From the NCBI RefSeq assembly GCF_014284275.1, contig NZ_JACOFU010000001.1, positions 310,001 to 374,000 of the forward strand: DNA of 64,000 nt, given 5' to 3'. The notes beneath the pieces are model-generated. The model had not been told where the DNA came from and did no database searches. It saw only the letters and a list, made by a program, of their open reading frames with translations. Below, in pieces: positions 1 to 64,000 of this stretch. The translations under genes were made by a program, and so were the position numbers. How positions within the stretch are numbered: position 1 is the first letter of the stretch; each line of letters starts with the position of its first letter. The DNA comes from Affinundibacterium amnicola. GTDB taxonomy: Bacteria > Pseudomonadota > Gammaproteobacteria > Burkholderiales > Burkholderiaceae_D.

Positions 1-228
1 GAAAGCGTGCTGGATGCGGCTTTAAAGCAAGGCTTGATGTTGGCTAATTCTTGTAGGAATGGGACTTGTCGTACTTGTCTTTGTCGCTTGCAAAGCGGTC
101 AAATTGCGTATCAGATCGAATGGCCGGGCTTAAGTTTTGATGAGAAGATAGAAGGCTATATTTTGCCTTGCGTTGCTAAGCCTTTGAGTGACCTTGTATT
201 GCTTGATTGGGTCTCGAGTCAGGTATGA
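1..228 (+). CDS. 2Fe-2S ferredoxin-type protein, C-terminal part (5' end outside window)
   Basis: The reading frame is open from base 1, so the start lies upstream. The 75 visible codons contain the plant-type 2Fe-2S ligand pattern C-x4-C-x2-C (SCRNGTCRTC) followed about 30 residues later by the fourth cysteine in ILPCVAKP. This is typical of an electron-transfer ferredoxin or of the ferredoxin domain at the C-terminus of a reductase. Which of the two cannot be decided here. The gene ends just before a bidirectional terminator. Confidence 0.8.
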   Translation, partial: ESVLDAALKQGLMLANSCRNGTCRTCLCRLQSGQIAYQIEWPGLSFDEKIEGYILPCVAKPLSDLVLLDWVSSQV

Positions 229-254
229 ATCTATAAGGCATGAATCTATAGCTC

Positions 255-298
255 AAAAAAAGAAAACCGATAGCCTTGAAAAGCCTATCGGTTTTTTT
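255..298. terminator. Bidirectional rho-independent terminator
   Basis: The stem AAAACCGATAG (263-273) pairs with CTATCGGTTTT (285-295). It is followed by a T-run on the plus strand and preceded by an A-run (255-260) that becomes a T-run on the minus strand. It lies between the convergent ferredoxin and CapA genes and can stop both. Confidence 0.85.
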
Positions 299-300
299 GC

Positions 301-1311
301 TTATTGCCCTTGTGTGTTTTTACATGAAGCCTTCAGCCCCGTCTGCTTATTCCAACAAGCGCTATCAGTATCCGACAGTGGGCTAGGAATTCCTTCGGGA
401 TTAATTTTCGCGATACGGGTATCCCAAGCTTTGACACCATCTTGATCAACATGCAGTCGCACTGCCCAGCCTAAGGTTTGCGCTTCATTATCCAAAGCAT
501 CCATCATGAAATTGCCGATACTGTAAATGATAGGTTTGCCTTTGTAAGTCTCGGTATCTTGGATCACATGTGGATGACCGCCGATCACTGCATCAGCACC
601 GGCGTCAATCATGATGCGTGCTAGCTTGCGCTGACGTTGGTTGGCTATCATTTCGTTTTCCCAGCCCCAATGCATGAAAGGAATCACGATATCTGCTTTA
701 TAGTGTTGACGTGCGATTTTAATGTCGGCAACGACTTGCTCATCTTCACTCCAGGCGACACCTGCTTTATTGATGTTGGCTTCAAAACTGCGTGGCATGA
801 ATTCATCGTAACCAAGTAGGGCGATGCGCAATCCATTCTTTTCGATGATATGTGGGCGATGTGCTTCACTGAGATTATTGCCGCCACCAAAGTGCGCCAT
901 CTTTTGTTCTTTGAGTAGTGTCAACATTTCGCTAAAGGCTTCGGGGCCGTAATCACCAGAATGATTGTTCGCCAGTGAGATTGCATCGAAATGTTTTTTC
1001 AGTAAAGGAATGACGCGTGGGTGCGCGCGGAAGGTGAAATTTTTCTCCGTCGCTTTGCCAGTGGTGGCAATAACGCACTCTAAGTTGCCAATTCGGATAT
1101 CGGCACTACTCAGTATTTTTTCGAATGCAGCGAACGGGTCTTGTCCGCGTTCGATTGCTTTACCTGGCAAATCGTCTAAAACCATGTCGCCAACAAATAA
1201 GATGCTGACTTGTTTAGATTGCGGTGCTGCGGTTTTTTGTAATTGTGCGAAGGCGGTAGTGAGGAAGCAGCAAAGCACAATGCTGATCATACTTTTTAGG
1301 ACGTTCTTCAT
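301..1311 (-). CDS. CapA-family secreted metallophosphoesterase-like protein
   Basis: The protein has 336 residues and belongs to the PGA_cap / CapA family, which has a calcineurin-like phosphoesterase fold. Visible family motifs are GDMVLD (about 41-46), GNLE (about 75), ANNHSGDYG (about 114-122), an HWGWE segment and GGHPHVIQ. A signal peptide (MKNVLKSMISIVLCCFLTTAFA) points to the periplasm. The ATG at 1311 was preferred over upstream codons because it gives the signal peptide, follows an AGGA site and overlaps the preceding stop as ATGA. Relatives take part in poly-gamma-glutamate or capsule processes, but no pgsB/C genes are nearby, so the substrate is unknown. Confidence 0.82.
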   Translation of the reverse strand: MKNVLKSMISIVLCCFLTTAFAQLQKTAAPQSKQVSILFVGDMVLDDLPGKAIERGQDPFAAFEKILSSADIRIGNLECVIATTGKATEKNFTFRAHPRVIPLLKKHFDAISLANNHSGDYGPEAFSEMLTLLKEQKMAHFGGGNNLSEAHRPHIIEKNGLRIALLGYDEFMPRSFEANINKAGVAWSEDEQVVADIKIARQHYKADIVIPFMHWGWENEMIANQRQRKLARIMIDAGADAVIGGHPHVIQDTETYKGKPIIYSIGNFMMDALDNEAQTLGWAVRLHVDQDGVKAWDTRIAKINPEGIPSPLSDTDSACWNKQTGLKASCKNTQGQ

Positions 1312-1751
1312 TTGTGATTCCATCCTAAGAAACATTGATACTGCAATTCCCGTTCAACTTCGCCTGCATATAAGTGATTGAATGGCGTTAGGGCTTTCAT
1401 ACTTTTGCTTACTTGAATAGGTTTTAGATAGGTAGCTTGATGAATGGGAAAGTCGAGTTCGCGACCTTGCAAGTAGGCATAGAGTTTGATGTACGCAATT
1501 TTTTTATTCGCGCCTACCATTACGGCTTTGAAACTGAAACGACCACCAATGTCGTGCATAGGCGCTAGATAGGGATCTTTAATGAACTCGGTATTAATTG
1601 TATGTGTGGTTCCAGCGTAGCTCACTTTGCAGCGTAGTAGCGGTGTCTCATTTGCGTTTGCGATACCGCTGTTGAAGGTCAAACTGAAAAGTAACACCAA
1701 GAATGGAATAATATTAGTTACCTTGTTCCAAGGTTTCTGAAGAGTCTGCAT
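1308..1751 (-). CDS. Secreted protein of unknown function, coupled to the CapA-like gene
   Basis: The protein has 147 residues with a hydrophobic segment near residues 12-34 ending in ANA, which looks like a signal peptide. The mature part holds two cysteines (LLRCKV and QYQCFLGW) that could form a disulfide. No family was recognised. Its stop codon overlaps the start of the CapA-like gene (ATGA), so the two are probably co-translated and functionally linked in the periplasm. Confidence 0.6.
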   Translation of the reverse strand: MQTLQKPWNKVTNIIPFLVLLFSLTFNSGIANANETPLLRCKVSYAGTTHTINTEFIKDPYLAPMHDIGGRFSFKAVMVGANKKIAYIKLYAYLQGRELDFPIHQATYLKPIQVSKSMKALTPFNHLYAGEVERELQYQCFLGWNHK

Positions 1752-2067
1752 GTTGATCAGTGAAGTGTACGAAGTCGCTAGTGTAGTGTTGAGGAGGTAA
1801 AAAAACTAGCGCCAAGATGTGGACCGTGAAAATGAGAGCGTGTTTTGAAGAAAATTTGAATTCTTCACTAAGAAATAGGCAAAAAGGCTTAAAACACCAC
1901 GAAATTTCCTGCTTTCAATTTAAAATTGTCTTTCCTCAGAAATTATGCGTATAATCGTGGCTATCGTTGAGATTCTAGGTAGTAGTGCAGTATCAGTCTG
2001 TCATTTCTTGCTTGGTTGAAACGATTTATCGGGCAAGTGCCCACATTAACTGAAATAGGAAATTGTA
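1752..2067. other. Intergenic region: divergent promoters and cold-shock leader
   Basis: These 316 bases lie between divergent genes. They hold a sigma70-like promoter for the cold-shock gene and its roughly 105-nt 5' leader. No further gene was seen. Confidence 0.6.
1926..1955 (+). promoter_or_regulatory. Sigma70-type promoter of the cold-shock gene
   Basis: TTGTCT (1926-1931) and a perfect TATAAT (1950-1955) are separated by 18 bp. Transcription would start near 1962, giving a leader of about 105 nt. Long leaders are typical of CspA-type genes, where RNA structure controls temperature-dependent translation. Confidence 0.6.
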
Positions 2068-2271
2068 ATGGCAACAGGTATTGTAAAATGGTTTAATGAT
2101 TCTAAAGGTTTTGGCTTCATTACTCCTGACGAAGGCGGCGAAGATTTGTTCGCACATTTCTCAGCAATCGTATCAGCAGGCTTCAAGTCTTTGAAAGAAA
2201 ACCAACGCGTTTCTTTCGACGTGACTACAGGCCCTAAAGGCAAACAAGCATCAAACATTCAAGCTATCTAA
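2068..2271 (+). CDS. cspA: Cold-shock protein, CspA family
   Basis: This is a 67-residue single cold-shock domain with intact RNP1-like (KGFGFITP) and RNP2-like (DLFAHFSAI) motifs, beginning [18 protein letters not shown]. It binds single-stranded RNA and DNA and melts RNA structure. The ribosome site AGGA (2057-2060) is well placed. A strong terminator follows, so it is monocistronic. The exact paralogue (CspA, CspD or other) cannot be told from sequence alone. Confidence 0.93.
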
Positions 2272-2303
2272 TAAGATAATTTGCTTGGCTTGTTAAAGTC
2301 GTA

Positions 2304-2336
2304 AAAAGCCCGACCGTAAGGTCGGGTTTTTTTTTG
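2304..2336 (+). terminator. Rho-independent terminator of the cold-shock gene
   Basis: CCCGACC (2309-2315), a GTAA tetraloop and GGTCGGG (2320-2326) are followed by nine T residues. Confidence 0.92.
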
Positions 2337-2516
2337 TTGCTTTCCTCGGTTTTTCCCCCATATTTTCATTGAATTTAAGCAATATCCCTTTCGGATTGAC
2401 CGAAAGCTATCTATACTGGCCTTATGCTAAATCAATATTGATTTTCGGCAACTGCGTTATTCTAATAAGAGAAAATCCATTCTTCCTCTCACATACAATA
2501 ATTTGGAGACAAGCGT

Positions 2517-4226
2517 ATGTTTAATGTAACGATTAGGTTCAGATTGATTGCCACGATGGCGGTGATGGGAATTATGTTAACCATCGGCGGTTTGATGGGG
2601 ATTTGGGGCGTCAAAAATAGCAATTCAATTATTAGTGAATTGTTTGCAAATCAAATGCCATCGATGCAAAGTTTGTCGGATTCAAGGGTCACTTACTTAC
2701 GCGCGCGCGTATTGCTTGATCGTGCTATTGCGCATCCAGAGATGCCAAATCACGCTGAGACACTTAAACGAATCGATGGCTATTTGGTGGATGCGGCCGA
2801 GGATTGGAACAAGTATCTTAAATTGCCGATGTCTGAAGCGGAGAAGCCTATCGTTGCCGAGGCGAAAGAGCTTTTAGATAAGTTCTTAAAAGAAGGATTT
2901 ATGCCTACTTTAGCCGCGACTAAGGCTGGGAATGTTGAGGAAGCTGACAAAATTAATGCTGGTGCAATGGGTAAGTTATATGAGCAATACTCGCAAAAGA
3001 TCATTAAGCTGGAGTCTATGCAATTTGCATTAGCTGAGGCACAGCTTAAGGAAAGTCAGCAAGCATTTAAAGTGTTTATGTGGGTTGATATTGTTGGTGT
3101 GTTGGCTGGTTTAATTGCGGTTGCAGTATCTGCATACTTTTTGCTGGCTGCTATTTCTCATCCCTTACAGTTTGTATTGACGCAGTTTGAAGCGATTGGT
3201 AATGGTGATTTGTCGACGCAAATTAAAGCGAAATCGAATGACGAGATGGGGCAGTTGTTAAGTGGCTTAGAAAACATGCGCCAGAACTTGGTCCAAACAG
3301 TGACTGTGGTACGACAAGGTAGTTCATCAATTGCAGTATCTTCAGGAGAAATTGCAACGGGCAATATGGATCTGTCTGCCAGAACTGAAAATCAGGCTGC
3401 TAGTCTGGAAGAAACCGCATCATCGATGGAAGAGTTAACGTCGACAGTCCAGCAAAATGCTGACAATGCTCGCCAAGCAAATACCTTAGCCTTGAAAGCA
3501 TCAGGCGTTGCGAGCAAAGGTGGTCAGGTTGTTGGCGATGTTGTGCATACGATGAACTCCATTAAAGATAGTTCTAAGAAAATTGTCGATATTATTGGTG
3601 TGATTGATGGCATTGCATTTCAAACCAATATTCTTGCATTGAACGCGGCTGTTGAAGCTGCACGTGCGGGTGAGCAAGGGCGGGGTTTTGCGGTAGTTGC
3701 GTCCGAGGTTCGTAGTTTGGCACAACGTTCTGCAAGTGCTGCGAAGGAAATCAAAGAGTTAATCAATGACTCTGTCAGTAAGGTAGATACCGGTTCTCGT
3801 TTAGTTGATGATGCCGGTCATACGATGGATGAAATTGTTGTTTCGATTAAAGGCGTGGCAGATATTATGGCGGAGATTACAGCCGCTAGTGCTGAGCAAA
3901 GCGATGGTATTGCGCAAGTAAATATCGCGATCTCAAAAATGGACGAAGCAGTTCAGCAAAATGCTGCTTTGGTGGAGGAGGCTGCTGCTGCTGCTGGTAG
4001 TATGCAAGAGCAGGCAAATAATCTGAACCAGGCTGTCAGTATCTTTAAGCTCAATGATAACGATAGAAACCAGCAATTTGTGGCAGAAGCAAAAACAGCG
4101 AAGCCAGCAGCTGCTAAGCCTGTCGTGAAAAAGGCCGCTGTGAAGTCATTATCTCATCAGAGCTCCGCATCATCAGCCAGAAGTAACAAGCAAGAAAGCT
4201 CGGATCAAGATTGGGAAGAATTCTAA
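2517..4226 (+). CDS. Methyl-accepting chemotaxis protein
   Basis: This 569-residue chemoreceptor is inserted in the inner membrane. TM1 lies at about 8-30, followed by a four-helix-bundle-type periplasmic sensor domain, TM2 (about 190-215, [20 protein letters not shown]), a HAMP domain and the cytoplasmic signalling hairpin, with the highly conserved tip around [20 protein letters not shown]. The C-terminus carries an Ala/Lys-rich tail ending in DWEEF, which resembles the NWETF-type pentapeptide that tethers CheR and CheB. The start is supported by a GGAG site (2504-2507). The ligand is unknown. No che genes are adjacent. Confidence 0.93.
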
Positions 4227-4252
4227 GTAAGAACTTGCTTACTTGCACAGGT

Positions 4253-4288
4253 AAAAAAGGCGATTAGTCGATTTAATCGCCTTTTTTT
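4253..4288. terminator. Bidirectional terminator between chemoreceptor and LysR gene
   Basis: GGCGATTA (4259-4266) pairs with TAATCGCC (4274-4281). It is flanked by an A-run and a T-run, so it can serve both convergent genes. Confidence 0.88.
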
Positions 4289-4315
4289 ATACTCAAATGC
4301 AGACTAGTCCTGAAC

Positions 4316-5224
4316 TCAGATTTTATGTTGCCAGTAATTTGGTTTGCTGTAAGACGCTCTCAAAAAATCAACGAATGCGCGTATTCTTAGCGGCAAATGA
4401 CGACGTTGCGCAAAAATTGCATAGATGTCGTTGCCCGGTGCATTGTATTCATCAAGCACTGTGATTAATTTGCCAGTCTCAATTTCACTACCCACTTCCC
4501 ACATAGAGCGCCACGCCAATCCTTTGCCGGATAGCGCCCAGTCATGTAATACAGCACCGTCATTGCAAACCATATTGCCTTCAACTTTGCGGAGAACATT
4601 TTTTCCGTTTTCTTTAAAAGTCCAGCCGCGTTGGCTGCCATCACTACTGAATGTGAGGCAATTATGGTGATGTAAATCGTCTAAAGTTTGCGGGCGACCG
4701 TGGCGCTTAATGTAATCGGGCGATGCGACGACGACACGTTTATTATCGGCGAGTTTCACGCCGATGAGATTAGAGTCCGTTAGTGTTGCAATACGAATTG
4801 CGACGTCAACACCTTCACCAATCAAATCAACCACGCGATCATTTAAGTTTAAAGTGAGTTTCACTTCTTTGTGTTCGGCCAAGAAGTTGGGAATTAGTGG
4901 CGCAACATGTTGACGTCCAAACCCTGCTGGCGCAGAGATCGTTAATTGACCACTGGCTTTTGCACTGCGTTCAGAAACGGAGGTTTCTGCTTCTTCTAAC
5001 TCGGCAAGAATGCGCTGGCAATCCTCTAAGAACGCAGCGCCTTCAATTGTTAATGCAATTTTACGAGTCGTGCGTTGCAAAAGTTTAACGTCGAGTCTTT
5101 CTTCTAAAGCATCGAGGCGTCGACCTATCATCGCGGGTGCCACACCTTCGGCGCGAGCCGCTGCAGATAAGCTACCACGAGTGGCAACTTCGGCAAAAGT
5201 CGAAATTTGTTTGAATTGGTCCAT
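4316..5224 (-). CDS. LysR-family transcriptional regulator
   Basis: The protein has 302 residues. The N-terminal winged helix-turn-helix (about 1-60, FKQISTFAEVATRGSLSAAARAEGVAPAMIGRRLDALEE) is followed by a periplasmic-binding-like effector domain (about 90-295). It is transcribed divergently from malate synthase across a 452-bp AT-rich gap, the usual LysR arrangement, so aceB is a possible target. The effector is unknown. It belongs to the subgroup that often carries very general annotations, so no gene name is given. Confidence 0.9.
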   Translation of the reverse strand: MDQFKQISTFAEVATRGSLSAAARAEGVAPAMIGRRLDALEERLDVKLLQRTTRKIALTIEGAAFLEDCQRILAELEEAETSVSERSAKASGQLTISAPAGFGRQHVAPLIPNFLAEHKEVKLTLNLNDRVVDLIGEGVDVAIRIATLTDSNLIGVKLADNKRVVVASPDYIKRHGRPQTLDDLHHHNCLTFSSDGSQRGWTFKENGKNVLRKVEGNMVCNDGAVLHDWALSGKGLAWRSMWEVGSEIETGKLITVLDEYNAPGNDIYAIFAQRRHLPLRIRAFVDFLRASYSKPNYWQHKI

Positions 5225-5676
5225 ATCAAGTCTCCGCCAAATGCAATTTCACTCTGAGAAATTGACTAAATTATTCGATATTCTGTCGATATTTTGTGCT
5301 GCATATGAATTGATTGCACATCTATTGCTAGTCGCAATTAGTGCATTTTTACAGCGCTATTCTGTGCAAAATATACCTAGTCTTTTAACTAATAATAACA
5401 ATAAATAGTTGATATTGGTTTATTTGTGATTAAAAGTTAAAAATACTGTGATAAAACGAGGCATTATGTACACATAGATGTTGAATATACTTTGATTTAC
5501 CTATTCATTTGCATCTAAATTTGGCACAAATTTTTGATTTTCATAAATAAATTCTTCATATTTGATTGAATCATGCATTTCTACTGCTGGAAATCGCTAT
5601 TGAGGAATAAATTGTGCACTGCAATGATTGAACCGTATTTTTACCATTTCTTTAAAATTTTTTGAATGAGGCAGCG
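5225..5676. other. AT-rich divergent regulatory region lysR / aceB
   Basis: The 452 bases are strongly AT-rich with no credible gene. They hold a candidate LysR box at 5324-5338. They presumably carry both divergent promoters, but no clear -35/-10 pair was singled out. Confidence 0.5.
5324..5338. promoter_or_regulatory. Candidate LysR box
   Basis: ATTGC-TAGTC-GCAAT is a perfect inverted repeat that fits the T-N11-A rule for LysR-type operators. It lies about 100 bp upstream of the LysR start and is nested inside a wider ATTGCAC ... GTGCATT symmetry (5313-5347). Confidence 0.4.
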
Positions 5677-7263
5677 ATGACACAACTAACATTACCCGCA
5701 GGCATGCAAATTACTGGGGAAATTAAGCCAGGATTTGAGCATATATTGACGATAGATGCCTTAAATCTGGTCGCGAAACTAAGTCGTCAATTCGAAGTCC
5801 ATCGACAAGAATTGCTCGCATTGAGAGTGGCACGCGCTGCGCGGATGGATGCTGGCGAGCGACCTGATTTTCTAACAGAAACTGCACATATTCGAAATGC
5901 TGCATGGACGATTGCGCCGATTCCAAAAGCATTGGAATGTCGTCGGGTAGAGATCACGGGGCCAGTTGAACGCAAGATGATTATCAATGCGCTTAATTCA
6001 GGCGCTGATAGTTATATGACTGACTTTGAAGATTCTAATACCCCAAATTGGGATAATCAAATAACAGGACAGATCAATTTACGTGATGCGGTGCGTCGTA
6101 CGATTAGTCTCGAACAAAATGGCAAAAGCTATCAATTGAATGAAAAGATCGCAACTTTGGTTGTGCGTCCACGTGGTTGGCACTTGGATGAAAAACATGT
6201 CTTGGTCGATGGTAAGCGCGTATCTGGAGGGATCTTTGATTTTGCTTTATTTATGTTTCATAACGCGAAAGAGCAAATTGCCCGTGGCGCTGGACCTTTC
6301 TTCTATTTGCCTAAAATGGAATCACATTTGGAAGCGCGTTTGTGGAACGATATTTTTGTCATGACACAGAATGAACTCGGTTTGCCACAAGGTACGATTA
6401 AGGCGACAGTCCTGATTGAAACCATCGTCGCTGCGTTTGAGATGGATGAGATTTTGTATGAGTTACGTGAGCATAGTTCTGGCTTGAATGCCGGCCGTTG
6501 GGACTATATTTTTTCATGCATTAAGAAGTTTAAAAATGATCAGAATTTCTGTTTGGCAGATCGCGCGAAAGTGACGATGACCGCACCATTCATGCGTTCT
6601 TATGCCTTACTGTTGTTGAAGACCTGCCATCAGCGTAATGCGCCTGCAATTGGTGGCATGGCAGCCTTAATCCCGATCAAAAATGATCCTGAGAAAAATG
6701 AAATCGCGATGGCGGGTGTGCGGAATGACAAAGCACGTGACGCGACCGATGGTTATGATGGTGGTTGGGTCGCGCATCCAGGATTGGTTGATCTGGCGAT
6801 GGCGGAGTTTAAGAAAGTGTTGGGTGATGCACCGAATCAAATTGCGAAGAAGCGCCCTGACGTTGTTGTCCGTGCACAGGATTTAATGAACTTCCAACCA
6901 GAAACTCCGATTACCGAAGCGGGTCTACGCTACAACATCAATGTCGGCATACATTATCTTGGCGCATGGTTAGCAGGTAACGGTTGTGTGCCGATTCATA
7001 ATTTGATGGAAGATGCGGCGACTGCCGAAATCAGTCGCTCCCAAGTATGGCAGTGGATTCGGTCCACAAAAGGTGTGCTGGAAGATGGTCGTAAGATCAC
7101 TGCAGAAATGGTGCGCGAGATGATTGCGGAGGAATTGGTCAAAGTGAAGCTGTCTGTCGGTGATGGTGCAACTTATGACAGAGCAGCGCAAATTTTCGAA
7201 CAGATGTCGACCTCTGCTGAGTTTGCCGAGTTTTTGACCTTGCCTTTGTACGAAGAAATTTAA
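5677..7263 (+). CDS. aceB: Malate synthase A
   Basis: The 528-residue protein condenses glyoxylate with acetyl-CoA to malate in the glyoxylate shunt. The malate synthase signature is seen as [15 protein letters not shown], and the TIM-barrel core is full length for the A isoform (E. coli 533). The ATG at 5677 is chosen over the in-frame TTG at 5662 because GAGG at 5668-5671 sits just upstream of it. Isocitrate lyase is not adjacent. A terminator follows. The divergent LysR regulator may control it. Confidence 0.95.
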
Positions 7264-7355
7264 GCGGTGATTTGAGGAGACTGCACCAGCTAAATCGATC
7301 AGAATTTAGCTCGGTGCTAATAAATGGCAAGATCAACCAGACATTGATTATTGTG

Positions 7356-7392
7356 CAATTAAAAAGCGAGCTCAGAAGGCTCGCTTTTTATT
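7356..7392. terminator. Bidirectional terminator between aceB and yggX
   Basis: AAAAAGCGAGC (7361-7371) pairs with GCTCGCTTTTT (7379-7389) around a 7-nt loop, with T-rich sequence on both strands. Confidence 0.85.
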
Positions 7393-7409
7393 TAGATGCG
7401 TATTGATGC

Positions 7410-7682
7410 TTATTCACTTGGTGGCACATACCCTTGTGCGGCATCGGCACCATCACCGAAGAAATGTTTTTCCATTTGTGTTGCCAAATACTTGCGGGCA
7501 CGCGTGTCCGCTAGATTTAAGCGGTTTTCATTCACCAACATGGTTTGATGTTTTAACCAAGCTGCCCAAGCTTCTTTGGACACGCTTTCGTAAATTTTCT
7601 TTCCTAGTTCGCCTGGATAGGTTGGAAAGTCCAAACCTTCAGCTTCTTTATCTAATTTAATGCAGTGGACCATGCGGGCCAT
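7410..7682 (-). CDS. yggX: Probable Fe(2+)-trafficking protein YggX
   Basis: The 90-residue protein begins [27 protein letters not shown], the conserved YggX start with its single conserved cysteine. The family is cytoplasmic and protects iron-sulfur enzymes against oxidative damage, probably by handling labile iron. The length is normal. It lies downstream of argA on the same strand, about 98 bp away. Confidence 0.93.
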
Positions 7683-7780
7683 AATTGGTACTCCTTCAAT
7701 AATTCAAAATTCTGAGGTGATAGCTGATACTTACGAATCGCGATTATACGTTTGAATCTCAATTCAAGTGTAAGTGAGTA

Positions 7781-9091
7781 TCAAAGCTGCTTGATCAAGA
7801 CCAAGGATTTGCGCTGCCAGTTATACATTTTTTGCCGATCTTTTGGCAGATCATCAACGCTGGCTTGCACGAAGCCACGCTTTAGAAACCAGTGCGCGGT
7901 GCGAGTTGTTAATACAAACAATGAATGAAAGCCAGCACGTCGCGCACGTTTTTCCATATGCTTGAGAATTCTCTCGCCATCGCCTTGGCTCTGCACATCT
8001 GGATTCACTGTCAAGCACGCCATTTCTCCCATTTTGTCGAAAGGGAAAGGATAAAGTGCCGCACAACCGAAGATCACGCCATCATGCTCAATCACCGAGA
8101 AATAGTTGATCTCTCGTTCGATTAATTCACGGCCACGTTTAACCAAAGTGCCATCGGCTTCCAGTGGTTCGATTAACTTAATAATGCCGCCCACATCTTC
8201 AATCGTTGCTTCGCGTAAGCTCTCGAGATTTTCAGTGGAAATCATCGTGCCCACGCCATCATGCGTAAATAGTTCTAATAAAGCTGAACCATCAATTTTG
8301 TAAGGCACAATATGGATACGGGGGACGCCACCGCGCGAGGCTTTTACTGCATGTTCCAGATAGAACGCAGAATCGGATGGTAGGTATTTTTGCTCCAGTT
8401 CAAATTCAGCCTGCCTGTAAGAAAGCTCGCGAATTTCATCACCATCTTGGTCAACCATCATCGGCGTCTCGGAGATAAAAATTAACTTATCTGCGCGCAA
8501 TGCGGTCGCAGCAGATACCGCAACATCTTCCATGGTTAAATTGAATGCTTCACCCGTCGGTGAAAATCCTAGCGGTGACAATAAAACTAAGCTACCAGCA
8601 TCTAAAATACGATCAATGGTATCGTACGCGACTTTACGGGTCGTTCCAGTTAACTGCAGATCGACACCATCTACAATACCGATAGGCTTGGCGGTTACAA
8701 AATTGCCAGAGATAATACGAATGGCAGAATGTGCCATAGGCGTATTTGGCAAACCTTGACTGAAGGCAGCTTCAATATCTAGGCGCAATTCACCCGCAGC
8801 TTCTTTCGAGCACTCGAGCGCAGCCGTATCAGTGATGCGTATGCCATTATGAAAACGGCCTTCGACATTACGCAGCGCTAATTGCTCAGCAACCTGTGGA
8901 CGTGAGCCATGCACGATCACAATTTTGATCCCGAGCGCGTGCAATAGCGATAAATCCTGCGCCAAAACGGGCAGGGCGCCAGCCACCACGAGTTCCCCCG
9001 GAAAGGCGACCACGAAGGTCTTTCCACGGAAGGCATGAATATAGGGCGCGACTGAGCGCAGCCAGTGAACGAATTGAACAGAATTTTCCAT
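7781..9091 (-). CDS. argA: N-acetylglutamate synthase
   Basis: This 436-residue two-domain enzyme has an amino-acid kinase fold (about 1-285, with GKTFVVAFPGELV and KIVIVHGSRPQV) and a C-terminal GNAT acetyltransferase domain (about 290-436, with ACLTVNPDVQSQGDGERIL as acetyl-CoA binding region). It makes N-acetylglutamate from acetyl-CoA and glutamate, the first step of arginine synthesis. The kinase-like domain normally carries the arginine feedback site. It is divergent from hrpA with only 24 bp between start codons. Confidence 0.93.
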   Translation of the reverse strand: MENSVQFVHWLRSVAPYIHAFRGKTFVVAFPGELVVAGALPVLAQDLSLLHALGIKIVIVHGSRPQVAEQLALRNVEGRFHNGIRITDTAALECSKEAAGELRLDIEAAFSQGLPNTPMAHSAIRIISGNFVTAKPIGIVDGVDLQLTGTTRKVAYDTIDRILDAGSLVLLSPLGFSPTGEAFNLTMEDVAVSAATALRADKLIFISETPMMVDQDGDEIRELSYRQAEFELEQKYLPSDSAFYLEHAVKASRGGVPRIHIVPYKIDGSALLELFTHDGVGTMISTENLESLREATIEDVGGIIKLIEPLEADGTLVKRGRELIEREINYFSVIEHDGVIFGCAALYPFPFDKMGEMACLTVNPDVQSQGDGERILKHMEKRARRAGFHSLFVLTTRTAHWFLKRGFVQASVDDLPKDRQKMYNWQRKSLVLIKQL

Positions 9092-9099
9092 GGACGAAT

Positions 9100-9115
9100 T
9101 ATAATCGCAGGTACT
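9100..9115 (+). promoter_or_regulatory. TATAAT directly in front of hrpA
   Basis: A perfect -10 hexamer at 9100-9105 lies 10 bp before the likely hrpA ATG, so a transcript from it would have almost no leader. No convincing -35 was seen, so it may be coincidental. Confidence 0.3.
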
Positions 9116-12100
9116 ATGTCATCTAACAAAACAAATACAAATTCTCCGGAAAAAGTCGCTTCAGACCTACGTCAATTGCGCGATAAGCTGCGTCAGGCAG
9201 GCCAACAACCAACAAAACCCGCTAATTTCCCGAAAAAGGAAAAGCTAGGTGCGCCTGCGAAGCCGCAGAGTCGTACTGAAAATGCTAGTCAGTCGGGAAA
9301 TAGATCTACTTCGGCGGTTAAGACGGCAGTGATTAAGCCGCAAACACAGCCCACGCAGTCGAAAAAGCCAGAAGCCCGACCTGAGCCAGCGTTACCTTTC
9401 CGTAATCCACCGCCCATCATTACTTATCCTGAAGAATTACCGGTCTCAGGCAGACGCGATGAAATCGCCGAAGCACTGCAGAAAAATCAGGTCATCATCG
9501 TCTGCGGTGAAACCGGTTCCGGTAAGACCACGCAATTACCTAAAATTTGCCTGGAACTTGGGCGCGGCCAAAAAGGCTTGATCGGCCACACGCAGCCACG
9601 TCGTATTGCAGCGTCTTCTACAGCCAAGCGAATTGCACAAGAATTGAATTCGCCTTTGGGTGAACACGTCGGCTTTAAAGTGCGCTTTACCGATACCTTG
9701 ACCAAAGGCGCGTCAGTCAAGCTGATGACCGACGGTATTTTGCTGGCAGAAACGCAGACCGATCCGCTTTTACGTCAATACGACACCATCATCATCGACG
9801 AAGCGCATGAGCGTAGTTTGAATATTGATTTCTTGCTCGGCTATCTCAAGCAGATTCTGCCTAAGCGTCGTGACCTCAAAGTCATCATTACCTCCGCGAC
9901 GATTGACGCCCAACGCTTCGCCAATCACTTTGGTGAGAATGGTAAAGCCGCACCGGTGATTGAAGTGTCGGGTCGTTTGTATCCGGTAGAGGTGCGCTAT
10001 CGCCCAATTCAAGCGGATGAAAAAGACAAAGAACGTGATCTGATGGTCGCGATCACGGATGCCGTCGATGAATTATGTCGTTTGGGATCTGGCGATGTGT
10101 TGGTGTTTTTGCCAGGTGAGCGTGAAATTCGCGATGCCGCAGAAGCACTGCGCAAGCATCATCCACCGCATGTAGAAATTTTGCCTTTGTTCGCACGTTT
10201 ATCGGCGCAAGAGCAAGAACGTGTTTTCAAAATTTCGAACGCGCGTCGTATCGTCTTAGCGACCAATGTCGCAGAAACGTCCCTGACCGTGCCCGGCATA
10301 CGCTACGTGGTCGATGCTGGTTTGGCACGCGTCAAGCGTTATAGCTATCGTAATAAGGTCGAGCAATTACAAGTCGAAGCCATCGCCCAATCTGCCGCGA
10401 ATCAGCGCGCCGGTCGTTGCGGTCGTGTCGCGGCTGGTGTGTGTATTCGTCTCTACGATGAACAAGAATTTAAACAACGTACGGCTTTTACCGAACCCGA
10501 AATCCTGCGTTCATCCTTAGCTGCCGTTATTTTGCGGATGAAATCTTTGCGCCTGACCGATGTAGAGAGTTTTCCTTTTATCGAACCACCACCAGGTCGT
10601 GCAATTGCCGATGGCTATCAACTCTTGCAAGAGTTGGGCGCGATGGACGATAGCAATCAATTGACCGCAGTCGGTAAAGAACTTGCAAAGTTACCGTTAG
10701 ATCCCCGCGTCGGCCGTATGATTTTAGCCGCACGTGATAATCAGGCTCTGAGTGAAGTTTTGATTATCGCCGCTGCATTGTCGGTACAAGATCCGCGTGA
10801 TCGACCGATGGATGCGCAGACCGCTGCCGATTTGGCGCACAAAAAATTCGCCGATGAAAAATCCGAATTCACGTCTTATCTCAAAATCTGGAAATGGTTT
10901 GAAGACGCGATCGAACATAAGAAAACCAATCGCCAATTACAAGATAATTGCCGCACTAATTTTTTAAGTCAAATGCGCCTGCGCGAATGGCGTGAAGTGC
11001 ATTCGCAATTGCTGACCATCGTCAAAGAGCAGGGCTGGCGTATCAATGAAGCGCCAGCAACGTATGAGCAATTACACCTCGCCTTATTGACGGGTTTGTT
11101 AGGCAATATCGGATTTAAATCGGAAGAAGACTCACATTACTTAGGCGCACGCGGCATCAAATTTTATATCTGGCCTGGCTCTTATTTGGCGAAGAAAGCT
11201 GGTAAGTGGATTACGGCTGCTGAGTTGGTTGATACCACGCGTTTATATGGACGTTGTCTCGCGCAGATACAGCCAGAGTGGTTAGAAAAAGTCGGCGGAC
11301 ATTTACTTAAAAAATCCTACGGCGAACCCCGTTGGGAAAAACGCACGGGACAAGTCTCAGGCTTTGAGCGCGCGACTTTGTATGGCCTCGTCGTGTACAG
11401 CCAAAGGCGCATACAGTACGGTTTAACGCACCCGAAAGAAGCACGCGAAATTTTCATTCGTGACGCGTTGGTCGAAGGCGACTTCGACACCCGTGCGCCG
11501 TTCCTCGCTTTCAATCAAAAACTGATACGCGAGATTGAAAACATCGAACACAAATCACGTCGCCAAGACGTGCTGGTTGATGATCATTTGATCGCTGCTT
11601 TCTACGACAAACATTTACCAGCCAATGTCTACAACGCCGTCTTATTTGAACAATGGCATAAAGAAGCGACTAAGGGTAATCCTAAATTACTCTACTTAAA
11701 CAAAGACGAGTTAATGCGCCACGAAGCGGCAGGTATTACCACCGATGTGTTTCCTAAGACTATGCAAGTCTCAGGCGTGGGTTTGCAGCTCTCGTATCAC
11801 TTCGAACCAGGTAGCCCGCGCGATGGCGTTACACTCTGGATACCTTTATTCTCACTCAATCAGGTTTCCAGTGATCGTTGCGAATGGTTAGTGCCAGGCA
11901 TGCTTAAAGAAAAAGTGCAGCTATTGATTAAATCGCTACCACAAAAAATCCGCCGTCATTGCGTGCCATTACCTGACTACGCAGCGGGATTTTGTGAACG
12001 CAATGACTTTGGTAAAGGCAATTTCTTAGAAGCTTTGATCGCCGACATACGCGAGCAAAAAGGCTTGCAATGCCTGAGCACTGATTTCAAATTTGAACAG

Positions 12101-13231
12101 CTACCTGCACATCTGACCATGAATTTTAAAATCGTCGATGAACACGGACGCCAATTAGAAATGGGACGCAACCTCGCGACCTTGCGCGCCGAGTTTGGCT
12201 CCCAAGCCCGCGAGAGTTTTCAAAAGATTGCAAGTGCCGACAAATTAGCTCTGCTAGATAGCTCTAAATCTGCAGCAACCGAATCCACAATTAACCGTCA
12301 TTCCCGCGAAAGCGGGAACCCAGCGTCGTTAAGCTCGGCACAATCCGCAACCGTAACAAAATCCGTAACCCCAACAATCCAACAAGAAAACATAAACGCA
12401 TGGACCTTCGACGAACTACCAGAACTACTAGAAGTCCAGCAAGGCAAACAAACCTTAATCGGTTACCCAGCCCTAGTCGATAAACAAAGCCACTGCCACA
12501 TCGAAGTTTTCGACGACCCCGATGAAGCAGCGCGCGTTCATCACTCAGGCTTACGTCGCTTGTTCGCCTTGCAGATGAAAGAACAAGTCAAGTTCTTAGA
12601 AAAGAACATCCCGGGCTTACAGCAAATGGGTATGCAATTTATGTCGCTAGGTTCACAAGAAGAACTACGCGAACAAATTGTCACCACCGCCTTAGATCGC
12701 GCCTTCATGCAATCGCCCTTACCGAAGAATTCTGGCGAATTCAACAAACGCCGCGATGAAGGCAAGGCAAGACTGAATTTATTAGCCAACGAAATCGCCC
12801 GTTTAGCAGGCTTGATTTTGGCCGAATACTACAGCCTGCCGAAGAAGCTACAAGGCCTCAAAGCCCACGCGCAAGCGGCAGCCGACATGCAGCAACAAAT
12901 GCAAAATCTGGTCACAAAACGCTTCATCGCCGAAGTCGATTTCGCTCAGTTGGCGCATTACCCACGCTACCTCAAAGCGATCACAGTACGTATGGACAAA
13001 CTACGTGCCGATCCTGCGCGCGATGCAAAGTTGCTCGCCGAGTGGAATAGTGTAGCGCAGCCTTGGCAGCGTACACCGCGTCGATCGGGTATGGATGCAG
13101 ATCCTAAATTGATAGAGTTTCGTTGGTTGTTAGAGGAGTTACGGGTGTCTTTGTTTGCGCAGGAATTGAAGACGCCCATGCCGGTGTCTGTTAAGCGTTT
13201 GCAGAAGGTTTGGGAGAGTTTGTTGCGGTAG
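9116..13231 (+). CDS. hrpA: ATP-dependent RNA helicase HrpA
   Basis: This is a DEAH-box RNA helicase of 1371 residues. A basic, low-complexity N-terminus (1-100) precedes Walker A GETGSGKTT (about 131), DEAH (about 228), SATI, the C-terminal helicase motif region NQRAGRCGR, the HA2 and OB-fold regions and the long HrpA-specific C-terminal part. HrpA acts on mRNA and ribosomes, including rescue of stalled or collided ribosomes in E. coli. The start MSSNKTNTNS is preferred over the upstream ATG at 9065, which would lie inside argA. Around residues 1060-1071 a dispersed repeat (RHSRESGNP) is inserted in frame in a Ser/Thr-rich linker. Confidence 0.93.
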   Translation: MSSNKTNTNSPEKVASDLRQLRDKLRQAGQQPTKPANFPKKEKLGAPAKPQSRTENASQSGNRSTSAVKTAVIKPQTQPTQSKKPEARPEPALPFRNPPPIITYPEELPVSGRRDEIAEALQKNQVIIVCGETGSGKTTQLPKICLELGRGQKGLIGHTQPRRIAASSTAKRIAQELNSPLGEHVGFKVRFTDTLTKGASVKLMTDGILLAETQTDPLLRQYDTIIIDEAHERSLNIDFLLGYLKQILPKRRDLKVIITSATIDAQRFANHFGENGKAAPVIEVSGRLYPVEVRYRPIQADEKDKERDLMVAITDAVDELCRLGSGDVLVFLPGEREIRDAAEALRKHHPPHVEILPLFARLSAQEQERVFKISNARRIVLATNVAETSLTVPGIRYVVDAGLARVKRYSYRNKVEQLQVEAIAQSAANQRAGRCGRVAAGVCIRLYDEQEFKQRTAFTEPEILRSSLAAVILRMKSLRLTDVESFPFIEPPPGRAIADGYQLLQELGAMDDSNQLTAVGKELAKLPLDPRVGRMILAARDNQALSEVLIIAAALSVQDPRDRPMDAQTAADLAHKKFADEKSEFTSYLKIWKWFEDAIEHKKTNRQLQDNCRTNFLSQMRLREWREVHSQLLTIVKEQGWRINEAPATYEQLHLALLTGLLGNIGFKSEEDSHYLGARGIKFYIWPGSYLAKKAGKWITAAELVDTTRLYGRCLAQIQPEWLEKVGGHLLKKSYGEPRWEKRTGQVSGFERATLYGLVVYSQRRIQYGLTHPKEAREIFIRDALVEGDFDTRAPFLAFNQKLIREIENIEHKSRRQDVLVDDHLIAAFYDKHLPANVYNAVLFEQWHKEATKGNPKLLYLNKDELMRHEAAGITTDVFPKTMQVSGVGLQLSYHFEPGSPRDGVTLWIPLFSLNQVSSDRCEWLVPGMLKEKVQLLIKSLPQKIRRHCVPLPDYAAGFCERNDFGKGNFLEALIADIREQKGLQCLSTDFKFEQLPAHLTMNFKIVDEHGRQLEMGRNLATLRAEFGSQARESFQKIASADKLALLDSSKSAATESTINRHSRESGNPASLSSAQSATVTKSVTPTIQQENINAWTFDELPELLEVQQGKQTLIGYPALVDKQSHCHIEVFDDPDEAARVHHSGLRRLFALQMKEQVKFLEKNIPGLQQMGMQFMSLGSQEELREQIVTTALDRAFMQSPLPKNSGEFNKRRDEGKARLNLLANEIARLAGLILAEYYSLPKKLQGLKAHAQAAADMQQQMQNLVTKRFIAEVDFAQLAHYPRYLKAITVRMDKLRADPARDAKLLAEWNSVAQPWQRTPRRSGMDADPKLIEFRWLLEELRVSLFAQELKTPMPVSVKRLQKVWESLLR
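12295..12326 (+). repeat. REP-like palindromic repeat inside hrpA
   Basis: CGTCATTCCCGCGAAAGCGGGAA-type palindrome, the same family as 14474-14505 and 14519-14553. Here it is read in frame as NRHSRESGNPAS without disrupting hrpA. Confidence 0.85.
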
Positions 13232-13328
13232 GAGTAAGGAAGTTATTCTACTTTGAATTTCTTATTAATTGGTCTATCGTGTTTGCTGGGTTTGTTATTT
13301 GTGAGAATAATTTTTTCGAGGACTGTAA

Positions 13329-14057
13329 ATGAGTAATGAACATGAAGCTGTTTCAGCAACCGACCAATTGGCAAGCCTCGAGTCAAAAATTGTTGATACG
13401 AAAAGTGACTTTAGACGGTTGTCTAGGCACAGAAGTTTATTTTATGTAATTAGCCTTGGCATGTTCATTTCACTTATATTCAAATATTTTGGCGGTTATC
13501 AACTCCCTCTTTGGATAGAAGCCCCAATTTGGATTATCGGATTTTTATTTCTTTTGGCTGCGTTAGGTACCGAACCGAATAAAATTTTGTCAGACCTTGA
13601 AAAACTTGAATCATTGAAAAGACTCTATTTCGGGTTTCTCGACGTAAAAGATGAACCTTACTTTGATCGACTAGTAAAAATAAATGTGGAGAATCTTAGT
13701 GAGTACTATTCGTTGGTAAAGCAACATTCGCAGCAAAGTTTTAAGTTGTCTGGATACATTATTTTTCTTGGATTTGTTTTAATATTTGTAGGACTAGGGT
13801 TAGGTTTCTATTTTAGAGATTTGAAAGATATCGCATATATTTCATCAGGTGCTGGTGTAGTTGTGAGTTTTATAGGCGGATCAGTGTTCGTGCTTTATAG
13901 TAAAACTGTCCTTCAACTAAAGCAATATCATGATAGTTTGCTTGATGTTCAAAACGTGTTATTGGCATTTAAATTGGTTGAAGCCACGGATGACGTAAAA
14001 GAAAAATCAGCAATGACTCAAAAAATGATTGAATTTTTATCTTCGCGACGTCTTTAG
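13329..14057 (+). CDS. Four-helix membrane protein, possibly with a TRADD-N-associated-type membrane domain
   Basis: The protein has 242 residues. A short charged N-terminal helix is followed by a TM pair (about 38-80), a cytoplasmic stretch rich in charged residues, then VENLSEYYSLVKQHSQQSFKLSG leading into a second TM pair (about 140-195) and a helical tail. The Tyr-Tyr ... Gln-x2-SF helix entering a two-TM hairpin resembles the TRADD-N-associated two-TM domain described from cyanobacterial conflict systems; this is from memory and uncertain. The gene is much more AT-rich than hrpA and sits next to repeat elements, suggesting recent acquisition. RBS GAGG at 13318-13321. Function unknown. 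Confidence 0.6.
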   Translation: MSNEHEAVSATDQLASLESKIVDTKSDFRRLSRHRSLFYVISLGMFISLIFKYFGGYQLPLWIEAPIWIIGFLFLLAALGTEPNKILSDLEKLESLKRLYFGFLDVKDEPYFDRLVKINVENLSEYYSLVKQHSQQSFKLSGYIIFLGFVLIFVGLGLGFYFRDLKDIAYISSGAGVVVSFIGGSVFVLYSKTVLQLKQYHDSLLDVQNVLLAFKLVEATDDVKEKSAMTQKMIEFLSSRRL

Positions 14058-14064
14058 CGATAGT

Positions 14065-14099
14065 CCCGTAGGGTGGGCAAGCTTTTTTGCCCATGCGGG
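14065..14099. repeat. Palindromic repeat after the membrane-protein gene
   Basis: Outer arms CCCGTA (14065) and TGCGGG (14094) enclose GGGCAA (14075-14080) and TTGCCC (14087-14092). It starts 8 nt after a stop codon. Similar GTAGGGTGGGCAA elements are widely dispersed in proteobacteria. Confidence 0.6.
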
Positions 14100-14169
14100 A
14101 ATAGCTAATTATTCGCAAACAAGTCACCTATTTTTATTCAAATTTTCGCTTGTAAACAATCTCATCGTT

Positions 14170-14415
14170 TACAGATCGGTGGTAGACCGACAGCTACTCA
14201 CTTTCTTTGCTTCGCCAAAGAAAGTAAGCAAAGAAAGGCGACCACGCTGCCACTGGCCTTCGGCTTCCCAATTGTGCGGGACAAAAAATGGGAAAGCCTT
14301 GAAACTCGCTTCGCTCAGACAACAAGGCTTTCTTTATCCATTTTCTGTCCTGCACAATTGGCAGTGTCAGAAGTGGGTGAAGGTCAAAAACAACGGCAAC
14401 GTCAAAAGCAACTGC
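14170..14415 (+). repeat. Structured dispersed element, left copy
   Basis: It starts with a hairpin CTTTCTTTG (14201-14209) / CAAAGAAAG (14216-14224). A long hairpin follows: CCAATTGTGC (14268) with GCACAATTGG (14352-14361), and GAAAGCCTTG (14292-14301) with CAAGGCTTTC (14323-14332). It ends near a GGTCAAAAACAACG block (14382). The same ordered blocks recur in opposite orientation at 14620-14937. No named family was recognised. Confidence 0.8.
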
Positions 14416-14473
14416 AAGATCAAAACAATCAGTATCAACCGCAATGGCGATCAATTAAACTCAAAAAATAGAG

Positions 14474-14553
14474 ACGTCATCCCTGCGCAGGCAGGGATCC
14501 AGTGACGTTAGGCTGTTACGCCGCTGGATTCCCGCCTTCGCGGAAATGACGAT
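14474..14553. repeat. Inverted pair of REP-like repeats
   Basis: One unit (14474-14505, CGTCATCCCTGCGCAGGCAG...) and an inverted unit (14519-14553, CTGGATTCCCGCCTTCGCGG...) face each other across a short spacer. They are the family that translates as VIPAQAGIQ or RHSRESGNP. The pair sits exactly between the two mirrored copies of the larger element. Confidence 0.85.
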
Positions 14554-14619
14554 ACGTGGGACAAGACTAAGCTGAATGCCTCAACAGTATCAATGGACTT
14601 TTATTTTTCCAATCGCCGT

Positions 14620-14937
14620 TGATGGTCGTTGTTTTTGACCTACCACCGTTTGAGACGATGTAATTTGTGCTTCACAGAAAATGGATAAGAAAGTGTTGTT
14701 GTCTGAGGTGTAGCAGGGGATTCGAGGCGCATGCGCCTCGCCTGCGGAACGGTGTTCGCTTGCAAGCGAACATTCCTCAGAACAGTTTCAACACTTTCCC
14801 ATTTTTTGTGATGCACAAATTATGCTGAAGCGTAGCGTAAGCACCCCGCAGGGGCGAGTCTACGGTCGCCTTTCTTTTGCTTACTTTTTCTTTGGCGAAG
14901 CAAAGAAAAGTAAGTAGCCGTCGGGCTACCCCCGACC
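14620..14937 (-). repeat. Structured dispersed element, right (inverted) copy
   Basis: The reverse complement shows the same ordered blocks as 14170-14415. The core stem is GAAAGTGTTG (14689-14698) with CAACACTTTC (14789-14798), flanked by a TTGTGC / GCACAA extension. The loop is longer than in the left copy and carries two further palindromes, CGAGGCGCATGCGCCTCG (14723-14740) and GTTCGCTTGCAAGCGAAC (14754-14771). The outer hairpin around CTTCGCCAAAG is also kept. Confidence 0.8.
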
Positions 14938-15029
14938 AGTAAACTTCAAGAAAGCACATCCGTAATTTCAGTGCGAGAATTCAAAACTACAGAATACAAA
15001 TCCAAACAAATTATTCTTACAGTCATCCA

Positions 15030-15071
15030 AGCCCCTCATCCCCAACCCTTCTCCCGCTCGCGGGAGAAGGG
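15030..15071. repeat. REP-like hairpin downstream of cydB
   Basis: CCCTTCTCCCGC (15046-15057) pairs perfectly with GCGGGAGAAGGG (15060-15071). It sits 5 nt past the cydB stop. No T-run follows on the cydB strand, so it is more likely an mRNA-stabilising REP than an intrinsic terminator. Confidence 0.65.
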
Positions 15072-15076
15072 AGCTT

Positions 15077-16111
15077 TTAATACTCCAGCAAAGTAGCCTT
15101 ACCCCAAAATATCCGATATGCCATCACCGTGTACCCAATGATGACAGGCAAAACTACACAAGCTCCCACAAAAATAATCATCAAAGATTCAGGCGCACTC
15201 GCAGCTTGCCAGATCGTGATTTTGTCGATGATGAGGTAGGGGAATAAGCTGTACGCCAAGCCGTGAAATGCCAAGAAAAATATCCCCACAGTACTGGCGA
15301 ATGGTGTCCAAATCCAGCGCTGGTTGCCTTGCGCTAATTGTGCAGGTAGGCGTTTTAATATCCTATCTATCCACCAAAATAAAATCGCGGTGATGAGCGG
15401 GATGGGAAATAGCAATATAAAGTTAGGAAAGCTAAACCACTTTTCCGCAATGCTTGGACTGGCAAATGGCGTGACGATGGAGATGGTGGCAATGCCAACG
15501 CCCGCCACCCATAAACTGCGTCTTGCCCAGGTTGCTGCTTTGATTTGCAGTTGTCCCTCTGACTTCATCAGTAGCCATGTTGCTCCTAAAAGGCAGTATG
15601 CAGCCATTAAGCACAAGCCAATTAAGGCAGCGAACGCATAGCTCCAAATGCTCGTTTGAAATCCTATCACCAACATGCCGAGCATGAAGCCTTGTGAAAA
15701 GGCGGCAAGTATGGAGCCAAGATGGAAGGCGAAATTCCAAGCTGGTTTATTCTGTGCTTGTGCTTTTACCCTGAAGTCAAATGCGACTCCGCGCAAAATC
15801 AAACCCAGTAGCATGATTGCGACGGGTAAATACAGTGCGCCTAGTATTTGTCCATGTGCGGTGGGGAAGGCAACTAATAAGATGCCGACACTTAGTACCA
15901 GCCAAGTTTCATTCGCGTCCCAAAATGGACCTATGGAAGCGATCATCATGTCTTTTTCTGTGTCTTCTGCATGGCGCATCAGAATACCGACGCCGAGATC
16001 ATAGCCATCTAAAATCACATAGGCCAACATCGCTAAGCCCATGACGATCAGAAAGGCTAGCGGTAACCAACCTGCGGGTTGAGATAAATCGGGATGGAGT
16101 GGAGTGATCAT
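15077..16111 (-). CDS. cydB: Cytochrome bd ubiquinol oxidase subunit II
   Basis: This 344-residue multi-spanning membrane protein contains the conserved MLAYVILDGYDLGVGIL near the N-terminus and the GPFWDANETWLV motif. It is the second subunit of the quinol oxidase that reduces O2 to water with high affinity. Separated from cydA by only 3 bp, it is clearly in the same operon. The small CydX subunit was not found. The partner CydA is of the short-Q-loop type. Confidence 0.95.
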   Translation of the reverse strand: MITPLHPDLSQPAGWLPLAFLIVMGLAMLAYVILDGYDLGVGILMRHAEDTEKDMMIASIGPFWDANETWLVLSVGILLVAFPTAHGQILGALYLPVAIMLLGLILRGVAFDFRVKAQAQNKPAWNFAFHLGSILAAFSQGFMLGMLVIGFQTSIWSYAFAALIGLCLMAAYCLLGATWLLMKSEGQLQIKAATWARRSLWVAGVGIATISIVTPFASPSIAEKWFSFPNFILLFPIPLITAILFWWIDRILKRLPAQLAQGNQRWIWTPFASTVGIFFLAFHGLAYSLFPYLIIDKITIWQAASAPESLMIIFVGACVVLPVIIGYTVMAYRIFWGKATLLEY

Positions 16112-16114
16112 GAT

Positions 16115-17485
16115 TTATCCTTCTGATGTGATTGATGCTTTGGTTGAAGATATAGTAGCGCTTGCTGAACTATCCGCTTTGCGGGCTAAATAAAACACCA
16201 CCGAGATATAGGAAATAATCAGAAACACGTACAGCGTTAAATACATGATTAAGGAACTGGCCAACATAGGAACAGGTACTTTGGCAGCAGCTTCGGCGAT
16301 AGTGAGTACGCCTTGTACCAAGTAAGGCTGGCGACCAATTTCTGTGGTGTACCAACCCGCCAGCAAGGCGACCCAACCAGAAAAACTCATCGCGACTAAT
16401 GCACGTGAAACAAAAGTCGGCATGGCAGGCGCTCGCCACATATACCACGAGGCTAGCCAAGAGATCGCCAGCATCAAAAGACCTACGCCCACCATGATGC
16501 GAAAGGCAAAGAAAACAGGTGCAACGGGTGGATGCTTGCCGACAAAATCATTGAGTCCTTTGATTTCGCCATTGGCATCGTGGGTCAGGTAGAGCGAGGC
16601 TAGATTGGGTATCGCAACTTCAGCTTTATTGACGCGTTCTTTTTGATCTGGAATCGCAAATAAAATGGCGGGTGCGCCTTTTTGCGTTTCCCAAATCCCT
16701 TCCATCGCTGCGATTTTTGCAGGTTGATGTTTTAGGGTATTGAGACCATGCAAATCACCGACCAGAATTTGTAGAGGAATCAAGATCGCAGCAAGACTAA
16801 CGCCCGTTTTGATGCCGATCTTCACATCGTCGCTACGAGCACCGCGCAAATAGCGATAACTGCTGATGCCAGCAATCAAAAATGCCACCGTCAAACCGGA
16901 GGCCAGCATCATGTGGGTAAAGCGATATGGCATAGACGGGTTGAAAATAATTTGTAGCCAGTTCGTCGCGTGTGCCTGGCCGTTAATCATTTCAAATCCG
17001 ACTGGCGTGTGCATCCAAGAATTTAAGGCGATGATCCAAAACACGGACAGCGTCGTGCCGCCTGCGACGAGCATAGTGGCGATGGTGTGCAGGCGATTCC
17101 CGACACGTTTTTGCCCGAATAGCATAATGCCGAGAAAAGTCGCCTCTAAGAAAAAAGCAGTCAAGATTTCATAAGCGAGAAGTGGGCCGGCGATATTCCC
17201 GACTTTTTCCATAAAGCCCGGCCAGTTGGTGCCGAATTGAAAGCTCATGGTGATACCGCTGACCACGCCCAACGCGAAACTCAGGGCGAATACTTTCACC
17301 CAGAAATAGTAGGCGCGTTGCCATTGTTCTGCCTGAGTGCGGTTATAGCGCCATTTGAAAAAGACGAGTACCCAGCCGAGTGCAATGCTGATGCTGGGAA
17401 AAAGAATGTGAAAGCTGATATTGGCGGCAAACTGTATGCGTGCCAATAACATGGGGTCGAAGCTGCTTGCGAGTTCTGCTGACAT
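16115..17485 (-). CDS. cydA: Cytochrome bd ubiquinol oxidase subunit I (cyanide-insensitive type)
   Basis: The 456-residue haem-binding subunit begins with LLARIQFAANISFHILFPS, which includes the conserved haem-ligand histidine, and has GRQPYLVQG near the C-terminus. At 456 residues it is shorter than E. coli CydA (522) and has a reduced Q-loop, as in CioA-type cyanide-insensitive oxidases. It acts in the inner membrane as terminal oxidase under low oxygen or respiratory stress. Preceded by a GbsR-type regulator 36 bp upstream on the same strand. Confidence 0.94.
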   Translation of the reverse strand: MSAELASSFDPMLLARIQFAANISFHILFPSISIALGWVLVFFKWRYNRTQAEQWQRAYYFWVKVFALSFALGVVSGITMSFQFGTNWPGFMEKVGNIAGPLLAYEILTAFFLEATFLGIMLFGQKRVGNRLHTIATMLVAGGTTLSVFWIIALNSWMHTPVGFEMINGQAHATNWLQIIFNPSMPYRFTHMMLASGLTVAFLIAGISSYRYLRGARSDDVKIGIKTGVSLAAILIPLQILVGDLHGLNTLKHQPAKIAAMEGIWETQKGAPAILFAIPDQKERVNKAEVAIPNLASLYLTHDANGEIKGLNDFVGKHPPVAPVFFAFRIMVGVGLLMLAISWLASWYMWRAPAMPTFVSRALVAMSFSGWVALLAGWYTTEIGRQPYLVQGVLTIAEAAAKVPVPMLASSLIMYLTLYVFLIISYISVVFYLARKADSSASATISSTKASITSEG

Positions 17486-17521
17486 GATGAATTCTCTATG
17501 CGTGGTTTTGCTTGGTGGTGG

Positions 17522-18079
17522 CTAGTTTTTGGATTTGCCGTCGAAGCGAAGACGATCGGTAAATTCGATCAGCTTGACCACCTTAGAACCCATTTTCATG
17601 AGGGTTTGCAAAGTTTCTGGTGAGAGTTTTTCGACGTCGTCAAACCATGCGCTGGTGAGTTCTATCAAGTCGTGCATTTGTTGAATGCGACCTAATGCGT
17701 ATTGTTCATCTTCTGTCGCATCGTTTTTGAGTAAGGCTTCGCGTAACATGGAAAGTGTAGGTTCGACTTCACGGCGGCGGCGTTCTTCCACTAAGTTGCG
17801 GAAGATTTCCCATACGTCTTTGGGGGCTTCAAAAAATTCTCGGCGTTCGCCTGGGATGTGAACTAGCTTGACCAGGCGCCAGGCTTGCAATTCTTTTAAG
17901 CTCATGCCGACGTTGGAGCGGGAAAAAGTCAATTGCTCGGCAATCTCGTCGGCACATAGTGGTTTTTCACTAAGAAAGATGAGGGCATAAATTTGCCCGA
18001 CGGTGCGATTAATGCCCCAGCGGCTGCCCATTTCACCAAAATGGGAGATGAATTTTTCTTTTGTTGAATTGATAGCCAT
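17522..18079 (-). CDS. GbsR/MarR-type transcriptional regulator
   Basis: This 185-residue winged-helix protein of the GbsR group (MarR superfamily) has a recognition region ADEIAEQLTFSRSNVGMSLKELQAWRLV and a wing segment GERREFFEAP. The second ATG (18079) is preferred because AAGGA (18086-18090) is 6 nt upstream. It leads the cydAB operon and is the obvious candidate for its control and for autoregulation. The ligand is unknown. Confidence 0.88.
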   Translation of the reverse strand: MAINSTKEKFISHFGEMGSRWGINRTVGQIYALIFLSEKPLCADEIAEQLTFSRSNVGMSLKELQAWRLVKLVHIPGERREFFEAPKDVWEIFRNLVEERRRREVEPTLSMLREALLKNDATEDEQYALGRIQQMHDLIELTSAWFDDVEKLSPETLQTLMKMGSKVVKLIEFTDRLRFDGKSKN

Positions 18080-18101
18080 CATTTTTCCTTGTTGGTATTT
18101 A

Positions 18102-18126
18102 CAGTATTATTTGAATTTCCAGTATT
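18102..18126. promoter_or_regulatory. Candidate operator: direct repeats before the gbsR-cydAB operon
   Basis: CAGTATT occurs at 18102-18108 and again at 18120-18126 (18-bp period) in the likely promoter region, 23 bp upstream of the regulator start. A binding role for the GbsR-type regulator is an inference. Confidence 0.3.
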
Positions 18127-18357
18127 TTCAGGAAATATAGCACGATTATTTTTTTCTTGTTTTTTGTGCGTGATTTTGGAGATGGCTACTAGCGGAAAAG
18201 ATTTGTTGCTTGAAGGAAGTGAGTTCTTAGTTTGATGGCTGAGTGGATTAGAGGGAAATTGGTGCAGGATTTGTTGGCGCTTGGTTTTGAGCTATTCCTC
18301 ATTCCAGCCTTCCTCTTCAAGAAGTAGCTAGCTGTACAAGTCTGATAACGATGAAAT

Positions 18358-18482
18358 ACTCCTTCCCCTTCAAGGGGAAGGTTGGGATGGGGATGGGTTT
18401 TCGTCGTGCGATAGATGCTGCTGATTGCGTCACTGTCACCCATCCCCACCCTAGCCCTCCCCTTGAAAGGGAGGGGACTTTT
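18358..18482. repeat. Inverted doublet of a REP-like repeat
   Basis: CTTCCCCTTCAAGGGGAAGG followed by a GGATGGGGATGGG tract (18360-18400) faces an inverted partner CCCATCCCCACCC ... CCCTTGAAAGGG (18439-18480). The pair can fold into one large hairpin. Of a widely dispersed proteobacterial type. Confidence 0.8.
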
Positions 18483-18595
18483 AGTAGCGCTCTGACTTGT
18501 GTAGATCCTTAAGCCATGAAGGGTAGGTGCTAAATGCAAAAAGTGCGAATCTGTAGCATCAAAAATAAAATATACGACTATCGACTTGTGATTTT

Positions 18596-19693
18596 TTAAC
18601 TAGCCTGATCCCCAGCCAGTGCTTTTGCAGCTCTCAATAAACCCAGCAGGTCGATCACTTTCGCAGGCTGATAAGACATCGCCGCCACGAGGGCATGCAT
18701 TGCGATTAGATCGCGTTTGATTGTGGTACCGGAAAATTCTTGTAGATAAATTTTGGTTTCTTCATAGCCGTGCTTTTCATAATGGACAAGAATATCAACC
18801 GAAATTTCCTCGCTAGTTTTCTTGCGTGGAATGGGTTGAAAACCAAGTTGTTGAATACTTGCTTCTGCCATTTTCCAAACTGACCAAGGATTTTGACCTG
18901 TGATGAGATTGTCGTGGTGGCTGATTTGTTGCAAATAGCGCGGACCAATTTCGACGATGGCGCCTTGTTTTCTGAGCTCATCTTCTAACAAAAATGGGAA
19001 TAGCTCTTTTGCTTTCGGGATGAGAAACAATTCTTCTTGATTGGTGAACGCGCTGATGCGTTTTTGCTGAATGAAGGCGGAACCATCAGGGAGTTTGACC
19101 TGGGTGAGTGCGGCAGGACCGTGGCAAACAGCGATGATGGTTTTGTTTTTCTGATGAAAATCCATCACTAATTTTTGAATGTCTGGATTATTTGGAAAGT
19201 CAAACATCGCCCCTTTACCGCCAACAAAATAAATGGCCTGATAGTGATCAGCATTGACTTCTGAAAGGGGAATTGTCTGCGTGGTTTTCTTGGTGGCTTT
19301 GTCGTCATTTAAGAATGCGTAATCAAATTCAGCCATGTCGTCATCATCTAAAACGGCAGGTGCTTTGCCTCCTAGTGGGCTGGCGATATCGACCTCAAAA
19401 CCGTTAGCTTGAAACACATAATAGGCGCGTGCAAGTTCGCTTAATTCGTAACCCGTTTTTTTCTTTTTCTCGCCCATCTGCGCTGTGCTGGTCACGACGG
19501 CAAGAATCTTGCCGCGCGGCGGGGTATTGGCATTGTGGATGTAAGCGACATCGTGAGGGCGGCTTGCTTTGAGTTTGCCGATGTCAATTTCTGGATCTAA
19601 TAAGCTGATGAACCATGCCGTTGCTGCAAGGCCTGAAAGAATTAAGGCGCCAATTAGTGCGCCTAATCCTAAGAGAATTTTTTTCCACATCAT
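18596..19693 (-). CDS. Membrane-anchored DJ-1/PfpI-family protein
   Basis: The protein has 365 residues. An N-terminal TM anchor (about 5-30) is followed by a DJ-1/PfpI (type 1 glutamine amidotransferase-like) domain with the nucleophile elbow AVCHGPAAL (Cys near 190) and upstream YFVGGKGAMFDFPNN, as in Hsp31-like proteins. The C-terminal 80 residues, from PIPRKKTSEE on, are an extra helical region. Family members act as glyoxalase/deglycase or chaperone-like enzymes; the substrate here is unknown. AAGGA lies upstream of the MMWKK start. Confidence 0.8.
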   Translation of the reverse strand: MMWKKILLGLGALIGALILSGLAATAWFISLLDPEIDIGKLKASRPHDVAYIHNANTPPRGKILAVVTSTAQMGEKKKKTGYELSELARAYYVFQANGFEVDIASPLGGKAPAVLDDDDMAEFDYAFLNDDKATKKTTQTIPLSEVNADHYQAIYFVGGKGAMFDFPNNPDIQKLVMDFHQKNKTIIAVCHGPAALTQVKLPDGSAFIQQKRISAFTNQEELFLIPKAKELFPFLLEDELRKQGAIVEIGPRYLQQISHHDNLITGQNPWSVWKMAEASIQQLGFQPIPRKKTSEEISVDILVHYEKHGYEETKIYLQEFSGTTIKRDLIAMHALVAAMSYQPAKVIDLLGLLRAAKALAGDQAS

Positions 19694-19819
19694 TCTTCCT
19701 TTGTTGAGAAAATATCATTCAACAATGTAGAACATAGCAGGTGAAAAAAAGGTGAAAAATGACGGATTTATCAAAAAGCGATCAGGGATATAGCACATGC
19801 ATGTGATCGCTAGCGAAGA

Positions 19820-20398
19820 TTAAGTGATATCGGATAAATCAGCAGGAGGCTCGTCACCTGCTAATACGCCAGCACCACCTGAAAGGCCTTCACCTTTGCG
19901 CACCAGATAATCGGTGTGTTCGTAAACATTGCTACAGCCAGTTTCGGCGATCAAGGTTTTGACGATGGCAACTTTCCATGCATCTACGCCTGCAGCTTGA
20001 AATTGACATGCCAGAAAGCCATGTTGAATCGCATGGTATTCAACAATCAGACCCGGAAGTTGATCTTCTTCTGCATTGATCAGGCGCTGAGGCTTGCCAG
20101 GCTTGGCATTGAGCGGTAAGCGTTTTGCTAGCGCTGTTTGAATTCGGCGTTTGAACATTGCATGATCGACTGCTTCTGATTCGTCAAAAGACCAGACCCG
20201 CGCGCGGATCTGTGATTTTGGACTCCAGCCTGCGCGTGCTAAAAATTCACCTTTGGATGAACGCACTAAGCAAGTCGCGCCAAATTTCATTTTTTCATGA
20301 AACTTACCATCGACGCGTTCGATGGCAGAGAGATAAATCCAAGGATCGCCTTCGAGCAGACTTTTTTCTTTACCTTGTTTGATTGTGATGATGAGCAT
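19820..20398 (-). CDS. RlmI-like protein lacking the methyltransferase domain
   Basis: The protein has 192 residues. The N-terminal PUA-like domain (about 1-75) and the following domain (about 80-175, with LINAEEDQLPGLIVEYH and VYEHTDYLVRKGEGL) match the first half of RlmI-type 23S rRNA cytosine methyltransferases, which are about 390-400 residues. The frame stops at the point where the Rossmann methyltransferase domain should begin. The downstream 120 bases before the DJ-1 gene contain no continuation. It is either a truncated remnant or a stand-alone RNA-binding protein. Confidence 0.75.
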   Translation of the reverse strand: MLIITIKQGKEKSLLEGDPWIYLSAIERVDGKFHEKMKFGATCLVRSSKGEFLARAGWSPKSQIRARVWSFDESEAVDHAMFKRRIQTALAKRLPLNAKPGKPQRLINAEEDQLPGLIVEYHAIQHGFLACQFQAAGVDAWKVAIVKTLIAETGCSNVYEHTDYLVRKGEGLSGGAGVLAGDEPPADLSDIT

Positions 20399-20489
20399 AG
20401 TTGACTTATTGATCGTCTAAAGAATTGAAGTTCTTAAACAAGTTTTTACATTGAATAAGCTTGGAAAAGCTCGACTTGGTTTTTGCGTA

Positions 20490-21083
20490 TTACCAAGAAT
20501 TGCGTTGACGAGTTTTGGTCCAATCTGGTTTTTTTGTCCTTACTTCTGATGGTAATGATGGCGCCGTAAGGTCGTTGATATGAATCTCTTCGGTTGTCAT
20601 GAAAATATAGCGATTTCCAATTCGACCGCGATACACACTATGCGCACCTGCTAATTTTCTTGTTACCGCTGCAAATTCCCAAGCTTGATCCATACTGCAT
20701 TGGACACTGCTTGCGATAAAAGAGGCATGCCGTTGCGCTTGTCCCCAGTGCTTTGCCATCGTCGCGTGAGCACGAAGTCGAGATGGAAGTGAGCGCTGTG
20801 ACCAAGCCCATACAAAGCGTCCATCGGTTTCGTCATAGATGCCTATGGTCTGGAAATGACTGGTGCCAGTGCGCTCACCAGCAAATTGAAACACAATCAC
20901 GCCCGCTTCTAAATCCGCAGACCAGCCTTTTTCTTTGCCATATTGCCAGTTCGACGCATGCTGTAGGTGTTGATGCAGCATCTCTTCATGCGCCGAGGAA
21001 ATGAATGAAGCTGCGTTGGCTGAGACTTCTTTTTGCTTGGGGCGGTGCAGGAAATTGCGAAAAAATGCGATGATTTTGCTCAT
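20490..21083 (-). CDS. DUF6882-like protein of unknown function
   Basis: The protein has 197 residues from the ATG at 21083; the longer frame would use TTG at 21113. The pattern KGWSADLEAGVIVFQF ... FQTIGIYDETDGRFVWAWSQRSLPSRL is that of DUF6882-type proteins (a family call from memory). A short basic, hydrophobic N-terminus (IIAFFRNFLHRPK) could touch the membrane. No function is known. It lies 91 bp upstream of the RlmI-like gene on the same strand. Confidence 0.6.
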   Translation of the reverse strand: MSKIIAFFRNFLHRPKQKEVSANAASFISSAHEEMLHQHLQHASNWQYGKEKGWSADLEAGVIVFQFAGERTGTSHFQTIGIYDETDGRFVWAWSQRSLPSRLRAHATMAKHWGQAQRHASFIASSVQCSMDQAWEFAAVTRKLAGAHSVYRGRIGNRYIFMTTEEIHINDLTAPSLPSEVRTKKPDWTKTRQRNSW

Positions 21084-21370
21084 GATTGCTAACAAAAAAC
21101 CTAGTAAAATCAAAAACTTATGCGTTGATAAGCGATTGAGTGGAAATTCTGCACATTATAACAGCACGGTTTTTTGTATTCATGTGATGAAATTGAGCGA
21201 TTTCATTACCTGAATTTACAAGCATTTGCGCGATTACATGAGGTTAATACATATGCTGATTGATTCTGTTATACGGTACTAGGCATTTAATTTTCCCGTT
21301 GCTGATATGATTTCTGTGGTTACAATTCGGCGATTAGAATTTATGTATTTTCTTTTGTTAGGAATCTCGT

Positions 21371-21994
21371 ATGAAAGATCGTATTGAAAAGCTTAGTCAA
21401 TTGGCAGTGCAATCGGCGAATAGTGCTGGTCGTGGTTTGCTTCATGTGCAGCATAGAGCGCAAGACCTTAGCAATGTGGTGACGCAGAATGTCAATAAGG
21501 ACGCACTAAACAGAACCGCTGCTGCAACTACTTCAATGGCATTGGCCGCTGGTAAGTCTGTGCAGCAATCGTTGACCAATGTGATCGAACATGAAACGAC
21601 CCAAGCGCTGGTAGAGCAAGTGAAAGAGAAGGGCATGCAAATTGCCGATAGCGCCGCTCAAGGTGCTAAAGTGGTTAGCGCACACGTCATCGATGGCGTG
21701 AAAAAACTGGATGATAAGTTAGAAGAAAATCATACCGAGATTAAAGAGAAAACTGAAACCGTTTCTATGGGATTAGGGATTGCTGCTGGCGTTGCCGCAG
21801 GTGCCGCGATTATTGGTCCGCCAATTGTTGTCGCTGCCGCACCAGTCATTGGTGCAGCGGCAACGGTGACTGGTGCGGTGGCAGGTGGTGCGTATTTCTA
21901 TTCGAAATGGAAAACCAAAAAGGCCGAGGACTTGATAAAAAATTCTGCGTCACCTGAAGACGCACCAGTTAAGGATGCATCAGAGAATAAATAA
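21371..21994 (+). CDS. Ala/Gly-rich protein with a glycine-zipper-like hydrophobic segment
   Basis: In this 207-residue protein the first 130 residues are alanine-rich and predicted helical, with a repetitive AxxAxQ-like character. They are followed by a long small-residue hydrophobic stretch (about 132-175, GLGIAAGVAAGAAIIGPPIVVAAAPVIG) and a charged tail. It could form a membrane-inserting helical hairpin. No signal peptide and no recognised family. It stands alone with its own promoter region. Confidence 0.6.
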   Translation: MKDRIEKLSQLAVQSANSAGRGLLHVQHRAQDLSNVVTQNVNKDALNRTAAATTSMALAAGKSVQQSLTNVIEHETTQALVEQVKEKGMQIADSAAQGAKVVSAHVIDGVKKLDDKLEENHTEIKEKTETVSMGLGIAAGVAAGAAIIGPPIVVAAAPVIGAAATVTGAVAGGAYFYSKWKTKKAEDLIKNSASPEDAPVKDASENK

Positions 21995-22058
21995 TGTACT
22001 AATAAATAATGCACGGATTAAATATTGCAATATTCGATTATTTTGCACCTCGGTTTGT

Positions 22059-23273
22059 TCAGAATTTTAATTTGAAGTTTATTTTATTCAAGCCGTGCAC
22101 TAGCAATATGATCAGGCCTGCATAGAATAACGCGGCTAGCATACCAAGGTTGCCATCGAAGGATCGTAGGGGGGAGCGTATTCCTAGCATGCTCAAGATT
22201 GATTCAATAATGAAAGGGAGCAGGTAACAGATGAGTGGATTGATGGCAGCAGGTTTAATGAGTAACATCCACTTTTGAATCCGTTGAAGATCCATTAACC
22301 AATATAAAAAACCGAATACGCCTATACAGATCGCGGCAGAGTAGAAACACCAAGATGGTGTCGCATAAATTTTTGAAATTTTATACTCTGGTCGCAGCAG
22401 GCTCGCTGCAACGATGAGTGTAATCATCAGGCTAAAAGCGCGAGAAAATCGTCTTGCCTGTGAGAGCCTTGCGTTTTCTTCGAAAAAGATCAAACTAGAA
22501 ACCAGTCCAGCTAGCACGATACTACTATGTGCGGCATGTGCATCCAGACTCGCCATTAACTTCCACAAACTACTAGATTCTGCCATTGCGCCAAAACTAT
22601 CGGTATGCAGAACGATGTATAAGATCGTACACAATGCCGTCGCCAAGATCAGCAATTCTTGTTTTCCCTGGCACAGCTGATAGATGACGCAAGAGATTAA
22701 ATAAGCCCACCCAATCAAGCCTAAAATGCCCCACCATTGTGGTGACATCGTTTGTGATCCATCTTCACCGCCTCGATAAATCAACGCCAATATGATCAAT
22801 ATCGTGATGCCGGTTGCTAATAACAGATGATTGATGATGGCTCGCTTAAATTGATAAACGCCCCAAATCAACATGAATGCCACATAGGATAATAAGGCCC
22901 ATAGTTGTATAGAAATTGACATTGAGGCTTGGTGATAGCCTCCTTCTGCGTTCACCATGAATAGCCCCATTACGATCAAGGCTGCAGCGCGCAATAGGAT
23001 GTGCAGATTTAAACTGAATCGGTTTTCACCTTTTGCGATACGGTGATTGATGCCAAACGGAATCGACATACCGACAATAAATAAAAATGCAGGAAAGACG
23101 ATATCAGGAAAACTCATCGCATCGGCATCCGCAGGCATGTGTTTGAGCCAGATAGAAATGCCATTGACACTGGCCAATTCGTTGACGATGATCATGATTA
23201 AAAAAGTGATGCCACGAAACGCGTCAATCGAAATCACCCTTTGATTCTTCAGGGTGTTGATGGGATTTAACAT
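22059..23273 (-). CDS. NagX-like membrane protein (DUF5009 / heparan-alpha-glucosaminide N-acetyltransferase type)
   Basis: The 404-residue protein has about ten TM segments. The family hallmark RVISIDAFRGITFLIMIIVNE stands at the N-terminus, followed by FPDIVFPAFLFIVGMSIPFGI. The family includes bacterial NagX proteins linked to N-acetylglucosamine use and lysosomal HGSNAT, which acetylate glucosamine residues across a membrane. The ATG at 23273 (MLNPINTLKNQR) is chosen over the 51-nt longer frame. It is divergent from the solute-binding protein gene, and a shared operator candidate lies between them. Confidence 0.8.
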   Translation of the reverse strand: MLNPINTLKNQRVISIDAFRGITFLIMIIVNELASVNGISIWLKHMPADADAMSFPDIVFPAFLFIVGMSIPFGINHRIAKGENRFSLNLHILLRAAALIVMGLFMVNAEGGYHQASMSISIQLWALLSYVAFMLIWGVYQFKRAIINHLLLATGITILIILALIYRGGEDGSQTMSPQWWGILGLIGWAYLISCVIYQLCQGKQELLILATALCTILYIVLHTDSFGAMAESSSLWKLMASLDAHAAHSSIVLAGLVSSLIFFEENARLSQARRFSRAFSLMITLIVAASLLRPEYKISKIYATPSWCFYSAAICIGVFGFLYWLMDLQRIQKWMLLIKPAAINPLICYLLPFIIESILSMLGIRSPLRSFDGNLGMLAALFYAGLIILLVHGLNKINFKLKF

Positions 23274-23422
23274 AGAAAACAAACTTTCAGAATACGAAGA
23301 AGAAATGCAATTCTCAGGCAGCATCGGGCAATTGCCGATATTGATGCGCCTTGCTTAATAGTGCCAAGCAGAAATTTACTCCGGGCAAACTAAAACGACA
23401 ATGCATAGAACTACTTTCTAAT

Positions 23423-23443
23423 CTAGGTAAATATACTTAGGTG
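23423..23443. promoter_or_regulatory. Operator-like inverted repeat, copy 1
   Basis: The 21-base site ends in ACTTAGGTG (23435-23443) and begins CTAGGTAAA. On the opposite strand it matches the site at 30626-30646 at 17 of 21 positions by eye. It lies about 80 bp before the solute-binding protein start and 150 bp before the NagX-like start. Confidence 0.5.
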
Positions 23444-23523
23444 ATATGGGTGCGCATTCCCTTTGAAATGAATTTGGGGCACACTGCAAGTTCTTTCTTT
23501 CGCTAGTGTCTGCTTAAATCTCT

Positions 23524-24903
23524 ATGAAAATATTCCACTCAATTTATACAGTCAATGCCATGAAGCGACAGGGCTTGCTTAGTCTTAATTGTCTGTGTTG
23601 CCTAGTTTTGTTGAGCACGTTTAGCGCCACCGCGATCGCATCGGGCAAATCATCTGAGTTGAATATTTGGGTCATGTCGACCACCGCTCAGCCGCAGCAG
23701 GATATGCGTGAGATATTGCGCCCCTATCTGGCAAGCAATCCACATTTGCGAGTGAATGTGACGGTACTGAATTGGGAGAACGCTTGGAGCAAAATCAGTG
23801 CCGCTGCAGATTCAGGGCAGGGGCCGGATTTGCTGGAATTAGGTAGCACTTGGGTTGCAGCGATTTCGGCCAAAGATGCGCTTGAACCGCTTAGTTTGGT
23901 GCAGCAAAATGAAGTTGGTGGAGAAAAAGCTTTTTTCCCAGCCTTGTGGGTGACAACGCATCAACATAATCGAAAGGAAGTGTTCGCCATTCCTTGGTAT
24001 GCGGGAGCACGGGTTGCTTATTATCGTACTGATCTGTTTAAAAAGGCAGGGGTGAAAGCGAGTGATGCTTTTGCCAATTGGAGTAGTTTTAAGCAAGCCA
24101 TGCAAAAAATTAATGGTATCAATTTCGAAGGAAAAAAAGTCGCAGCCTTAGGTTATCCCGGGAAAAGTGATTCAGATATTTTGCATAATTTGGCACCGTG
24201 GATTTGGAATGCCGGCGGAGATTTTCTAAGTCCAGATCGTAAGACAGTGAGTATTTCTTCGCCAGAAACTTTGCAGGCCATTAGCTATTACACCAGCTTC
24301 GCAGATGAAGGTTTAGTACCACTATCGGCTTTGGAAAAAGACTCAGTACAGATTGAATCTGGTTTTTTTACGAATCAATATGCGGTTATTTTTAGTGGAC
24401 CTTGGGTGTTGAAAATGTTGAATACGCCTAAGGCAAAAGGTGGACAAATGGGCACGGCTACTGCGCAAAATTTCGGCGTCGCATCGTATCCGGCGGGGAT
24501 CAAAGGTAATCAGACGTTTTTCTCTGGATCTGATTTGGCCTTGATGAAATCTTCAAAAAACAAAGAAGAGGCTTGGAAATTATTGCGATACCTTGTGTCG
24601 CGGCAAGCACAGGTGAAGTTTAGTCAATTGTCGGGAATGTTGCCGGCGCGATTAGATGCGGTTTACGATGCATCATTAATGCAAAACCCACATTATGCTG
24701 AATTTATTCAACAGGTAAAGTTGGGTAGACATTACCCTGTAGTGACCGCGTGGGCACAATTGGAAACGGTGTTTCGTACGCACATCGCCAAGATAGTCGC
24801 GGTAGTAAACCGGCAAAAAGATGCGCACTCTCAAGTCGCCATTAAGAAAAATCTAGAACAGGCTTCGAAGCAAGCGAATGCCATTTTGGCTGCAGAACCG
24901 TAA
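23524..24903 (+). CDS. Extracellular solute-binding protein, family 1 (sugar ABC type)
   Basis: The protein has 459 residues: a signal peptide (about 1-40, ending TAIAS), then a bilobed binding protein with ELNIWVMSTTAQPQQDMREIL, GPDLLELGSTWV, FAIPWYAGARVAYYRTDLFKKAGV and a late SGSDLALMKSSKNKEEAWKLLRYL segment, all typical of the MalE/UgpB class. It captures sugars in the periplasm. No permease or ATPase gene is adjacent, so it is an orphan component here. The start may be the internal ATG at 23563; neither has a clear ribosome site. Confidence 0.87.
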   Translation: MKIFHSIYTVNAMKRQGLLSLNCLCCLVLLSTFSATAIASGKSSELNIWVMSTTAQPQQDMREILRPYLASNPHLRVNVTVLNWENAWSKISAAADSGQGPDLLELGSTWVAAISAKDALEPLSLVQQNEVGGEKAFFPALWVTTHQHNRKEVFAIPWYAGARVAYYRTDLFKKAGVKASDAFANWSSFKQAMQKINGINFEGKKVAALGYPGKSDSDILHNLAPWIWNAGGDFLSPDRKTVSISSPETLQAISYYTSFADEGLVPLSALEKDSVQIESGFFTNQYAVIFSGPWVLKMLNTPKAKGGQMGTATAQNFGVASYPAGIKGNQTFFSGSDLALMKSSKNKEEAWKLLRYLVSRQAQVKFSQLSGMLPARLDAVYDASLMQNPHYAEFIQQVKLGRHYPVVTAWAQLETVFRTHIAKIVAVVNRQKDAHSQVAIKKNLEQASKQANAILAAEP

Positions 24904-25077
24904 AGCTAGTTGTCGTGCTAATTTACTGAGTTGATACAGCTTATTTGTTAAGCTTATTTGTTGAGCTTCTGTAGTGCGCTTATTGAGCGTATTTATTATT
25001 GACTCAGTTCATTTTCAGAATTGATACATTGCTTTTGTAGTTGCTGAATTGTATTGCTCACATAGACTTTTCATCCC

Positions 25078-25743
25078 TCACTGCCACAGGCTAGGTGGAA
25101 TATCGCGTAGCTTTGCTACTAATTCCATGCTAGTTCTGACGTTTAATTTTTGGCAGATATGTAAACGATGTGCCTCTACTGTTTTTGGACTGATCGATAA
25201 GTGATCGGCAATTTGCTTTCCCAAATAACCCGCTACAATTTCTGTCAGAACCATGCGTTCTCTTTGTGTTAGTTCTGCGATTTCTTTCAGTAAGCCTGCT
25301 TGTCCTTGATGGCCTGCGCGTGCTTTTTCATCACTGACGATGGCGCGACTAATGGCATCGAGTAAGCTGCGATGGTCGGCAGGTTTTTCTAGGAAGTCGA
25401 CCGCACCTTGTTTGAGTACACGTACTACTAAGGGAATATCGCCGTGGCCGCTTAAAAAAATCACCGGCGGTAGATAGCTACTGTGCAATTTGCTACGACG
25501 GATCAATTCGTCAAATAACTCTAATCCGTTAGTGCCAGGAATCCTTACATCGACTAACAGACAATTAAAATCGACGGGATCCGCTTGATCGAGAAAATCC
25601 TGGGCTCGTTCAAATTCTGTAGTTTGCCAATGGCGAGTTTCTAATAGCATGACCAAAGAATTGCGTACACTTGGATCATCATCAATAATCGCAATACGTG
25701 ATTGGCATTCAGTCTGTGTTTCGTGTGATTTTTTTTGTGTCAT
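25078..25743 (-). CDS. FixJ-type response regulator
   Basis: The protein has 221 residues. The receiver domain (about 12-135) has the acidic pair IDDDPS, the phospho-acceptor in LLVDVRIPG and the lysine in FLEKPAD. A LuxR-type helix-turn-helix follows (about 155-215, LTQRERMVLTEIVAGYLGKQIADHLSISPKTVEAH). It lies 26 bp after the cognate histidine kinase. Likely controls the flanking transport genes, where a shared inverted repeat is found. Confidence 0.93.
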   Translation of the reverse strand: MTQKKSHETQTECQSRIAIIDDDPSVRNSLVMLLETRHWQTTEFERAQDFLDQADPVDFNCLLVDVRIPGTNGLELFDELIRRSKLHSSYLPPVIFLSGHGDIPLVVRVLKQGAVDFLEKPADHRSLLDAISRAIVSDEKARAGHQGQAGLLKEIAELTQRERMVLTEIVAGYLGKQIADHLSISPKTVEAHRLHICQKLNVRTSMELVAKLRDIPPSLWQ

Positions 25744-25769
25744 TTTTCTGCCTTTGAATTTCTATGCAC

Positions 25770-27401
25770 TCATGATCTTTGTATTGATGGCACTGGTTGT
25801 GCTGATTGTGTTTGTGGCATCTGTTGTGTTTTTAGCGGTAAGCGGAAGTGAAAGCTTGCGCCGCCACTTGGATTGTTTTCTGCCCAAATCTTGCCGCCAT
25901 GATTTTCAATCACGGTACGGCAAATCGCTAGGCCTAAGCCCATTCCCTCTGATTTGGTGGTATAAAACGCCTGAAATAATTTGTCGATATCCTGTACACC
26001 TTGCCCCTGATCTGTGACGCTAAAGACAAGGTAATCTTCTGTTTGTTCTGTGCGTATTTCTAGTTGCTGTGCATGATCTGTTTGCTTAGCGTCCATCGCA
26101 TCTAAAGCATTACGCATTAAATTGAATAACACTTGTTTGAGCATCACTGCGTCACAGTCAATTTTAATATCTTCTGTACGTAAATCTACTTGGATGCGTA
26201 CATGTTGGCGCCTTGCTTGTGCTTCGATCAGTTCTATCGATTCATGCACCAGTTGTGAGATCGAATAGGGCTCATGCGGCGTCGCACTTTTTTGAATGAA
26301 ATTGCGCATGCTATGCATAATTTTGCCAGCCCGTCGCGATTCCTCGCCCATCTTTTCTATCGCTTGCCTGACTTTAGGGGATTGAATTTTATCGGTCTCT
26401 AACAAGCATTCGGCTGCCGCTGCGTAATTGGCGATGGCTGCTAATGGCTGGTTTAGTTCATGTGCCATCCCCGATGCAAATTCAGCCAAGCTCGATAGTC
26501 GTGCGGTATGTTGCAGCAATTCGTCACGTTCACGTAATGCTTGTTGCGCTGCTTTGCGCTCTTTAATCCAGCGCCGCAATAAACGTAGTAACCAGATAAT
26601 CAAGATACCAAACAAAAGTACCGCGATGGCTAATCCTATCAATAAATTATCGAAATTTTGAACTGTACGAACACTGGTCTTGAATGTTAGGCCGCTGCCA
26701 GATGGTCCAAAATCGAGACGGTTAATTTCTTTGTTGTGCGCGACAATCCCACCTTCACTGGGTGACAATTGCTTGTCGTGTTCATCGACCAAACTGAGGT
26801 CGTAGCGTTGGACAAACCACCAAGGGACTTCCTGCGTAAGCAATTTATCTAGATTGTAAGTGACCACAATCCGGTGCAGGCGATGTTGCTCATTGCTATT
26901 TGGTAGTGCTAACACCCACAGTGGCGCGAATTGTTCTATGACTTGACTGTAAGCGCTGGAATTGAGACGACGACTTTGCTGAATTGCTTCACTCACCAAA
27001 GGGTCGTTGAGTGGTGGCAAATGTGCGGGACGTTGATCATAATCTGGCAAGCCGATTAGGCGTTGCTGCTGTTCGTCGATGATTTCTACAGCGAGTATGG
27101 CATGGTTTTCTTTAATTAATTCATCGATTCTTCGTAAAAATTCTTGCCGGGATGGTTTCGATGCAGGATCTAAATCGAGCGCCCAATTTTGTAACATGAC
27201 CTGCTGCGTTTCTAATTTGTTGGTGATGATTTGTTCCATCCACAGCAAATCGAGCGAGGATTGACGTGCTGCGGTTGCGCGTTTCTCTGCATACCAAAGC
27301 CAACCAAGCGTACTAGATGCGAATAGCCCAACAGTTAGGAATAACATCATGCCTAACAAGGTCCAGCGGTTAGTAAAAAAATGGTGTCGCGTGAATCGCA
27401 T
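25770..27401 (-). CDS. Sensor histidine kinase
   Basis: From the ATG at 27401 (preceded by GGA) the protein has 543 residues. Two TM segments (about 13-37 and 250-275) flank a periplasmic sensor domain. They are followed by a HisKA domain with phospho-acceptor MAHELNQPLAAIANYA and an ATPase domain with the N box (LFNLMRNALDAM), DQGQGV and GMGLGLAICRTV. The overall layout is DctB/FixL-like. Paired with the FixJ-type regulator. The signal is not known; the context suggests a nutrient. Confidence 0.92.
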   Translation of the reverse strand: MRFTRHHFFTNRWTLLGMMLFLTVGLFASSTLGWLWYAEKRATAARQSSLDLLWMEQIITNKLETQQVMLQNWALDLDPASKPSRQEFLRRIDELIKENHAILAVEIIDEQQQRLIGLPDYDQRPAHLPPLNDPLVSEAIQQSRRLNSSAYSQVIEQFAPLWVLALPNSNEQHRLHRIVVTYNLDKLLTQEVPWWFVQRYDLSLVDEHDKQLSPSEGGIVAHNKEINRLDFGPSGSGLTFKTSVRTVQNFDNLLIGLAIAVLLFGILIIWLLRLLRRWIKERKAAQQALRERDELLQHTARLSSLAEFASGMAHELNQPLAAIANYAAAAECLLETDKIQSPKVRQAIEKMGEESRRAGKIMHSMRNFIQKSATPHEPYSISQLVHESIELIEAQARRQHVRIQVDLRTEDIKIDCDAVMLKQVLFNLMRNALDAMDAKQTDHAQQLEIRTEQTEDYLVFSVTDQGQGVQDIDKLFQAFYTTKSEGMGLGLAICRTVIENHGGKIWAENNPSGGASFHFRLPLKTQQMPQTQSAQPVPSIQRS

Positions 27402-27573
27402 CGTAATTCCTGAATAGCGTGATGAGTTAGCAGGCACCAAATTGTTGAAGTTCATCACAAGACATAATTTAGCATTCGCGATCTGCTTTTGCAAAAAGTA
27501 TGCGTGATAATTTTAGTTCTCTAATCTTCCTCAGTTTTCTTGAACATGGATATGGAAAGCTGAATGTATCAAT

Positions 27574-27609
27574 AAAAAAGACGGCAAATCTCTTAGCGAA
27601 ATTTGCCGT
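27574..27609 (-). terminator. Terminator of the TonB-dependent receptor gene
   Basis: On the minus strand ACGGCAAAT (27609-27601) pairs with ATTTGCCGT (27589-27581), followed by a run of T (complement of 27574-27579). Confidence 0.82.
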
Positions 27610-27673
27610 GTAAAGCCAGTTCGTCTTATTACTTAGTTCTGTTTAAAACTGGTGTTGCTGTTTCCAGTCCTTT

Positions 27674-27702
27674 TTGTTGGGGCAATGGGGGAGACCCAAC
27701 AA
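27674..27702 (-). other. Stem-loop in the receptor 3' UTR with a C-rich loop
   Basis: On the minus strand TTGTTGGG and CCCAACAA form an 8-bp stem with a 13-nt loop containing TCTCCCCC. It lies between the receptor stop codon and its terminator. A role as 3'UTR-derived small RNA is only a possibility. Confidence 0.35.
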
Positions 27703-27786
27703 ATGGAACTAATTGGTAGAACGTCCTGGGGGAAGCGCTATACGAATGTGATTCGCATCCAAAAATTTATATCACCCTCCGTGATC

Positions 27787-30462
27787 TTAATAATTTATCG
27801 TGGCACGCAGGCCGAACATTCTTGGTGGATTGTAGCTATTAAATGTATAGCCACCTGCGTTGCCTTGCCCCATCCAATTTTTGACGATATTGTTACTCAA
27901 GTTGGTGCCCCATAATTCCACGTTCCACTTGTCATCATGACCAGCCAACTTCACGGCAGCACTCCAATTGGTGTAGGCATCTTGATAGTCACCCAGCACG
28001 CGATTGTCGAGATTGCGAACAGTGAAATACATACGGCTTTGGTAACGCATACCAATCGATGGCGTCAGTATCCAACCATTGTCGAGTTCAAAATCGTGTG
28101 AATAATTGATGGCATAGGAATACTTCGGAGCCATTGGCAATTGATTGCCATTGACATCGCGAATTGCACGACCACGCTTACTTGGATCCTCTCCCAAGTA
28201 CAGTGGAGCGCAAGCTTCTGCGCCAAATTCTTCACGGTGGCCGCACATCCAATTGTCATTAAAGGTTGGATAGGACAAAACTTTTGAGTTCATTACAGAT
28301 GCATATCCCGACAAGCTTCCACCGATCCAAGGACGTGCTTTGTATTCAATTTCTAAGCCTTGGATTTTCGAGTTACCGATGTTTTCAGTTTTCCATGCGG
28401 TGACGACATCGCAAGCTGGGTCCCAATCTGGGCAGGTTTCTCCAGCACGCAGTTTTCTCTGACCAACTGCATTCATGCCGGTGACATGCATGTCGTTATA
28501 TTTGGTGTGGAAGTAAACTACGCTCAGATCTAGTTTGTTATTGAAATGACGGCCTTTATAACCGAGTTCGAAGTTGGTCGTTAATTCCGGATTGTATTCA
28601 AGGTAGCTGTATTTTTGTGTGCCGCCATCGACACAAGTGCCGCCACCACAAGTATCAAATTTATCGCCAAAACCACCAGGGCGATAACCAGTTGCGGCAG
28701 AAGCAAACACCATGGTCGCTTTATCAAAGTCGTATTGCAAACCTAAACGATATGTTGGTTTTTCCCAGCTAGCTTTATGGGTATTGACTACCGGACTAGG
28801 GAATACTCCAACTCCAGCAAATGGTCCCATATCAAATGTCAAATCGGTACCGTTATGCGCTGTACCGGTGCCTGGCGTTTTTGGTACATATTTCCCGTTG
28901 TAATACCAAGGTGTTTCGGCACTCCATAGACCTGCGCTGACACCGCCGATGTCTTCACGACTGTCTTTACTCATACGGAAACCAACGGTCGCTGACAGCT
29001 GATCTGCCAGCTTGATGTCTGCTTGAGCAAACAGCGCTTTGGAATGCACTTGGCGATCTGGTTGTGCGTAGTATTGCGCGTGTGGCATGCCCCATGGTGC
29101 TTCGATCAATTTATCTTGCGCAAAATTGATCGCATTCTTCTCAGACATATTGAACAGGCCTGCCACGTAACGCCATTGATCAAAATTTTGTTTGATCTGG
29201 AGTTCGTTCACCAAGGAACGATAATTGGAATCTAGTGTGTAACTAGCCCAATCTAAAGCGTGTTGCGCACCCCAATTGCCCCATGATTCCATGACACCGA
29301 CATCGGAAGCAAGAAAGGATTGGCCGCCATCATCGTCATGATGTTGTACGCGTTTTTGTACCGCGTATGCGACTTTGTAACCTAACTCTGTTTGTGGTGA
29401 CAGTTTCCACACCAGATTGCTGCGATAAGTGTCGATGCTCATATCGAGTTTGCCTGGCACATTAATTTTTGCGTACCACTGACCTTGTGGGCCGCAAGCG
29501 AAGCGGGTACCAGCAGCCATTTTGCAGTCTTTCAGACCAACTTCACCTGCGCCAGAGTTTTGATAATGTTCAAAACCACCAGTCCATTCAAGATCTTTAT
29601 CAATCGCCCAACGTGCTGTTAAGCGTGTCGCCCATTGATCAGAATTGGTGTAATAGTCTTTTGGTGATAGTTGACGGTTGAGGCGTTGGTCAACGTCAGG
29701 TTTACCATCGGGGGTGAAGCTTGAACCACCGTTACCATCGGACAGTAATACACCGCGATCGCTGAGATCGCGTTCTTGTTTGATGTATCCATCGCGTTTA
29801 TCCACCATGACTGCTGCACGTAATGCAAAATTATCGCTAATGCCAAAGTTGTAAACGGAGCGTATTTCTTTGCCGTTGTAATTGGCGAGGTTCAAAGAAC
29901 TCCAGCCATAATTGGTTTTGAATTCTGGTTTGGCAGGCAAAATATTTACCACGCCAGCGGTTGAGTTGCGGCCAAACAGTGTTCCCTGTGCACCGCGTAA
30001 TACTTCAACTTGATCAAGATCGAACATTAATGCCAGCGAGCCTTGTGGGCGTGGCGAGTAAATTCCATCAATATGGATACCGACAGCAGGGTCGCCAATC
30101 TCGGTAAAATTGGTAGAGGTCACCCCTCGAATCGAAACCAAGACACCTGAATCGGCACTGGATAAACCAAATTGCACGTTCGGGATGGAACCACTCAGGT
30201 TTAATAATTCCTTCACATTGGCGCGCAATAAATCTTCTGCTTTGAGTGCTGTGACGGCGACAGGCGTTTTTAATAACGAGGTTGCCTGACGTGTAGCTGT
30301 AACAATCACTTCAGGAATGGCATCCTTTTTTTTATCCTCGGCTTTGGTTGTCGTATTTTGGTTGTTTGAAACTTCTTGCGCATCTGCTTGGAAAGCCAGC
30401 ATCGAACAGGCGCTGGCAATGGCTAGGTGCATAATTGATCGTGATGTTCTGAGGCGGGGCAT
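27787..30462 (-). CDS. TonB-dependent outer-membrane receptor
   Basis: The protein has 891 residues: a signal peptide (about 1-28, ending ADAQ), a TonB box region (PEVIVTATR, about 49-57), a plug domain with VLRGAQGTLFGRNSTAGVVNI, a 22-strand-type beta-barrel and a C-terminus ending in an aromatic-type strand (MFGLRATINY). It imports a large or scarce nutrient across the outer membrane using TonB energy. Substrate not evident; the neighbouring NagX-like gene and sugar-binding protein suggest a carbohydrate. Followed by its own terminator. Confidence 0.94.
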   Translation of the reverse strand: MPRLRTSRSIMHLAIASACSMLAFQADAQEVSNNQNTTTKAEDKKKDAIPEVIVTATRQATSLLKTPVAVTALKAEDLLRANVKELLNLSGSIPNVQFGLSSADSGVLVSIRGVTSTNFTEIGDPAVGIHIDGIYSPRPQGSLALMFDLDQVEVLRGAQGTLFGRNSTAGVVNILPAKPEFKTNYGWSSLNLANYNGKEIRSVYNFGISDNFALRAAVMVDKRDGYIKQERDLSDRGVLLSDGNGGSSFTPDGKPDVDQRLNRQLSPKDYYTNSDQWATRLTARWAIDKDLEWTGGFEHYQNSGAGEVGLKDCKMAAGTRFACGPQGQWYAKINVPGKLDMSIDTYRSNLVWKLSPQTELGYKVAYAVQKRVQHHDDDGGQSFLASDVGVMESWGNWGAQHALDWASYTLDSNYRSLVNELQIKQNFDQWRYVAGLFNMSEKNAINFAQDKLIEAPWGMPHAQYYAQPDRQVHSKALFAQADIKLADQLSATVGFRMSKDSREDIGGVSAGLWSAETPWYYNGKYVPKTPGTGTAHNGTDLTFDMGPFAGVGVFPSPVVNTHKASWEKPTYRLGLQYDFDKATMVFASAATGYRPGGFGDKFDTCGGGTCVDGGTQKYSYLEYNPELTTNFELGYKGRHFNNKLDLSVVYFHTKYNDMHVTGMNAVGQRKLRAGETCPDWDPACDVVTAWKTENIGNSKIQGLEIEYKARPWIGGSLSGYASVMNSKVLSYPTFNDNWMCGHREEFGAEACAPLYLGEDPSKRGRAIRDVNGNQLPMAPKYSYAINYSHDFELDNGWILTPSIGMRYQSRMYFTVRNLDNRVLGDYQDAYTNWSAAVKLAGHDDKWNVELWGTNLSNNIVKNWMGQGNAGGYTFNSYNPPRMFGLRATINY

Positions 30463-30492
30463 TTTAGCTCTCTCGAAAGTATATTAATAATG

Positions 30493-30501
30493 ACTTAGGT
30501 A
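30493..30501. promoter_or_regulatory. Additional half-site of the shared operator
   Basis: ACTTAGGTA repeats one arm of the 30626-30646 site, 31 bp from the receptor start codon. Confidence 0.3.
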
Positions 30502-30625
30502 TCGAGCCGTTTGTACTCCCCAACACGCTCGATGCGAAGCTCATTACAACAAATTCTGTTAGTAATGAGGCTTGTCGTAGTTTTATCTTTGTGGAGTAGT
30601 GCCGCAATTGAGAAATTTACTCTTG

Positions 30626-30646
30626 CACCTAAGTGATTTTACTTAG
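30626..30646. promoter_or_regulatory. Operator-like inverted repeat, copy 2
   Basis: CCTAAGT (30628-30634) and ACTTAGG (30641-30647) form a perfect inverted repeat with a 6-bp spacer, about 165 bp upstream of the receptor gene. In the receptor orientation it matches the site at 23423-23443. A target for the FixJ-type regulator encoded between them is inferred. Confidence 0.5.
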
Positions 30647-30740
30647 GCTTATTGAGGTAGGACTTCTCGGAGCAATGTGTGATTTGACTAGTGAGGCATT
30701 GTGAGAATGCACCGCTAGTCAGCGTATGTCATGTGAGGGG

Positions 30741-30851
30741 ACCTCTGCACTACCTGCTGCGCGCCCGAATTTTGAGTTTGCGATGCTCGCTGTGCTCTAG
30801 CACAGCTGCGTTTTTCGACGCACACTTTGCTTGCTACGCTTGTGCAGAGGT
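30741..30851. repeat. 110-bp element with terminal inverted repeats
   Basis: ACCTCTGCAC (30741-30750) and GTGCAGAGGT (30842-30851) are perfect terminal inverted repeats. The centre holds GCTGTGCT-CT-AGCACAGC (30789-30806). It has no coding capacity. It looks like a small non-autonomous palindromic element; the family was not recognised. Confidence 0.65.
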
Positions 30852-30864
30852 TTCTGCGGAAAAG

Positions 30865-31734
30865 TTAACTACCAGTTGCTTGCGTCGGTGATGTAAAAGA
30901 TTGTACGAACTCACAGTAGCTTGCTTGTACTTCCTTTTTATCTAACAAATTATTATGCCCCGCATCTTTCACAAACAAGTGTTGTTTTTCTTTCGCTGCG
31001 ATTGCCTGGAATACCGCCAGCCCCAGCTCTGGTGGTGTAGTTTGGTCATTTTCTGCCGAGATGACCAGGCTTTTTCCTTTGTATTGTGCGAGTGCGTTTG
31101 TATTGTCAATTGCTTGCAAGCTAGGGACAATCTCAAAGCGAATAAATGGTTTTGCATACCAAGGTGTGCGCAAACGCAAAATGTCGCTTACCTTGGTTGC
31201 CGTAGTTTCTAAAATAATGCCATCGACTGGACGGTGTTGCGCAACATAAGCGGTCATGAAACTGCCTAGAGAGTGACCGTGAATGATCAATCGACCTGAG
31301 GTGTTCGCTTTGACGTAATCATATATTCGTAAGGCATCTTCTTTCAAATTAATCACATTTGGATTGCCGTTGGTACGTCCATATCCACGGTAATCAAACA
31401 TGGTGAAATTGATCGGACAACTGCCCACACTTCGGCTAATGACCTTGGCTGCGTCGTCGATGTGTGAACGATTACCACCGAAATAGAGGACGGTGACTGA
31501 GGCTGGCGTTTGCTTGACACTGAATCCGTTTAATTGAACTTGTGAATCAATCGCGATTTGCTCTTCTTTTAAGCTAGCGTTTGGCAGAAGTTTTGCTAAT
31601 GCCTGATCATCAAATTTTCCTTTGGATTGATAGGGAGCGATGCTATCGGGTCGAATGAATTGCGATTCTTCAATGATGACGCTCTTGCAAGCGCATAGAG
31701 ATAGGATGATGCACAGCGAAAAAAGATGACGCAT
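30865..31734 (-). CDS. Alpha/beta-hydrolase lipoprotein
   Basis: This 289-residue protein starts at MRHLFSLCIILSLCAC, chosen because GGAGA (31739-31743) precedes it and it gives a lipoprotein-like signal. The hydrolase fold shows a nucleophile elbow GHSLGSF (about 150), MFDYRGYGRTNGNP, a late acid region (SAENDQTTPP) and a histidine in DAGHNNLL. It resembles the FrsA/BAAT-like or YfhR-type hydrolases. Substrate unknown. It lies downstream of hpnE on the same strand with about 120 bp between. Confidence 0.8.
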   Translation of the reverse strand: MRHLFSLCIILSLCACKSVIIEESQFIRPDSIAPYQSKGKFDDQALAKLLPNASLKEEQIAIDSQVQLNGFSVKQTPASVTVLYFGGNRSHIDDAAKVISRSVGSCPINFTMFDYRGYGRTNGNPNVINLKEDALRIYDYVKANTSGRLIIHGHSLGSFMTAYVAQHRPVDGIILETTATKVSDILRLRTPWYAKPFIRFEIVPSLQAIDNTNALAQYKGKSLVISAENDQTTPPELGLAVFQAIAAKEKQHLFVKDAGHNNLLDKKEVQASYCEFVQSFTSPTQATGS

Positions 31735-31855
31735 TATTTCTCCTGAATGAATGTTTGAGTAAAAATAATAGCACGACAAACAAGGTATAAACATACCAAA
31801 TTGACTCGCCCTTGGGTGTGAAATAAAGGTCTAGATCCGTCGTCCGATTACTTAA

Positions 31856-33265
31856 CTAGATCCAGGCTTTCGCTGCTTCTATTCCACTACGAACGGCGGA
31901 CTCTAAAGTTGCCGGGTAGTCGCTTGCGGTGAAATCGCCCGCTAAAGTAATACCAGGAATTTCCGTCTGATTTGCAGGGCGCTTTAGATTGGGTGTACAG
32001 GCAAATGTTGCCCGTTTCTCGGTAATGACTTGCGTCCATATAGGCGTCGCGAATGCCGCATTTTGCAATTGTTGTGCGAGCTGCCGGCAAATATCCGCAA
32101 TAACTTGTGATGTGGCATGGGAGCTTGCTGCGGTCGATGCGCTGATCACGACAGCCATTAATCCAGTTTGAGCTGGGTTGAGTTGTCCGCGATCAAAAAT
32201 AAATTGCGCCCAATGTTTTTGCTGCGGGTCATCCGCCAATGCATAGAATGGGCGATCAAGTTTTAATGATTCTGCGTATTGCAAATAGCAGGTGCTGATT
32301 GGCTCGTATACAAATTCCAAGTTTGTTAGAGATGCTTGCGTTGTATCTGATCTGGATTGATTTGTTGAGTCTATCGTTGCGGCCGAAAGTAAGCGTTGGG
32401 CTTGCTTTGCGCTGGTGGCGATCACGATGCCATCAAACTGTTGATTGGTAATTGGGTCAGCTTCAATGGCTGTTGTTGGCGCGAGCTTGGTCCTGAGCGA
32501 TTCAAGCCGCCAGCTTTGATTGTCTTGTTGCTTTAAGGACTGTATTGAAACACCAGTTATGACTTGTCCACCGTGTTGTCTTATAAATTCGGCGGCGGCA
32601 TCCGGCAATAGACGACTAAGATCGAGGCGTGGAATTAACATGTCTGAGGCCGCTCGTTTTGCCCCTAAACTATCGCGCAAAACGTTCAAAAAAACTTGTG
32701 CTGAGGCGCGTTCAGGCGGGGTGTTTAGCGCAGCGATACAAAGCGGATTCCACATGTAACGACATAAATTTTCGGTCTGCTCATAACGTTCCAATAGTTC
32801 TGCAACGGTACAGTCTTGATGGAGACGCCAATCTATCCAACGGGCGGTCGTAGAAAATCTCGCCAAGGCCATTTTGTCTGCACCAGATAAACCCTTTGCG
32901 CTCATTAGCGCGAACAGGACATGTAGAGGTGCTGGAAGTTTTGGCGCAATAAATTGAATACCGGTCTGATGCGGATAAACCATCTGCAATGGAAGGCGTA
33001 GTAGCGCTTCTTTTAGATCGATTCTCAATAATCGCATCAGCTCTAAACAAGCAGAATAGGCACCAAGTAGAATATGTTGTCCGTTGTCGACTAAGCGACC
33101 ATCAACCTCCACAGCGCGTGCTCGTCCACCTAATGTACGTGAGGCTTCGATCAAAGTTACTTGATGCCCTTGTTGACATAAAGTGACGGCGGCAGCGCAA
33201 CCAGCCCAACCCGCACCAATCACGGCAATGTGTTTTTTGTCGTTTTTTGCTTTGTGTTTAATCAC
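31856..33265 (-). CDS. hpnE: Hydroxysqualene dehydroxylase HpnE
   Basis: The protein has 469 residues from a GTG at 33265, just past the hpnD stop; an alternative GTG at 33304 overlaps hpnD. The FAD-binding amine-oxidase-type N-terminus (HIAVIGAGWAGCAAAVTLCQQGHQVTLIEAS) and the RLVDNGQHILLGAYSACLELM segment are characteristic of HpnE. It reduces hydroxysqualene to squalene, the last of the three HpnCDE steps. Its position directly behind hpnD supports the call. Confidence 0.92.
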   Translation of the reverse strand: MIKHKAKNDKKHIAVIGAGWAGCAAAVTLCQQGHQVTLIEASRTLGGRARAVEVDGRLVDNGQHILLGAYSACLELMRLLRIDLKEALLRLPLQMVYPHQTGIQFIAPKLPAPLHVLFALMSAKGLSGADKMALARFSTTARWIDWRLHQDCTVAELLERYEQTENLCRYMWNPLCIAALNTPPERASAQVFLNVLRDSLGAKRAASDMLIPRLDLSRLLPDAAAEFIRQHGGQVITGVSIQSLKQQDNQSWRLESLRTKLAPTTAIEADPITNQQFDGIVIATSAKQAQRLLSAATIDSTNQSRSDTTQASLTNLEFVYEPISTCYLQYAESLKLDRPFYALADDPQQKHWAQFIFDRGQLNPAQTGLMAVVISASTAASSHATSQVIADICRQLAQQLQNAAFATPIWTQVITEKRATFACTPNLKRPANQTEIPGITLAGDFTASDYPATLESAVRSGIEAAKAWI

Positions 33266-33270
33266 TGAAA

Positions 33271-34104
33271 TTAACCACGAATATAGGTTTTCCAAGCTAA
33301 CCACAATTTACGTATCGGAGTTAACGAGATTCTTTGTTTCAATACCTGAAACTGATCTTCTTGGATTTCGACTAAAAGCGCACGATAGATTGCCGCCATG
33401 ATTAATCCGGTTCTTTGCGCGCGGCGATCTTCTTCCGGCAATAGGGCAAATGCTTCGTCATACAGTTTTTGTGTGCGTTCGTATTGGAACTGCATCAATG
33501 CGACAAATTGCTCACTATGACGCGCGTTCAAAATGTCGCTCGCCGGAACATTAAATTGCTGCAGTTCATTAACGGGTAGATAGATGCGACCTTTACGGGC
33601 ATCTTCTCCAACATCGCGGATGATATTGGTCATTTGAAATGCCAGACCTAATTTTTCTGCGAATTGCTTCGTTTGTGGATTTTTGATGCCAAAAATGCTG
33701 GCGGAGAGCACGCCAACGACGCCAGCGACATGCCAACAATAACGTTGCAGGGCGATGAAATCCAGATACCGGTTTTGATTCAAATCCATTTCCATGCCAT
33801 CGATGATCGCTAGAAAATGTGCGCCATCTAACTGATAAGTTTGCAGATGGGGTAGTAAAGCTTTGGTCACCGGATGACTAGGATGCTCTTTGAGCATTGA
33901 TTGAATTTCCTGACGCCACCAGAGCAGCTTATTTCTGGCGACAGATTCATCTGTGCAGTCATCAACCACATCGTCCACTTCACGACAAAATGCATAAAGT
34001 GCGGTGATGGCTCGGCGCTTTTCTTGTGGCAGAAATAGAAAGCTGTAATAGAAACTAGAACCGCTTTGTGCGGCTTTTTCTTGGCAATATTCGTCTGGAG
34101 ACAT
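33271..34104 (-). CDS. hpnD: Presqualene diphosphate synthase HpnD
   Basis: This 277-residue trans-isoprenyl-diphosphate condensing enzyme of the squalene/phytoene synthase family has first Asp-rich motif REVDDVVDD (about 41-49) and second motif NIIRDVGEDARKGRIYLP (about 158-175). It joins two farnesyl diphosphates to presqualene diphosphate. Followed directly by hpnE. HpnC lies further upstream, beyond an intervening plus-strand gene. Confidence 0.92.
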   Translation of the reverse strand: MSPDEYCQEKAAQSGSSFYYSFLFLPQEKRRAITALYAFCREVDDVVDDCTDESVARNKLLWWRQEIQSMLKEHPSHPVTKALLPHLQTYQLDGAHFLAIIDGMEMDLNQNRYLDFIALQRYCWHVAGVVGVLSASIFGIKNPQTKQFAEKLGLAFQMTNIIRDVGEDARKGRIYLPVNELQQFNVPASDILNARHSEQFVALMQFQYERTQKLYDEAFALLPEEDRRAQRTGLIMAAIYRALLVEIQEDQFQVLKQRISLTPIRKLWLAWKTYIRG

Positions 34105-34319
34105 GCTGAATTGGTTAGGCTAGGCTATGAATTAAGGCGTAATGCTAACCGACTGCGCGTTTAAGCACAAACTTGCTACAGCGTTCGCGCGTTTTGTTCT
34201 TACAATATATAGACAAAAAAATGCAGCAAGCATGTTGTACAATGCCGGATTATTGTGCAGTCGTCTTGACGGGCAAACAGCGTTGAGTCGTTTATATATC
34301 GTAATGAGGTAGGCTTATC

Positions 34320-35174
34320 TTGATTAAATTAAATAAAAAAGTGGCAGTGTTAGGCACGTTATTAGCAGGCGTATTAGTCGGCTGTGGTGGCTTTGTTTAC
34401 ACTTCGGTTGGCGGTAATGTAAAAGGCTTAACGGCAACTGGCAGCTACTTAGTGCTTGTGAATGAAGTCGGTTATACGCAAGCTTTGAGTGTAGATGGTC
34501 CTTTTTCATTCCGTGTCGCGAGTAATGCTTCTTACAATATTACGGTAGGACAGCAGCCAAATCCCGTTAATTGCACCGTTAGCAACGGCAGTGGCAAGAT
34601 GAGTGGTGAAGCTGCGGTAAATAATATTGCTGTGAATTGCGTGCCCAATGTGCCGCTGGCTGGATCGTTGACCGGACTCGCTGCAAGCCAATCCTTAACT
34701 TTGTCTATGAATGGCGCAACGCAAACCACCTTGACTGCCGATGGCGTATTCTCGTTTCAAACCTATGCTGTGAACGGTAAAGAATATGCTGCGAAAGTGT
34801 TCTTGCCTCCAGTGGGACAAGTTTGCAAAATTCAAAATGCTTCTGGTGTCGCTAACCTCAGTAGTCCACCAACAAATATTGCGGTTGCATGCTCGACAGG
34901 TGTTCCTGTTGGCGGCACTTTGGCAGGATTAAAATCAGGAACGTATTTGACGTTGACCAATACTTTGGCTGATGGTACTTTGGATACACGTAATTTACTG
35001 GTAGACGGTGCATACACGATGACGTTTAGTTTGGCTAATGGCGACAGCTATGATGTTCAGATTACGACTCAGCCAACGGGTCAAAAATGTACAGTGACTA
35101 ATGGTAAAGGTACTGCATCTTTGGCAAATCCTGCCCCTACAAATAGTATAGGCATTAGTTGTGTTGCGGTCTGA
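34320..35174 (+). CDS. Lipoprotein with three tandem Cys-paired repeats
   Basis: The protein has 284 residues. The start is a TTG at 34320 with GAGGT (34304-34308) upstream; no ATG fits. The lipobox LVGC gives an N-terminal lipid anchor. The remainder is three repeats of about 85 residues, each starting V-x-x-G-x-L-x-GL and ending C-x-V-x-NG-x-G ... NI-x-V-x-C, with one cysteine pair each. This suggests three immunoglobulin-like or beta-sandwich domains on the cell envelope. No enzyme motif. It lies on the opposite strand inside the hpn cluster. Confidence 0.7.
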   Translation: MIKLNKKVAVLGTLLAGVLVGCGGFVYTSVGGNVKGLTATGSYLVLVNEVGYTQALSVDGPFSFRVASNASYNITVGQQPNPVNCTVSNGSGKMSGEAAVNNIAVNCVPNVPLAGSLTGLAASQSLTLSMNGATQTTLTADGVFSFQTYAVNGKEYAAKVFLPPVGQVCKIQNASGVANLSSPPTNIAVACSTGVPVGGTLAGLKSGTYLTLTNTLADGTLDTRNLLVDGAYTMTFSLANGDSYDVQITTQPTGQKCTVTNGKGTASLANPAPTNSIGISCVAV

Positions 35175-35235
35175 TTGAATTGATTTTGATTCCTGGGATG
35201 TTTTTGAGGTTCTTGTTGAATCGACTCATTTAAGT

Positions 35236-35266
35236 TAAAAAAAGCCAGGCTTGCCTGGCTTTTTTA
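35236..35266. terminator. Bidirectional terminator between the lipoprotein and M24-like genes
   Basis: AAAGCCAGGC (35241-35250), loop TT and GCCTGGCTTT (35253-35262) are flanked by A- and T-runs. Confidence 0.9.
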
Positions 35267-35285
35267 TTGTTCTACTAGCGATAAA

Positions 35286-35990
35286 TCATAGGCAAATTAA
35301 TTTGTCGTCTTCGCCGAAATAATAAATATCTTCATGCTTAAAGCCCCAATGGCCACCTTTTAGGCGAATAAAAGGTTCGAAGCTGAAAAAATCGATGCTT
35401 GAGATCAATTGGTGATTGTTTGCTTGTATGTACTGTCGTCGTTCACGTTGCACTTCTATGCTATGCCCTACATTTGTACGAAAATCTAAATTGACGAAAC
35501 CGCTTTCGCGAATTCGTACATTTGCCCATTGAAATAATTGGTGAAAGCTGGTGTTTGGACGAACCCAATTACACATTTCTTCATGTAATTTTCTAAGAAA
35601 ACTTAAACCATTTTGGTACTCTAGTGTTTTCGCATGTTCGACGTAGCTACCAAACTCAAAAGCAAATGTACGTGAAAAATCTCCCCAAACTGTGTCAAGA
35701 CTTGGACTTAAATCGATACTGATCAGATTTTTTCCACCGAGTTTTTCTTGGCTGGCTTGGTATTCTCTGCCCGAAATCGAAAGACAGCTGCGGGTACCAG
35801 CTAGCACCAGAGCCGGGCAGTCGTAATACCAAGTTTCCGTTAAACCCTGCTCGCATAATAATTGATATGCCTTTGCTGCAATGGTGTATTCACTATCCTC
35901 CGCAATGAGTAAATGTGGTAGTTGTGCCATCACCGTTTTCGCACAGTGTTGTACCTTTTGATGAGCTTGAATTTGCAGGATGTCAGGCAT
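35286..35990 (-). CDS. M24 (pita-bread fold) metallopeptidase-like protein in the hpn cluster
   Basis: The protein has 234 residues from the ATG at 35990; an upstream TTG at 36041 overlaps hpnC. The five metal ligands of the methionine aminopeptidase/prolidase fold can be placed: Asp in ISIDLSPS, Asp in WGDFSRTF, His in VGHSIE, Glu in FEPFIRL and Glu in HEDIYYF. The family cleaves X-Pro or N-terminal Met peptide bonds, but some members have other roles. It follows hpnC by 29 bp, so it is probably co-transcribed. Role in this pathway unknown. Confidence 0.75.
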   Translation of the reverse strand: MPDILQIQAHQKVQHCAKTVMAQLPHLLIAEDSEYTIAAKAYQLLCEQGLTETWYYDCPALVLAGTRSCLSISGREYQASQEKLGGKNLISIDLSPSLDTVWGDFSRTFAFEFGSYVEHAKTLEYQNGLSFLRKLHEEMCNWVRPNTSFHQLFQWANVRIRESGFVNLDFRTNVGHSIEVQRERRQYIQANNHQLISSIDFFSFEPFIRLKGGHWGFKHEDIYYFGEDDKLICL

Positions 35991-36019
35991 AGCGTGAATG
36001 ATCAGATGTTTGCATAGAT

Positions 36020-36829
36020 TTACATTCTTAATGCTCGCCAAAACAGCAGCGCAGAATCAGAGGATTTAATGGTTGGGCGATGTTGAAATATATCCATTTC
36101 AACATTTTCTATTTTCTCTAAAATTCTCAAGCCACCTTGAACGACTAAGCGTAGTTCAAATCCAAAGCGGCCCGGCAATTTTTTGCATAGTGGGCTACCC
36201 GCGAGCATCATTTCTCGTGCTCTGCTAATTTGAAACTGCATTAAATCTCGCCAAGCTTGATCGCAATCTTCGTTTGCAATTTGTTGCTCTGTCACTTGAA
36301 ACCTTTGCAGATCTTCTTGCGGTAAATAGACACGAGATTTTTTCCAGTCAATGGCGACATCTTGCCAGAAATTAATCAGTTGTAGTGCTGTACAAATTTG
36401 ATCTGACTCGAGCAAATTTTGTGCTGTATCGGCGTGGAATAAATGGAGCATGATACGACCAACAGGATTGGCTGATCGCTCACAGTAATGAATCAGAGAG
36501 ACGTAATTGTCGTAACGTTTGCATCGGACGTCTTGCTTGAAGGCGTCAAGCAGATCGAAGAATGGCGAAATAGGCAGCTGGTAATCATGGATTACTTTGG
36601 CTAAGGCTTGAAAAAGCGCTTGTTCACTTGCGTGTTTTGACTGAATGATGTGTAGCTGCGCTTCGTAATCAGTCAGTGCGTTTAATCGCTGTTCGTCGCT
36701 GGCATCACCTTCATCTGCCAGATCATCTGCACTGCGGGCGAAAGCGTAAATGACTTTGACCGCTGGGCGTAAGTGTGCAGGCATGAGCCATGACGCAACA
36801 GGGAAGTTTTCGTAGTGATCTACGCTCAT
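36020..36829 (-). CDS. hpnC: Squalene synthase HpnC (hydroxysqualene-forming)
   Basis: The protein has 269 residues of the squalene/phytoene synthase family. It begins VDHYENFPVASWLMPAHLRPAVKVIYAFARSADDLADEG, the conserved HpnC start with its Asp motif, and has the second motif NFWQDVAIDWKKSRVYLP (about 165-185). It converts presqualene diphosphate into hydroxysqualene. With HpnD and HpnE it supplies squalene, probably for hopanoids. A squalene-hopene cyclase is not in the window. Confidence 0.92.
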   Translation of the reverse strand: MSVDHYENFPVASWLMPAHLRPAVKVIYAFARSADDLADEGDASDEQRLNALTDYEAQLHIIQSKHASEQALFQALAKVIHDYQLPISPFFDLLDAFKQDVRCKRYDNYVSLIHYCERSANPVGRIMLHLFHADTAQNLLESDQICTALQLINFWQDVAIDWKKSRVYLPQEDLQRFQVTEQQIANEDCDQAWRDLMQFQISRAREMMLAGSPLCKKLPGRFGFELRLVVQGGLRILEKIENVEMDIFQHRPTIKSSDSALLFWRALRM

Positions 36830-37205
36830 AAAAGAGAATTGAAATTTGTAATATTAAAGATAATGAAAAATAAATGACCCGAAAGTCATTGGCAAGTAAA
36901 ACATTCCTGATTATAATTACTAACCCAAGAGTCAGTAAGCATGTTCGACTGAAATATAATTAAAAAGCTATTATTTAAATAAATTGATCGAGCTGTATTT
37001 GTGTCAGCGGCAAATTAAATGGGATTAACTTATTTTATTTGCCAATTCAGCTAGTGTAATCTGGATTGTTTCTATTGAGTTTGTAGATCAGCGAATGCTG
37101 TTATTTATTTTGGTCTTGTATTTTGGCTTTGTTGATGTGCTGGCATGGCGTCTAAACAAATCATTCTCCGCTTTTTATGTGACGGAATCGTAAAGGAAAA
37201 TTCTC
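36830..37205. other. AT-rich divergent region between hpnC and the RND operon
   Basis: These 376 bases are strongly AT-rich in 36840-37000. They presumably hold the divergent promoters of hpnC and the efflux operon. Only the AAAGGA ribosome site of the adaptor (37192-37197) can be stated with confidence. No gene seen. Confidence 0.5.
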
Positions 37206-38399
37206 GTGTTAATTTCACCATCTCGTCCGCGCCAAATCATTGCGCTATCAACAAAGACCTCTAAGGCAAGAGCAATCGCATTCTCAATACTTGTTTTGTT
37301 AAGTTTGATTTTGTTAAGCGCGTGCTCAAAGAAAGCGGAAAAAACCGAAGATATTCGTCCAGTGAGAACAATTCAGGCACAACTGCAAGCTAGTGAATTT
37401 GTTGCCGAACTTTCCGGTGAGGTTCGAGCTCGCGTGGAGTCGCGTTTGGGCTTTCGTGTACCAGGTAAAATCGTAGCACGTCATGTGGAACTGGGTACTT
37501 TGGTAAAGCGTGGGCAGGTACTGATGCAGTTAGATCCGCAAGATCTCCTATTGGGGCAGACGCAAGCCAAAGCGGGCTTGAGCGCGGCTGAGAGCAATCG
37601 TGATTTGGCGAAGGCTGAATTGAAGCGTTACCAAGAGCTACGTGACAAGAATTTTGTCGCGCAAGCGGTGTTAGATGCCAAAGAAACGACTTATAAAGCA
37701 GCACAAGCGAGCTACGAGCAAGCGAAGGCAGGATTCTCTAATCAATCGAATCAGGCTGCATATGCCAATTTGACAGCGGACATTGATGGTGTGGTGACTG
37801 CGATTGATGCTGAAGTAGGGCAGGTGGTTGCCGCTGGCACGCCAGTAGTGCGCGTTGCAAAAGCCGGCGATATGGATGTCATTGTTGGAGTTCCCGAGGA
37901 TAAGATTAATTCTATTCGCCAGATGAGCGATCTAAAGGTCAAATTGTGGGCAAACAGTGGCGAAGTTTATGCTGCTAAGTTGCGTGAATTATCGCCAATT
38001 GCGGATCCTGTCACACGAACATTTGTCGCTAAAGTTGCTTTGCCAGATACCGCAAAAGATGTGCGTTTAGGGATGACTGCGACCGTGTTATTCGGCATGA
38101 AAAATCCGATGGCAATGATACGTGTACCTCTAACTGCATTGTTTCAAGAAAAAAATGTGAGTTCTGTTTGGATTGTGGAATCCGGCGTGGTCAGACTTGT
38201 TCCAGTTCAAATCGGCTCAACAAGTGGTGAAGATGTGTTGATTTCTGGTGGAATTCAGGCCGGGCAGATCATCGTCACTGCGGGTGTCAATTTATTGAAG
38301 GCAGGACAAAAAGTGCGCATTCTTGGCATGGAATCTGCACCAGTTGCTAGTGCAGCAAACGCTGCTGCATCTACTGCAGCCTCAGGAGCCAATAAATGA
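37206..38399 (+). CDS. RND efflux periplasmic adaptor lipoprotein
   Basis: This 397-residue membrane fusion protein starts with a GTG preceded by AAAGGA. Lipobox LLSAC (about 36-40) gives a lipid anchor. Then come the lipoyl half (RVPGKIVARHVELGTLVKRGQVLMQLDPQD), an alpha-hairpin (about 120-175) and beta-barrel and proximal domains. It bridges the inner-membrane pump to an outer-membrane channel. The stop overlaps the pump start (ATGA), so they are translated together. No outer-membrane factor gene or local regulator is present. Confidence 0.92.
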   Translation: MLISPSRPRQIIALSTKTSKARAIAFSILVLLSLILLSACSKKAEKTEDIRPVRTIQAQLQASEFVAELSGEVRARVESRLGFRVPGKIVARHVELGTLVKRGQVLMQLDPQDLLLGQTQAKAGLSAAESNRDLAKAELKRYQELRDKNFVAQAVLDAKETTYKAAQASYEQAKAGFSNQSNQAAYANLTADIDGVVTAIDAEVGQVVAAGTPVVRVAKAGDMDVIVGVPEDKINSIRQMSDLKVKLWANSGEVYAAKLRELSPIADPVTRTFVAKVALPDTAKDVRLGMTATVLFGMKNPMAMIRVPLTALFQEKNVSSVWIVESGVVRLVPVQIGSTSGEDVLISGGIQAGQIIVTAGVNLLKAGQKVRILGMESAPVASAANAAASTAASGANK

Positions 38400-41300
38400 G
38401 TCAAGAACTTCAAGATAAAGGCGGATTTAATCTGTCTCGCTGGGCTTTAGAGCATATTCCCTTAACGCGTTATTTGATGGTCGCCTTATTGTTAGGTGGG
38501 ATATTTAGTTTTGCGAAATTAGGTCAGGATGAAGATCCACCATTTACTTTTAGAGCGATGGTGGTGCGCGCCGTATGGCCAGGCGCAACCGCTTTGCAAA
38601 TGGCAGAGCAGGTGACTGATAAGTTGGAAAAGAAGCTGCAAGAAGCGCCGTATGTTGACAAAATTCGTAGCTATTCGAAGCCAGGCGAGACTTTAATCAT
38701 TTTGCAGTTGCGCGAATCAACACCACCGAAAGAAACTTCGCAGACTTGGTATCAAGTGCGTAAGAAAATTGGGGATATCAAAGCGACTTTGCCTGCTGGT
38801 GTGATTGGTCCATTTTTTAATGATGAATTCGGTGATACCTATGGCTCTATCTTTGCTATTTCCGCCGATGGTTTTAATTATGAAGAGATGCGCGAATACG
38901 CAGACTTCGTAAGACAGCAATTCTTGCGCATACCAAAAGTTGCCAAGGTTGAGATGTTTGGCGTGCAAGAAGAAAAAATTAATATTGAGTTTTCGCAAAA
39001 GAAGTTTTCTCAGTTAGGTGTGCCATTTGAAACCATCGTCGCACAAATTAATTCTCAAAACACGATTGACGCGACGGGCGTGTTAACAACGTCTTCAAGT
39101 AATCTGCAAGTTCGTATATCGGGAGCACTGCTCACAGTTAAAGATCTTGAGAATTTGCAATTGCGTGCAAATGGAACGACCTTTCGTTTAGGCGATTTTG
39201 CCAACATCAAGCGTGAATACAAAAATCCACCAGTGGATAAAATGCGCTTTAATGGTAAGGAAGTGATTGGTCTTGGCATCTCGATGGAAAAGGGCGGAAA
39301 TATTATTGAGCTCGGTAAAAATCTCGATAAAGAGGTCGCTTCCGTCAAATCTCAGTTGCCAGTTGGTATTCAGCTAGATCGTGTTTCTGATCAACCGAAG
39401 ATTGTCGCTTCTTCGGTTGGTGAGTTCGTGAACACCTTGATTGAAGCAGTGGTTATTGTATTGGCGGTCAGCTTCTTATCCTTGGGATTGCATACCAAGC
39501 CATGGCGCTTGGATGTATGGCCGGGCTTGGTTGTTGGATTGACGATACCTCTGGTGTTGGCCGTGACCTTTTTGTTTATGCGTATTCTTAATATTGATTT
39601 GCATAAAATTTCACTTGGTGCCTTAATTATTGCTTTGGGTTTGTTGGTGGATGACGCCATCATTGCCGTCGAAATGATGGTGCGTAAAATGGAGGAGGGG
39701 TTTTCGCGATTCGATGCCGCCACCTTTGCCTATACCTCAACAGCGATGCCGATGTTGACAGGAACGCTCATTACAGCCGCTGGATTTTTGCCAATTGGAT
39801 TGGCAGAGTCTGCTGCCGGCGAATATACCTTTTCTATGTTTTCTGTAAATGCTTTGGCATTAATTATTTCTTGGCTGGCTGCGGTATTGTTCACGCCTTA
39901 TTTGGGTTATTTGTTATTGCGAGTAAAACCGCACTCTGGTGCCGATGGACATCACGAATTGTTTGATACTCCGTTCTATTCGCGTTTCAGAGTATTGGTC
40001 AATTGGTGTGTCACTTGGCGTAAAACGACGATTGCGATCACCTTGGCGGTATTTGGATTGGGTGTGTTTGGATTCAAGTTTATTGAACAACAGTTTTTCC
40101 CGGATTCTAGTCGTCCTGAGTTGATGGTGGAATTGTGGTTGCCAGAAGGTTCTTCGTTTGCAGCGACAGAGGCGCAAGCGAAAAAATTTGAAGCTTTCAT
40201 ACAGAAACAGCAGGGTGTCGAGAGCGTTACTAGCTATGTTGGTACTGGTAGCCCGCGTTTCTATTTGCCCTTGGATCAGATATTCCCGCAAACGAACGTG
40301 ACGCAAATTGTCGTGTTGCCAAAGGATCTGAAATCACGTGAAGCCTTACGTTTGAAAATTAATCAAGCATTTAAAGAGGATTTTCCAGAGGTGCGTGGCC
40401 GTGTGAAGTTGCTGCCGAATGGACCACCAGTGCCATATCCCGTTCAGTTCCGCGTGACAGGTTTGGAGGTGGAGAAGGTGCGTGAAGTTGCAGATCGCGT
40501 TAAGGCGGTGATGCATGCAAATCCAAATGCAATCGGTGTGAACGACAACTGGAATGAGTCGGTTAAAACAGTTCGTATCGATATGGATCAAGACAAATTG
40601 CGTGCACTAGGTGTGACCTCGCAAAACGTGATGCGCGCTGCCAATACGATATTGACAGGCACAACGGTTGGTCAATTTAGGGAATCTAATAAATTGATTG
40701 ATATTGTTGTTCGCCAACCGGTAGATGAGCGCTCGACGGTGCAGGCATTGAGTAATGCGAATATTCCTACTGCGAGTGGTAAGACGGTGCCATTGTCGCA
40801 AGTCGCAAAAATTTCATTAGCTTGGGAGCCAGGTGTGGTTTGGCGGGAAGGGCGAGAATGGGCAGTCACCGTTCAATCAGATGTGGTCGATGGAATTCAA
40901 GGTCCAACGGTATCTGCGCAAATCAATCCAAAATTGGATGCTATCCGCGCAAGTTTGTTGCCGGGCTATAAAATTGAATTGGCAGGTGCTGCGGCTGATA
41001 GTGGTAAAGCGCAAGAGTCAATTGCGGCCAATGTTCCCCTAGTAATCTTTATTATTTTCACTTTGTTGATGTTGCAGTTACATAGTTTTTCACGCTCGGT
41101 GTTGGTATTTTTGACAGGGCCTCTGGGTGTGGCTGGAGCCGCAATGGCACTGTTAATATTGCAGCGTCCGTTTGGGTTTGTTGCGCAGCTTGGCGTGATT
41201 GCCCTGTTCGGTATGATTATCCGAAATTCAGTGATATTGATTGATCAGATTGAACAAGATAGAGCCGCAGGTGTGCCAGCATGGGATGCCATCGTGGAAG

Positions 41301-41515
41301 CTGCAGTGCGCCGATTCCGACCAATTATTTTGACGGCCGCAGCAGCGGTGTTGGCGATGATTCCATTGTCACGCTCCGTGTTTTGGGGGCCGATGGCCGT
41401 GGCTATTATGGGTGGATTAATTATTGCGACTGCATTGACTTTGTTATTCTTACCAGCCTTGTACGCAGCTTGGTTCAGAATTAAGGAACCAGGTAAATCT
41501 GTTAAGCCAGTTTAA
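38396..41515 (+). CDS. RND-family efflux pump permease
   Basis: The 1039-residue inner-membrane transporter has 12 TM segments and two large periplasmic loops. TM4 carries the proton-relay aspartates in LLVDDAIIAVEMM, and the second half shows LFGMIIRNSVILIDQIEQ. It exports drugs or toxic compounds using the proton gradient as a trimer with the adaptor encoded just upstream. It looks closer to the TriC/MexK-like branch than to AcrB, by impression. No terminator was identified directly after it. Confidence 0.93.
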   Translation: MSQELQDKGGFNLSRWALEHIPLTRYLMVALLLGGIFSFAKLGQDEDPPFTFRAMVVRAVWPGATALQMAEQVTDKLEKKLQEAPYVDKIRSYSKPGETLIILQLRESTPPKETSQTWYQVRKKIGDIKATLPAGVIGPFFNDEFGDTYGSIFAISADGFNYEEMREYADFVRQQFLRIPKVAKVEMFGVQEEKINIEFSQKKFSQLGVPFETIVAQINSQNTIDATGVLTTSSSNLQVRISGALLTVKDLENLQLRANGTTFRLGDFANIKREYKNPPVDKMRFNGKEVIGLGISMEKGGNIIELGKNLDKEVASVKSQLPVGIQLDRVSDQPKIVASSVGEFVNTLIEAVVIVLAVSFLSLGLHTKPWRLDVWPGLVVGLTIPLVLAVTFLFMRILNIDLHKISLGALIIALGLLVDDAIIAVEMMVRKMEEGFSRFDAATFAYTSTAMPMLTGTLITAAGFLPIGLAESAAGEYTFSMFSVNALALIISWLAAVLFTPYLGYLLLRVKPHSGADGHHELFDTPFYSRFRVLVNWCVTWRKTTIAITLAVFGLGVFGFKFIEQQFFPDSSRPELMVELWLPEGSSFAATEAQAKKFEAFIQKQQGVESVTSYVGTGSPRFYLPLDQIFPQTNVTQIVVLPKDLKSREALRLKINQAFKEDFPEVRGRVKLLPNGPPVPYPVQFRVTGLEVEKVREVADRVKAVMHANPNAIGVNDNWNESVKTVRIDMDQDKLRALGVTSQNVMRAANTILTGTTVGQFRESNKLIDIVVRQPVDERSTVQALSNANIPTASGKTVPLSQVAKISLAWEPGVVWREGREWAVTVQSDVVDGIQGPTVSAQINPKLDAIRASLLPGYKIELAGAAADSGKAQESIAANVPLVIFIIFTLLMLQLHSFSRSVLVFLTGPLGVAGAAMALLILQRPFGFVAQLGVIALFGMIIRNSVILIDQIEQDRAAGVPAWDAIVEAAVRRFRPIILTAAAAVLAMIPLSRSVFWGPMAVAIMGGLIIATALTLLFLPALYAAWFRIKEPGKSVKPV

Positions 41516-41613
41516 AAAGACAATACTGCATATTTGCTAGGCACTTGGTTTTGATTGAAAAAGCCAGATGCCAGCAAAAAATGCGGTAGTTTCAATTTCA
41601 ATACAAAAAATTC

Positions 41614-41643
41614 GAGACAAGTCTGGATAAAATCTAGTAGAAT
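41614..41643 (+). promoter_or_regulatory. Candidate promoter of the tRNA-Leu / tig unit
   Basis: GAGACA (41614-41619) and TAGAAT (41638-41643) are spaced by 18 bp. A hairpin GGGCGAC (41680-41686) / GTCGCCC (41699-41705) follows upstream of the tRNA and may be a processing or weak termination signal. Confidence 0.4.
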
Positions 41644-41749
41644 AGTTGGTTGAAGTTGAAATGCCACAGTACTAGTTATGGGCGACAATGTATTTGAAGT
41701 CGCCCTTTGCTTTTGTGCTGGTCTTTCTACCGGAAGGTGTTTTCATCCC

Positions 41750-41836
41750 GCGAGGATGGCGAAATTGGTAGACGCACCAGGTTTAGGTCCTGACGCCAGC
41801 AATGGTGTGGGGGTTCGAGTCCCCCTCCTCGCACCA
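41750..41836 (+). tRNA. tRNA-Leu (anticodon UAG)
   Basis: This 87-nt type II tRNA has acceptor arms GCGAGGA / TCCTCGC, a long variable arm and an encoded CCA (41834-41836). The anticodon loop is TT-TAG-GT with the anticodon at 41784-41786, so it reads CUN leucine codons. It lies 27 nt before tig and is probably co-transcribed with it. Confidence 0.95.
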
Positions 41837-41863
41837 CAGATTCTTTATATTTGGACGATTTTC

Positions 41864-43207
41864 ATGGCAATTGCAGTCGAAACTTTAGAAAAATTAGAAC
41901 GCCGTATTACGATCACATTCCCTATTGCAGAAATGCAACCGGAAATTGAAAAGCGTTTGAAAGTACGTGCCCGTACAGCAAAAGCGCCTGGCTTCCGTCC
42001 AGGTAAAGTGCCGATGAAAATGGTTGCGGCACAATATGGTTATCAAATTGAGAATGAAGTTCTCAATGATAAAGTTGGCTTTGCGTTCGCAGAAGCGGTG
42101 AAAGAAAATAGCCTGCGTGTTGCAGGTTACCCGCGCATCGAGCCAAAGAAAAGTTATTCTGATAATTACTTAACATTTGATGCTACTTTCGAAGTGTATC
42201 CAGAAGTAGTTATTGGTGAATTGTCTGGCGTTGAAGTGACTCAGGTAAAAACTGATGTGACAGATGCCGAAATCGACAAAACAATTGATATTTTGCGTAA
42301 GCAGCGTGTGCATTTCCACGTCAAGGGTGAGCAAAGTGCGCATGGTGATGGCGGTGCAGATCAATCTGCGCAAGCTGGTGATCGTGCGACTGTTGACTTT
42401 ACTGGTACTTTGGATGGCGTTGAATTTGCTGGTGGTAAAGCAGAAGGATTTGCTTTTGTACTTGGTGAAGGCCGCATGTTGCCAGAATTTGAAGTCGCAA
42501 CTTTGGGTTTGAAGGTAGGCGAATCTAAAGTTTTCCCTTTATCTTTCCCAGAAGATTATCACAGCAAAGATGTTGCTGGTAAAACAGCAGAATTCACTGT
42601 GACTTTGACGAAACTGGAATGGGCGCATTTGCCTGAGGTTGATGCCGAATTCGCGAAGATGCTGGGCGTGGAAGATGGCGATCTCGCTAAAATGCGCACA
42701 GATATCAAAGAAAATCTTGAGCGCGAAGTTAAAGGTCGCGTTAAAGCAAAAACTAAAGATAGCGTGATGGATGCTTTAGTGAAGGCAGTTGAATTTGATG
42801 CGCCGAAAGCTTTGGTTGATCAAGACGCTGAGCGTTTGGCTGAAATGACACGTCAAGACATGGCGCAACGCGGCATGAATGTACAAGGCGTTCCATTCCC
42901 AACAGAATTGTTTACTGCGCAAGCAGAACGTCGCGTACGTTTAGGTTTGATTTTGGCTGAATTGGTCAAAGCTAATCAGTTGCAAGCTACTGCTGATCAA
43001 ATCAAAGCACAGGTTGAAGATTTCGCACAAAGCTATGAAGATCCACAGCAAGTAGTGAAGTACTACTATAGTGATCGTAATCGTTTAGCTGAAGTTGAAG
43101 CCCTTGTATTAGAAGAAAACGTCGTCAACTATGTGTTGGGTAAGGCAAAAGTAAGTGATTCAGTTTTGCCATTCGACGAACTGATGGGTAACAACGCAGC
43201 ACAATAA
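41864..43207 (+). CDS. tig: Trigger factor
   Basis: This 447-residue ribosome-associated chaperone and peptidyl-prolyl isomerase has three parts: an N-terminal ribosome-binding domain with the loop [12 protein letters not shown] (about 44-55), an FKBP-like domain (about 165-250, [14 protein letters not shown]) and a C-terminal substrate cradle. The ATG at 41864 gives the family N-terminus [19 protein letters not shown]; longer frames would run through the tRNA. First gene of tig-clpP-clpX-lon. Confidence 0.96.
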
Positions 43208-43220
43208 GATAGGAATATTC

Positions 43221-43847
43221 ATGACAGGCATCATTCATAACTCTGGTTTAGAAACAAATATGCTTGGCATGGTGCCAATGGTCGTTGAGCAAAGTGGGCG
43301 TGGAGAACGTGCGTATGATATCTACTCCCGTTTGCTCAAAGAGCGTGTCATTTTCTTGGTTGGTCCAGTAAATGATCAGGCAGCGAATTTGATCGTCGCT
43401 CAACTGTTGTTTTTGGAGAGTGAGAATCCAGACAAGGATATTTCACTCTACATTAATTCACCTGGTGGCTCAGTTTCTGCTGGTATGGCGATTTTTGATA
43501 CGATGCAGTTCATTAAGCCTGATGTATCGACTTTGTGTACCGGTTTGGCAGCATCCATGGGAGCGTTTTTGCTCGCGGCTGGTGCTAAAGGAAAGCGTTT
43601 TTCTTTGCCAAATTCTCGTATCATGATTCATCAACCGCTGGGCGGTGCGCAGGGACAGGCATCTGATATAGAGATTCAGGCACGCGAAATTTTGTATTTG
43701 CGTGAACGTTTGAACGGTATTTTGGCCGAAAAAACAGGTCAGACTATTGAGCAGATAGCGAAAGATACCGATCGTGACAATTTTATGTCTGCTGATGCAG
43801 CCGCAGAGTATGGCTTGATCGATAAAGTATTAACACATCGCGTTTAA
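43221..43847 (+). CDS. clpP: ATP-dependent Clp protease proteolytic subunit
   Basis: The 208-residue serine protease assembles into a double heptamer. The catalytic Ser lies in [11 protein letters not shown] (about 112), His in [10 protein letters not shown] (about 137) and Asp in the DRDNFMS region (about 186). It begins 13 bp after tig and is followed by a terminator. It works with ClpX, encoded next. Confidence 0.97.
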
Positions 43848-43868
43848 TATTTTTATTTGGGTTTCAGT

Positions 43869-43906
43869 GAAAACGCCCGCAACCATCAGGTGCGGGCGTT
43901 TTTTAT
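43869..43906 (+). terminator. Rho-independent terminator after clpP
   Basis: AAACGCCCGCA (43871-43881) pairs with TGCGGGCGTTT (43891-43901), followed by T-rich sequence. It separates clpP from clpX, so clpX probably has its own promoter as well. Confidence 0.9.
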
Positions 43907-44036
43907 TTTTGCGCCGAAAGCTCAATTGGTGTGCGCGAAAAACATCGGTTTTGTGTAGGGGATTGCGGTGATGATTCGTTTTTTTGCAGTAATATAACGG
44001 TCATAGACTACTTCGTTAAAATTATTAAAAAGTATT

Positions 44037-45302
44037 ATGTCAGATAAAAAAAGTACCTCCGCCGAAAAATTACTTTATTGCTCATTTTGTGGCAAAAGCC
44101 AGCATGAAGTTAAAAAACTGATCGCTGGTCCTTCAGTGTTTATTTGTGATGAGTGTATCGACTTATGTAACGATATTATTCGTGACGAAATGAGTGCATT
44201 GGAGCCAATCGCCTCCTCAAAATCCGATCTGCCAACACCCGTTGAAATTACAGAATTGCTTGATCAATATGTAATCGGCCAAGAAAAGGCCAAGCGTATT
44301 TTGGCGGTGGCGGTCTATAACCACTATAAGCGACTAAAACACCTCGGCAAAAAAGACGAAGTTGAGCTCGCCAAGAGTAATATTTTGCTAGTAGGGCCGA
44401 CAGGTTCTGGTAAAACTTTGTTGGCGCAGACACTGGCTAGGATGTTGAATGTCCCGTTCGTGATCGCTGATGCGACAACCTTGACTGAGGCTGGGTATGT
44501 TGGTGAGGACGTAGAGAATATTATTCAGAAGTTGCTGCAAAACTGTAATTATGAAGTTGAGCGTGCACAAAAGGGAATTGTCTATATTGATGAAATTGAT
44601 AAGATTTCACGCAAGGCGGAAAATCCTTCTATTACGCGTGACGTGTCTGGTGAGGGTGTTCAGCAAGCCTTATTGAAATTAATTGAAGGTACGATGGCGT
44701 CAGTGCCACCACAAGGTGGTCGCAAACACCCAAACCAAGATTTCATTCAAATTGATACCACCAACATCATGTTTATTTGTGGTGGGGCGTTTGATGGATT
44801 GGCTAAAATCATTTCTGATCGTTCAGAAAAGGGCGGCATTGGATTTGGTGCAAGCGTGAAGAGCGAAAGTCAAAAGAGCGCGAGCGAAGTGATTTTGGAT
44901 GCCGAGCCGCAGGACTTAATCAAGTTCGGTATTATTCCCGAGCTGGTAGGTCGCTTGCCAGTCATTGCGACCTTGATGGAGTTGGATGAAACTGCATTGA
45001 TTCAAATCTTGGTCGAGCCTAAGAATGCACTAATCAAGCAATATGCAAAATTGCTTGAGATGGAAGGTTGTGAGCTTGAGATACGTCCATCTGCTTTGCA
45101 AGCGATCGCTAAGAAGGCGATTGCACGTAAAACTGGTGCACGTGGTTTGCGTTCCATTCTGGAGCACGCTTTGTTAGATATTATGTTCGAGCTGCCAAGC
45201 GAGAAGAATGTTTCTAAGGTCGTGATTGATGAAAATACCATTAATAATGGTGGTAAACCCTTGTTAATTTATAACGAGCAGCCAAAGGTTGCTGGGGCTT
45301 AA
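44037..45302 (+). CDS. clpX: ATP-dependent Clp protease ATP-binding subunit ClpX
   Basis: This 421-residue AAA+ unfoldase has an N-terminal zinc-binding domain with four cysteines (CSFCGK ... CDECIDLC), Walker [11 protein letters not shown] (about 119-128), Walker [11 protein letters not shown], a sensor region and the IGF loop (GGIGFGASV) that docks onto ClpP. It unfolds tagged substrates and feeds them to ClpP. Confidence 0.97.
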
Positions 45303-45416
45303 GTTACATCGCCACAGATTTCACGAAAGATTGAGCGATTCATTGGTTTTTTCCTTTGAATCGCATAAATAAGCAGTACAATTTACTGAAACAATAGAAA
45401 TATCTGGCTTCAATCG

Positions 45417-45457
45417 AAAAGCTACCCAGGGAATTTCTCTGTGTGGCTTTTTTTATT
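45417..45457 (+). terminator. Terminator after clpX
   Basis: AAAGCTACCCAG (45418-45429) pairs with CTGTGTGGCTTT (45439-45450) with one mismatch, followed by T-rich sequence. Confidence 0.75.
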
Positions 45458-45476
45458 GTTTTTTTGGGATAACGGG

Positions 45477-45506
45477 CTTGAGTTTTAGCCTAGTGCGCCA
45501 ATCTAG
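45477..45506 (+). promoter_or_regulatory. Possible heat-shock (sigma32-like) promoter of lon
   Basis: CTTGAGT (45477-45483), a 14-bp spacer and CCAATCTAG (45498-45506) resemble CTTGAAA-N13/14-CCCCATNT. lon is a heat-shock gene in related bacteria. The match is partial. Confidence 0.3.
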
Positions 45507-45536
45507 TTATTGAAAGTATTTTTTTAAAGGTGCGCC

Positions 45537-47942
45537 ATGACAACTTCCACAATTACTGAACGTACAGAATTACCATTATTGCCTTTGCGCGATGTCGTGG
45601 TATTCCCACACATGGTGATCCCATTATTTGTCGGCCGTCCAAAATCTATCAAAGCATTAGAAGCTGCGATGGAGCAGGGCAAGAGCATTATGCTGGCAGC
45701 ACAGAAGGCCGCTGCAAAAGATGAGCCGTCGGCTGAAGATATTTATGAAATAGGCTGTATTGCTAATATTTTGCAGATGTTGAAATTGCCTGACGGTACC
45801 GTGAAGGTATTGGTTGAAGGGGCGCAACGTGCTCGAATTCATAAAATTACCGATTCTGAGTCGCACTTTATTGCAGATTTGACGCCAATAGCGGCGGAAG
45901 ATGGTGAAGATGCAGAAGTTGAAGCAATGCGTCGCGCGATCGTGCAGCAGTTTGATCAGTATGTGAAATTAAATAAAAAGATCCCACCAGAGATTTTAGC
46001 CTCATTGTCAGGGATAGATGACGCCGGTCGTCTGGCAGATACCATTGCGGCGCATCTGCCGCTGAAGTTGGAGCAAAAACAGGTTATCTTGGAGATATTT
46101 AGTGTAGCTAAACGTCTCGAGCATTTGTTGGGGCAGCTTGAAGGTGAGTTGGATATTCTTCAAGTCGAGAAGCGCATCCGTGGACGTGTAAAACGTCAGA
46201 TGGAAAAGTCTCAGCGTGAGTACTATTTGAATGAGCAAGTTAAAGCGATTCAAAAAGAACTCGGTGAGGGGGAAGAGGGCGCGGACATTGATGAGCTGGA
46301 AAAGAAAATCACTGCAGCGAAGATGCCGAAGGAAGCTCGCGATAAAGCGATGAATGAGTTGAAGAAACTCAAAATGATGTCGCCAATGTCAGCTGAAGCC
46401 ACCGTCGTGCGCAACTACATTGATACCATCGTGAATTTACCTTGGAAGAAAAAATCCAAAGTCAATAATGATTTGAGTAATGCAGAAAAAGTATTGAGTG
46501 ATGATCATTACGGTTTGGATAAAGTCAAAGAACGTATTTTGGAATATCTCGCGGTTCAACAGCGTGTTGATAAATTAAAGGCACCGATTTTGTGTCTGGT
46601 TGGCCCTCCAGGCGTGGGTAAGACTTCACTCGGTCAATCGATTGCGCGTGCAACAAATCGTAAGTTTGTTCGTATGGCCTTGGGTGGCGTGCGTGATGAA
46701 GCAGAAATTCGCGGCCATCGTCGTACTTACATCGGTTCTATGCCAGGTAAGATTTTACAAAGCTTATCGAAAGCAGGTGTGCGTAATCCATTATTCCTGT
46801 TAGATGAAGTCGATAAGATGGGAGCCGATTTCCGTGGTGATCCATCATCCGCTCTGTTGGAGGTTTTAGATCCGGAACAGAATCATACTTTCTCTGATCA
46901 CTACATCGAAGTTGATTTTGATTTGTCAGATGTCATGTTTGTGGCAACTTCGAATTCATATAATATTCCTGCACCATTGTTGGATCGCATGGAAGTGATT
47001 CGTTTATCGGGCTACACAGAGGATGAAAAAGCTAGCATTGCATTGCGTTATTTATTGCCAAAACAGGTGAAAAATAACGGATTGAAAGAAGAAGAGATTT
47101 CGGTTTCTGAATCTGCGATCCGCGACATCATTCGTTATTACACGCGTGAAGCTGGTGTGCGTTCATTGGAACGTGAAATCTCCAAGATTTGTCGTAAGGT
47201 TGTGAAGATGTTGTTGTTGAAGAAAAGTGAAAAGAAAGCCACCATTTCTTCGAAAAATCTGGATAAGTTTTTGGGCGTCCGTCGTTATGATTTTGGTGTC
47301 GCAACCAAAGAAAATCAAGTTGGACAAGTTGTTGGCTTGGCATGGACAGAAGTTGGTGGTGATTTGTTGACCATCGAGGCAGTATCTATGCCAGGTAAGG
47401 GAGCAACTATCCGCACTGGTACACTTGGTGATGTGATGAAAGAATCGATTGAGGCCGCTCGCACGGTGGTTCGTAGTCGTGCCGCACGTTTAGGTATTAA
47501 AGCAGATGTTTTTGAAAAAACTGATGTGCATATTCATGTACCTGAAGGTGCTACACCGAAAGACGGCCCATCTGCGGGTATCGCAATGACAACGGCGATG
47601 GTTTCTATTTTTACGGGTATTCCAGTGCGTGCTGATGTTGCGATGACAGGGGAAATTACTCTACGTGGCGAAGTGCTCCCAATCGGTGGATTGAAAGAGA
47701 AATTGTTGGCAGCGCATCGCGGCGGAATTAAGACCGTTTTAATCCCTGAAGAAAATGCGAAGGATTTAACTGAAATTCCAGATAACGTGAAAAATAAGTT
47801 AGAGATCATTCCTGTACGTTGGATTGATAAAGTGTTAGAGATCGCTTTGGAACGTCAGCCAGTAGCGTTGACTGAAGAGGAAATGGCAGTTCCTGCGGTG
47901 GCGAAAGCCGAAGCCGCAGATACCTCTACGATCAAGCATTAA
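45537..47942 (+). CDS. lon: ATP-dependent protease Lon
   Basis: The protein has 801 residues: an N-terminal substrate-binding domain ([19 protein letters not shown]), a coiled-coil linker, an AAA+ module with [10 protein letters not shown] (about 355-364) and a C-terminal protease domain with the Ser-Lys dyad at Ser679 (DGPSAG) and Lys720 (GGLKEKLL), matching the E. coli positions closely. It degrades misfolded and regulatory proteins. RBS AAAGGTG precedes the ATG. Last gene of the quality-control block. Confidence 0.97.
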
Positions 47943-48009
47943 ACGCATTGAGCATGGAGTTTTCGTCGAGCTAAGCTACGTTGTAAAGATGAAAGGCCGA
48001 TGCCGATAA

Positions 48010-48045
48010 TAAAAAACCAGATTCCGTAAGGAGTCTGGTTTTTTT
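48010..48045 (+). terminator. Terminator after lon
   Basis: ACCAGATTCC, loop GTAA and GGAGTCTGGT (one G-T pair), with an A-run before and T7 after. Confidence 0.9.
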
Positions 48046-48122
48046 ATACTCGTAAGCGAGAATGGAAGTGAGTAATGAAGTTATTCATGCGATTAGTTGC
48101 GCATGTGACCTTAATACTGTTT

Positions 48123-48635
48123 TTATAGGTTTAAGGACTCCCATAAATTATCCCAGTCTTCTGCTTTGAATGTGCCTTCACGTTTTAAGCTTAAACTTCC
48201 ATCCGCTGCAATCAAGTAATGTGTAGGGTCTGTGGTCATAATCCCAAATCCTTCAATTGACTCTGCATTTCCGCGCCAGATTAAGGGAAATTGTTGGTTT
48301 TTGGGAATACTTGCGGAAACTATCTGGGTGTACAGATCGAAATCAGCCTTGGATTTGTCAAGATTTACACCAATCAAAACAAAATTCTTATTGCTGTTAT
48401 CTCGATAGAATTCTCGCATTAATTTTAGATCACGCGCACATACGCTGCATCCAGCAGAATAAAAACTTATTAATATGGTTTTTCCTGCAAAGTTGCGTAA
48501 GTCAATTTTTTTGCCGCTATAGCTTGTTCCAATTAAAGTGAGCTTAGGTGTGGCCTTGATTTGTTGGGCAAAAGTGCTCGTATTGAAAGCGAGCACGACG
48601 AAAAGCGTACATAGCTGCAAAAGTAATTTGGACAT
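48123..48635 (-). CDS. Periplasmic thioredoxin-like (TlpA/AhpC-TSA) protein
   Basis: The protein has 170 residues: a signal peptide (about 1-23, ending TFAQ), then a thioredoxin fold with the redox pair CSVC in SFYSAGCSVCARDLKLM (about 60-63) and a cis-Pro-like region near FGIMTTDPTHYLI. It probably reduces or oxidises disulfides in the periplasm. Lies 112 bp after the S41 protease gene, behind that gene's terminator. Confidence 0.82.
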   Translation of the reverse strand: MSKLLLQLCTLFVVLAFNTSTFAQQIKATPKLTLIGTSYSGKKIDLRNFAGKTILISFYSAGCSVCARDLKLMREFYRDNSNKNFVLIGVNLDKSKADFDLYTQIVSASIPKNQQFPLIWRGNAESIEGFGIMTTDPTHYLIAADGSLSLKREGTFKAEDWDNLWESLNL

Positions 48636-48699
48636 AGATATCTTTGCTAAGTTGAAATTTATTATTAGTCGTAAGTAAGGCTAAAAACTTACGGGTAAA

Positions 48700-48735
48700 T
48701 AAAAAAAGCCCTCATTTTGAGGGCTTTATTAAAAA
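48700..48735 (-). terminator. Terminator after the S41 peptidase gene
   Basis: AAAGCCCTCA (48705-48714) pairs with TGAGGGCTTT (48718-48727). It lies 13 nt past the stop, with T residues on the minus strand (complement of 48701-48704). Confidence 0.8.
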
Positions 48736-48747
48736 ATAGATGATTCC

Positions 48748-50229
48748 TTACTTTCGAATGCGATTATTTCTCAGTGGGTGTGGGTCTATTTCGATGATTC
48801 GGCTACTACTGATGCTGAATGACGGTGCCGGAACGTAGCCACTTGCACCACAAACGCCCGATTTACTATAGCTTGCGGCATTGGCTAAGAGACGCTCGTT
48901 TAAAGATCCCAGTTCATTTTCTAAGTCATCACTTGCAGGGCATGTTGCTGCAAATCCATTCACATATCCACCTGTTCCTGCATCATTGATGCCGCTAAAC
49001 TCGATCGCGAAGTAAGCAGTGCCACAATTGTCTTTCTGGCTGAATCCATAAGGTTTGCCACAAGTGGTGCCACCTATGATTATCACTTGAACAAACGGCG
49101 CTAAGCCATTGATGATGGATTCACTAGCAGAGCATGTGCGTGCGCTTGTTAGTACGAAAACACGGCTTAGATTTAATTGCGGTAAATCTTGGCCTGAGCG
49201 TGATTTATTTGTGAAGAAAAATTTGCTTTCTGCGGTCCAATCAGGATGCTTATCGTTATATTGAAGTTGTTCAAATACTCGACCCTGCGCTTTAGTGCCT
49301 GCAATCATGGAAGCAACTTCATTGGCGATATAAATATAGCCACCGCCGTTGTATCTTAAGTCTAAAACTAGATCGTCAATTCCTTGCTGTTTAAATTCGC
49401 GCAAGCTTTCAACCAGTGGGTCGGATGCTGTTGCAATATGGTCGGTAAAAACAAGGTAACCGAGGCGACGATTATCTTGCGTTGTGATGATCTTGTTTTG
49501 TAAAACGGGCTTTGTTGTTACCTTTGTGGCCTTCATCTCAACTATGCGCGTGGTGCTCGCGCCATTGTCTTTGATTTCGAATTTAGTGGTGGTTTGTGAA
49601 CTTGTCGGATAAAGTGCAGCAACTTGATTGTCATAATTAACTTGCTCAATAGGGACGCCGTTTAATCCAACTATTTGAGCGCCACGTTTAATTTGTTGTA
49701 AGTCAGCCGGAGAATTCGGTTGGACAAATGAAACGCGAAGTTTATTACTTTGATTGACTAGCTTATAGCCAAAACTGACATCTTCACCCGCCTCAAAATA
49801 ACCATCGATTTCATCTTTGTCTGCAGTAAAACTAAAGCGGTCATTTGGTTTTACAAGTAGTGCATCGAAATAAGATTGCGGTGTGCTGTAATTGGCTACG
49901 GGTACCTCGACAATTTGTTTATACCAATAATAGACGTCATGCAGGTGAGCGCGAACCCAAGTTTTTTCGACACTTGGAGTGCAAATATTTGCGTAGGTAG
50001 TTGGTAAACCAATTTCTGTCGTCGAGCCTGTTGAACTCCCATTGCCGGAGTTGCCAGTGCTGCCATTAGAATTATTGTTGCCAGTTACAGAGCACGCACC
50101 AGTTCCATTATTACACAGGCTAAGATTGTCACTTCCGCCTCCATTGCCGCCGCCTCCACAAGCACTTAAACTCGCAATGAATAAGGTAGCAAATAGCTTG
50201 GTGAATTGGATTGTTTTTTGTTTTGACAT
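48748..50229 (-). CDS. S41-family (C-terminal processing) peptidase lipoprotein
   Basis: The protein has 493 residues from the ATG at 50229, chosen because it gives the lipoprotein signal ending LSAC. A Gly/Asn/Ser-rich linker (about 30-75) leads to the folded part: an N-terminal helical region, a PDZ domain (about 180-260, PNSPADLQQIKRGAQIVGLNG) and the tail-protease domain with LDLRYNGGGY, the likely nucleophile Ser in TCSASESIING and the lysine in GTTCGKPYG. It probably acts on envelope proteins. Confidence 0.88.
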   Translation of the reverse strand: MSKQKTIQFTKLFATLFIASLSACGGGGNGGGSDNLSLCNNGTGACSVTGNNNSNGSTGNSGNGSSTGSTTEIGLPTTYANICTPSVEKTWVRAHLHDVYYWYKQIVEVPVANYSTPQSYFDALLVKPNDRFSFTADKDEIDGYFEAGEDVSFGYKLVNQSNKLRVSFVQPNSPADLQQIKRGAQIVGLNGVPIEQVNYDNQVAALYPTSSQTTTKFEIKDNGASTTRIVEMKATKVTTKPVLQNKIITTQDNRRLGYLVFTDHIATASDPLVESLREFKQQGIDDLVLDLRYNGGGYIYIANEVASMIAGTKAQGRVFEQLQYNDKHPDWTAESKFFFTNKSRSGQDLPQLNLSRVFVLTSARTCSASESIINGLAPFVQVIIIGGTTCGKPYGFSQKDNCGTAYFAIEFSGINDAGTGGYVNGFAATCPASDDLENELGSLNERLLANAASYSKSGVCGASGYVPAPSFSISSSRIIEIDPHPLRNNRIRK

Positions 50230-50464
50230 CGCTTGACCTTTGTATTCGTCGTCGAAATTCTTGAGAGTATTTTGCTCTTCGTTTTTATGAATATTCGTTG
50301 AGAAGTATAATCGAACTTGTTTGTCGTAGATTGCAAGCGTATCTAAAAAACAAAAATAGTAAGTTAATAGGAAAAGGCATATGAATTCGGGATGCATTTC
50401 TAGTACATGTATTGATATCGTTTCATTTTTTGATTGTGGTTCATTTTGACTCTATTGGAAATAT

Positions 50465-51025
50465 ATGAGCAAGCAACGTTGTGGATGGGCTAACCCAGCT
50501 AACCCTTTATATTTGCACTACCATGATCATGAATGGGGAATTCCCTGTCATGACGATTTGTGCTTGTTTGAAATGCTTAACTTAGAAGGGGCTCAGGCGG
50601 GTTTAAGTTGGGAGACTGTGCTAAATAAGCGTGAAAATTATCGTTTAGCTTTTGATTTTTGGGATGCTAGAAAAATTGCGAATTATGATGACGCAAAAGT
50701 GGAAAGCCTGATGCAAAATGCGGGAATTATTCGAAACCGATTGAAGATACTGGCTGCGATTTCAAATGCGAAAGCGTATTTGCAACTACTTGAGAATTGT
50801 GGTGGACTGGATGCTTATCTTTGGGCGTATGTAGACGGTAAACCCATTGTTAATAGTGGTGAGCGGATTATTACAACGGCGTTGTCAGATCAGATTTCTA
50901 AAGATTTAAAGAGGCGCGGATTTAAGTTTGTCGGCTCGACGATAATTTATGCATATATGCAGGCAATTGGTATGGTGAATGATCATGCGCATGACTGTGC
51001 ATGGCGCGAAAAATTTGCCGAGTAA
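50465..51025 (+). CDS. tag: DNA-3-methyladenine glycosylase I
   Basis: This 186-residue base-excision repair enzyme removes 3-methyladenine from DNA. The N-terminus CGWANPANPLYLHYHDHEWG and the C-terminal HAHDCAWREKF supply the zinc ligands (Cys, His ... His, Cys) of the Tag family. NLEGAQAGLSWETVL with the catalytic-site Glu is also present. The downstream gene starts 2 bp after the stop. Confidence 0.95.
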   Translation: MSKQRCGWANPANPLYLHYHDHEWGIPCHDDLCLFEMLNLEGAQAGLSWETVLNKRENYRLAFDFWDARKIANYDDAKVESLMQNAGIIRNRLKILAAISNAKAYLQLLENCGGLDAYLWAYVDGKPIVNSGERIITTALSDQISKDLKRRGFKFVGSTIIYAYMQAIGMVNDHAHDCAWREKFAE

Positions 51026-51027
51026 AT

Positions 51028-51822
51028 ATGAAAAGAAAAAACCTAGTAAGCACATCTGTGAATGAGCATCCAGATGTTTTTGTTTCCGAATTTAGAGGCG
51101 TGCGCTCCTTGCATTTGGCAAGTGATATCAATGCTGATGTGAGCTGCGCGCCAATTCAAGGATCGATGCGACTTGCCGTTCCTGATCAAATTGAGTTGGA
51201 ATACGTGCAGCAAATGAATCTGTGGATGTTGTTTAATATGCTGCCAAAACATATTGTGCAACTGGGTTTAGGCGCCGCCTCACTGACTAAATTTTGTTAT
51301 AGAAATTTTCCGGATTCTTTGGTTACTGCGGTAGATTTGAATCCAAAAGTGATTAAGATGTGTCGCGAACAATTTAAACTTCCTGAAGACGATGAGCGCT
51401 TGCAAGTGTTTGAAATGGATGCTTTAGATTATGTTCGAAATCCTGTGCGCCATGGAAAAATGGATGTGCTTCAAGTTGATTTGTATGATGCAGAGGCAGA
51501 AGGGCCGGTATTAGATAGCCCTGAATTTTACGAAGCTTGCGCAGCTTGTTTGACTTCGGAAGGTATGATGACGGTGAATTTATTCGCCAATGATGTGCAG
51601 CGTAGAAAAAATATCGAAGCAATGCAGCGCTTTTTTGATGTGGTGGTTTGGCTTCCAGAAGTGCATGACGCTAATGTTGTCGCGATTGCGTTTAAGACTG
51701 CCCCCGAAATTGACTTTGAGATTTTGTATCAACGTGCTGCAATTTTGCGAGTTAACTACAAATTGCAGGCGCCAATTTGGGTTAATGGACTTAAGGCTTG
51801 GATGCTGCGTGAAGATGATTGA
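51028..51822 (+). CDS. Spermidine-synthase-like protein
   Basis: The protein has 264 residues from the ATG at 51028. It has a Rossmann fold of the spermine/spermidine synthase type, with HIVQLGLGAASLTKFCYRNFPDSLVTAVDLNPKVI for nucleotide binding and MDVLQVDLYDAEAEGPVLDSPEFYEACAACLTSEGMM further on. The usual catalytic Asp-rich loop of true SpeE is changed to DLYDAEAEG, so enzymatic polyamine synthesis is not certain. It follows tag by 2 bp, so they are probably co-transcribed. Confidence 0.82.
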   Translation: MKRKNLVSTSVNEHPDVFVSEFRGVRSLHLASDINADVSCAPIQGSMRLAVPDQIELEYVQQMNLWMLFNMLPKHIVQLGLGAASLTKFCYRNFPDSLVTAVDLNPKVIKMCREQFKLPEDDERLQVFEMDALDYVRNPVRHGKMDVLQVDLYDAEAEGPVLDSPEFYEACAACLTSEGMMTVNLFANDVQRRKNIEAMQRFFDVVVWLPEVHDANVVAIAFKTAPEIDFEILYQRAAILRVNYKLQAPIWVNGLKAWMLREDD

Positions 51823-51829
51823 AATGTCG

Positions 51830-52792
51830 CTATGTGTCTGTGCCGAACTCGTCATCTCGCAAAACTTCGGCTTGCAAAGTGATGTGGTCGATACCATGTT
51901 TTTCCAGCAGCATCTTCTTAATGCTCTCTAAAATTCGCGGCCAGGCGCTTAGATCATCAATCTCTAAGTGTCCGATTAACGCTGGTTGACCAGGCGACAT
52001 ATCCCAAACGTGTAAGTCATGGACCGAAGCGACACCTGGCGTTGCTTCTAGGTCGTTACCGATCTGTATGTAATTGATCTGATGTGGCACACCTTTCATG
52101 AGGAAATGGAAGGATTCTTTGAGGACACTGATCGTCGATTTTAAAATAAGTAGAGATACGAAAATTGACAATATAGGATCGATTGGCATCCAGCCTGTGT
52201 AATAAATAATGGCACCAGAAATGATGGCGGCTAGCGATCCTAATAAATCGCCCATAACATGAATTAATGCCGCACGTGTATTCATGCTTTCTTTGTCGTG
52301 CGATAAAACCCAAGCGACAATGATATTGATTGCCAAACCAATTGCAGCAACGATCATGACGATGCCACCTTGTACTTTCTCTGGCGATGCAAGTCTTTGT
52401 AAGGCCTCAAAGCTGATCCAGGCGACTACGCCTAGCATGATTAGACCATTAACAAAAGCCGCTAGTGCTTCTGAGCGACCGAAACCGAAGGTGTGTCTTG
52501 CTGTTGGTGGGCGCTTAGCGATTAATTGTGCGAGAAGTGCGAGTCCAAGTGCAGCTGAATCGGTCACCATATGACCTGCATCAGATATTAAAGCCAAAGA
52601 ATTGGATAAAAAACCGAATACAACTTCGACACCAGCAAAAAATAAGGTTAAGCCTAATGCCCATGCCAATATTGATTGACTGCGATCGGCAAAGTAATGT
52701 TGATGCTCTGCATCACCATGTCTATGTGCATGCAAATGCGCGCTTTTGTCTTGCGTATCTTGCTTCTTATGAATGTGTGAATCGTGAGGCAT
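51830..52792 (-). CDS. Cation diffusion facilitator (zinc/cadmium/cobalt efflux)
   Basis: The protein has 320 residues from the ATG at 52792; a TTG two codons upstream is the alternative. The His-rich N-terminus (HDSHIHKK ... HLHAHRHGDAEHQH) can bind metal. Six TM segments follow, with the metal-site residues in SDAGHMVTDS (HxxxD) and HVMGDLLGSL. A cytoplasmic C-terminal domain contains VHDLHVWDM. CzcD/ZitB type. Convergent with the spermidine-synthase-like gene, 7 bp apart. Confidence 0.93.
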   Translation of the reverse strand: MPHDSHIHKKQDTQDKSAHLHAHRHGDAEHQHYFADRSQSILAWALGLTLFFAGVEVVFGFLSNSLALISDAGHMVTDSAALGLALLAQLIAKRPPTARHTFGFGRSEALAAFVNGLIMLGVVAWISFEALQRLASPEKVQGGIVMIVAAIGLAINIIVAWVLSHDKESMNTRAALIHVMGDLLGSLAAIISGAIIYYTGWMPIDPILSIFVSLLILKSTISVLKESFHFLMKGVPHQINYIQIGNDLEATPGVASVHDLHVWDMSPGQPALIGHLEIDDLSAWPRILESIKKMLLEKHGIDHITLQAEVLRDDEFGTDT

Positions 52793-52987
52793 GTGCAAAT
52801 GGTGTCGTGTGATAGATGCCGCATTGTAAGGGATTTATGCGCTCAAGGCAGGTAAAGGTGGAGCCGAGATGATGGATTCTAAGTCCCGTTTGGAGATCAA
52901 TGCATCGAGCTTCGAGTTTGGTTTTGTGCAAAAGCACTAAAAAGCACTTTACGATTGCGGCGATGTTTGCTATAGTCTCGGCTCTTC

Positions 52988-53064
52988 GGGCGGTTAGTTC
53001 AGCTGGTTAGAATACTTGGTCGACATCCAAGGGGTCGCAGATTCGAATTCTGCACCGCCCACCA
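52988..53064 (+). tRNA. tRNA-Val (anticodon GAC)
   Basis: The tRNA is 77 nt with encoded CCA. The acceptor GGGCGGT pairs with ACCGCCC and the T-arm is GCAGA-TTCGAAT-TCTGC. The anticodon stem CTTGG/CCAAG holds a loop TCGACAT, anticodon at 53022-53024. By this folding, position 33 is C rather than the near-universal U. Confidence 0.9.
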
Positions 53065-53192
53065 GAATTTAGTAAAAATGTAGTACTTTGTAAGAGCGAG
53101 AAAGGCACCATGGTTATGACACCGCGAACTACGATCACATTCCTTTGTGAGCGACGCTAGTCGAGGTGTTTTTTCGTCTTTGAAGTATTCAG

Positions 53193-53221
53193 AAAAACGC
53201 GGCTAGTCCGCGTTTTTTTTC
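53193..53221 (+). terminator. Terminator between tRNA-Val and thrS
   Basis: AAAAACGCGG (53193-53202), loop CTAGT and CCGCGTTTTT (53208-53217) with T8. It lies 65 bp before the thrS start, so it ends the tRNA transcript or acts as a leader terminator for thrS. Confidence 0.88.
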
Positions 53222-53285
53222 GTCTAAAGATTTGTTCCAATTTTAAACTTGTAATTTTTTGGCTTAGGCCCGTATGGAGATGAAT

Positions 53286-55193
53286 ATGATTTCAATTCGA
53301 TTGCCCGATGGTTCGCAACGACAATTCGAGTCCGCTGTTACGGTGGCTCAAGTTGCCGCCAGCATCGGTACGGGTTTAGCGAAAGCGGCCTTGGCTGGTA
53401 AAGTCAATGGCAAGTTGGTCGATACCTCACATCTGATTGAAGCTGATGCCGATTTAGCGATTGTCACCGACAAAGATGCCGATGGTTTGGAAGTGATTCG
53501 TCACTCGACTGCGCATTTATTGGCGTATGCAGTTAAGGAATTGTTCCCTGAGGCGCAAGTGACTATCGGTCCTGTGATCGAGAACGGTTTCTACTACGAT
53601 TTTTCTTACAAGCGCCCATTTACACCGGATGATCTGGTGGCGATTGAAAAGAAAATGACGGAATTGGCGAAGAAAGATGAGCTAGTCACTCGCAAAGTGT
53701 TGCCGCGTGATGAGGCGGTTGCTTACTTTAAGTCTATCGGTGAAGCTTACAAAGCGGAGATCATAGAATCGATTCCTGCAGATCAAGATGTGTCTTTGTA
53801 CACTGAAGGTAATTTCACAGATTTGTGCCGCGGTCCTCACGTGCCATCAACTGGCAAACTTAAAGTATTTAAGTTGATGAAATTGGCTGGAGCTTATTGG
53901 CGCGGTGACTCTAAAAACGAAATGTTGCAACGTGTGTACGGCACAGCATTTGTGAAGAAAGAAGATCAAGAACAGTATCTGCATATGCTGGAAGAGGCAG
54001 AAAAACGCGATCATCGCAAATTGGGTAAAACTTTAGATTTGTTCCATTTCCAGGACGAAGCGCCAGGTTTGATTTTCTGGCATCCAAAGGGCTGGACGAT
54101 CTGGCAGCAGGTTGAGCAATACATGCGTAAGGTTTATCAAGATTGCGGCTATCAAGAAGTCAAAGCGCCGCAGATTTTGGATCGTACTTTGTGGGAAAAA
54201 ACCGGCCATTGGGAAAACTATCGCGAAAATATGTTCAGTACAGAGTCTGAAAATCGTAATTACGCTTTGAAGCCGATGAACTGCCCTGGTCATGTGCAGA
54301 TTTTTAATTCGAATATGCGCAGTTATCGTGAATTGCCATTGCGTTACGGTGAGTTCGGTCAATGTCATCGCAACGAACCTTCTGGTGCTTTGCACGGTAT
54401 TATGCGCGTCCGCGGCTTTACGCAAGATGATGGTCATATTTTCTGTACTGAAGATCAGATTCAAGATGAAGTGATGGCCTTTCATCCACAAGCGATGAAG
54501 GTGTATGACGACTTCGGTTTTGAAAATATTCAAATTAAGTTGGCCTTGCGTCCTGAAAATCGTATCGGCTCTGAAGAAATTTGGGATAAAGCTGAAGATA
54601 CTTTGCGCGCTGCTTTGCGTAATTGCGGCATGACTTGGGAAGAATTGCCAGGTGAGGGTGCTTTCTACGGTCCTAAAATTGAGTATCATTTAAAAGATAG
54701 TCTCGGTCGTCCATGGCAAGTCGGTACTATGCAGGTCGATTTTTCTATGCCTGGTCGCTTGAATGCGGAATATGTATCAGATGATAATTCGCGCAAAGTG
54801 CCAGTGATGTTGCATCGTGCGATTGTTGGTTCGATGGAAAGATTTATTGGTATTTTGATCGAAAATCATGCTGGCGCTTTGCCAACTTGGTTAGCTCCTG
54901 TGCAAGTTGCGGTCTTGAATATTTCTGAATCTCAGGCCGAATATGCGAAATCTGTCGCAGAAAACCTGAAAAAACAAGGCTTTAGAGTACATACAGATTT
55001 GCGTAATGAGAAGATTACCTATAAAATACGCGAACATTCTATGCAAAAATTGCCTTATATCATCGTAGTCGGTGATAAAGAACGGGATGCAAATACAGTG
55101 GCTGTGCGTACGCGCGGTAATCTGGACTTGGGTGTAATGACTCAGGAAGCCTTCTTGGATCGCCTTAAAAACGACTTGGAAACCAAGGCTTAA
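53286..55193 (+). CDS. thrS: Threonyl-tRNA synthetase
   Basis: This 635-residue class II synthetase has a TGS domain (about 1-62), an editing domain (about 63-225) and a catalytic core with motif 1/2 region [10 protein letters not shown] and [30 protein letters not shown]. The anticodon-binding domain is at the C-terminus (about 535-635). The ATG at 53286 is preferred because TGGAG (53276-53280) precedes it and it gives the family start [10 protein letters not shown]. It charges tRNA-Thr. First gene of the translation block. Confidence 0.96.
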
Positions 55194-55252
55194 CCAGCTT
55201 TTGCCCGCAAAAAAGCACAGCCTGTTTATTTAAATTTTTGAAGGAAACTAAG

Positions 55253-55774
55253 ATAGCTACCGATAAGTCACATCGCATCAACGGCGAGATTACAGCGATA
55301 GAAGTGCGTCTGTCCGGCGTTGAGAACGAGCCTTTAGGCATTGTTAAATTAAGTGAAGCATTTCGCTTAGCCGAAGAGGCCGAAGTAGATTTGGTGGAAA
55401 TCGCGCCGACGGCGCAGCCACCTGTTTGCCGATTGATGGATTACGGCAAATTTAAGTACCAAGAGCAGAAGAAGGCGCACGAAGCCAAGCTGAAGCAAAA
55501 GGTTATTTTGGTCAAGGAAGTAAAATTCCGTCCAGGTACAGATGATGGTGATTACAACATTAAGTTACGTAATTTGACCAAATTCTTGGATGACGGCGAT
55601 AAGACAAAAATTACTTTGCGTTTCCGTGGACGTGAAATGGCACATCAAGAAATTGGTATGCGCATGTTAGAGCGTTTGAAACTCGATCTTGAGCCTTACG
55701 GTCAGGTTGAACAGTTTCCTAAGATGGAAGGACGCCAAATGGTTATGATCCTTTCGCCTAAGAAGAAGAAATGA
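55253..55774 (+). CDS. infC: Translation initiation factor IF-3 (non-AUG start)
   Basis: IF-3 of 173 residues binds the 30S subunit and proofreads start codons. [15 protein letters not shown] and [14 protein letters not shown] mark the N-domain and linker, with the C-domain from about 85. The family N-terminus aligns with ATA at 55253, 7 nt after AAGGA (55241-55245); the next in-frame upstream option is TTG at 55238, which overlaps that ribosome site. A rare start codon in infC is the basis of its autoregulation (AUU in E. coli). Confidence 0.93.
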
Positions 55775-55777
55775 TTT

Positions 55778-55799
55778 GTAGGGCGGGTTGTAACCCGCC
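55778..55799. repeat. GTAGGGCGGGTT palindromic repeat, single unit
   Basis: GGGCGGGTTGTAACCCGCC forms a tight hairpin 3 nt after the infC stop. Same family as the inverted pair at 56706-56774. Confidence 0.7.
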
Positions 55800-55944
55800 A
55801 TGCAAATGTAAAGAATTTGTGGAAGTCGAGAGTTGTAAAATTCGCGATTCTCACAAAGGGCATTGGACTCGATTTCAAGCCCAAACTAAGTGAGAAGTAG
55901 GCATCCAAGAGTAACGTCATTGTTGCCACCTACCATCATATAAA

Positions 55945-55966
55945 AAGGAGCTGTCGTAAAAGACAG
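55945..55966 (+). promoter_or_regulatory. rpmI ribosome site with an intervening hairpin
   Basis: The strong AAGGAG (55945-55950) is 23 nt from the ATG, too far for normal initiation. Between them CTGTC (55951-55955) and GACAG (55962-55966) can pair with loop GTAAAA. Folding would shorten the distance to about 7 nt. Confidence 0.5.
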
Positions 55967-55973
55967 AGATGTT

Positions 55974-56171
55974 ATGCCTAAAATGAAAACAAAGAGCTCT
56001 GCAAAGAAGCGCTTTCGTGTACGCCCAGGTGGAACAGTGAAGAGTGGTCATGCTTTCAAGCGCCATATCTTGACTAAAAAAACCACTAAGAACAAACGCC
56101 AATTGCGTGGCACCCGTAACATCAACGCGTCTGACGTAACATCAGTCATGCGCATGATGCCAACAGCTTAA
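55974..56171 (+). CDS. rpmI: Ribosomal protein bL35
   Basis: The 65-residue basic protein [20 protein letters not shown] is the typical L35 sequence and length. Component of the 50S subunit. It lies between infC and rplT as usual. Its translation start has an unusual hairpin-bridged ribosome site. Confidence 0.97.
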
Positions 56172-56199
56172 CCTCTACTCACTATTTTAAGGAGTTATC

Positions 56200-56559
56200 A
56201 TGCCTAGAGTAAAACGTGGGGTTACCGCTCGTGCCCGTCATAAGAAAGTTCTCGATTTAGCCAAAGGCTATCGTGGTCGTCGTAGTAAGGTATTCCGTAT
56301 TGCTAAGCAAGCAGTTATGCGCGCTGGTCAATATGCATACCGTGATCGTCGTAACAAAAAACGTGTATTCCGCGCATTGTGGATTACGCGTATCAATGCA
56401 GCATCTCGTCAACATGGTTTGACTTACAGTGTGTTCATGAATGGCTTGAAAAAAGCGAACATCGAACTCGACCGTAAAGTGTTGGCTGACATGGCTGTGA
56501 TGGACAAACCAGCATTTGCTGCGATTGTTAATCAAGTAAAAACGACTTTGGCTGCTTAA
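56200..56559 (+). CDS. rplT: Ribosomal protein bL20
   Basis: This 119-residue early 50S assembly protein starts [39 protein letters not shown], with a long basic N-terminal helix. AAGGAG lies upstream. In other bacteria L20 represses the infC-rpmI-rplT operon by binding its leader. Confidence 0.97.
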
Positions 56560-56705
56560 TTAGTCATAGTCTGTAGTTTCGCTGCATGCGAAGCTGCAAT
56601 ATGAGCGGGGCAGAGGTTCAATCCTGTGCCCCGTTTGTTTTTCTGGAGGGCTTATACAAAATAATCTAACTTCGTTCAGTTTATTTTGTGTGAGTCTTTT
56701 GTGTT

Positions 56706-56774
56706 GTAGGGCGGGTGCAACCCGCGCTGCTCAGATACTCGATGGCTTGGCGGTGCGGGTTGCACCCGCCCTAC
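56706..56774. repeat. Element with perfect 20-bp terminal inverted repeats
   Basis: GTAGGGCGGGTGCAACCCGC at 56706-56725 is matched exactly in reverse complement at 56755-56774, with a 29-bp centre. It is non-coding. Confidence 0.85.
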
Positions 56775-56812
56775 GAGACTGTGGTATTCAAGCTGTACAA
56801 GTCAAAAGCTTG

Positions 56813-56891
56813 AACCGCTGAGGCGCGGAGTACGCAGAGAAAGCAAATGTTTTTCTCTGCGTACTCTGCGTCTCTGCGGTTAGTTTTTTTT
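56813..56891. repeat. Long hairpin repeat with terminator-like T-run before pheS
   Basis: AACCGCTGAGGCGCGGAGTA... (56813-56842) pairs almost fully with TTTCTCTGCG ... TCTCTGCGGTT (56852-56881). T8 (56884-56891) follows. The same repeat family recurs after pheS (57995-58062). In this position it may work as a terminator or attenuator. Confidence 0.75.
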
Positions 56892-56968
56892 GCTTTGTAT
56901 GTTGATACTTTAGTTAAATATCGAGACTCGTAATTTTCTATCATCCACACGAAGTGGGAAAAAATCGC

Positions 56969-57985
56969 ATGAATCCCTTAGATCAAATTGTCACCCAAGC
57001 TATCGCTGATTTTGCAGCGGCACCAGATGCTGCTGCTTTGGAAAATGCCAAGGCTTTGTACCTAGGTAAATCTGGCCAAATTACTGAACAAATGAAAAGC
57101 CTGGGCAAGCTTGCTCCAGACGAACGTAAAGTTCAGGGAGCGGTAATTAATGTCGCCAAAGAAAAAATCGAAAATGCTCTAACTGCCCGCCGTGATGCAT
57201 TAGCCAATGCGCAAATGGAAGCACGTTTGAATGCTGAGGCGATTGACGTGACTTTGCCAGGCCGTGGTCATGGCATGGGCGGTATCCATCCAGTGATGCG
57301 TACTTGGCAGCGTGTGGAGGAAATCTTCCGTTCGATAGGTTTTGATGTGGCTGATGGTCCAGAAATTGAAAACGATTGGACTAACTTCACCGCTTTAAAC
57401 AGTCCAGAAAATCATCCTGCACGTTCTATGCAAGATACCTTCTATGTCGAAGGTAACGACACGTCTGGCAAGCCTTTGCTACTGCGTACGCACACCAGCC
57501 CTATGCAAGTACGTTATGCACGCATGAACAAGCCGCCGATTAAAGTGATCGCACCGGGTCGTACATATCGCGTCGATAGCGATGCCACGCATTCACCGAT
57601 GTTTCATCAAGTCGAAGGCTTGTGGATTGCCGAAGACATCAGCTTCGCTGATCTGAAAGGCGTGTATCTGAATTTCGTGAAAGCCTTCTTTGAAACAGAT
57701 GATTTGCAAGTGCGTTTCCGTCCATCGTATTTCCCGTTCACTGAACCATCGGCAGAGATCGATATCGCGTTCGGCAGTGGTCCTTTAAAAGGGCGTTGGT
57801 TAGAAATTTCTGGCTCAGGTCAGGTGCATCCATCTGTCATTAAAAACATGGGTCTCGATCCTGAACAATATATCGGTTTCGCATTTGGCTCAGGTTTAGA
57901 GCGCTTAACGATGCTGCGTTATGGCGTGAGCGATTTGCGCCTGTTTTACGAGGGTGATCTGCGATTCTTGAAGCAGTTTAACTAA
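56969..57985 (+). CDS. pheS: Phenylalanyl-tRNA synthetase alpha subunit
   Basis: The protein has 338 residues from the ATG at 56969; an in-frame GTG at 56954 is an unlikely alternative. An N-terminal coiled coil (about 1-85) binds tRNA-Phe. The class II catalytic domain follows, with [31 protein letters not shown], the [11 protein letters not shown] motif and [14 protein letters not shown]. Forms an alpha2-beta2 enzyme with PheT. Confidence 0.96.
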
Positions 57986-57994
57986 AAACAATTA

Positions 57995-58062
57995 GCCGCA
58001 GAGGCGCAGAGAACGCAGAGTTTCTTCTTTCTCTTTCTCCGCGAAATCTGCGCCTCTGCGAT
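57995..58062. repeat. Hairpin repeat after pheS, same family as 56813-56891
   Basis: GCAGAGGCGCAGA (57998-58010) pairs perfectly with TCTGCGCCTCTGC (58047-58059). The two copies bracket pheS. Confidence 0.75.
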
Positions 58063-58126
58063 TCAAAGCTTTTTATTATATTGATGCGCATTTGCGCCAA
58101 ATATTAACCAACATCACGGTTGAATT

Positions 58127-60553
58127 ATGCAATTTTCTGAAAACTGGTTACGTACCATGGCTGATCCGAACATGACTTCGGACGAGTTGTCTCATCTTCT
58201 CACGATGGCAGGTTTGGAAGTAGAAGAAGTGGAGCCAGTTGCTCCGCCGTTTAGCAATGTGGTTGTCGCTGAGATTCGCGAAATCGCTAAGCATCCGGAT
58301 GCGGATCGCTTAAATGTCTGTCAGGTTGATGTTGGTACCGGCACCTTGTTAAACATCGTTTGTGGCGCGCCAAATGTGCGCGTCGGTATGAAAGTTCCTT
58401 GTGCTACGGCTGGTGCAGTGTTGCCGCCCGGTGCTGACGGCAAACCATTTTTGATTAAAGTGGGTAAGTTACGTGGTGTTGAATCACAGGGCATGTTGTG
58501 CTCAGCACGTGAATTGAAATTATCCGAAGACGGTGGCGGTTTGATGGACTTGCCTGCTGATGCGCAGGTAGGTCAAAATTTCCGTGACTATTATCAATTA
58601 AACGATTTGAAATTCACGATCAAGCTGACGCCAAATAAAGCAGATTGTTTGTCTGTTCTGGGCGTGGCACGCGAGGTGTCTGCATTGACTGGCACGCCTA
58701 TGCATGTGCCAGAAGCGCATATTGTGCCGGTGAGTTTGACGGAAAAATTACCAGTCAAAATCAGCGCACCCGATTTGTGTGGTCGTTTCGTTGGACGTGT
58801 GATTCGCGGTGTGAATGCGAAAGCACCAACGCCAGATTGGATGAAGCAACGCTTGGAGCGCAGTGGTCAGCGACCAATTTCTGCGTTGGTCGATATCTCT
58901 AACTACGTGATGTTAGAGCTTGGTCGCCCTAGCCACGTGTTTGATCTGGACAAAATTCACGGTGGCCTAGATGTACGTTGGGGCAAAACGGGCGAGTCCT
59001 TAAAACTGTTGAACGGCAACACAGTGGCGGTCGATGAGTGGGTCGGCGTAATTGCGGATCATCAGGAAATCGAATCTTTAGCTGGCATTATGGGTGGCGA
59101 TTCAACAGCCGTAACATTAGAAACAGAAAACATCTATCTCGAATCTGCATTTTGGTGGCCGCAGGCGATACAAGGTCGTGCCCGTAAATATAATTTCTCT
59201 ACGGATGCCGCGCATCGCTATGAACGTGGTGTAGATTTCGCATCCATCGTTGAACATGTGGAGCGCATCACTGCATTGATCGTAGAAATCTGTGGTGGCA
59301 CTGAGCATGTAAAAGTTGGTCCGGTGGATGATCTGGTCGTGAATTTGCCAAAACGTCTGCCTGTGAAATTACGCACAGCACGTGCCAATAAAGTGATTGG
59401 TGTGCCATTCACTGACGCCCAAATTGCTGATATTTTTACTCGCCTTGGTTTGCAGTTTACGCAAGAGCCCGGCTTGTTCTCAGTAACACCGCCATCCTAC
59501 CGTTTCGATATTGAAATTGAAGAAGATTTGATCGAAGAAGTCGTTCGTGTATATGGGTTTGAGAATATTCCATCCCTACCGCCAGTTGCGCCGAACGCGA
59601 TGTTAATTGCGCCAGAAAATACCCGTTCTGCGTTCACTCTGCGTCGTCAGATTGCTGATTTGGATTTCCAAGAAGTCGTCAACTATAGCTTCGTAGAAGA
59701 AGCGTGGGAAAAAGATTTCTGCGGTAACGATAACCCGATCAAACTGCAAAACCCTATCGCCAGCCAAATGAGCGTAATGCGTACCAGTCTGATAGCAAGC
59801 CTGGTGGCGAATACGCGATACAACCTCAATCGCAAACTGAATCGTGTGCGTATTTTTGAATTGGCAGCGGTGTATTTACGTGACGAATCTGTTGTTGATG
59901 GCGCATTAACGCTTGCGGGCTATGATCAACCTAAACGCTTGGCGGCATTAGCGTATGGTCCAGTCGCAGCGGAGCAATGGGGGCAAGCGACACGCAACGT
60001 GGATTTCTTTGATCTGAAGTCAGATCTGGAAAATTTATTTGCTCCCAAAGTTTTGCGCTTCAATAAGCTGGGCCATCCAGCTTTGCATCCAGGACGTTCT
60101 GCACAAGTTGAGTGTGATGGTAAAGTCATTGGCTTGATTGGTGAGTTGCATCCACGTTTGCAACAGAAATATGATTTACCATTAGCGCCTATCGTTTTTG
60201 AAGTCGAAGCTATGGCTTTGCAAACAGTGAATTTGCCAACCCACCGCGATATTTCTAAGTTTCAGGCGGTGACTCGCGATCTGGCGCTGGTTGTTAAACA
60301 GACAGTTGCTGCGCAAGATTTAATCGACGTTTTCCACGCGGAAATAAACAAAGCAGAATCTTGCAAAATCGTGCAAGACCTTGTTTTATTTGATGAATAT
60401 CGTGGTAAAGGTTTGGAAAATGACGAGAAAAGTCTTGCTTTCCGCTTTAGCTTGCAAGATACTCAGAATACGCTACAAGACGAAACGGTCGAGTTGGCAA
60501 TGGCAGCTTTAGTCGCCGCTGCAACTGCGGGTGTTTCAGCCAGACTTCGTTAA
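58127..60553 (+). CDS. pheT: Phenylalanyl-tRNA synthetase beta subunit
   Basis: The protein has 808 residues: an N-terminal tRNA-binding OB domain (about 40-150), B3/B4 editing domain (about 215-380), B5 domain (about 405-475), catalytic-like core and a C-terminal anticodon-binding (FDX-ACB) domain (about 715-808). Full length for the family. It lies 141 bp after pheS, with the hairpin repeat between. Confidence 0.96.
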
Positions 60554-60564
60554 ATTCACTGTTT

Positions 60565-60611
60565 TTTGACGCTCTGAATGCCATTGCATCATGGCAGGTA
60601 GGGGCGTCAAA
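60565..60611. other. Nested stem-loop between pheT and ihfA
   Basis: TTTGACGC (60565-60572) pairs with GCGTCAAA (60604-60611), and inside it TGCCAT (60579-60584) pairs with ATGGCA (60591-60596). No T-run follows, so it is not a standard terminator on the plus strand. Confidence 0.45.
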
Positions 60612-60703
60612 GCATTTAAGTGAGCGGACTAAAGTTTGTCGTGTTGGGTTCTGTAAGTAGACAATGTCGATCCTACAAATTTAGTGGGATAAAGAATAGG
60701 TAA

Positions 60704-61132
60704 ATGATGATGAACGATGTAACTTCTGCTGATTTTCAAACATTGTTGGATGAAGATTTAAAACGTGCAATGCATGAAGCGCAGGCGCGTTCGAAAGCGG
60801 AAAAAGATTTGCCAACCTTGACCAAAGCGGAACTGGCTGAGCTATTGTTTGAGCAAGTTGGATTGAATAAGCGTGAAGCTAAAGACATGGTAGAAACTTT
60901 CTTTGGTGAGATTCGCGATGCTTTGGAGCGTGGTGCTGAAGTTAAACTTTCAGGTTTTGGTAATTTTCAGTTACGTGATAAGCCACAGCGCCCAGGACGT
61001 AATCCAAAAACTGGCGAAGAAATTCCCATCACCGCACGCCGTGTTGTTACTTTCCACGCAAGCCAGAAGTTGAAAGCGATGGTTGATGACCTGCATGCTC
61101 CGCACCAGTTCAACGGTACTAATCCAGCGTAA
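60704..61132 (+). CDS. ihfA: Integration host factor alpha subunit
   Basis: The protein has up to 142 residues. It is a DNA-bending HU/IHF fold from about residue 38 ([30 protein letters not shown]), with the DNA-inserting arm [12 protein letters not shown]. About 37 extra N-terminal residues rich in charged amino acids precede the fold; E. coli IhfA has 99. Three consecutive ATG codons (60704, 60707, 60710) follow AGG; the true one is not fixed. Its place between pheT and a merR gene is conserved in many proteobacteria. Confidence 0.92.
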
Positions 61133-61140
61133 GTTCTCGA

Positions 61141-61515
61141 ATGAGTGATATCTGTATGGAAAATTTTGTGTTACCTCCGATTCCCGCCAAACGCTATTTC
61201 ACTATCGGTGAGGTCAGTGATTTATGTGGCGTAAAACCGCACGTTTTGCGTTATTGGGAACAGGAGTTTGCACAACTTAAACCGGTTAAACGACGCGGAA
61301 ATCGTCGTTATTATCAGCATCATGAAGTCTTGTTGATTCGTCGTATCCGTGAACTTTTATACGATCAAGGATTTACGATCAACGGTGCTCGCAATAAGTT
61401 GAATAATCAGCCTGCTCATGATGAAGTCGCGGTCGAAGTACGCGACGAAACGACTTTCAACGTGATACAAATTCGTCGTGAATTACAGTCTTTGCTAGGC
61501 TTGCTGAAACTGTAA
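61141..61515 (+). CDS. MerR-family transcriptional regulator
   Basis: This 124-residue protein has an N-terminal winged helix-turn-helix (about 19-90): RYFTIGEVSDLCGVKPHVLRYWEQEFAQLKPVKRRGNRRYYQHHEVLLIRRI. The short C-terminal helix lacks metal-binding cysteines. Conserved ihfA neighbour. It starts 8 bp after the ihfA stop. Its stop is 1 bp from the convergent nnr end with no terminator. Target unknown. Confidence 0.92.
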   Translation: MSDICMENFVLPPIPAKRYFTIGEVSDLCGVKPHVLRYWEQEFAQLKPVKRRGNRRYYQHHEVLLIRRIRELLYDQGFTINGARNKLNNQPAHDEVAVEVRDETTFNVIQIRRELQSLLGLLKL

Positions 61516-61516
61516 T

Positions 61517-63076
61517 TTAGGTTTTTTGTATTGCATTCAAAGCGGTACGTATTGCAGGAATTAGTTCACTGGCAGTTAGTCCAACTGGACCTAAACCATT
61601 AACAAGACAATTGTCTGCGGCCTTGCCATGCAAATAAACGGCGAGACATGCCGCGTGCGTAGAACTTAATCCTTGTGCTAACATTGCTGCACAAACTCCA
61701 GCCAACACATCTCCGGTGCCAGCCGTTGCCAGGCTAGCGTTACCGCTGCTATTAATCCAGATAGATGTTGAGTCAGCAATGATGCTGCCAGCACCTTTTA
61801 AAACCACGCATGCTTGAAAATTACTTGCTAAATTTTCGGCTGCTTTGCATCGATCTGCTTGTATTTCCTCTACCGTCGCTCCTAGTAAGCGAGCGGCTTC
61901 TAATGGGTGTGGCGTTAGGATTGTTCGCCATTTTTTTTGCGCGCGTAGCCTTACAAGATTTTTGAGTTCTTCATGCACTGCAATTAAATTCAGAGCATCG
62001 GCATCGATCACCAATGTATGACTTTCTTGTAGCGTTTTTTGAAGTATGTCCCTTGCGTCTTCAGATGTGCTTAGTCCAGGTCCAATCACAACGACAGGAC
62101 GGACGAGGTTAGATGATTGCGCACTAGCAATCATCAGCTCTGGATGAACAATATCTAAAGCAGGAAATTGTTTGTCTATCATTCCCAGGTAGACGCGGCC
62201 GCTGCCACATAACAGTGCGGCTCTTCCTGCAAGAATTGGCGCTCCTACCATACCTGTACTTCCACCAATGATCAGGACTTCACCATATGAACCTTTATGG
62301 CTATCTTGTTGCCGCTCAGCCATTCTTAGCTTAAACGATCTTTCGGTGAGAAGATGCGCGTAGGGAGCAGGGTAGGTGGTTTGGTCTAGACTCAATGAAT
62401 CAGTTAGTACCTGCCCGGCATAGTCTTTCGCTTTCGCAGTGTGTAGACCAACTTTGTTTGCAATAAAGCTTAGTGTGTGCGTTGCCCGAATCGCGATCTC
62501 TTTTCCCGCAAATAGCTGTCCAGTATCGGCATTTAATCCACTGGGGACATCTAGTGATAGAACCGGCGTTTTTTGTTGATGGTTATGAAGATTGATCAAT
62601 TGAATTAGGTCTGCTGCATCGCCTTCAATAGCGCTGTTTAGTCCAATCCCAAATAGGCCATCAATGATTAAATCCCAATAAGTAAGTGGGTGATTTTTAC
62701 ATTCCTCTACCGAAGTCCAGTGCAGCTTGCTCTGTTTTGCGCGCTGCAAACTTTGATTGGCTTCGGTGGAATAATTTTCTCCATGACCTAACAGGATGAT
62801 GTGAACGTCGATAGATTCTTTAGCTAGTTGATGCGCAGTTTCTAAGGCATCTCCACCGTTGTCACCAGCACCAGCCAAAATGAGGACTCGTCCTTTTTTA
62901 TGACTTAATAAACTCAGTGCTAGTCGTGTTGCTGCAATGCCTGCAGCACGCATTAATGCGCCTGATGGTAGTCGCTTCTTTGCGTCCAGTTCAATGGATC
63001 GGATTTGTTCACATCGATAGAGCGTTGTTAAGTGTGTTTCAGCAATCTCATGGCTATTTGGCGTTGTGGTTGGCAT
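61517..63076 (-). CDS. nnr: Bifunctional NAD(P)H-hydrate epimerase / ADP-dependent dehydratase
   Basis: The protein has 519 residues. The N-terminal YjeF-type epimerase domain (about 1-225, with AGAGDNGGDALETA) is followed by a ribokinase-like dehydratase domain (about 235-519, with GEVLIIGGSTGMVGAP and the late AGTGDVLAGVCAAML). It repairs hydrated NADH and NADPH. Same strand as fliR, 13 bp after it. Confidence 0.95.
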   Translation of the reverse strand: MPTTTPNSHEIAETHLTTLYRCEQIRSIELDAKKRLPSGALMRAAGIAATRLALSLLSHKKGRVLILAGAGDNGGDALETAHQLAKESIDVHIILLGHGENYSTEANQSLQRAKQSKLHWTSVEECKNHPLTYWDLIIDGLFGIGLNSAIEGDAADLIQLINLHNHQQKTPVLSLDVPSGLNADTGQLFAGKEIAIRATHTLSFIANKVGLHTAKAKDYAGQVLTDSLSLDQTTYPAPYAHLLTERSFKLRMAERQQDSHKGSYGEVLIIGGSTGMVGAPILAGRAALLCGSGRVYLGMIDKQFPALDIVHPELMIASAQSSNLVRPVVVIGPGLSTSEDARDILQKTLQESHTLVIDADALNLIAVHEELKNLVRLRAQKKWRTILTPHPLEAARLLGATVEEIQADRCKAAENLASNFQACVVLKGAGSIIADSTSIWINSSGNASLATAGTGDVLAGVCAAMLAQGLSSTHAACLAVYLHGKAADNCLVNGLGPVGLTASELIPAIRTALNAIQKT

Positions 63077-63089
63077 AGTTCAGATTACT

Positions 63090-63893
63090 TTATGGCTTTC
63101 TCATCGGACTGCTCGTGGGGGAGCTTCCTAGATTATTGATCGTATCTACGCTATGTTGGAAAATGTTCTCTAATGGCAGCATTAGGTAAGGCAAGATCAT
63201 GGTCAACATTAAAAAACCTACCATAATTGTGATAGGGAAACCAATACCAAAGATATTCAATTGAGGTGCTGCACGCGTCAAAATCCCAAGTGCGATATTC
63301 GTAATTAAGAGTGCAGCGACTAAGGGCATAGAAAGTAACATGCCGATCTTGAATATTTCCTCTCCCCATATCGCTAATCTTTGCACACTAAAGCCCATGT
63401 TTAACGAAGTTGAGATAGGAATATTTTTGAAGCTATTGATCAAAGCTTCAAACATCGCTAAATGCACATTGAGACTTAAAAATAGAAGTGTCGTAATGAT
63501 GACCAAGAACTGTGAAATTGCAGATGAACGGCCGCGTGTTTGCGGATCATAAAAAGTAGCAAAGCCTAAACCCATTGTTAAGCCAATCACCTCACCGGCC
63601 ATTTCGACTCCCGCAAAAATGACGCGCACGATAAAGCCCATTGCCAGCCCGATAATCAGTTGTTGCATCAGTACCGCAATGCCAGTGATGGATAAGGGAT
63701 CAACGTTGTTTAACGGTGGGATGCTGGGTGCCACGATTAGTGAAAGAAACACGCCGAGCGCAATCTTAACCCGCACAGGAACACCATTGTTACCAAACGG
63801 AGGTGCGATCGCAATAAAGCCAAGAATACGCGTTAATGGCCACATAAATGCGGCGATTAATGCGATTAATTCATTGCTGTTGATAGAGATCAT
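63090..63893 (-). CDS. fliR: Flagellar biosynthesis protein FliR
   Basis: This 267-residue inner-membrane protein has about six TM segments and is part of the FliPQR export gate of the flagellar type III apparatus. Characteristic features are ALIAAFMWPLTRILGFIAIAPPFGN at the N-terminus, GLTMGLGFATFYDPQTRGRSSAIS and FGIGFPITIMVGFLMLTMILPYL. With the chemoreceptor in the window it indicates a motile organism. Confidence 0.95.
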   Translation of the reverse strand: MISINSNELIALIAAFMWPLTRILGFIAIAPPFGNNGVPVRVKIALGVFLSLIVAPSIPPLNNVDPLSITGIAVLMQQLIIGLAMGFIVRVIFAGVEMAGEVIGLTMGLGFATFYDPQTRGRSSAISQFLVIITTLLFLSLNVHLAMFEALINSFKNIPISTSLNMGFSVQRLAIWGEEIFKIGMLLSMPLVAALLITNIALGILTRAAPQLNIFGIGFPITIMVGFLMLTMILPYLMLPLENIFQHSVDTINNLGSSPTSSPMRKP

Positions 63894-63924
63894 GAATGTG
63901 ACTTAGAGGTATAAAGCGAGTCAT

Positions 63925-63970
63925 TAAGTAGTCACTATGTAGCAAATAAGTAGCCAATAAGTAGTCACTA
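63925..63970. repeat. Short direct repeats in the fliQ-fliR gap
   Basis: TAAGTAGTCACTA occurs at 63925-63937 and 63958-63970, with further AAGTAG units between. The second copy contains the fliQ stop codon. Confidence 0.6.
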
Positions 63971-64000
63971 ACCAGCCATTAAGGCGATACCCGTGAATAC
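63968..64000 (-). CDS. fliQ: Flagellar biosynthesis protein FliQ, last codons (5' part outside window)
   Basis: On the minus strand the edge of the window reads VFTGIALMAG followed by TAG, resembling the usual FliQ C-terminus (LFxxIPxLxG). The position directly upstream of fliR supports this. Only ten codons are visible, so the call rests mainly on gene order. Confidence 0.5.
   Translation of the reverse strand, partial: VFTGIALMAG

What the first reader, a model, noticed from the sequence alone, without database searches (positions are those of the whole stretch)
14170..14937. Mirrored structured element around a REP pair
Seen: two copies of a roughly 250-320 bp non-coding element (14170-14415 and 14620-14937) face each other, with an inverted REP-like pair exactly in the middle (14474-14553). 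The ordered blocks are shared (hairpin with CTTCGCCAAAG, ACAAAAAATGGGAAAG, TCAGACAACAA, TCCATTTTCTGT, GGTCAAAAACAACG). The whole region is a nested palindrome of about 770 bp. Inference: a non-autonomous mobile or structural DNA element, perhaps landing next to an acquired gene. I do not recognise a named family.
Basis: partly seen in the sequence, partly recalled or inferred. Interest (0 to 1): 0.68.

Follow-up and report, generated by a model that had tools for sequence, protein, structure and literature searches.

The report
Paired triple-helix pseudoknot repeat
The mirrored element is one of a dozen paired copies in this genome of a non-coding repeat whose outward-reading strand looks built to fold into a long capped hairpin plus a triple-helix pseudoknot, a design that also turns up in distantly related bacteria and that no catalogue we searched names.

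Summary
In detail: window 14173-14938 holds two facing arms. The same A/B pair occurs at 12 places in this genome, with three solo arms, and 29 of 36 same-genus genomes carry arm A. It is not a decayed gene.

In the genus each arm has a long capped hairpin, an H-type pseudoknot and a terminal hairpin; stems covary. Stem mismatches favour G.T on one strand (172 v 12 in the genus, 73 v 21 across phyla), so the folded strand reads outward in both arms. Where the pseudoknot's pyrimidine linker is asymmetric it matches the stem's purine strand in parallel order: 29 v 0, and 12 v 0 in loci fetched afterwards. That is the signature of a major-groove triple helix.

The cap occurs in eight phylum-level groups, the pseudoknot at least in Pseudomonadota, Bacteroidota and Desulfuromonadales. 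No Rfam family matches; motif strings gave only papers unrelated by title.

Best reading: an unnamed, non-autonomous, structure-defined interspersed element, probably acting as RNA and moved in trans. Mover and function are not shown.

The parts
14173..14382 (-). Arm A; folded (outward-reading) strand is minus
   Evidence: strand assignment
14176..14190 (-). Arm A terminal hairpin (TCGGT/ACCGA)
14201..14224 (-). Arm A pseudoknot stem S2 (CTTTCTTTG / CAAAGAAAG) with 6-nt loop
14212..14216 (-). Arm A pseudoknot stem S1, loop side (TCGCC on plus)
14225..14236 (-). Arm A linker L1, pyrimidine-rich on the folded strand (symmetric tract, uninformative for orientation)
14237..14241 (-). Arm A pseudoknot stem S1, partner (GGCGA on plus)
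14268..14361 (-). Arm A long hairpin with one-sided bulge
14302..14321 (-). Arm A cap, AAACTCGCTTCGCTCAGACA on plus = TGTCTGAGCGAAGCGAGTTT on the folded strand
14383..14637 (.). Centre: GTCAAAAACAAC-type repeats around a core that other copies carry in either orientation
14474..14553 (.). REP-type inverted pair within the centre (secondary)
14638..14938 (+). Arm B; folded (outward-reading) strand is plus
14661..14823 (+). Arm B long hairpin
14705..14786 (+). Stretch with two hairpins that replaces the usual cap in arm B (limits approximate)
14866..14870 (+). Arm B pseudoknot S1 5' strand TCGCC
   Evidence: (same sequence as L061 arm B)
14871..14884 (+). Arm B linker L1 TTTCTTTTGCTTAC; U3-C-U4 matches A3-G-A4 of S2 in parallel order
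14886..14910 (+). Arm B pseudoknot stem S2 and loop (TTTTCTTTG-GCGAAG-CAAAGAAAAG); GGCGA at 14894-14898 pairs with 14866-14870
14920..14936 (+). Arm B terminal hairpin (GTCGGG/CCCGAC)

Best explanation
It is a head-to-head pair of units of an unnamed family of non-coding interspersed elements defined by structure more than by sequence. In each unit the strand that reads outward from the centre folds, in this order, into (i) a long bulged hairpin, capped by a mini-hairpin with a GNA triloop and G-A juxtapositions, (ii) an H-type pseudoknot whose pyrimidine linker lies in the major groove of an A/G-rich stem as a U.A-U / C+.G-C triple helix, and (iii) in this genus a terminal hairpin. Supported by comparison: the pairings, the folded strand, the parallel linker match, multi-copy dispersal as A/B pairs. 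Inferred: that the folded molecule is RNA and not ssDNA, that the fold is the recognition signal for a factor acting in trans, and that this factor copies or moves the unit. No mover was found. Once in place the palindromic pair is remodelled by inversion, exchange between copies and deletion.
For: Copies: 12 A/B pairs plus 3 solo arms in the own genome; hairpin subtypes agree within 11 of 12 pairs (7 type-1, 4 type-2; L067 mixed). Distribution: arm A in 29 of 36 same-genus genomes and 4 of 24 others of the order; pseudoknot region in 75 of 300 genomes of the order, 44 of 134 genera. Structure: 98.6% of 1523 cells paired; 101 double-change cells v 26.3 in shuffles and at most 8 in slid controls. 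Strand: 172 v 12 (100 genus hairpins) and 73 v 21 (128 cross-phylum hairpins, 3 dropped for a low score). Cap: 108 of 136 capped hairpins reach a stem score of 6 v 3.2% with permuted flanks; in loci fetched later, 11 of 34 carry the cap with a longer, different mini-stem, triloop GNA in 9 of 11 distinct caps, v 0 of 102 shuffles. Pseudoknot: 43 of 120 loci v 11 of 600 shuffles and 3 of 180 distal stretches. Triple helix: of 110 distinct pseudoknots 29 parallel, 0 antiparallel, 27 symmetric; 16 of the 29 lie outside the genus (loci named). Replicate: 12 parallel, 0 antiparallel, 25 symmetric; the 12 come from 9 loci. Presence/absence at one gene pair: element in own genome and G010; no arm in G013, G017, G024, G028, G029, G030, G033 (four of these lack arm A altogether). 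Remodelling: element turned round at the matching site in G024 (L065 v L118), both arms of the other subtype in G010 (L064 v L112); centre core in either orientation; own L289 joins the two ends at a GTCGGG repeat where G024 has a full element.
Against: No sigma-70-like promoter in the window element or the L062 copy. Single cross-phylum copies show no bias to the strand of the upstream gene (42 same, 37 opposite of 79), though the downstream gene is opposite in 51 of 79. No target-site duplication, sharp end or autonomous partner was seen. No protein recurs in the flanks of the 15 own loci; proteins recurrent beside cross-phylum loci were not assigned to families. Y1 transposases are in 38 of 39 genus genomes whether or not the element is; none of 11 Y1 regions read holds the cap, one (L299) holds a GCTTCGCC match. 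Reverse transcriptase does not follow the element. A looser longest-run test of the triplex gave 50 parallel, 20 antiparallel, 31 ties; by the labels the 20 are symmetric (10), G-free (8) or lack a linker C tract (2). The cap is not universal: exact cap in 14 of 397 Pseudomonadota genomes, and 23 of 34 later loci lack the long-stem cap, of which only L337 and L346 show the basic form. In one search the number of further pair types does not exceed shuffles (26 v 27.8, 471 of 500 at least as high) and stem S1 hardly varies in the genus. Some of the 43 pseudoknot calls look like chance (e.g. L147, L200, L204). Copies are related, so counts are not independent events.
Confidence: 0.6

Rival explanations
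1. The folded molecule is single-stranded DNA (or an H-DNA-like intramolecular triplex) exposed at replication and recognised by a DNA enzyme, as for REP/IS200-type elements; RNA is not involved.
For: The cap mini-hairpin GC-GNA-GC is the class known as an exceptionally stable DNA mini-hairpin (recalled; only the phrase was matched in papers). GNA with free N and variable mini-stems are seen. Mirror-symmetric purine tracts are also what H-DNA needs. No promoter found. The remodelling seen is at DNA level.
Against: The interlocked S1 pairing and the share of G.T among isolated stem mismatches on one strand (172 of 281 in the genus, 73 of 319 across phyla) fit RNA better. Triplex tracts of 6-9 nt are short for H-DNA (recalled). 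No cap beside the Y1 genes read.
Confidence: 0.25
2. A structured 3'-end element: transcription stop or mRNA stability element between genes, spread by recombination only.
For: Divergent gene pairs are rare around it: 9 of 79 single cross-phylum copies, 1 of 15 own loci. Terminator-like hits exceed shuffles (5 v 1.3 in 14050-15060, 3 v 0.9 in L062). Triple helices can protect RNA ends (recalled).
Against: The folded strand reads outward, against a converging gene's transcript; the flanks show no T-tract after the terminal hairpin in the outward direction (read by eye). A stop signal needs no conserved cap or triplex.
Confidence: 0.1
3. An ordinary REP/BIME-like palindromic repeat moved by a Y1 transposase, with the pseudoknot an accident of palindromic sequence.
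For: Paired inverted units, multi-copy; a REP pair inside this copy; Y1 genes in 38 of 39 genus genomes.
Against: Units of about 210-300 nt; no cap in 11 Y1 regions; pseudoknot in 43 of 120 v 11 of 600 shuffles; the 29:0 and 12:0 parallel match has no reason under this view.
Confidence: 0.05

Closest known systems
REP / BIME / REPIN (RAYT-associated palindromic repeats)
   Same: Multi-copy hairpin units in inverted pairs between genes, non-autonomous (works like)
   Different: Much larger units, pseudoknot with triplex signature, cap found across phyla, no Y1 gene with a cap beside it among 11 regions read. REPIN paper PMC3116915 seen in a search listing only
Other small bacterial interspersed repeats: ERIC, YPAL, RU elements, P. 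fluorescens R178/R200
   Same: Non-coding, repeated, structured
   Different: Described lineage by lineage. Passages of PMC2267715 and PMC2718517 and a listing of PMC2759123 were seen; their letters were not compared, so kinship with R178 (101 bp) or R200 (320 bp) is open
Major-groove triple-helix pseudoknots (telomerase RNA, SAM-V and SAM-II riboswitches)
   Same: H-type pseudoknot with a linker matching the purine strand of a stem in parallel order (works like)
   Different: Not a gene leader: intergenic, multi-copy, joined to a long capped hairpin. For SAM-V the start of the abstract was seen (PMC6061858); telomerase and SAM-II are recalled
Large structured bacterial RNAs of unknown role such as HEARO and OLE (recalled)
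   Same: Structured, patchy, partly multi-copy
   Different: No Rfam match at gathering score other than tRNA in the window or in 20 loci

Membership tests
REP/REPIN (RAYT-mobilised) | Short palindrome of a few tens of bases | tested here: not met
   Arms are about 210-300 nt with several structural modules
REP/REPIN (RAYT-mobilised) | A RAYT/Y1 gene flanked by the same repeat | tested here: not met
   11 regions with Y1 matches from 5 genomes: cap in 0; one GCTTCGCC match in L299. Other genomes' Y1 genes were not read
MITE | Terminal inverted repeats matching an autonomous transposon | tested here: inconclusive
   Ends are inverted (GGTCGGG/CCCGACC) but no recurrent flanking protein in 15 own loci; the genome was not scanned for partners
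MITE | Target-site duplication | tested here: inconclusive
   None visible in flanks; no empty site with both flanks conserved up to the element
H-type pseudoknot with major-groove triple helix | Interlocked S1/S2 pairing supported by comparison | tested here: met
   43 of 120 v 11 of 600 and 3 of 180; unrelated S1 pairings such as TCGCC/GGCGA, CTTGA/TCAAG, TGGCC/GGCCA, TGTGT/ACACA
H-type pseudoknot with major-groove triple helix | Linker pyrimidines match stem purines in parallel order | tested here: met
   29:0, 12:0; looser test 50:20:31
H-type pseudoknot with major-groove triple helix | Physical triple helix | not testable with these tools
   needs NMR, crystallography or probing
Any Rfam family | Score at or above gathering threshold | tested here: not met
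   Window and 20 loci: only tRNA; lax searches gave sub-threshold hits only
Decayed protein gene | Protein homology in a frame through the arms | tested here: not met
   No Pfam match at or above cut-off for two frames through arm A; frames through arm B were not scanned
Retroelement moved by a reverse transcriptase | RT presence follows element presence | tested here: not met
   G017, G018, G021, G022, G032 carry the element without an RVT_1 match; G003, G025, G028, G030, G033 the reverse

The most novel reading that the evidence does not exclude
A cross-phylum class of mobile non-coding RNA: each unit encodes an outward-read RNA with a GNA-capped long hairpin and a telomerase-like triple-helix pseudoknot on its 3' side, and this fold, with freely varying stem letters, is the passport by which an unknown and widely shared machinery copies the unit into new intergenic sites.
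Probability: 0.4. Interest if true: 0.95.

Novelty: categorically new. Interest (0 to 1): 0.82.

Why it matters
If the structure is confirmed, a repeat whose pseudoknot region is in a quarter of the sampled genomes of this order (75 of 300), with the same plan in other phyla, carries one of the rare natural triple-helix pseudoknots and has no Rfam family. It would give a new RNA or ssDNA class to look for in expression data, a traceable source of rearrangements in these genomes (inversion, exchange and deletion at shared sites), and a test case for mobile elements recognised by fold instead of sequence.

Tried and rejected
Protein-coding remnant: no Pfam match at cut-off. Rfam: none. Plasmid or phage spread: 5 of 72,556 plasmid records and 0 of 50,697 phage records match arm A; 6 viral contigs hold the cap motif. 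Y1/RAYT: presence uninformative, no cap beside the genes read. RT: no correlation. Common flanking gene: none in the own loci; the strongest sharing among cross-phylum loci was between loci of related Burkholderiales, and one case near the motif (L137 and others) was a frame running over the repeat. The idea that the plus strand of arm A is the folded one was dropped after the wobble and parallel-match tests. Clean empty sites with a target duplication were sought twice and not obtained. Promoter: none. Literature: motif strings occur in three and one papers that are unrelated by title and were not opened; listings of topical searches name no such family. bioRxiv and most subscription papers are not in the library.

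Full report
What is there. The window (own genome G000, contig C1 from 310,001) holds two inverted non-coding arms, A at 14173-14382 and B at 14638-14938, with a REP-type inverted pair in the spacer. Searching the own genome with each arm gave the same A/B pair at 12 places, the window included, plus two solo A-type arms (L072, L073) and one solo B-like arm (L074). To the window's arm A, most other A arms are 77-92% and B arms 67-77% identical over the matched part, so A and B are distinct partners. Two hairpin subtypes exist and agree between the partners in 11 of 12 pairs.

Not a gene. Two frames through arm A have no Pfam match at or above cut-off; frames through arm B were not scanned. The neighbouring 242-aa protein (13329-14057) has a CyanoTRADDas_TM match (E 1.8e-9) and is not part of the element.

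Relatives. With arm A as query, 29 of 36 same-genus genomes (own included) and 4 of 24 other genomes of the order match; the seven without are G003, G005, G013, G025, G028, G030 and G033. With the 81-base pseudoknot region, 75 of 300 genomes of the order match, in 44 of 134 genera. Plasmids and phages hold little.

The cap. The loci come from Pseudomonadota, Bacteroidota, Bacillota, Fusobacteriota, desulfobacterial groups, Nitrospirales, Gastranaerophilales and Magasanikbacteria, among others. The stems under the cap differ from locus to locus: 108 of 136 (six viral-contig hits were in the pool) reach a stem score of 6 against 3.2% with permuted flanks. In an even draw of 397 Pseudomonadota genomes the exact cap is in 14 and the reversed control in none; it is patchy and can be multi-copy (22 in the own genome, 29 in G285). 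The cap also has longer forms: 26 of 100 genus hairpins carry one more mini-stem pair, and in 34 loci fetched through the pseudoknot, 11 carry caps with 2-5 extra pairs of differing sequence, triloop GNA in 9 of 11 distinct caps, against 0 of 102 shuffles. The other 23 lack such a cap; L337 and L346 among them have the basic one.

The folded strand. Isolated stem mismatches are G.T on the strand reading TGTYTGAGCGNAGCGAGTTT in 172 cases and on the other strand in 12 (100 genus hairpins, related copies); across phyla 73 and 21 (128 hairpins, 3 dropped by a score limit); transversion-type 97 and 225. By RNA energies that strand is also the more stable in 124 of 136 capped hairpins. Hence the folded strand is minus for arm A and plus for arm B: both read outward. 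That GC-GNA-GC mini-hairpins are exceptionally stable in DNA is recalled; only matched the phrase.

The pseudoknot. A hairpin loop on the 5' side of the cap (plus strand of arm A) pairs with a segment beyond the hairpin. A detector blind to orientation finds this in 43 of 120 loci, 11 of 600 dinucleotide shuffles and 3 of 180 stretches 1.5 kb away. Some of the 43 look like chance; clear cases include Bacteroidota (e.g. L127, L134, L165, L172), Burkholderiales, a Desulfuromonadales genome (L159) and a Gastranaerophilales genome (L126). S1 takes unrelated forms (TCGCC/GGCGA, CTTGA/TCAAG, TGGCC/GGCCA, TGTGT/ACACA). In an alignment of 30 A arms of the genus 98.6% of cells pair, 14 pairs change on both sides, 101 cells do so against 26.3 in shuffles, and slid structures reach at most 8; the number of further pair types does not exceed shuffles (26 v 27.8), and S1 hardly varies there, so its support comes from other lineages.

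The triple helix. On the folded strand the linker between S1 and S2 is pyrimidine-rich and the 3' strand of S2 purine-rich. Where the purine tract is A(m)GA(n) with m different from n, a Watson-Crick competitor or a copy of the other strand would read U(n)CU(m); a Hoogsteen third strand reads U(m)CU(n). Of 110 distinct pseudoknots, 29 were informative and all parallel, 27 were symmetric, and 54 lacked one of the two tracts. Sixteen of the 29 lie outside the genus, two of them in Bacteroides (L232, L236) and one in a deltaproteobacterium (L157). Patterns include 3/4, 2/4, 4/3, 2/5, 4/2 and 3/5. The test was repeated on 34 loci fetched afterwards with a symmetric query or from plasmids; one of them, L331, overlaps the earlier L105. 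Result: 12 parallel, 0 antiparallel, 25 symmetric, with 29 of 34 loci giving a scored case; the 12 come from 9 loci (an earlier version that counted two registers gave 23, 0 and 38). A looser longest-run test on the first set gave 50 parallel, 20 antiparallel and 31 ties; the 20 are symmetric, G-free or C-less tracts by the labels, where orientation cannot be read. The window's arm B is an informative case (U3CU4 against A3GA4).

Mobility and remodelling. At one convergent gene pair the own genome and G010 carry the element, while no arm was found in G013, G017, G024, G028, G029, G030 or G033; in G024 an unrelated 1.2-kb stretch lies there. In G010 both arms at that site are of the other subtype, and at the L065 site G024 has the element turned round; an independent insertion is not excluded. 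The centre core lies one way in seven and the other way in four of the eleven own copies without REP (read by eye; a regular expression left 20 of 42 genus rows unassigned). Flanks of own L069 lie beside two different elements in G002, as expected if copies recombine. At own L289 the ends are joined at a GTCGGG repeat with the interior gone, while G024 has a full element; only one flank is orthologous. New insertion is inferred from patchy presence at many sites; no target duplication or sharp end was seen.

What moves it. Y1 genes are in 38 of 39 genus genomes and none of 11 regions read holds the cap. RVT_1 does not follow the element. No flanking protein recurs in the 15 own loci. The mover is unknown.

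RNA or DNA. Wobble asymmetry, interlocked stems and the triplex speak for RNA; the GNA mini-hairpin and the lack of a promoter leave ssDNA open. Of 79 single cross-phylum copies the upstream gene is on the folded strand in 42 and opposite in 37; the downstream gene is opposite in 51; 9 lie between divergent genes.

Known or new. No Rfam family other than tRNA reaches threshold in the window or in 20 loci. Motif strings of cap and pseudoknot occur in four open-access papers that are unrelated by title. P. fluorescens R178 and R200 (PMC2718517, passages) could be cousins; their letters were not seen. Interspersed palindromic repeats are a known kind; a repeat with a capped hairpin and a triple-helix pseudoknot shared across phyla is not known to me, and I mark it categorically new with that limit.

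Noticed in passing
window 12297-12330: A REP-like sequence lies inside the long helicase-like frame 9065-13231 and is read through in frame (HSRESGNPASL in the translation).
   Followed up: no
window 14063-14103: Another hairpin repeat (CCCGTAGGGTGGGC...GCCCATGCGGG) just left of arm A; similar hairpins lie near elements in G024 (L294, L295).
   Followed up: no
window 15029-15074: A different short repeat (CTCATCCCCAACCCTTCTCCCGC/GCGGGAGAAGGG) right of arm B; a related sequence flanks some G024 elements.
   Followed up: no
window 13329-14057: Protein with a CyanoTRADDas_TM match, without a match in the stretch of G032 fetched beside the orthologous element.
   Followed up: partly
G016:C1:3447845-3449322 (L260): Four arms in a row, one plus and three minus, so arrays exist as well as pairs.
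   Followed up: no
L132, L200, L206 (Luteimonas), L242 (Lysobacteraceae): Pairs in the opposite arrangement, with folded strands facing inward, unlike the pairs of this genus.
   Followed up: partly
L128: Two capped long hairpins without pseudoknot between consecutive same-strand genes in a gammaproteobacterial genome.
   Followed up: no
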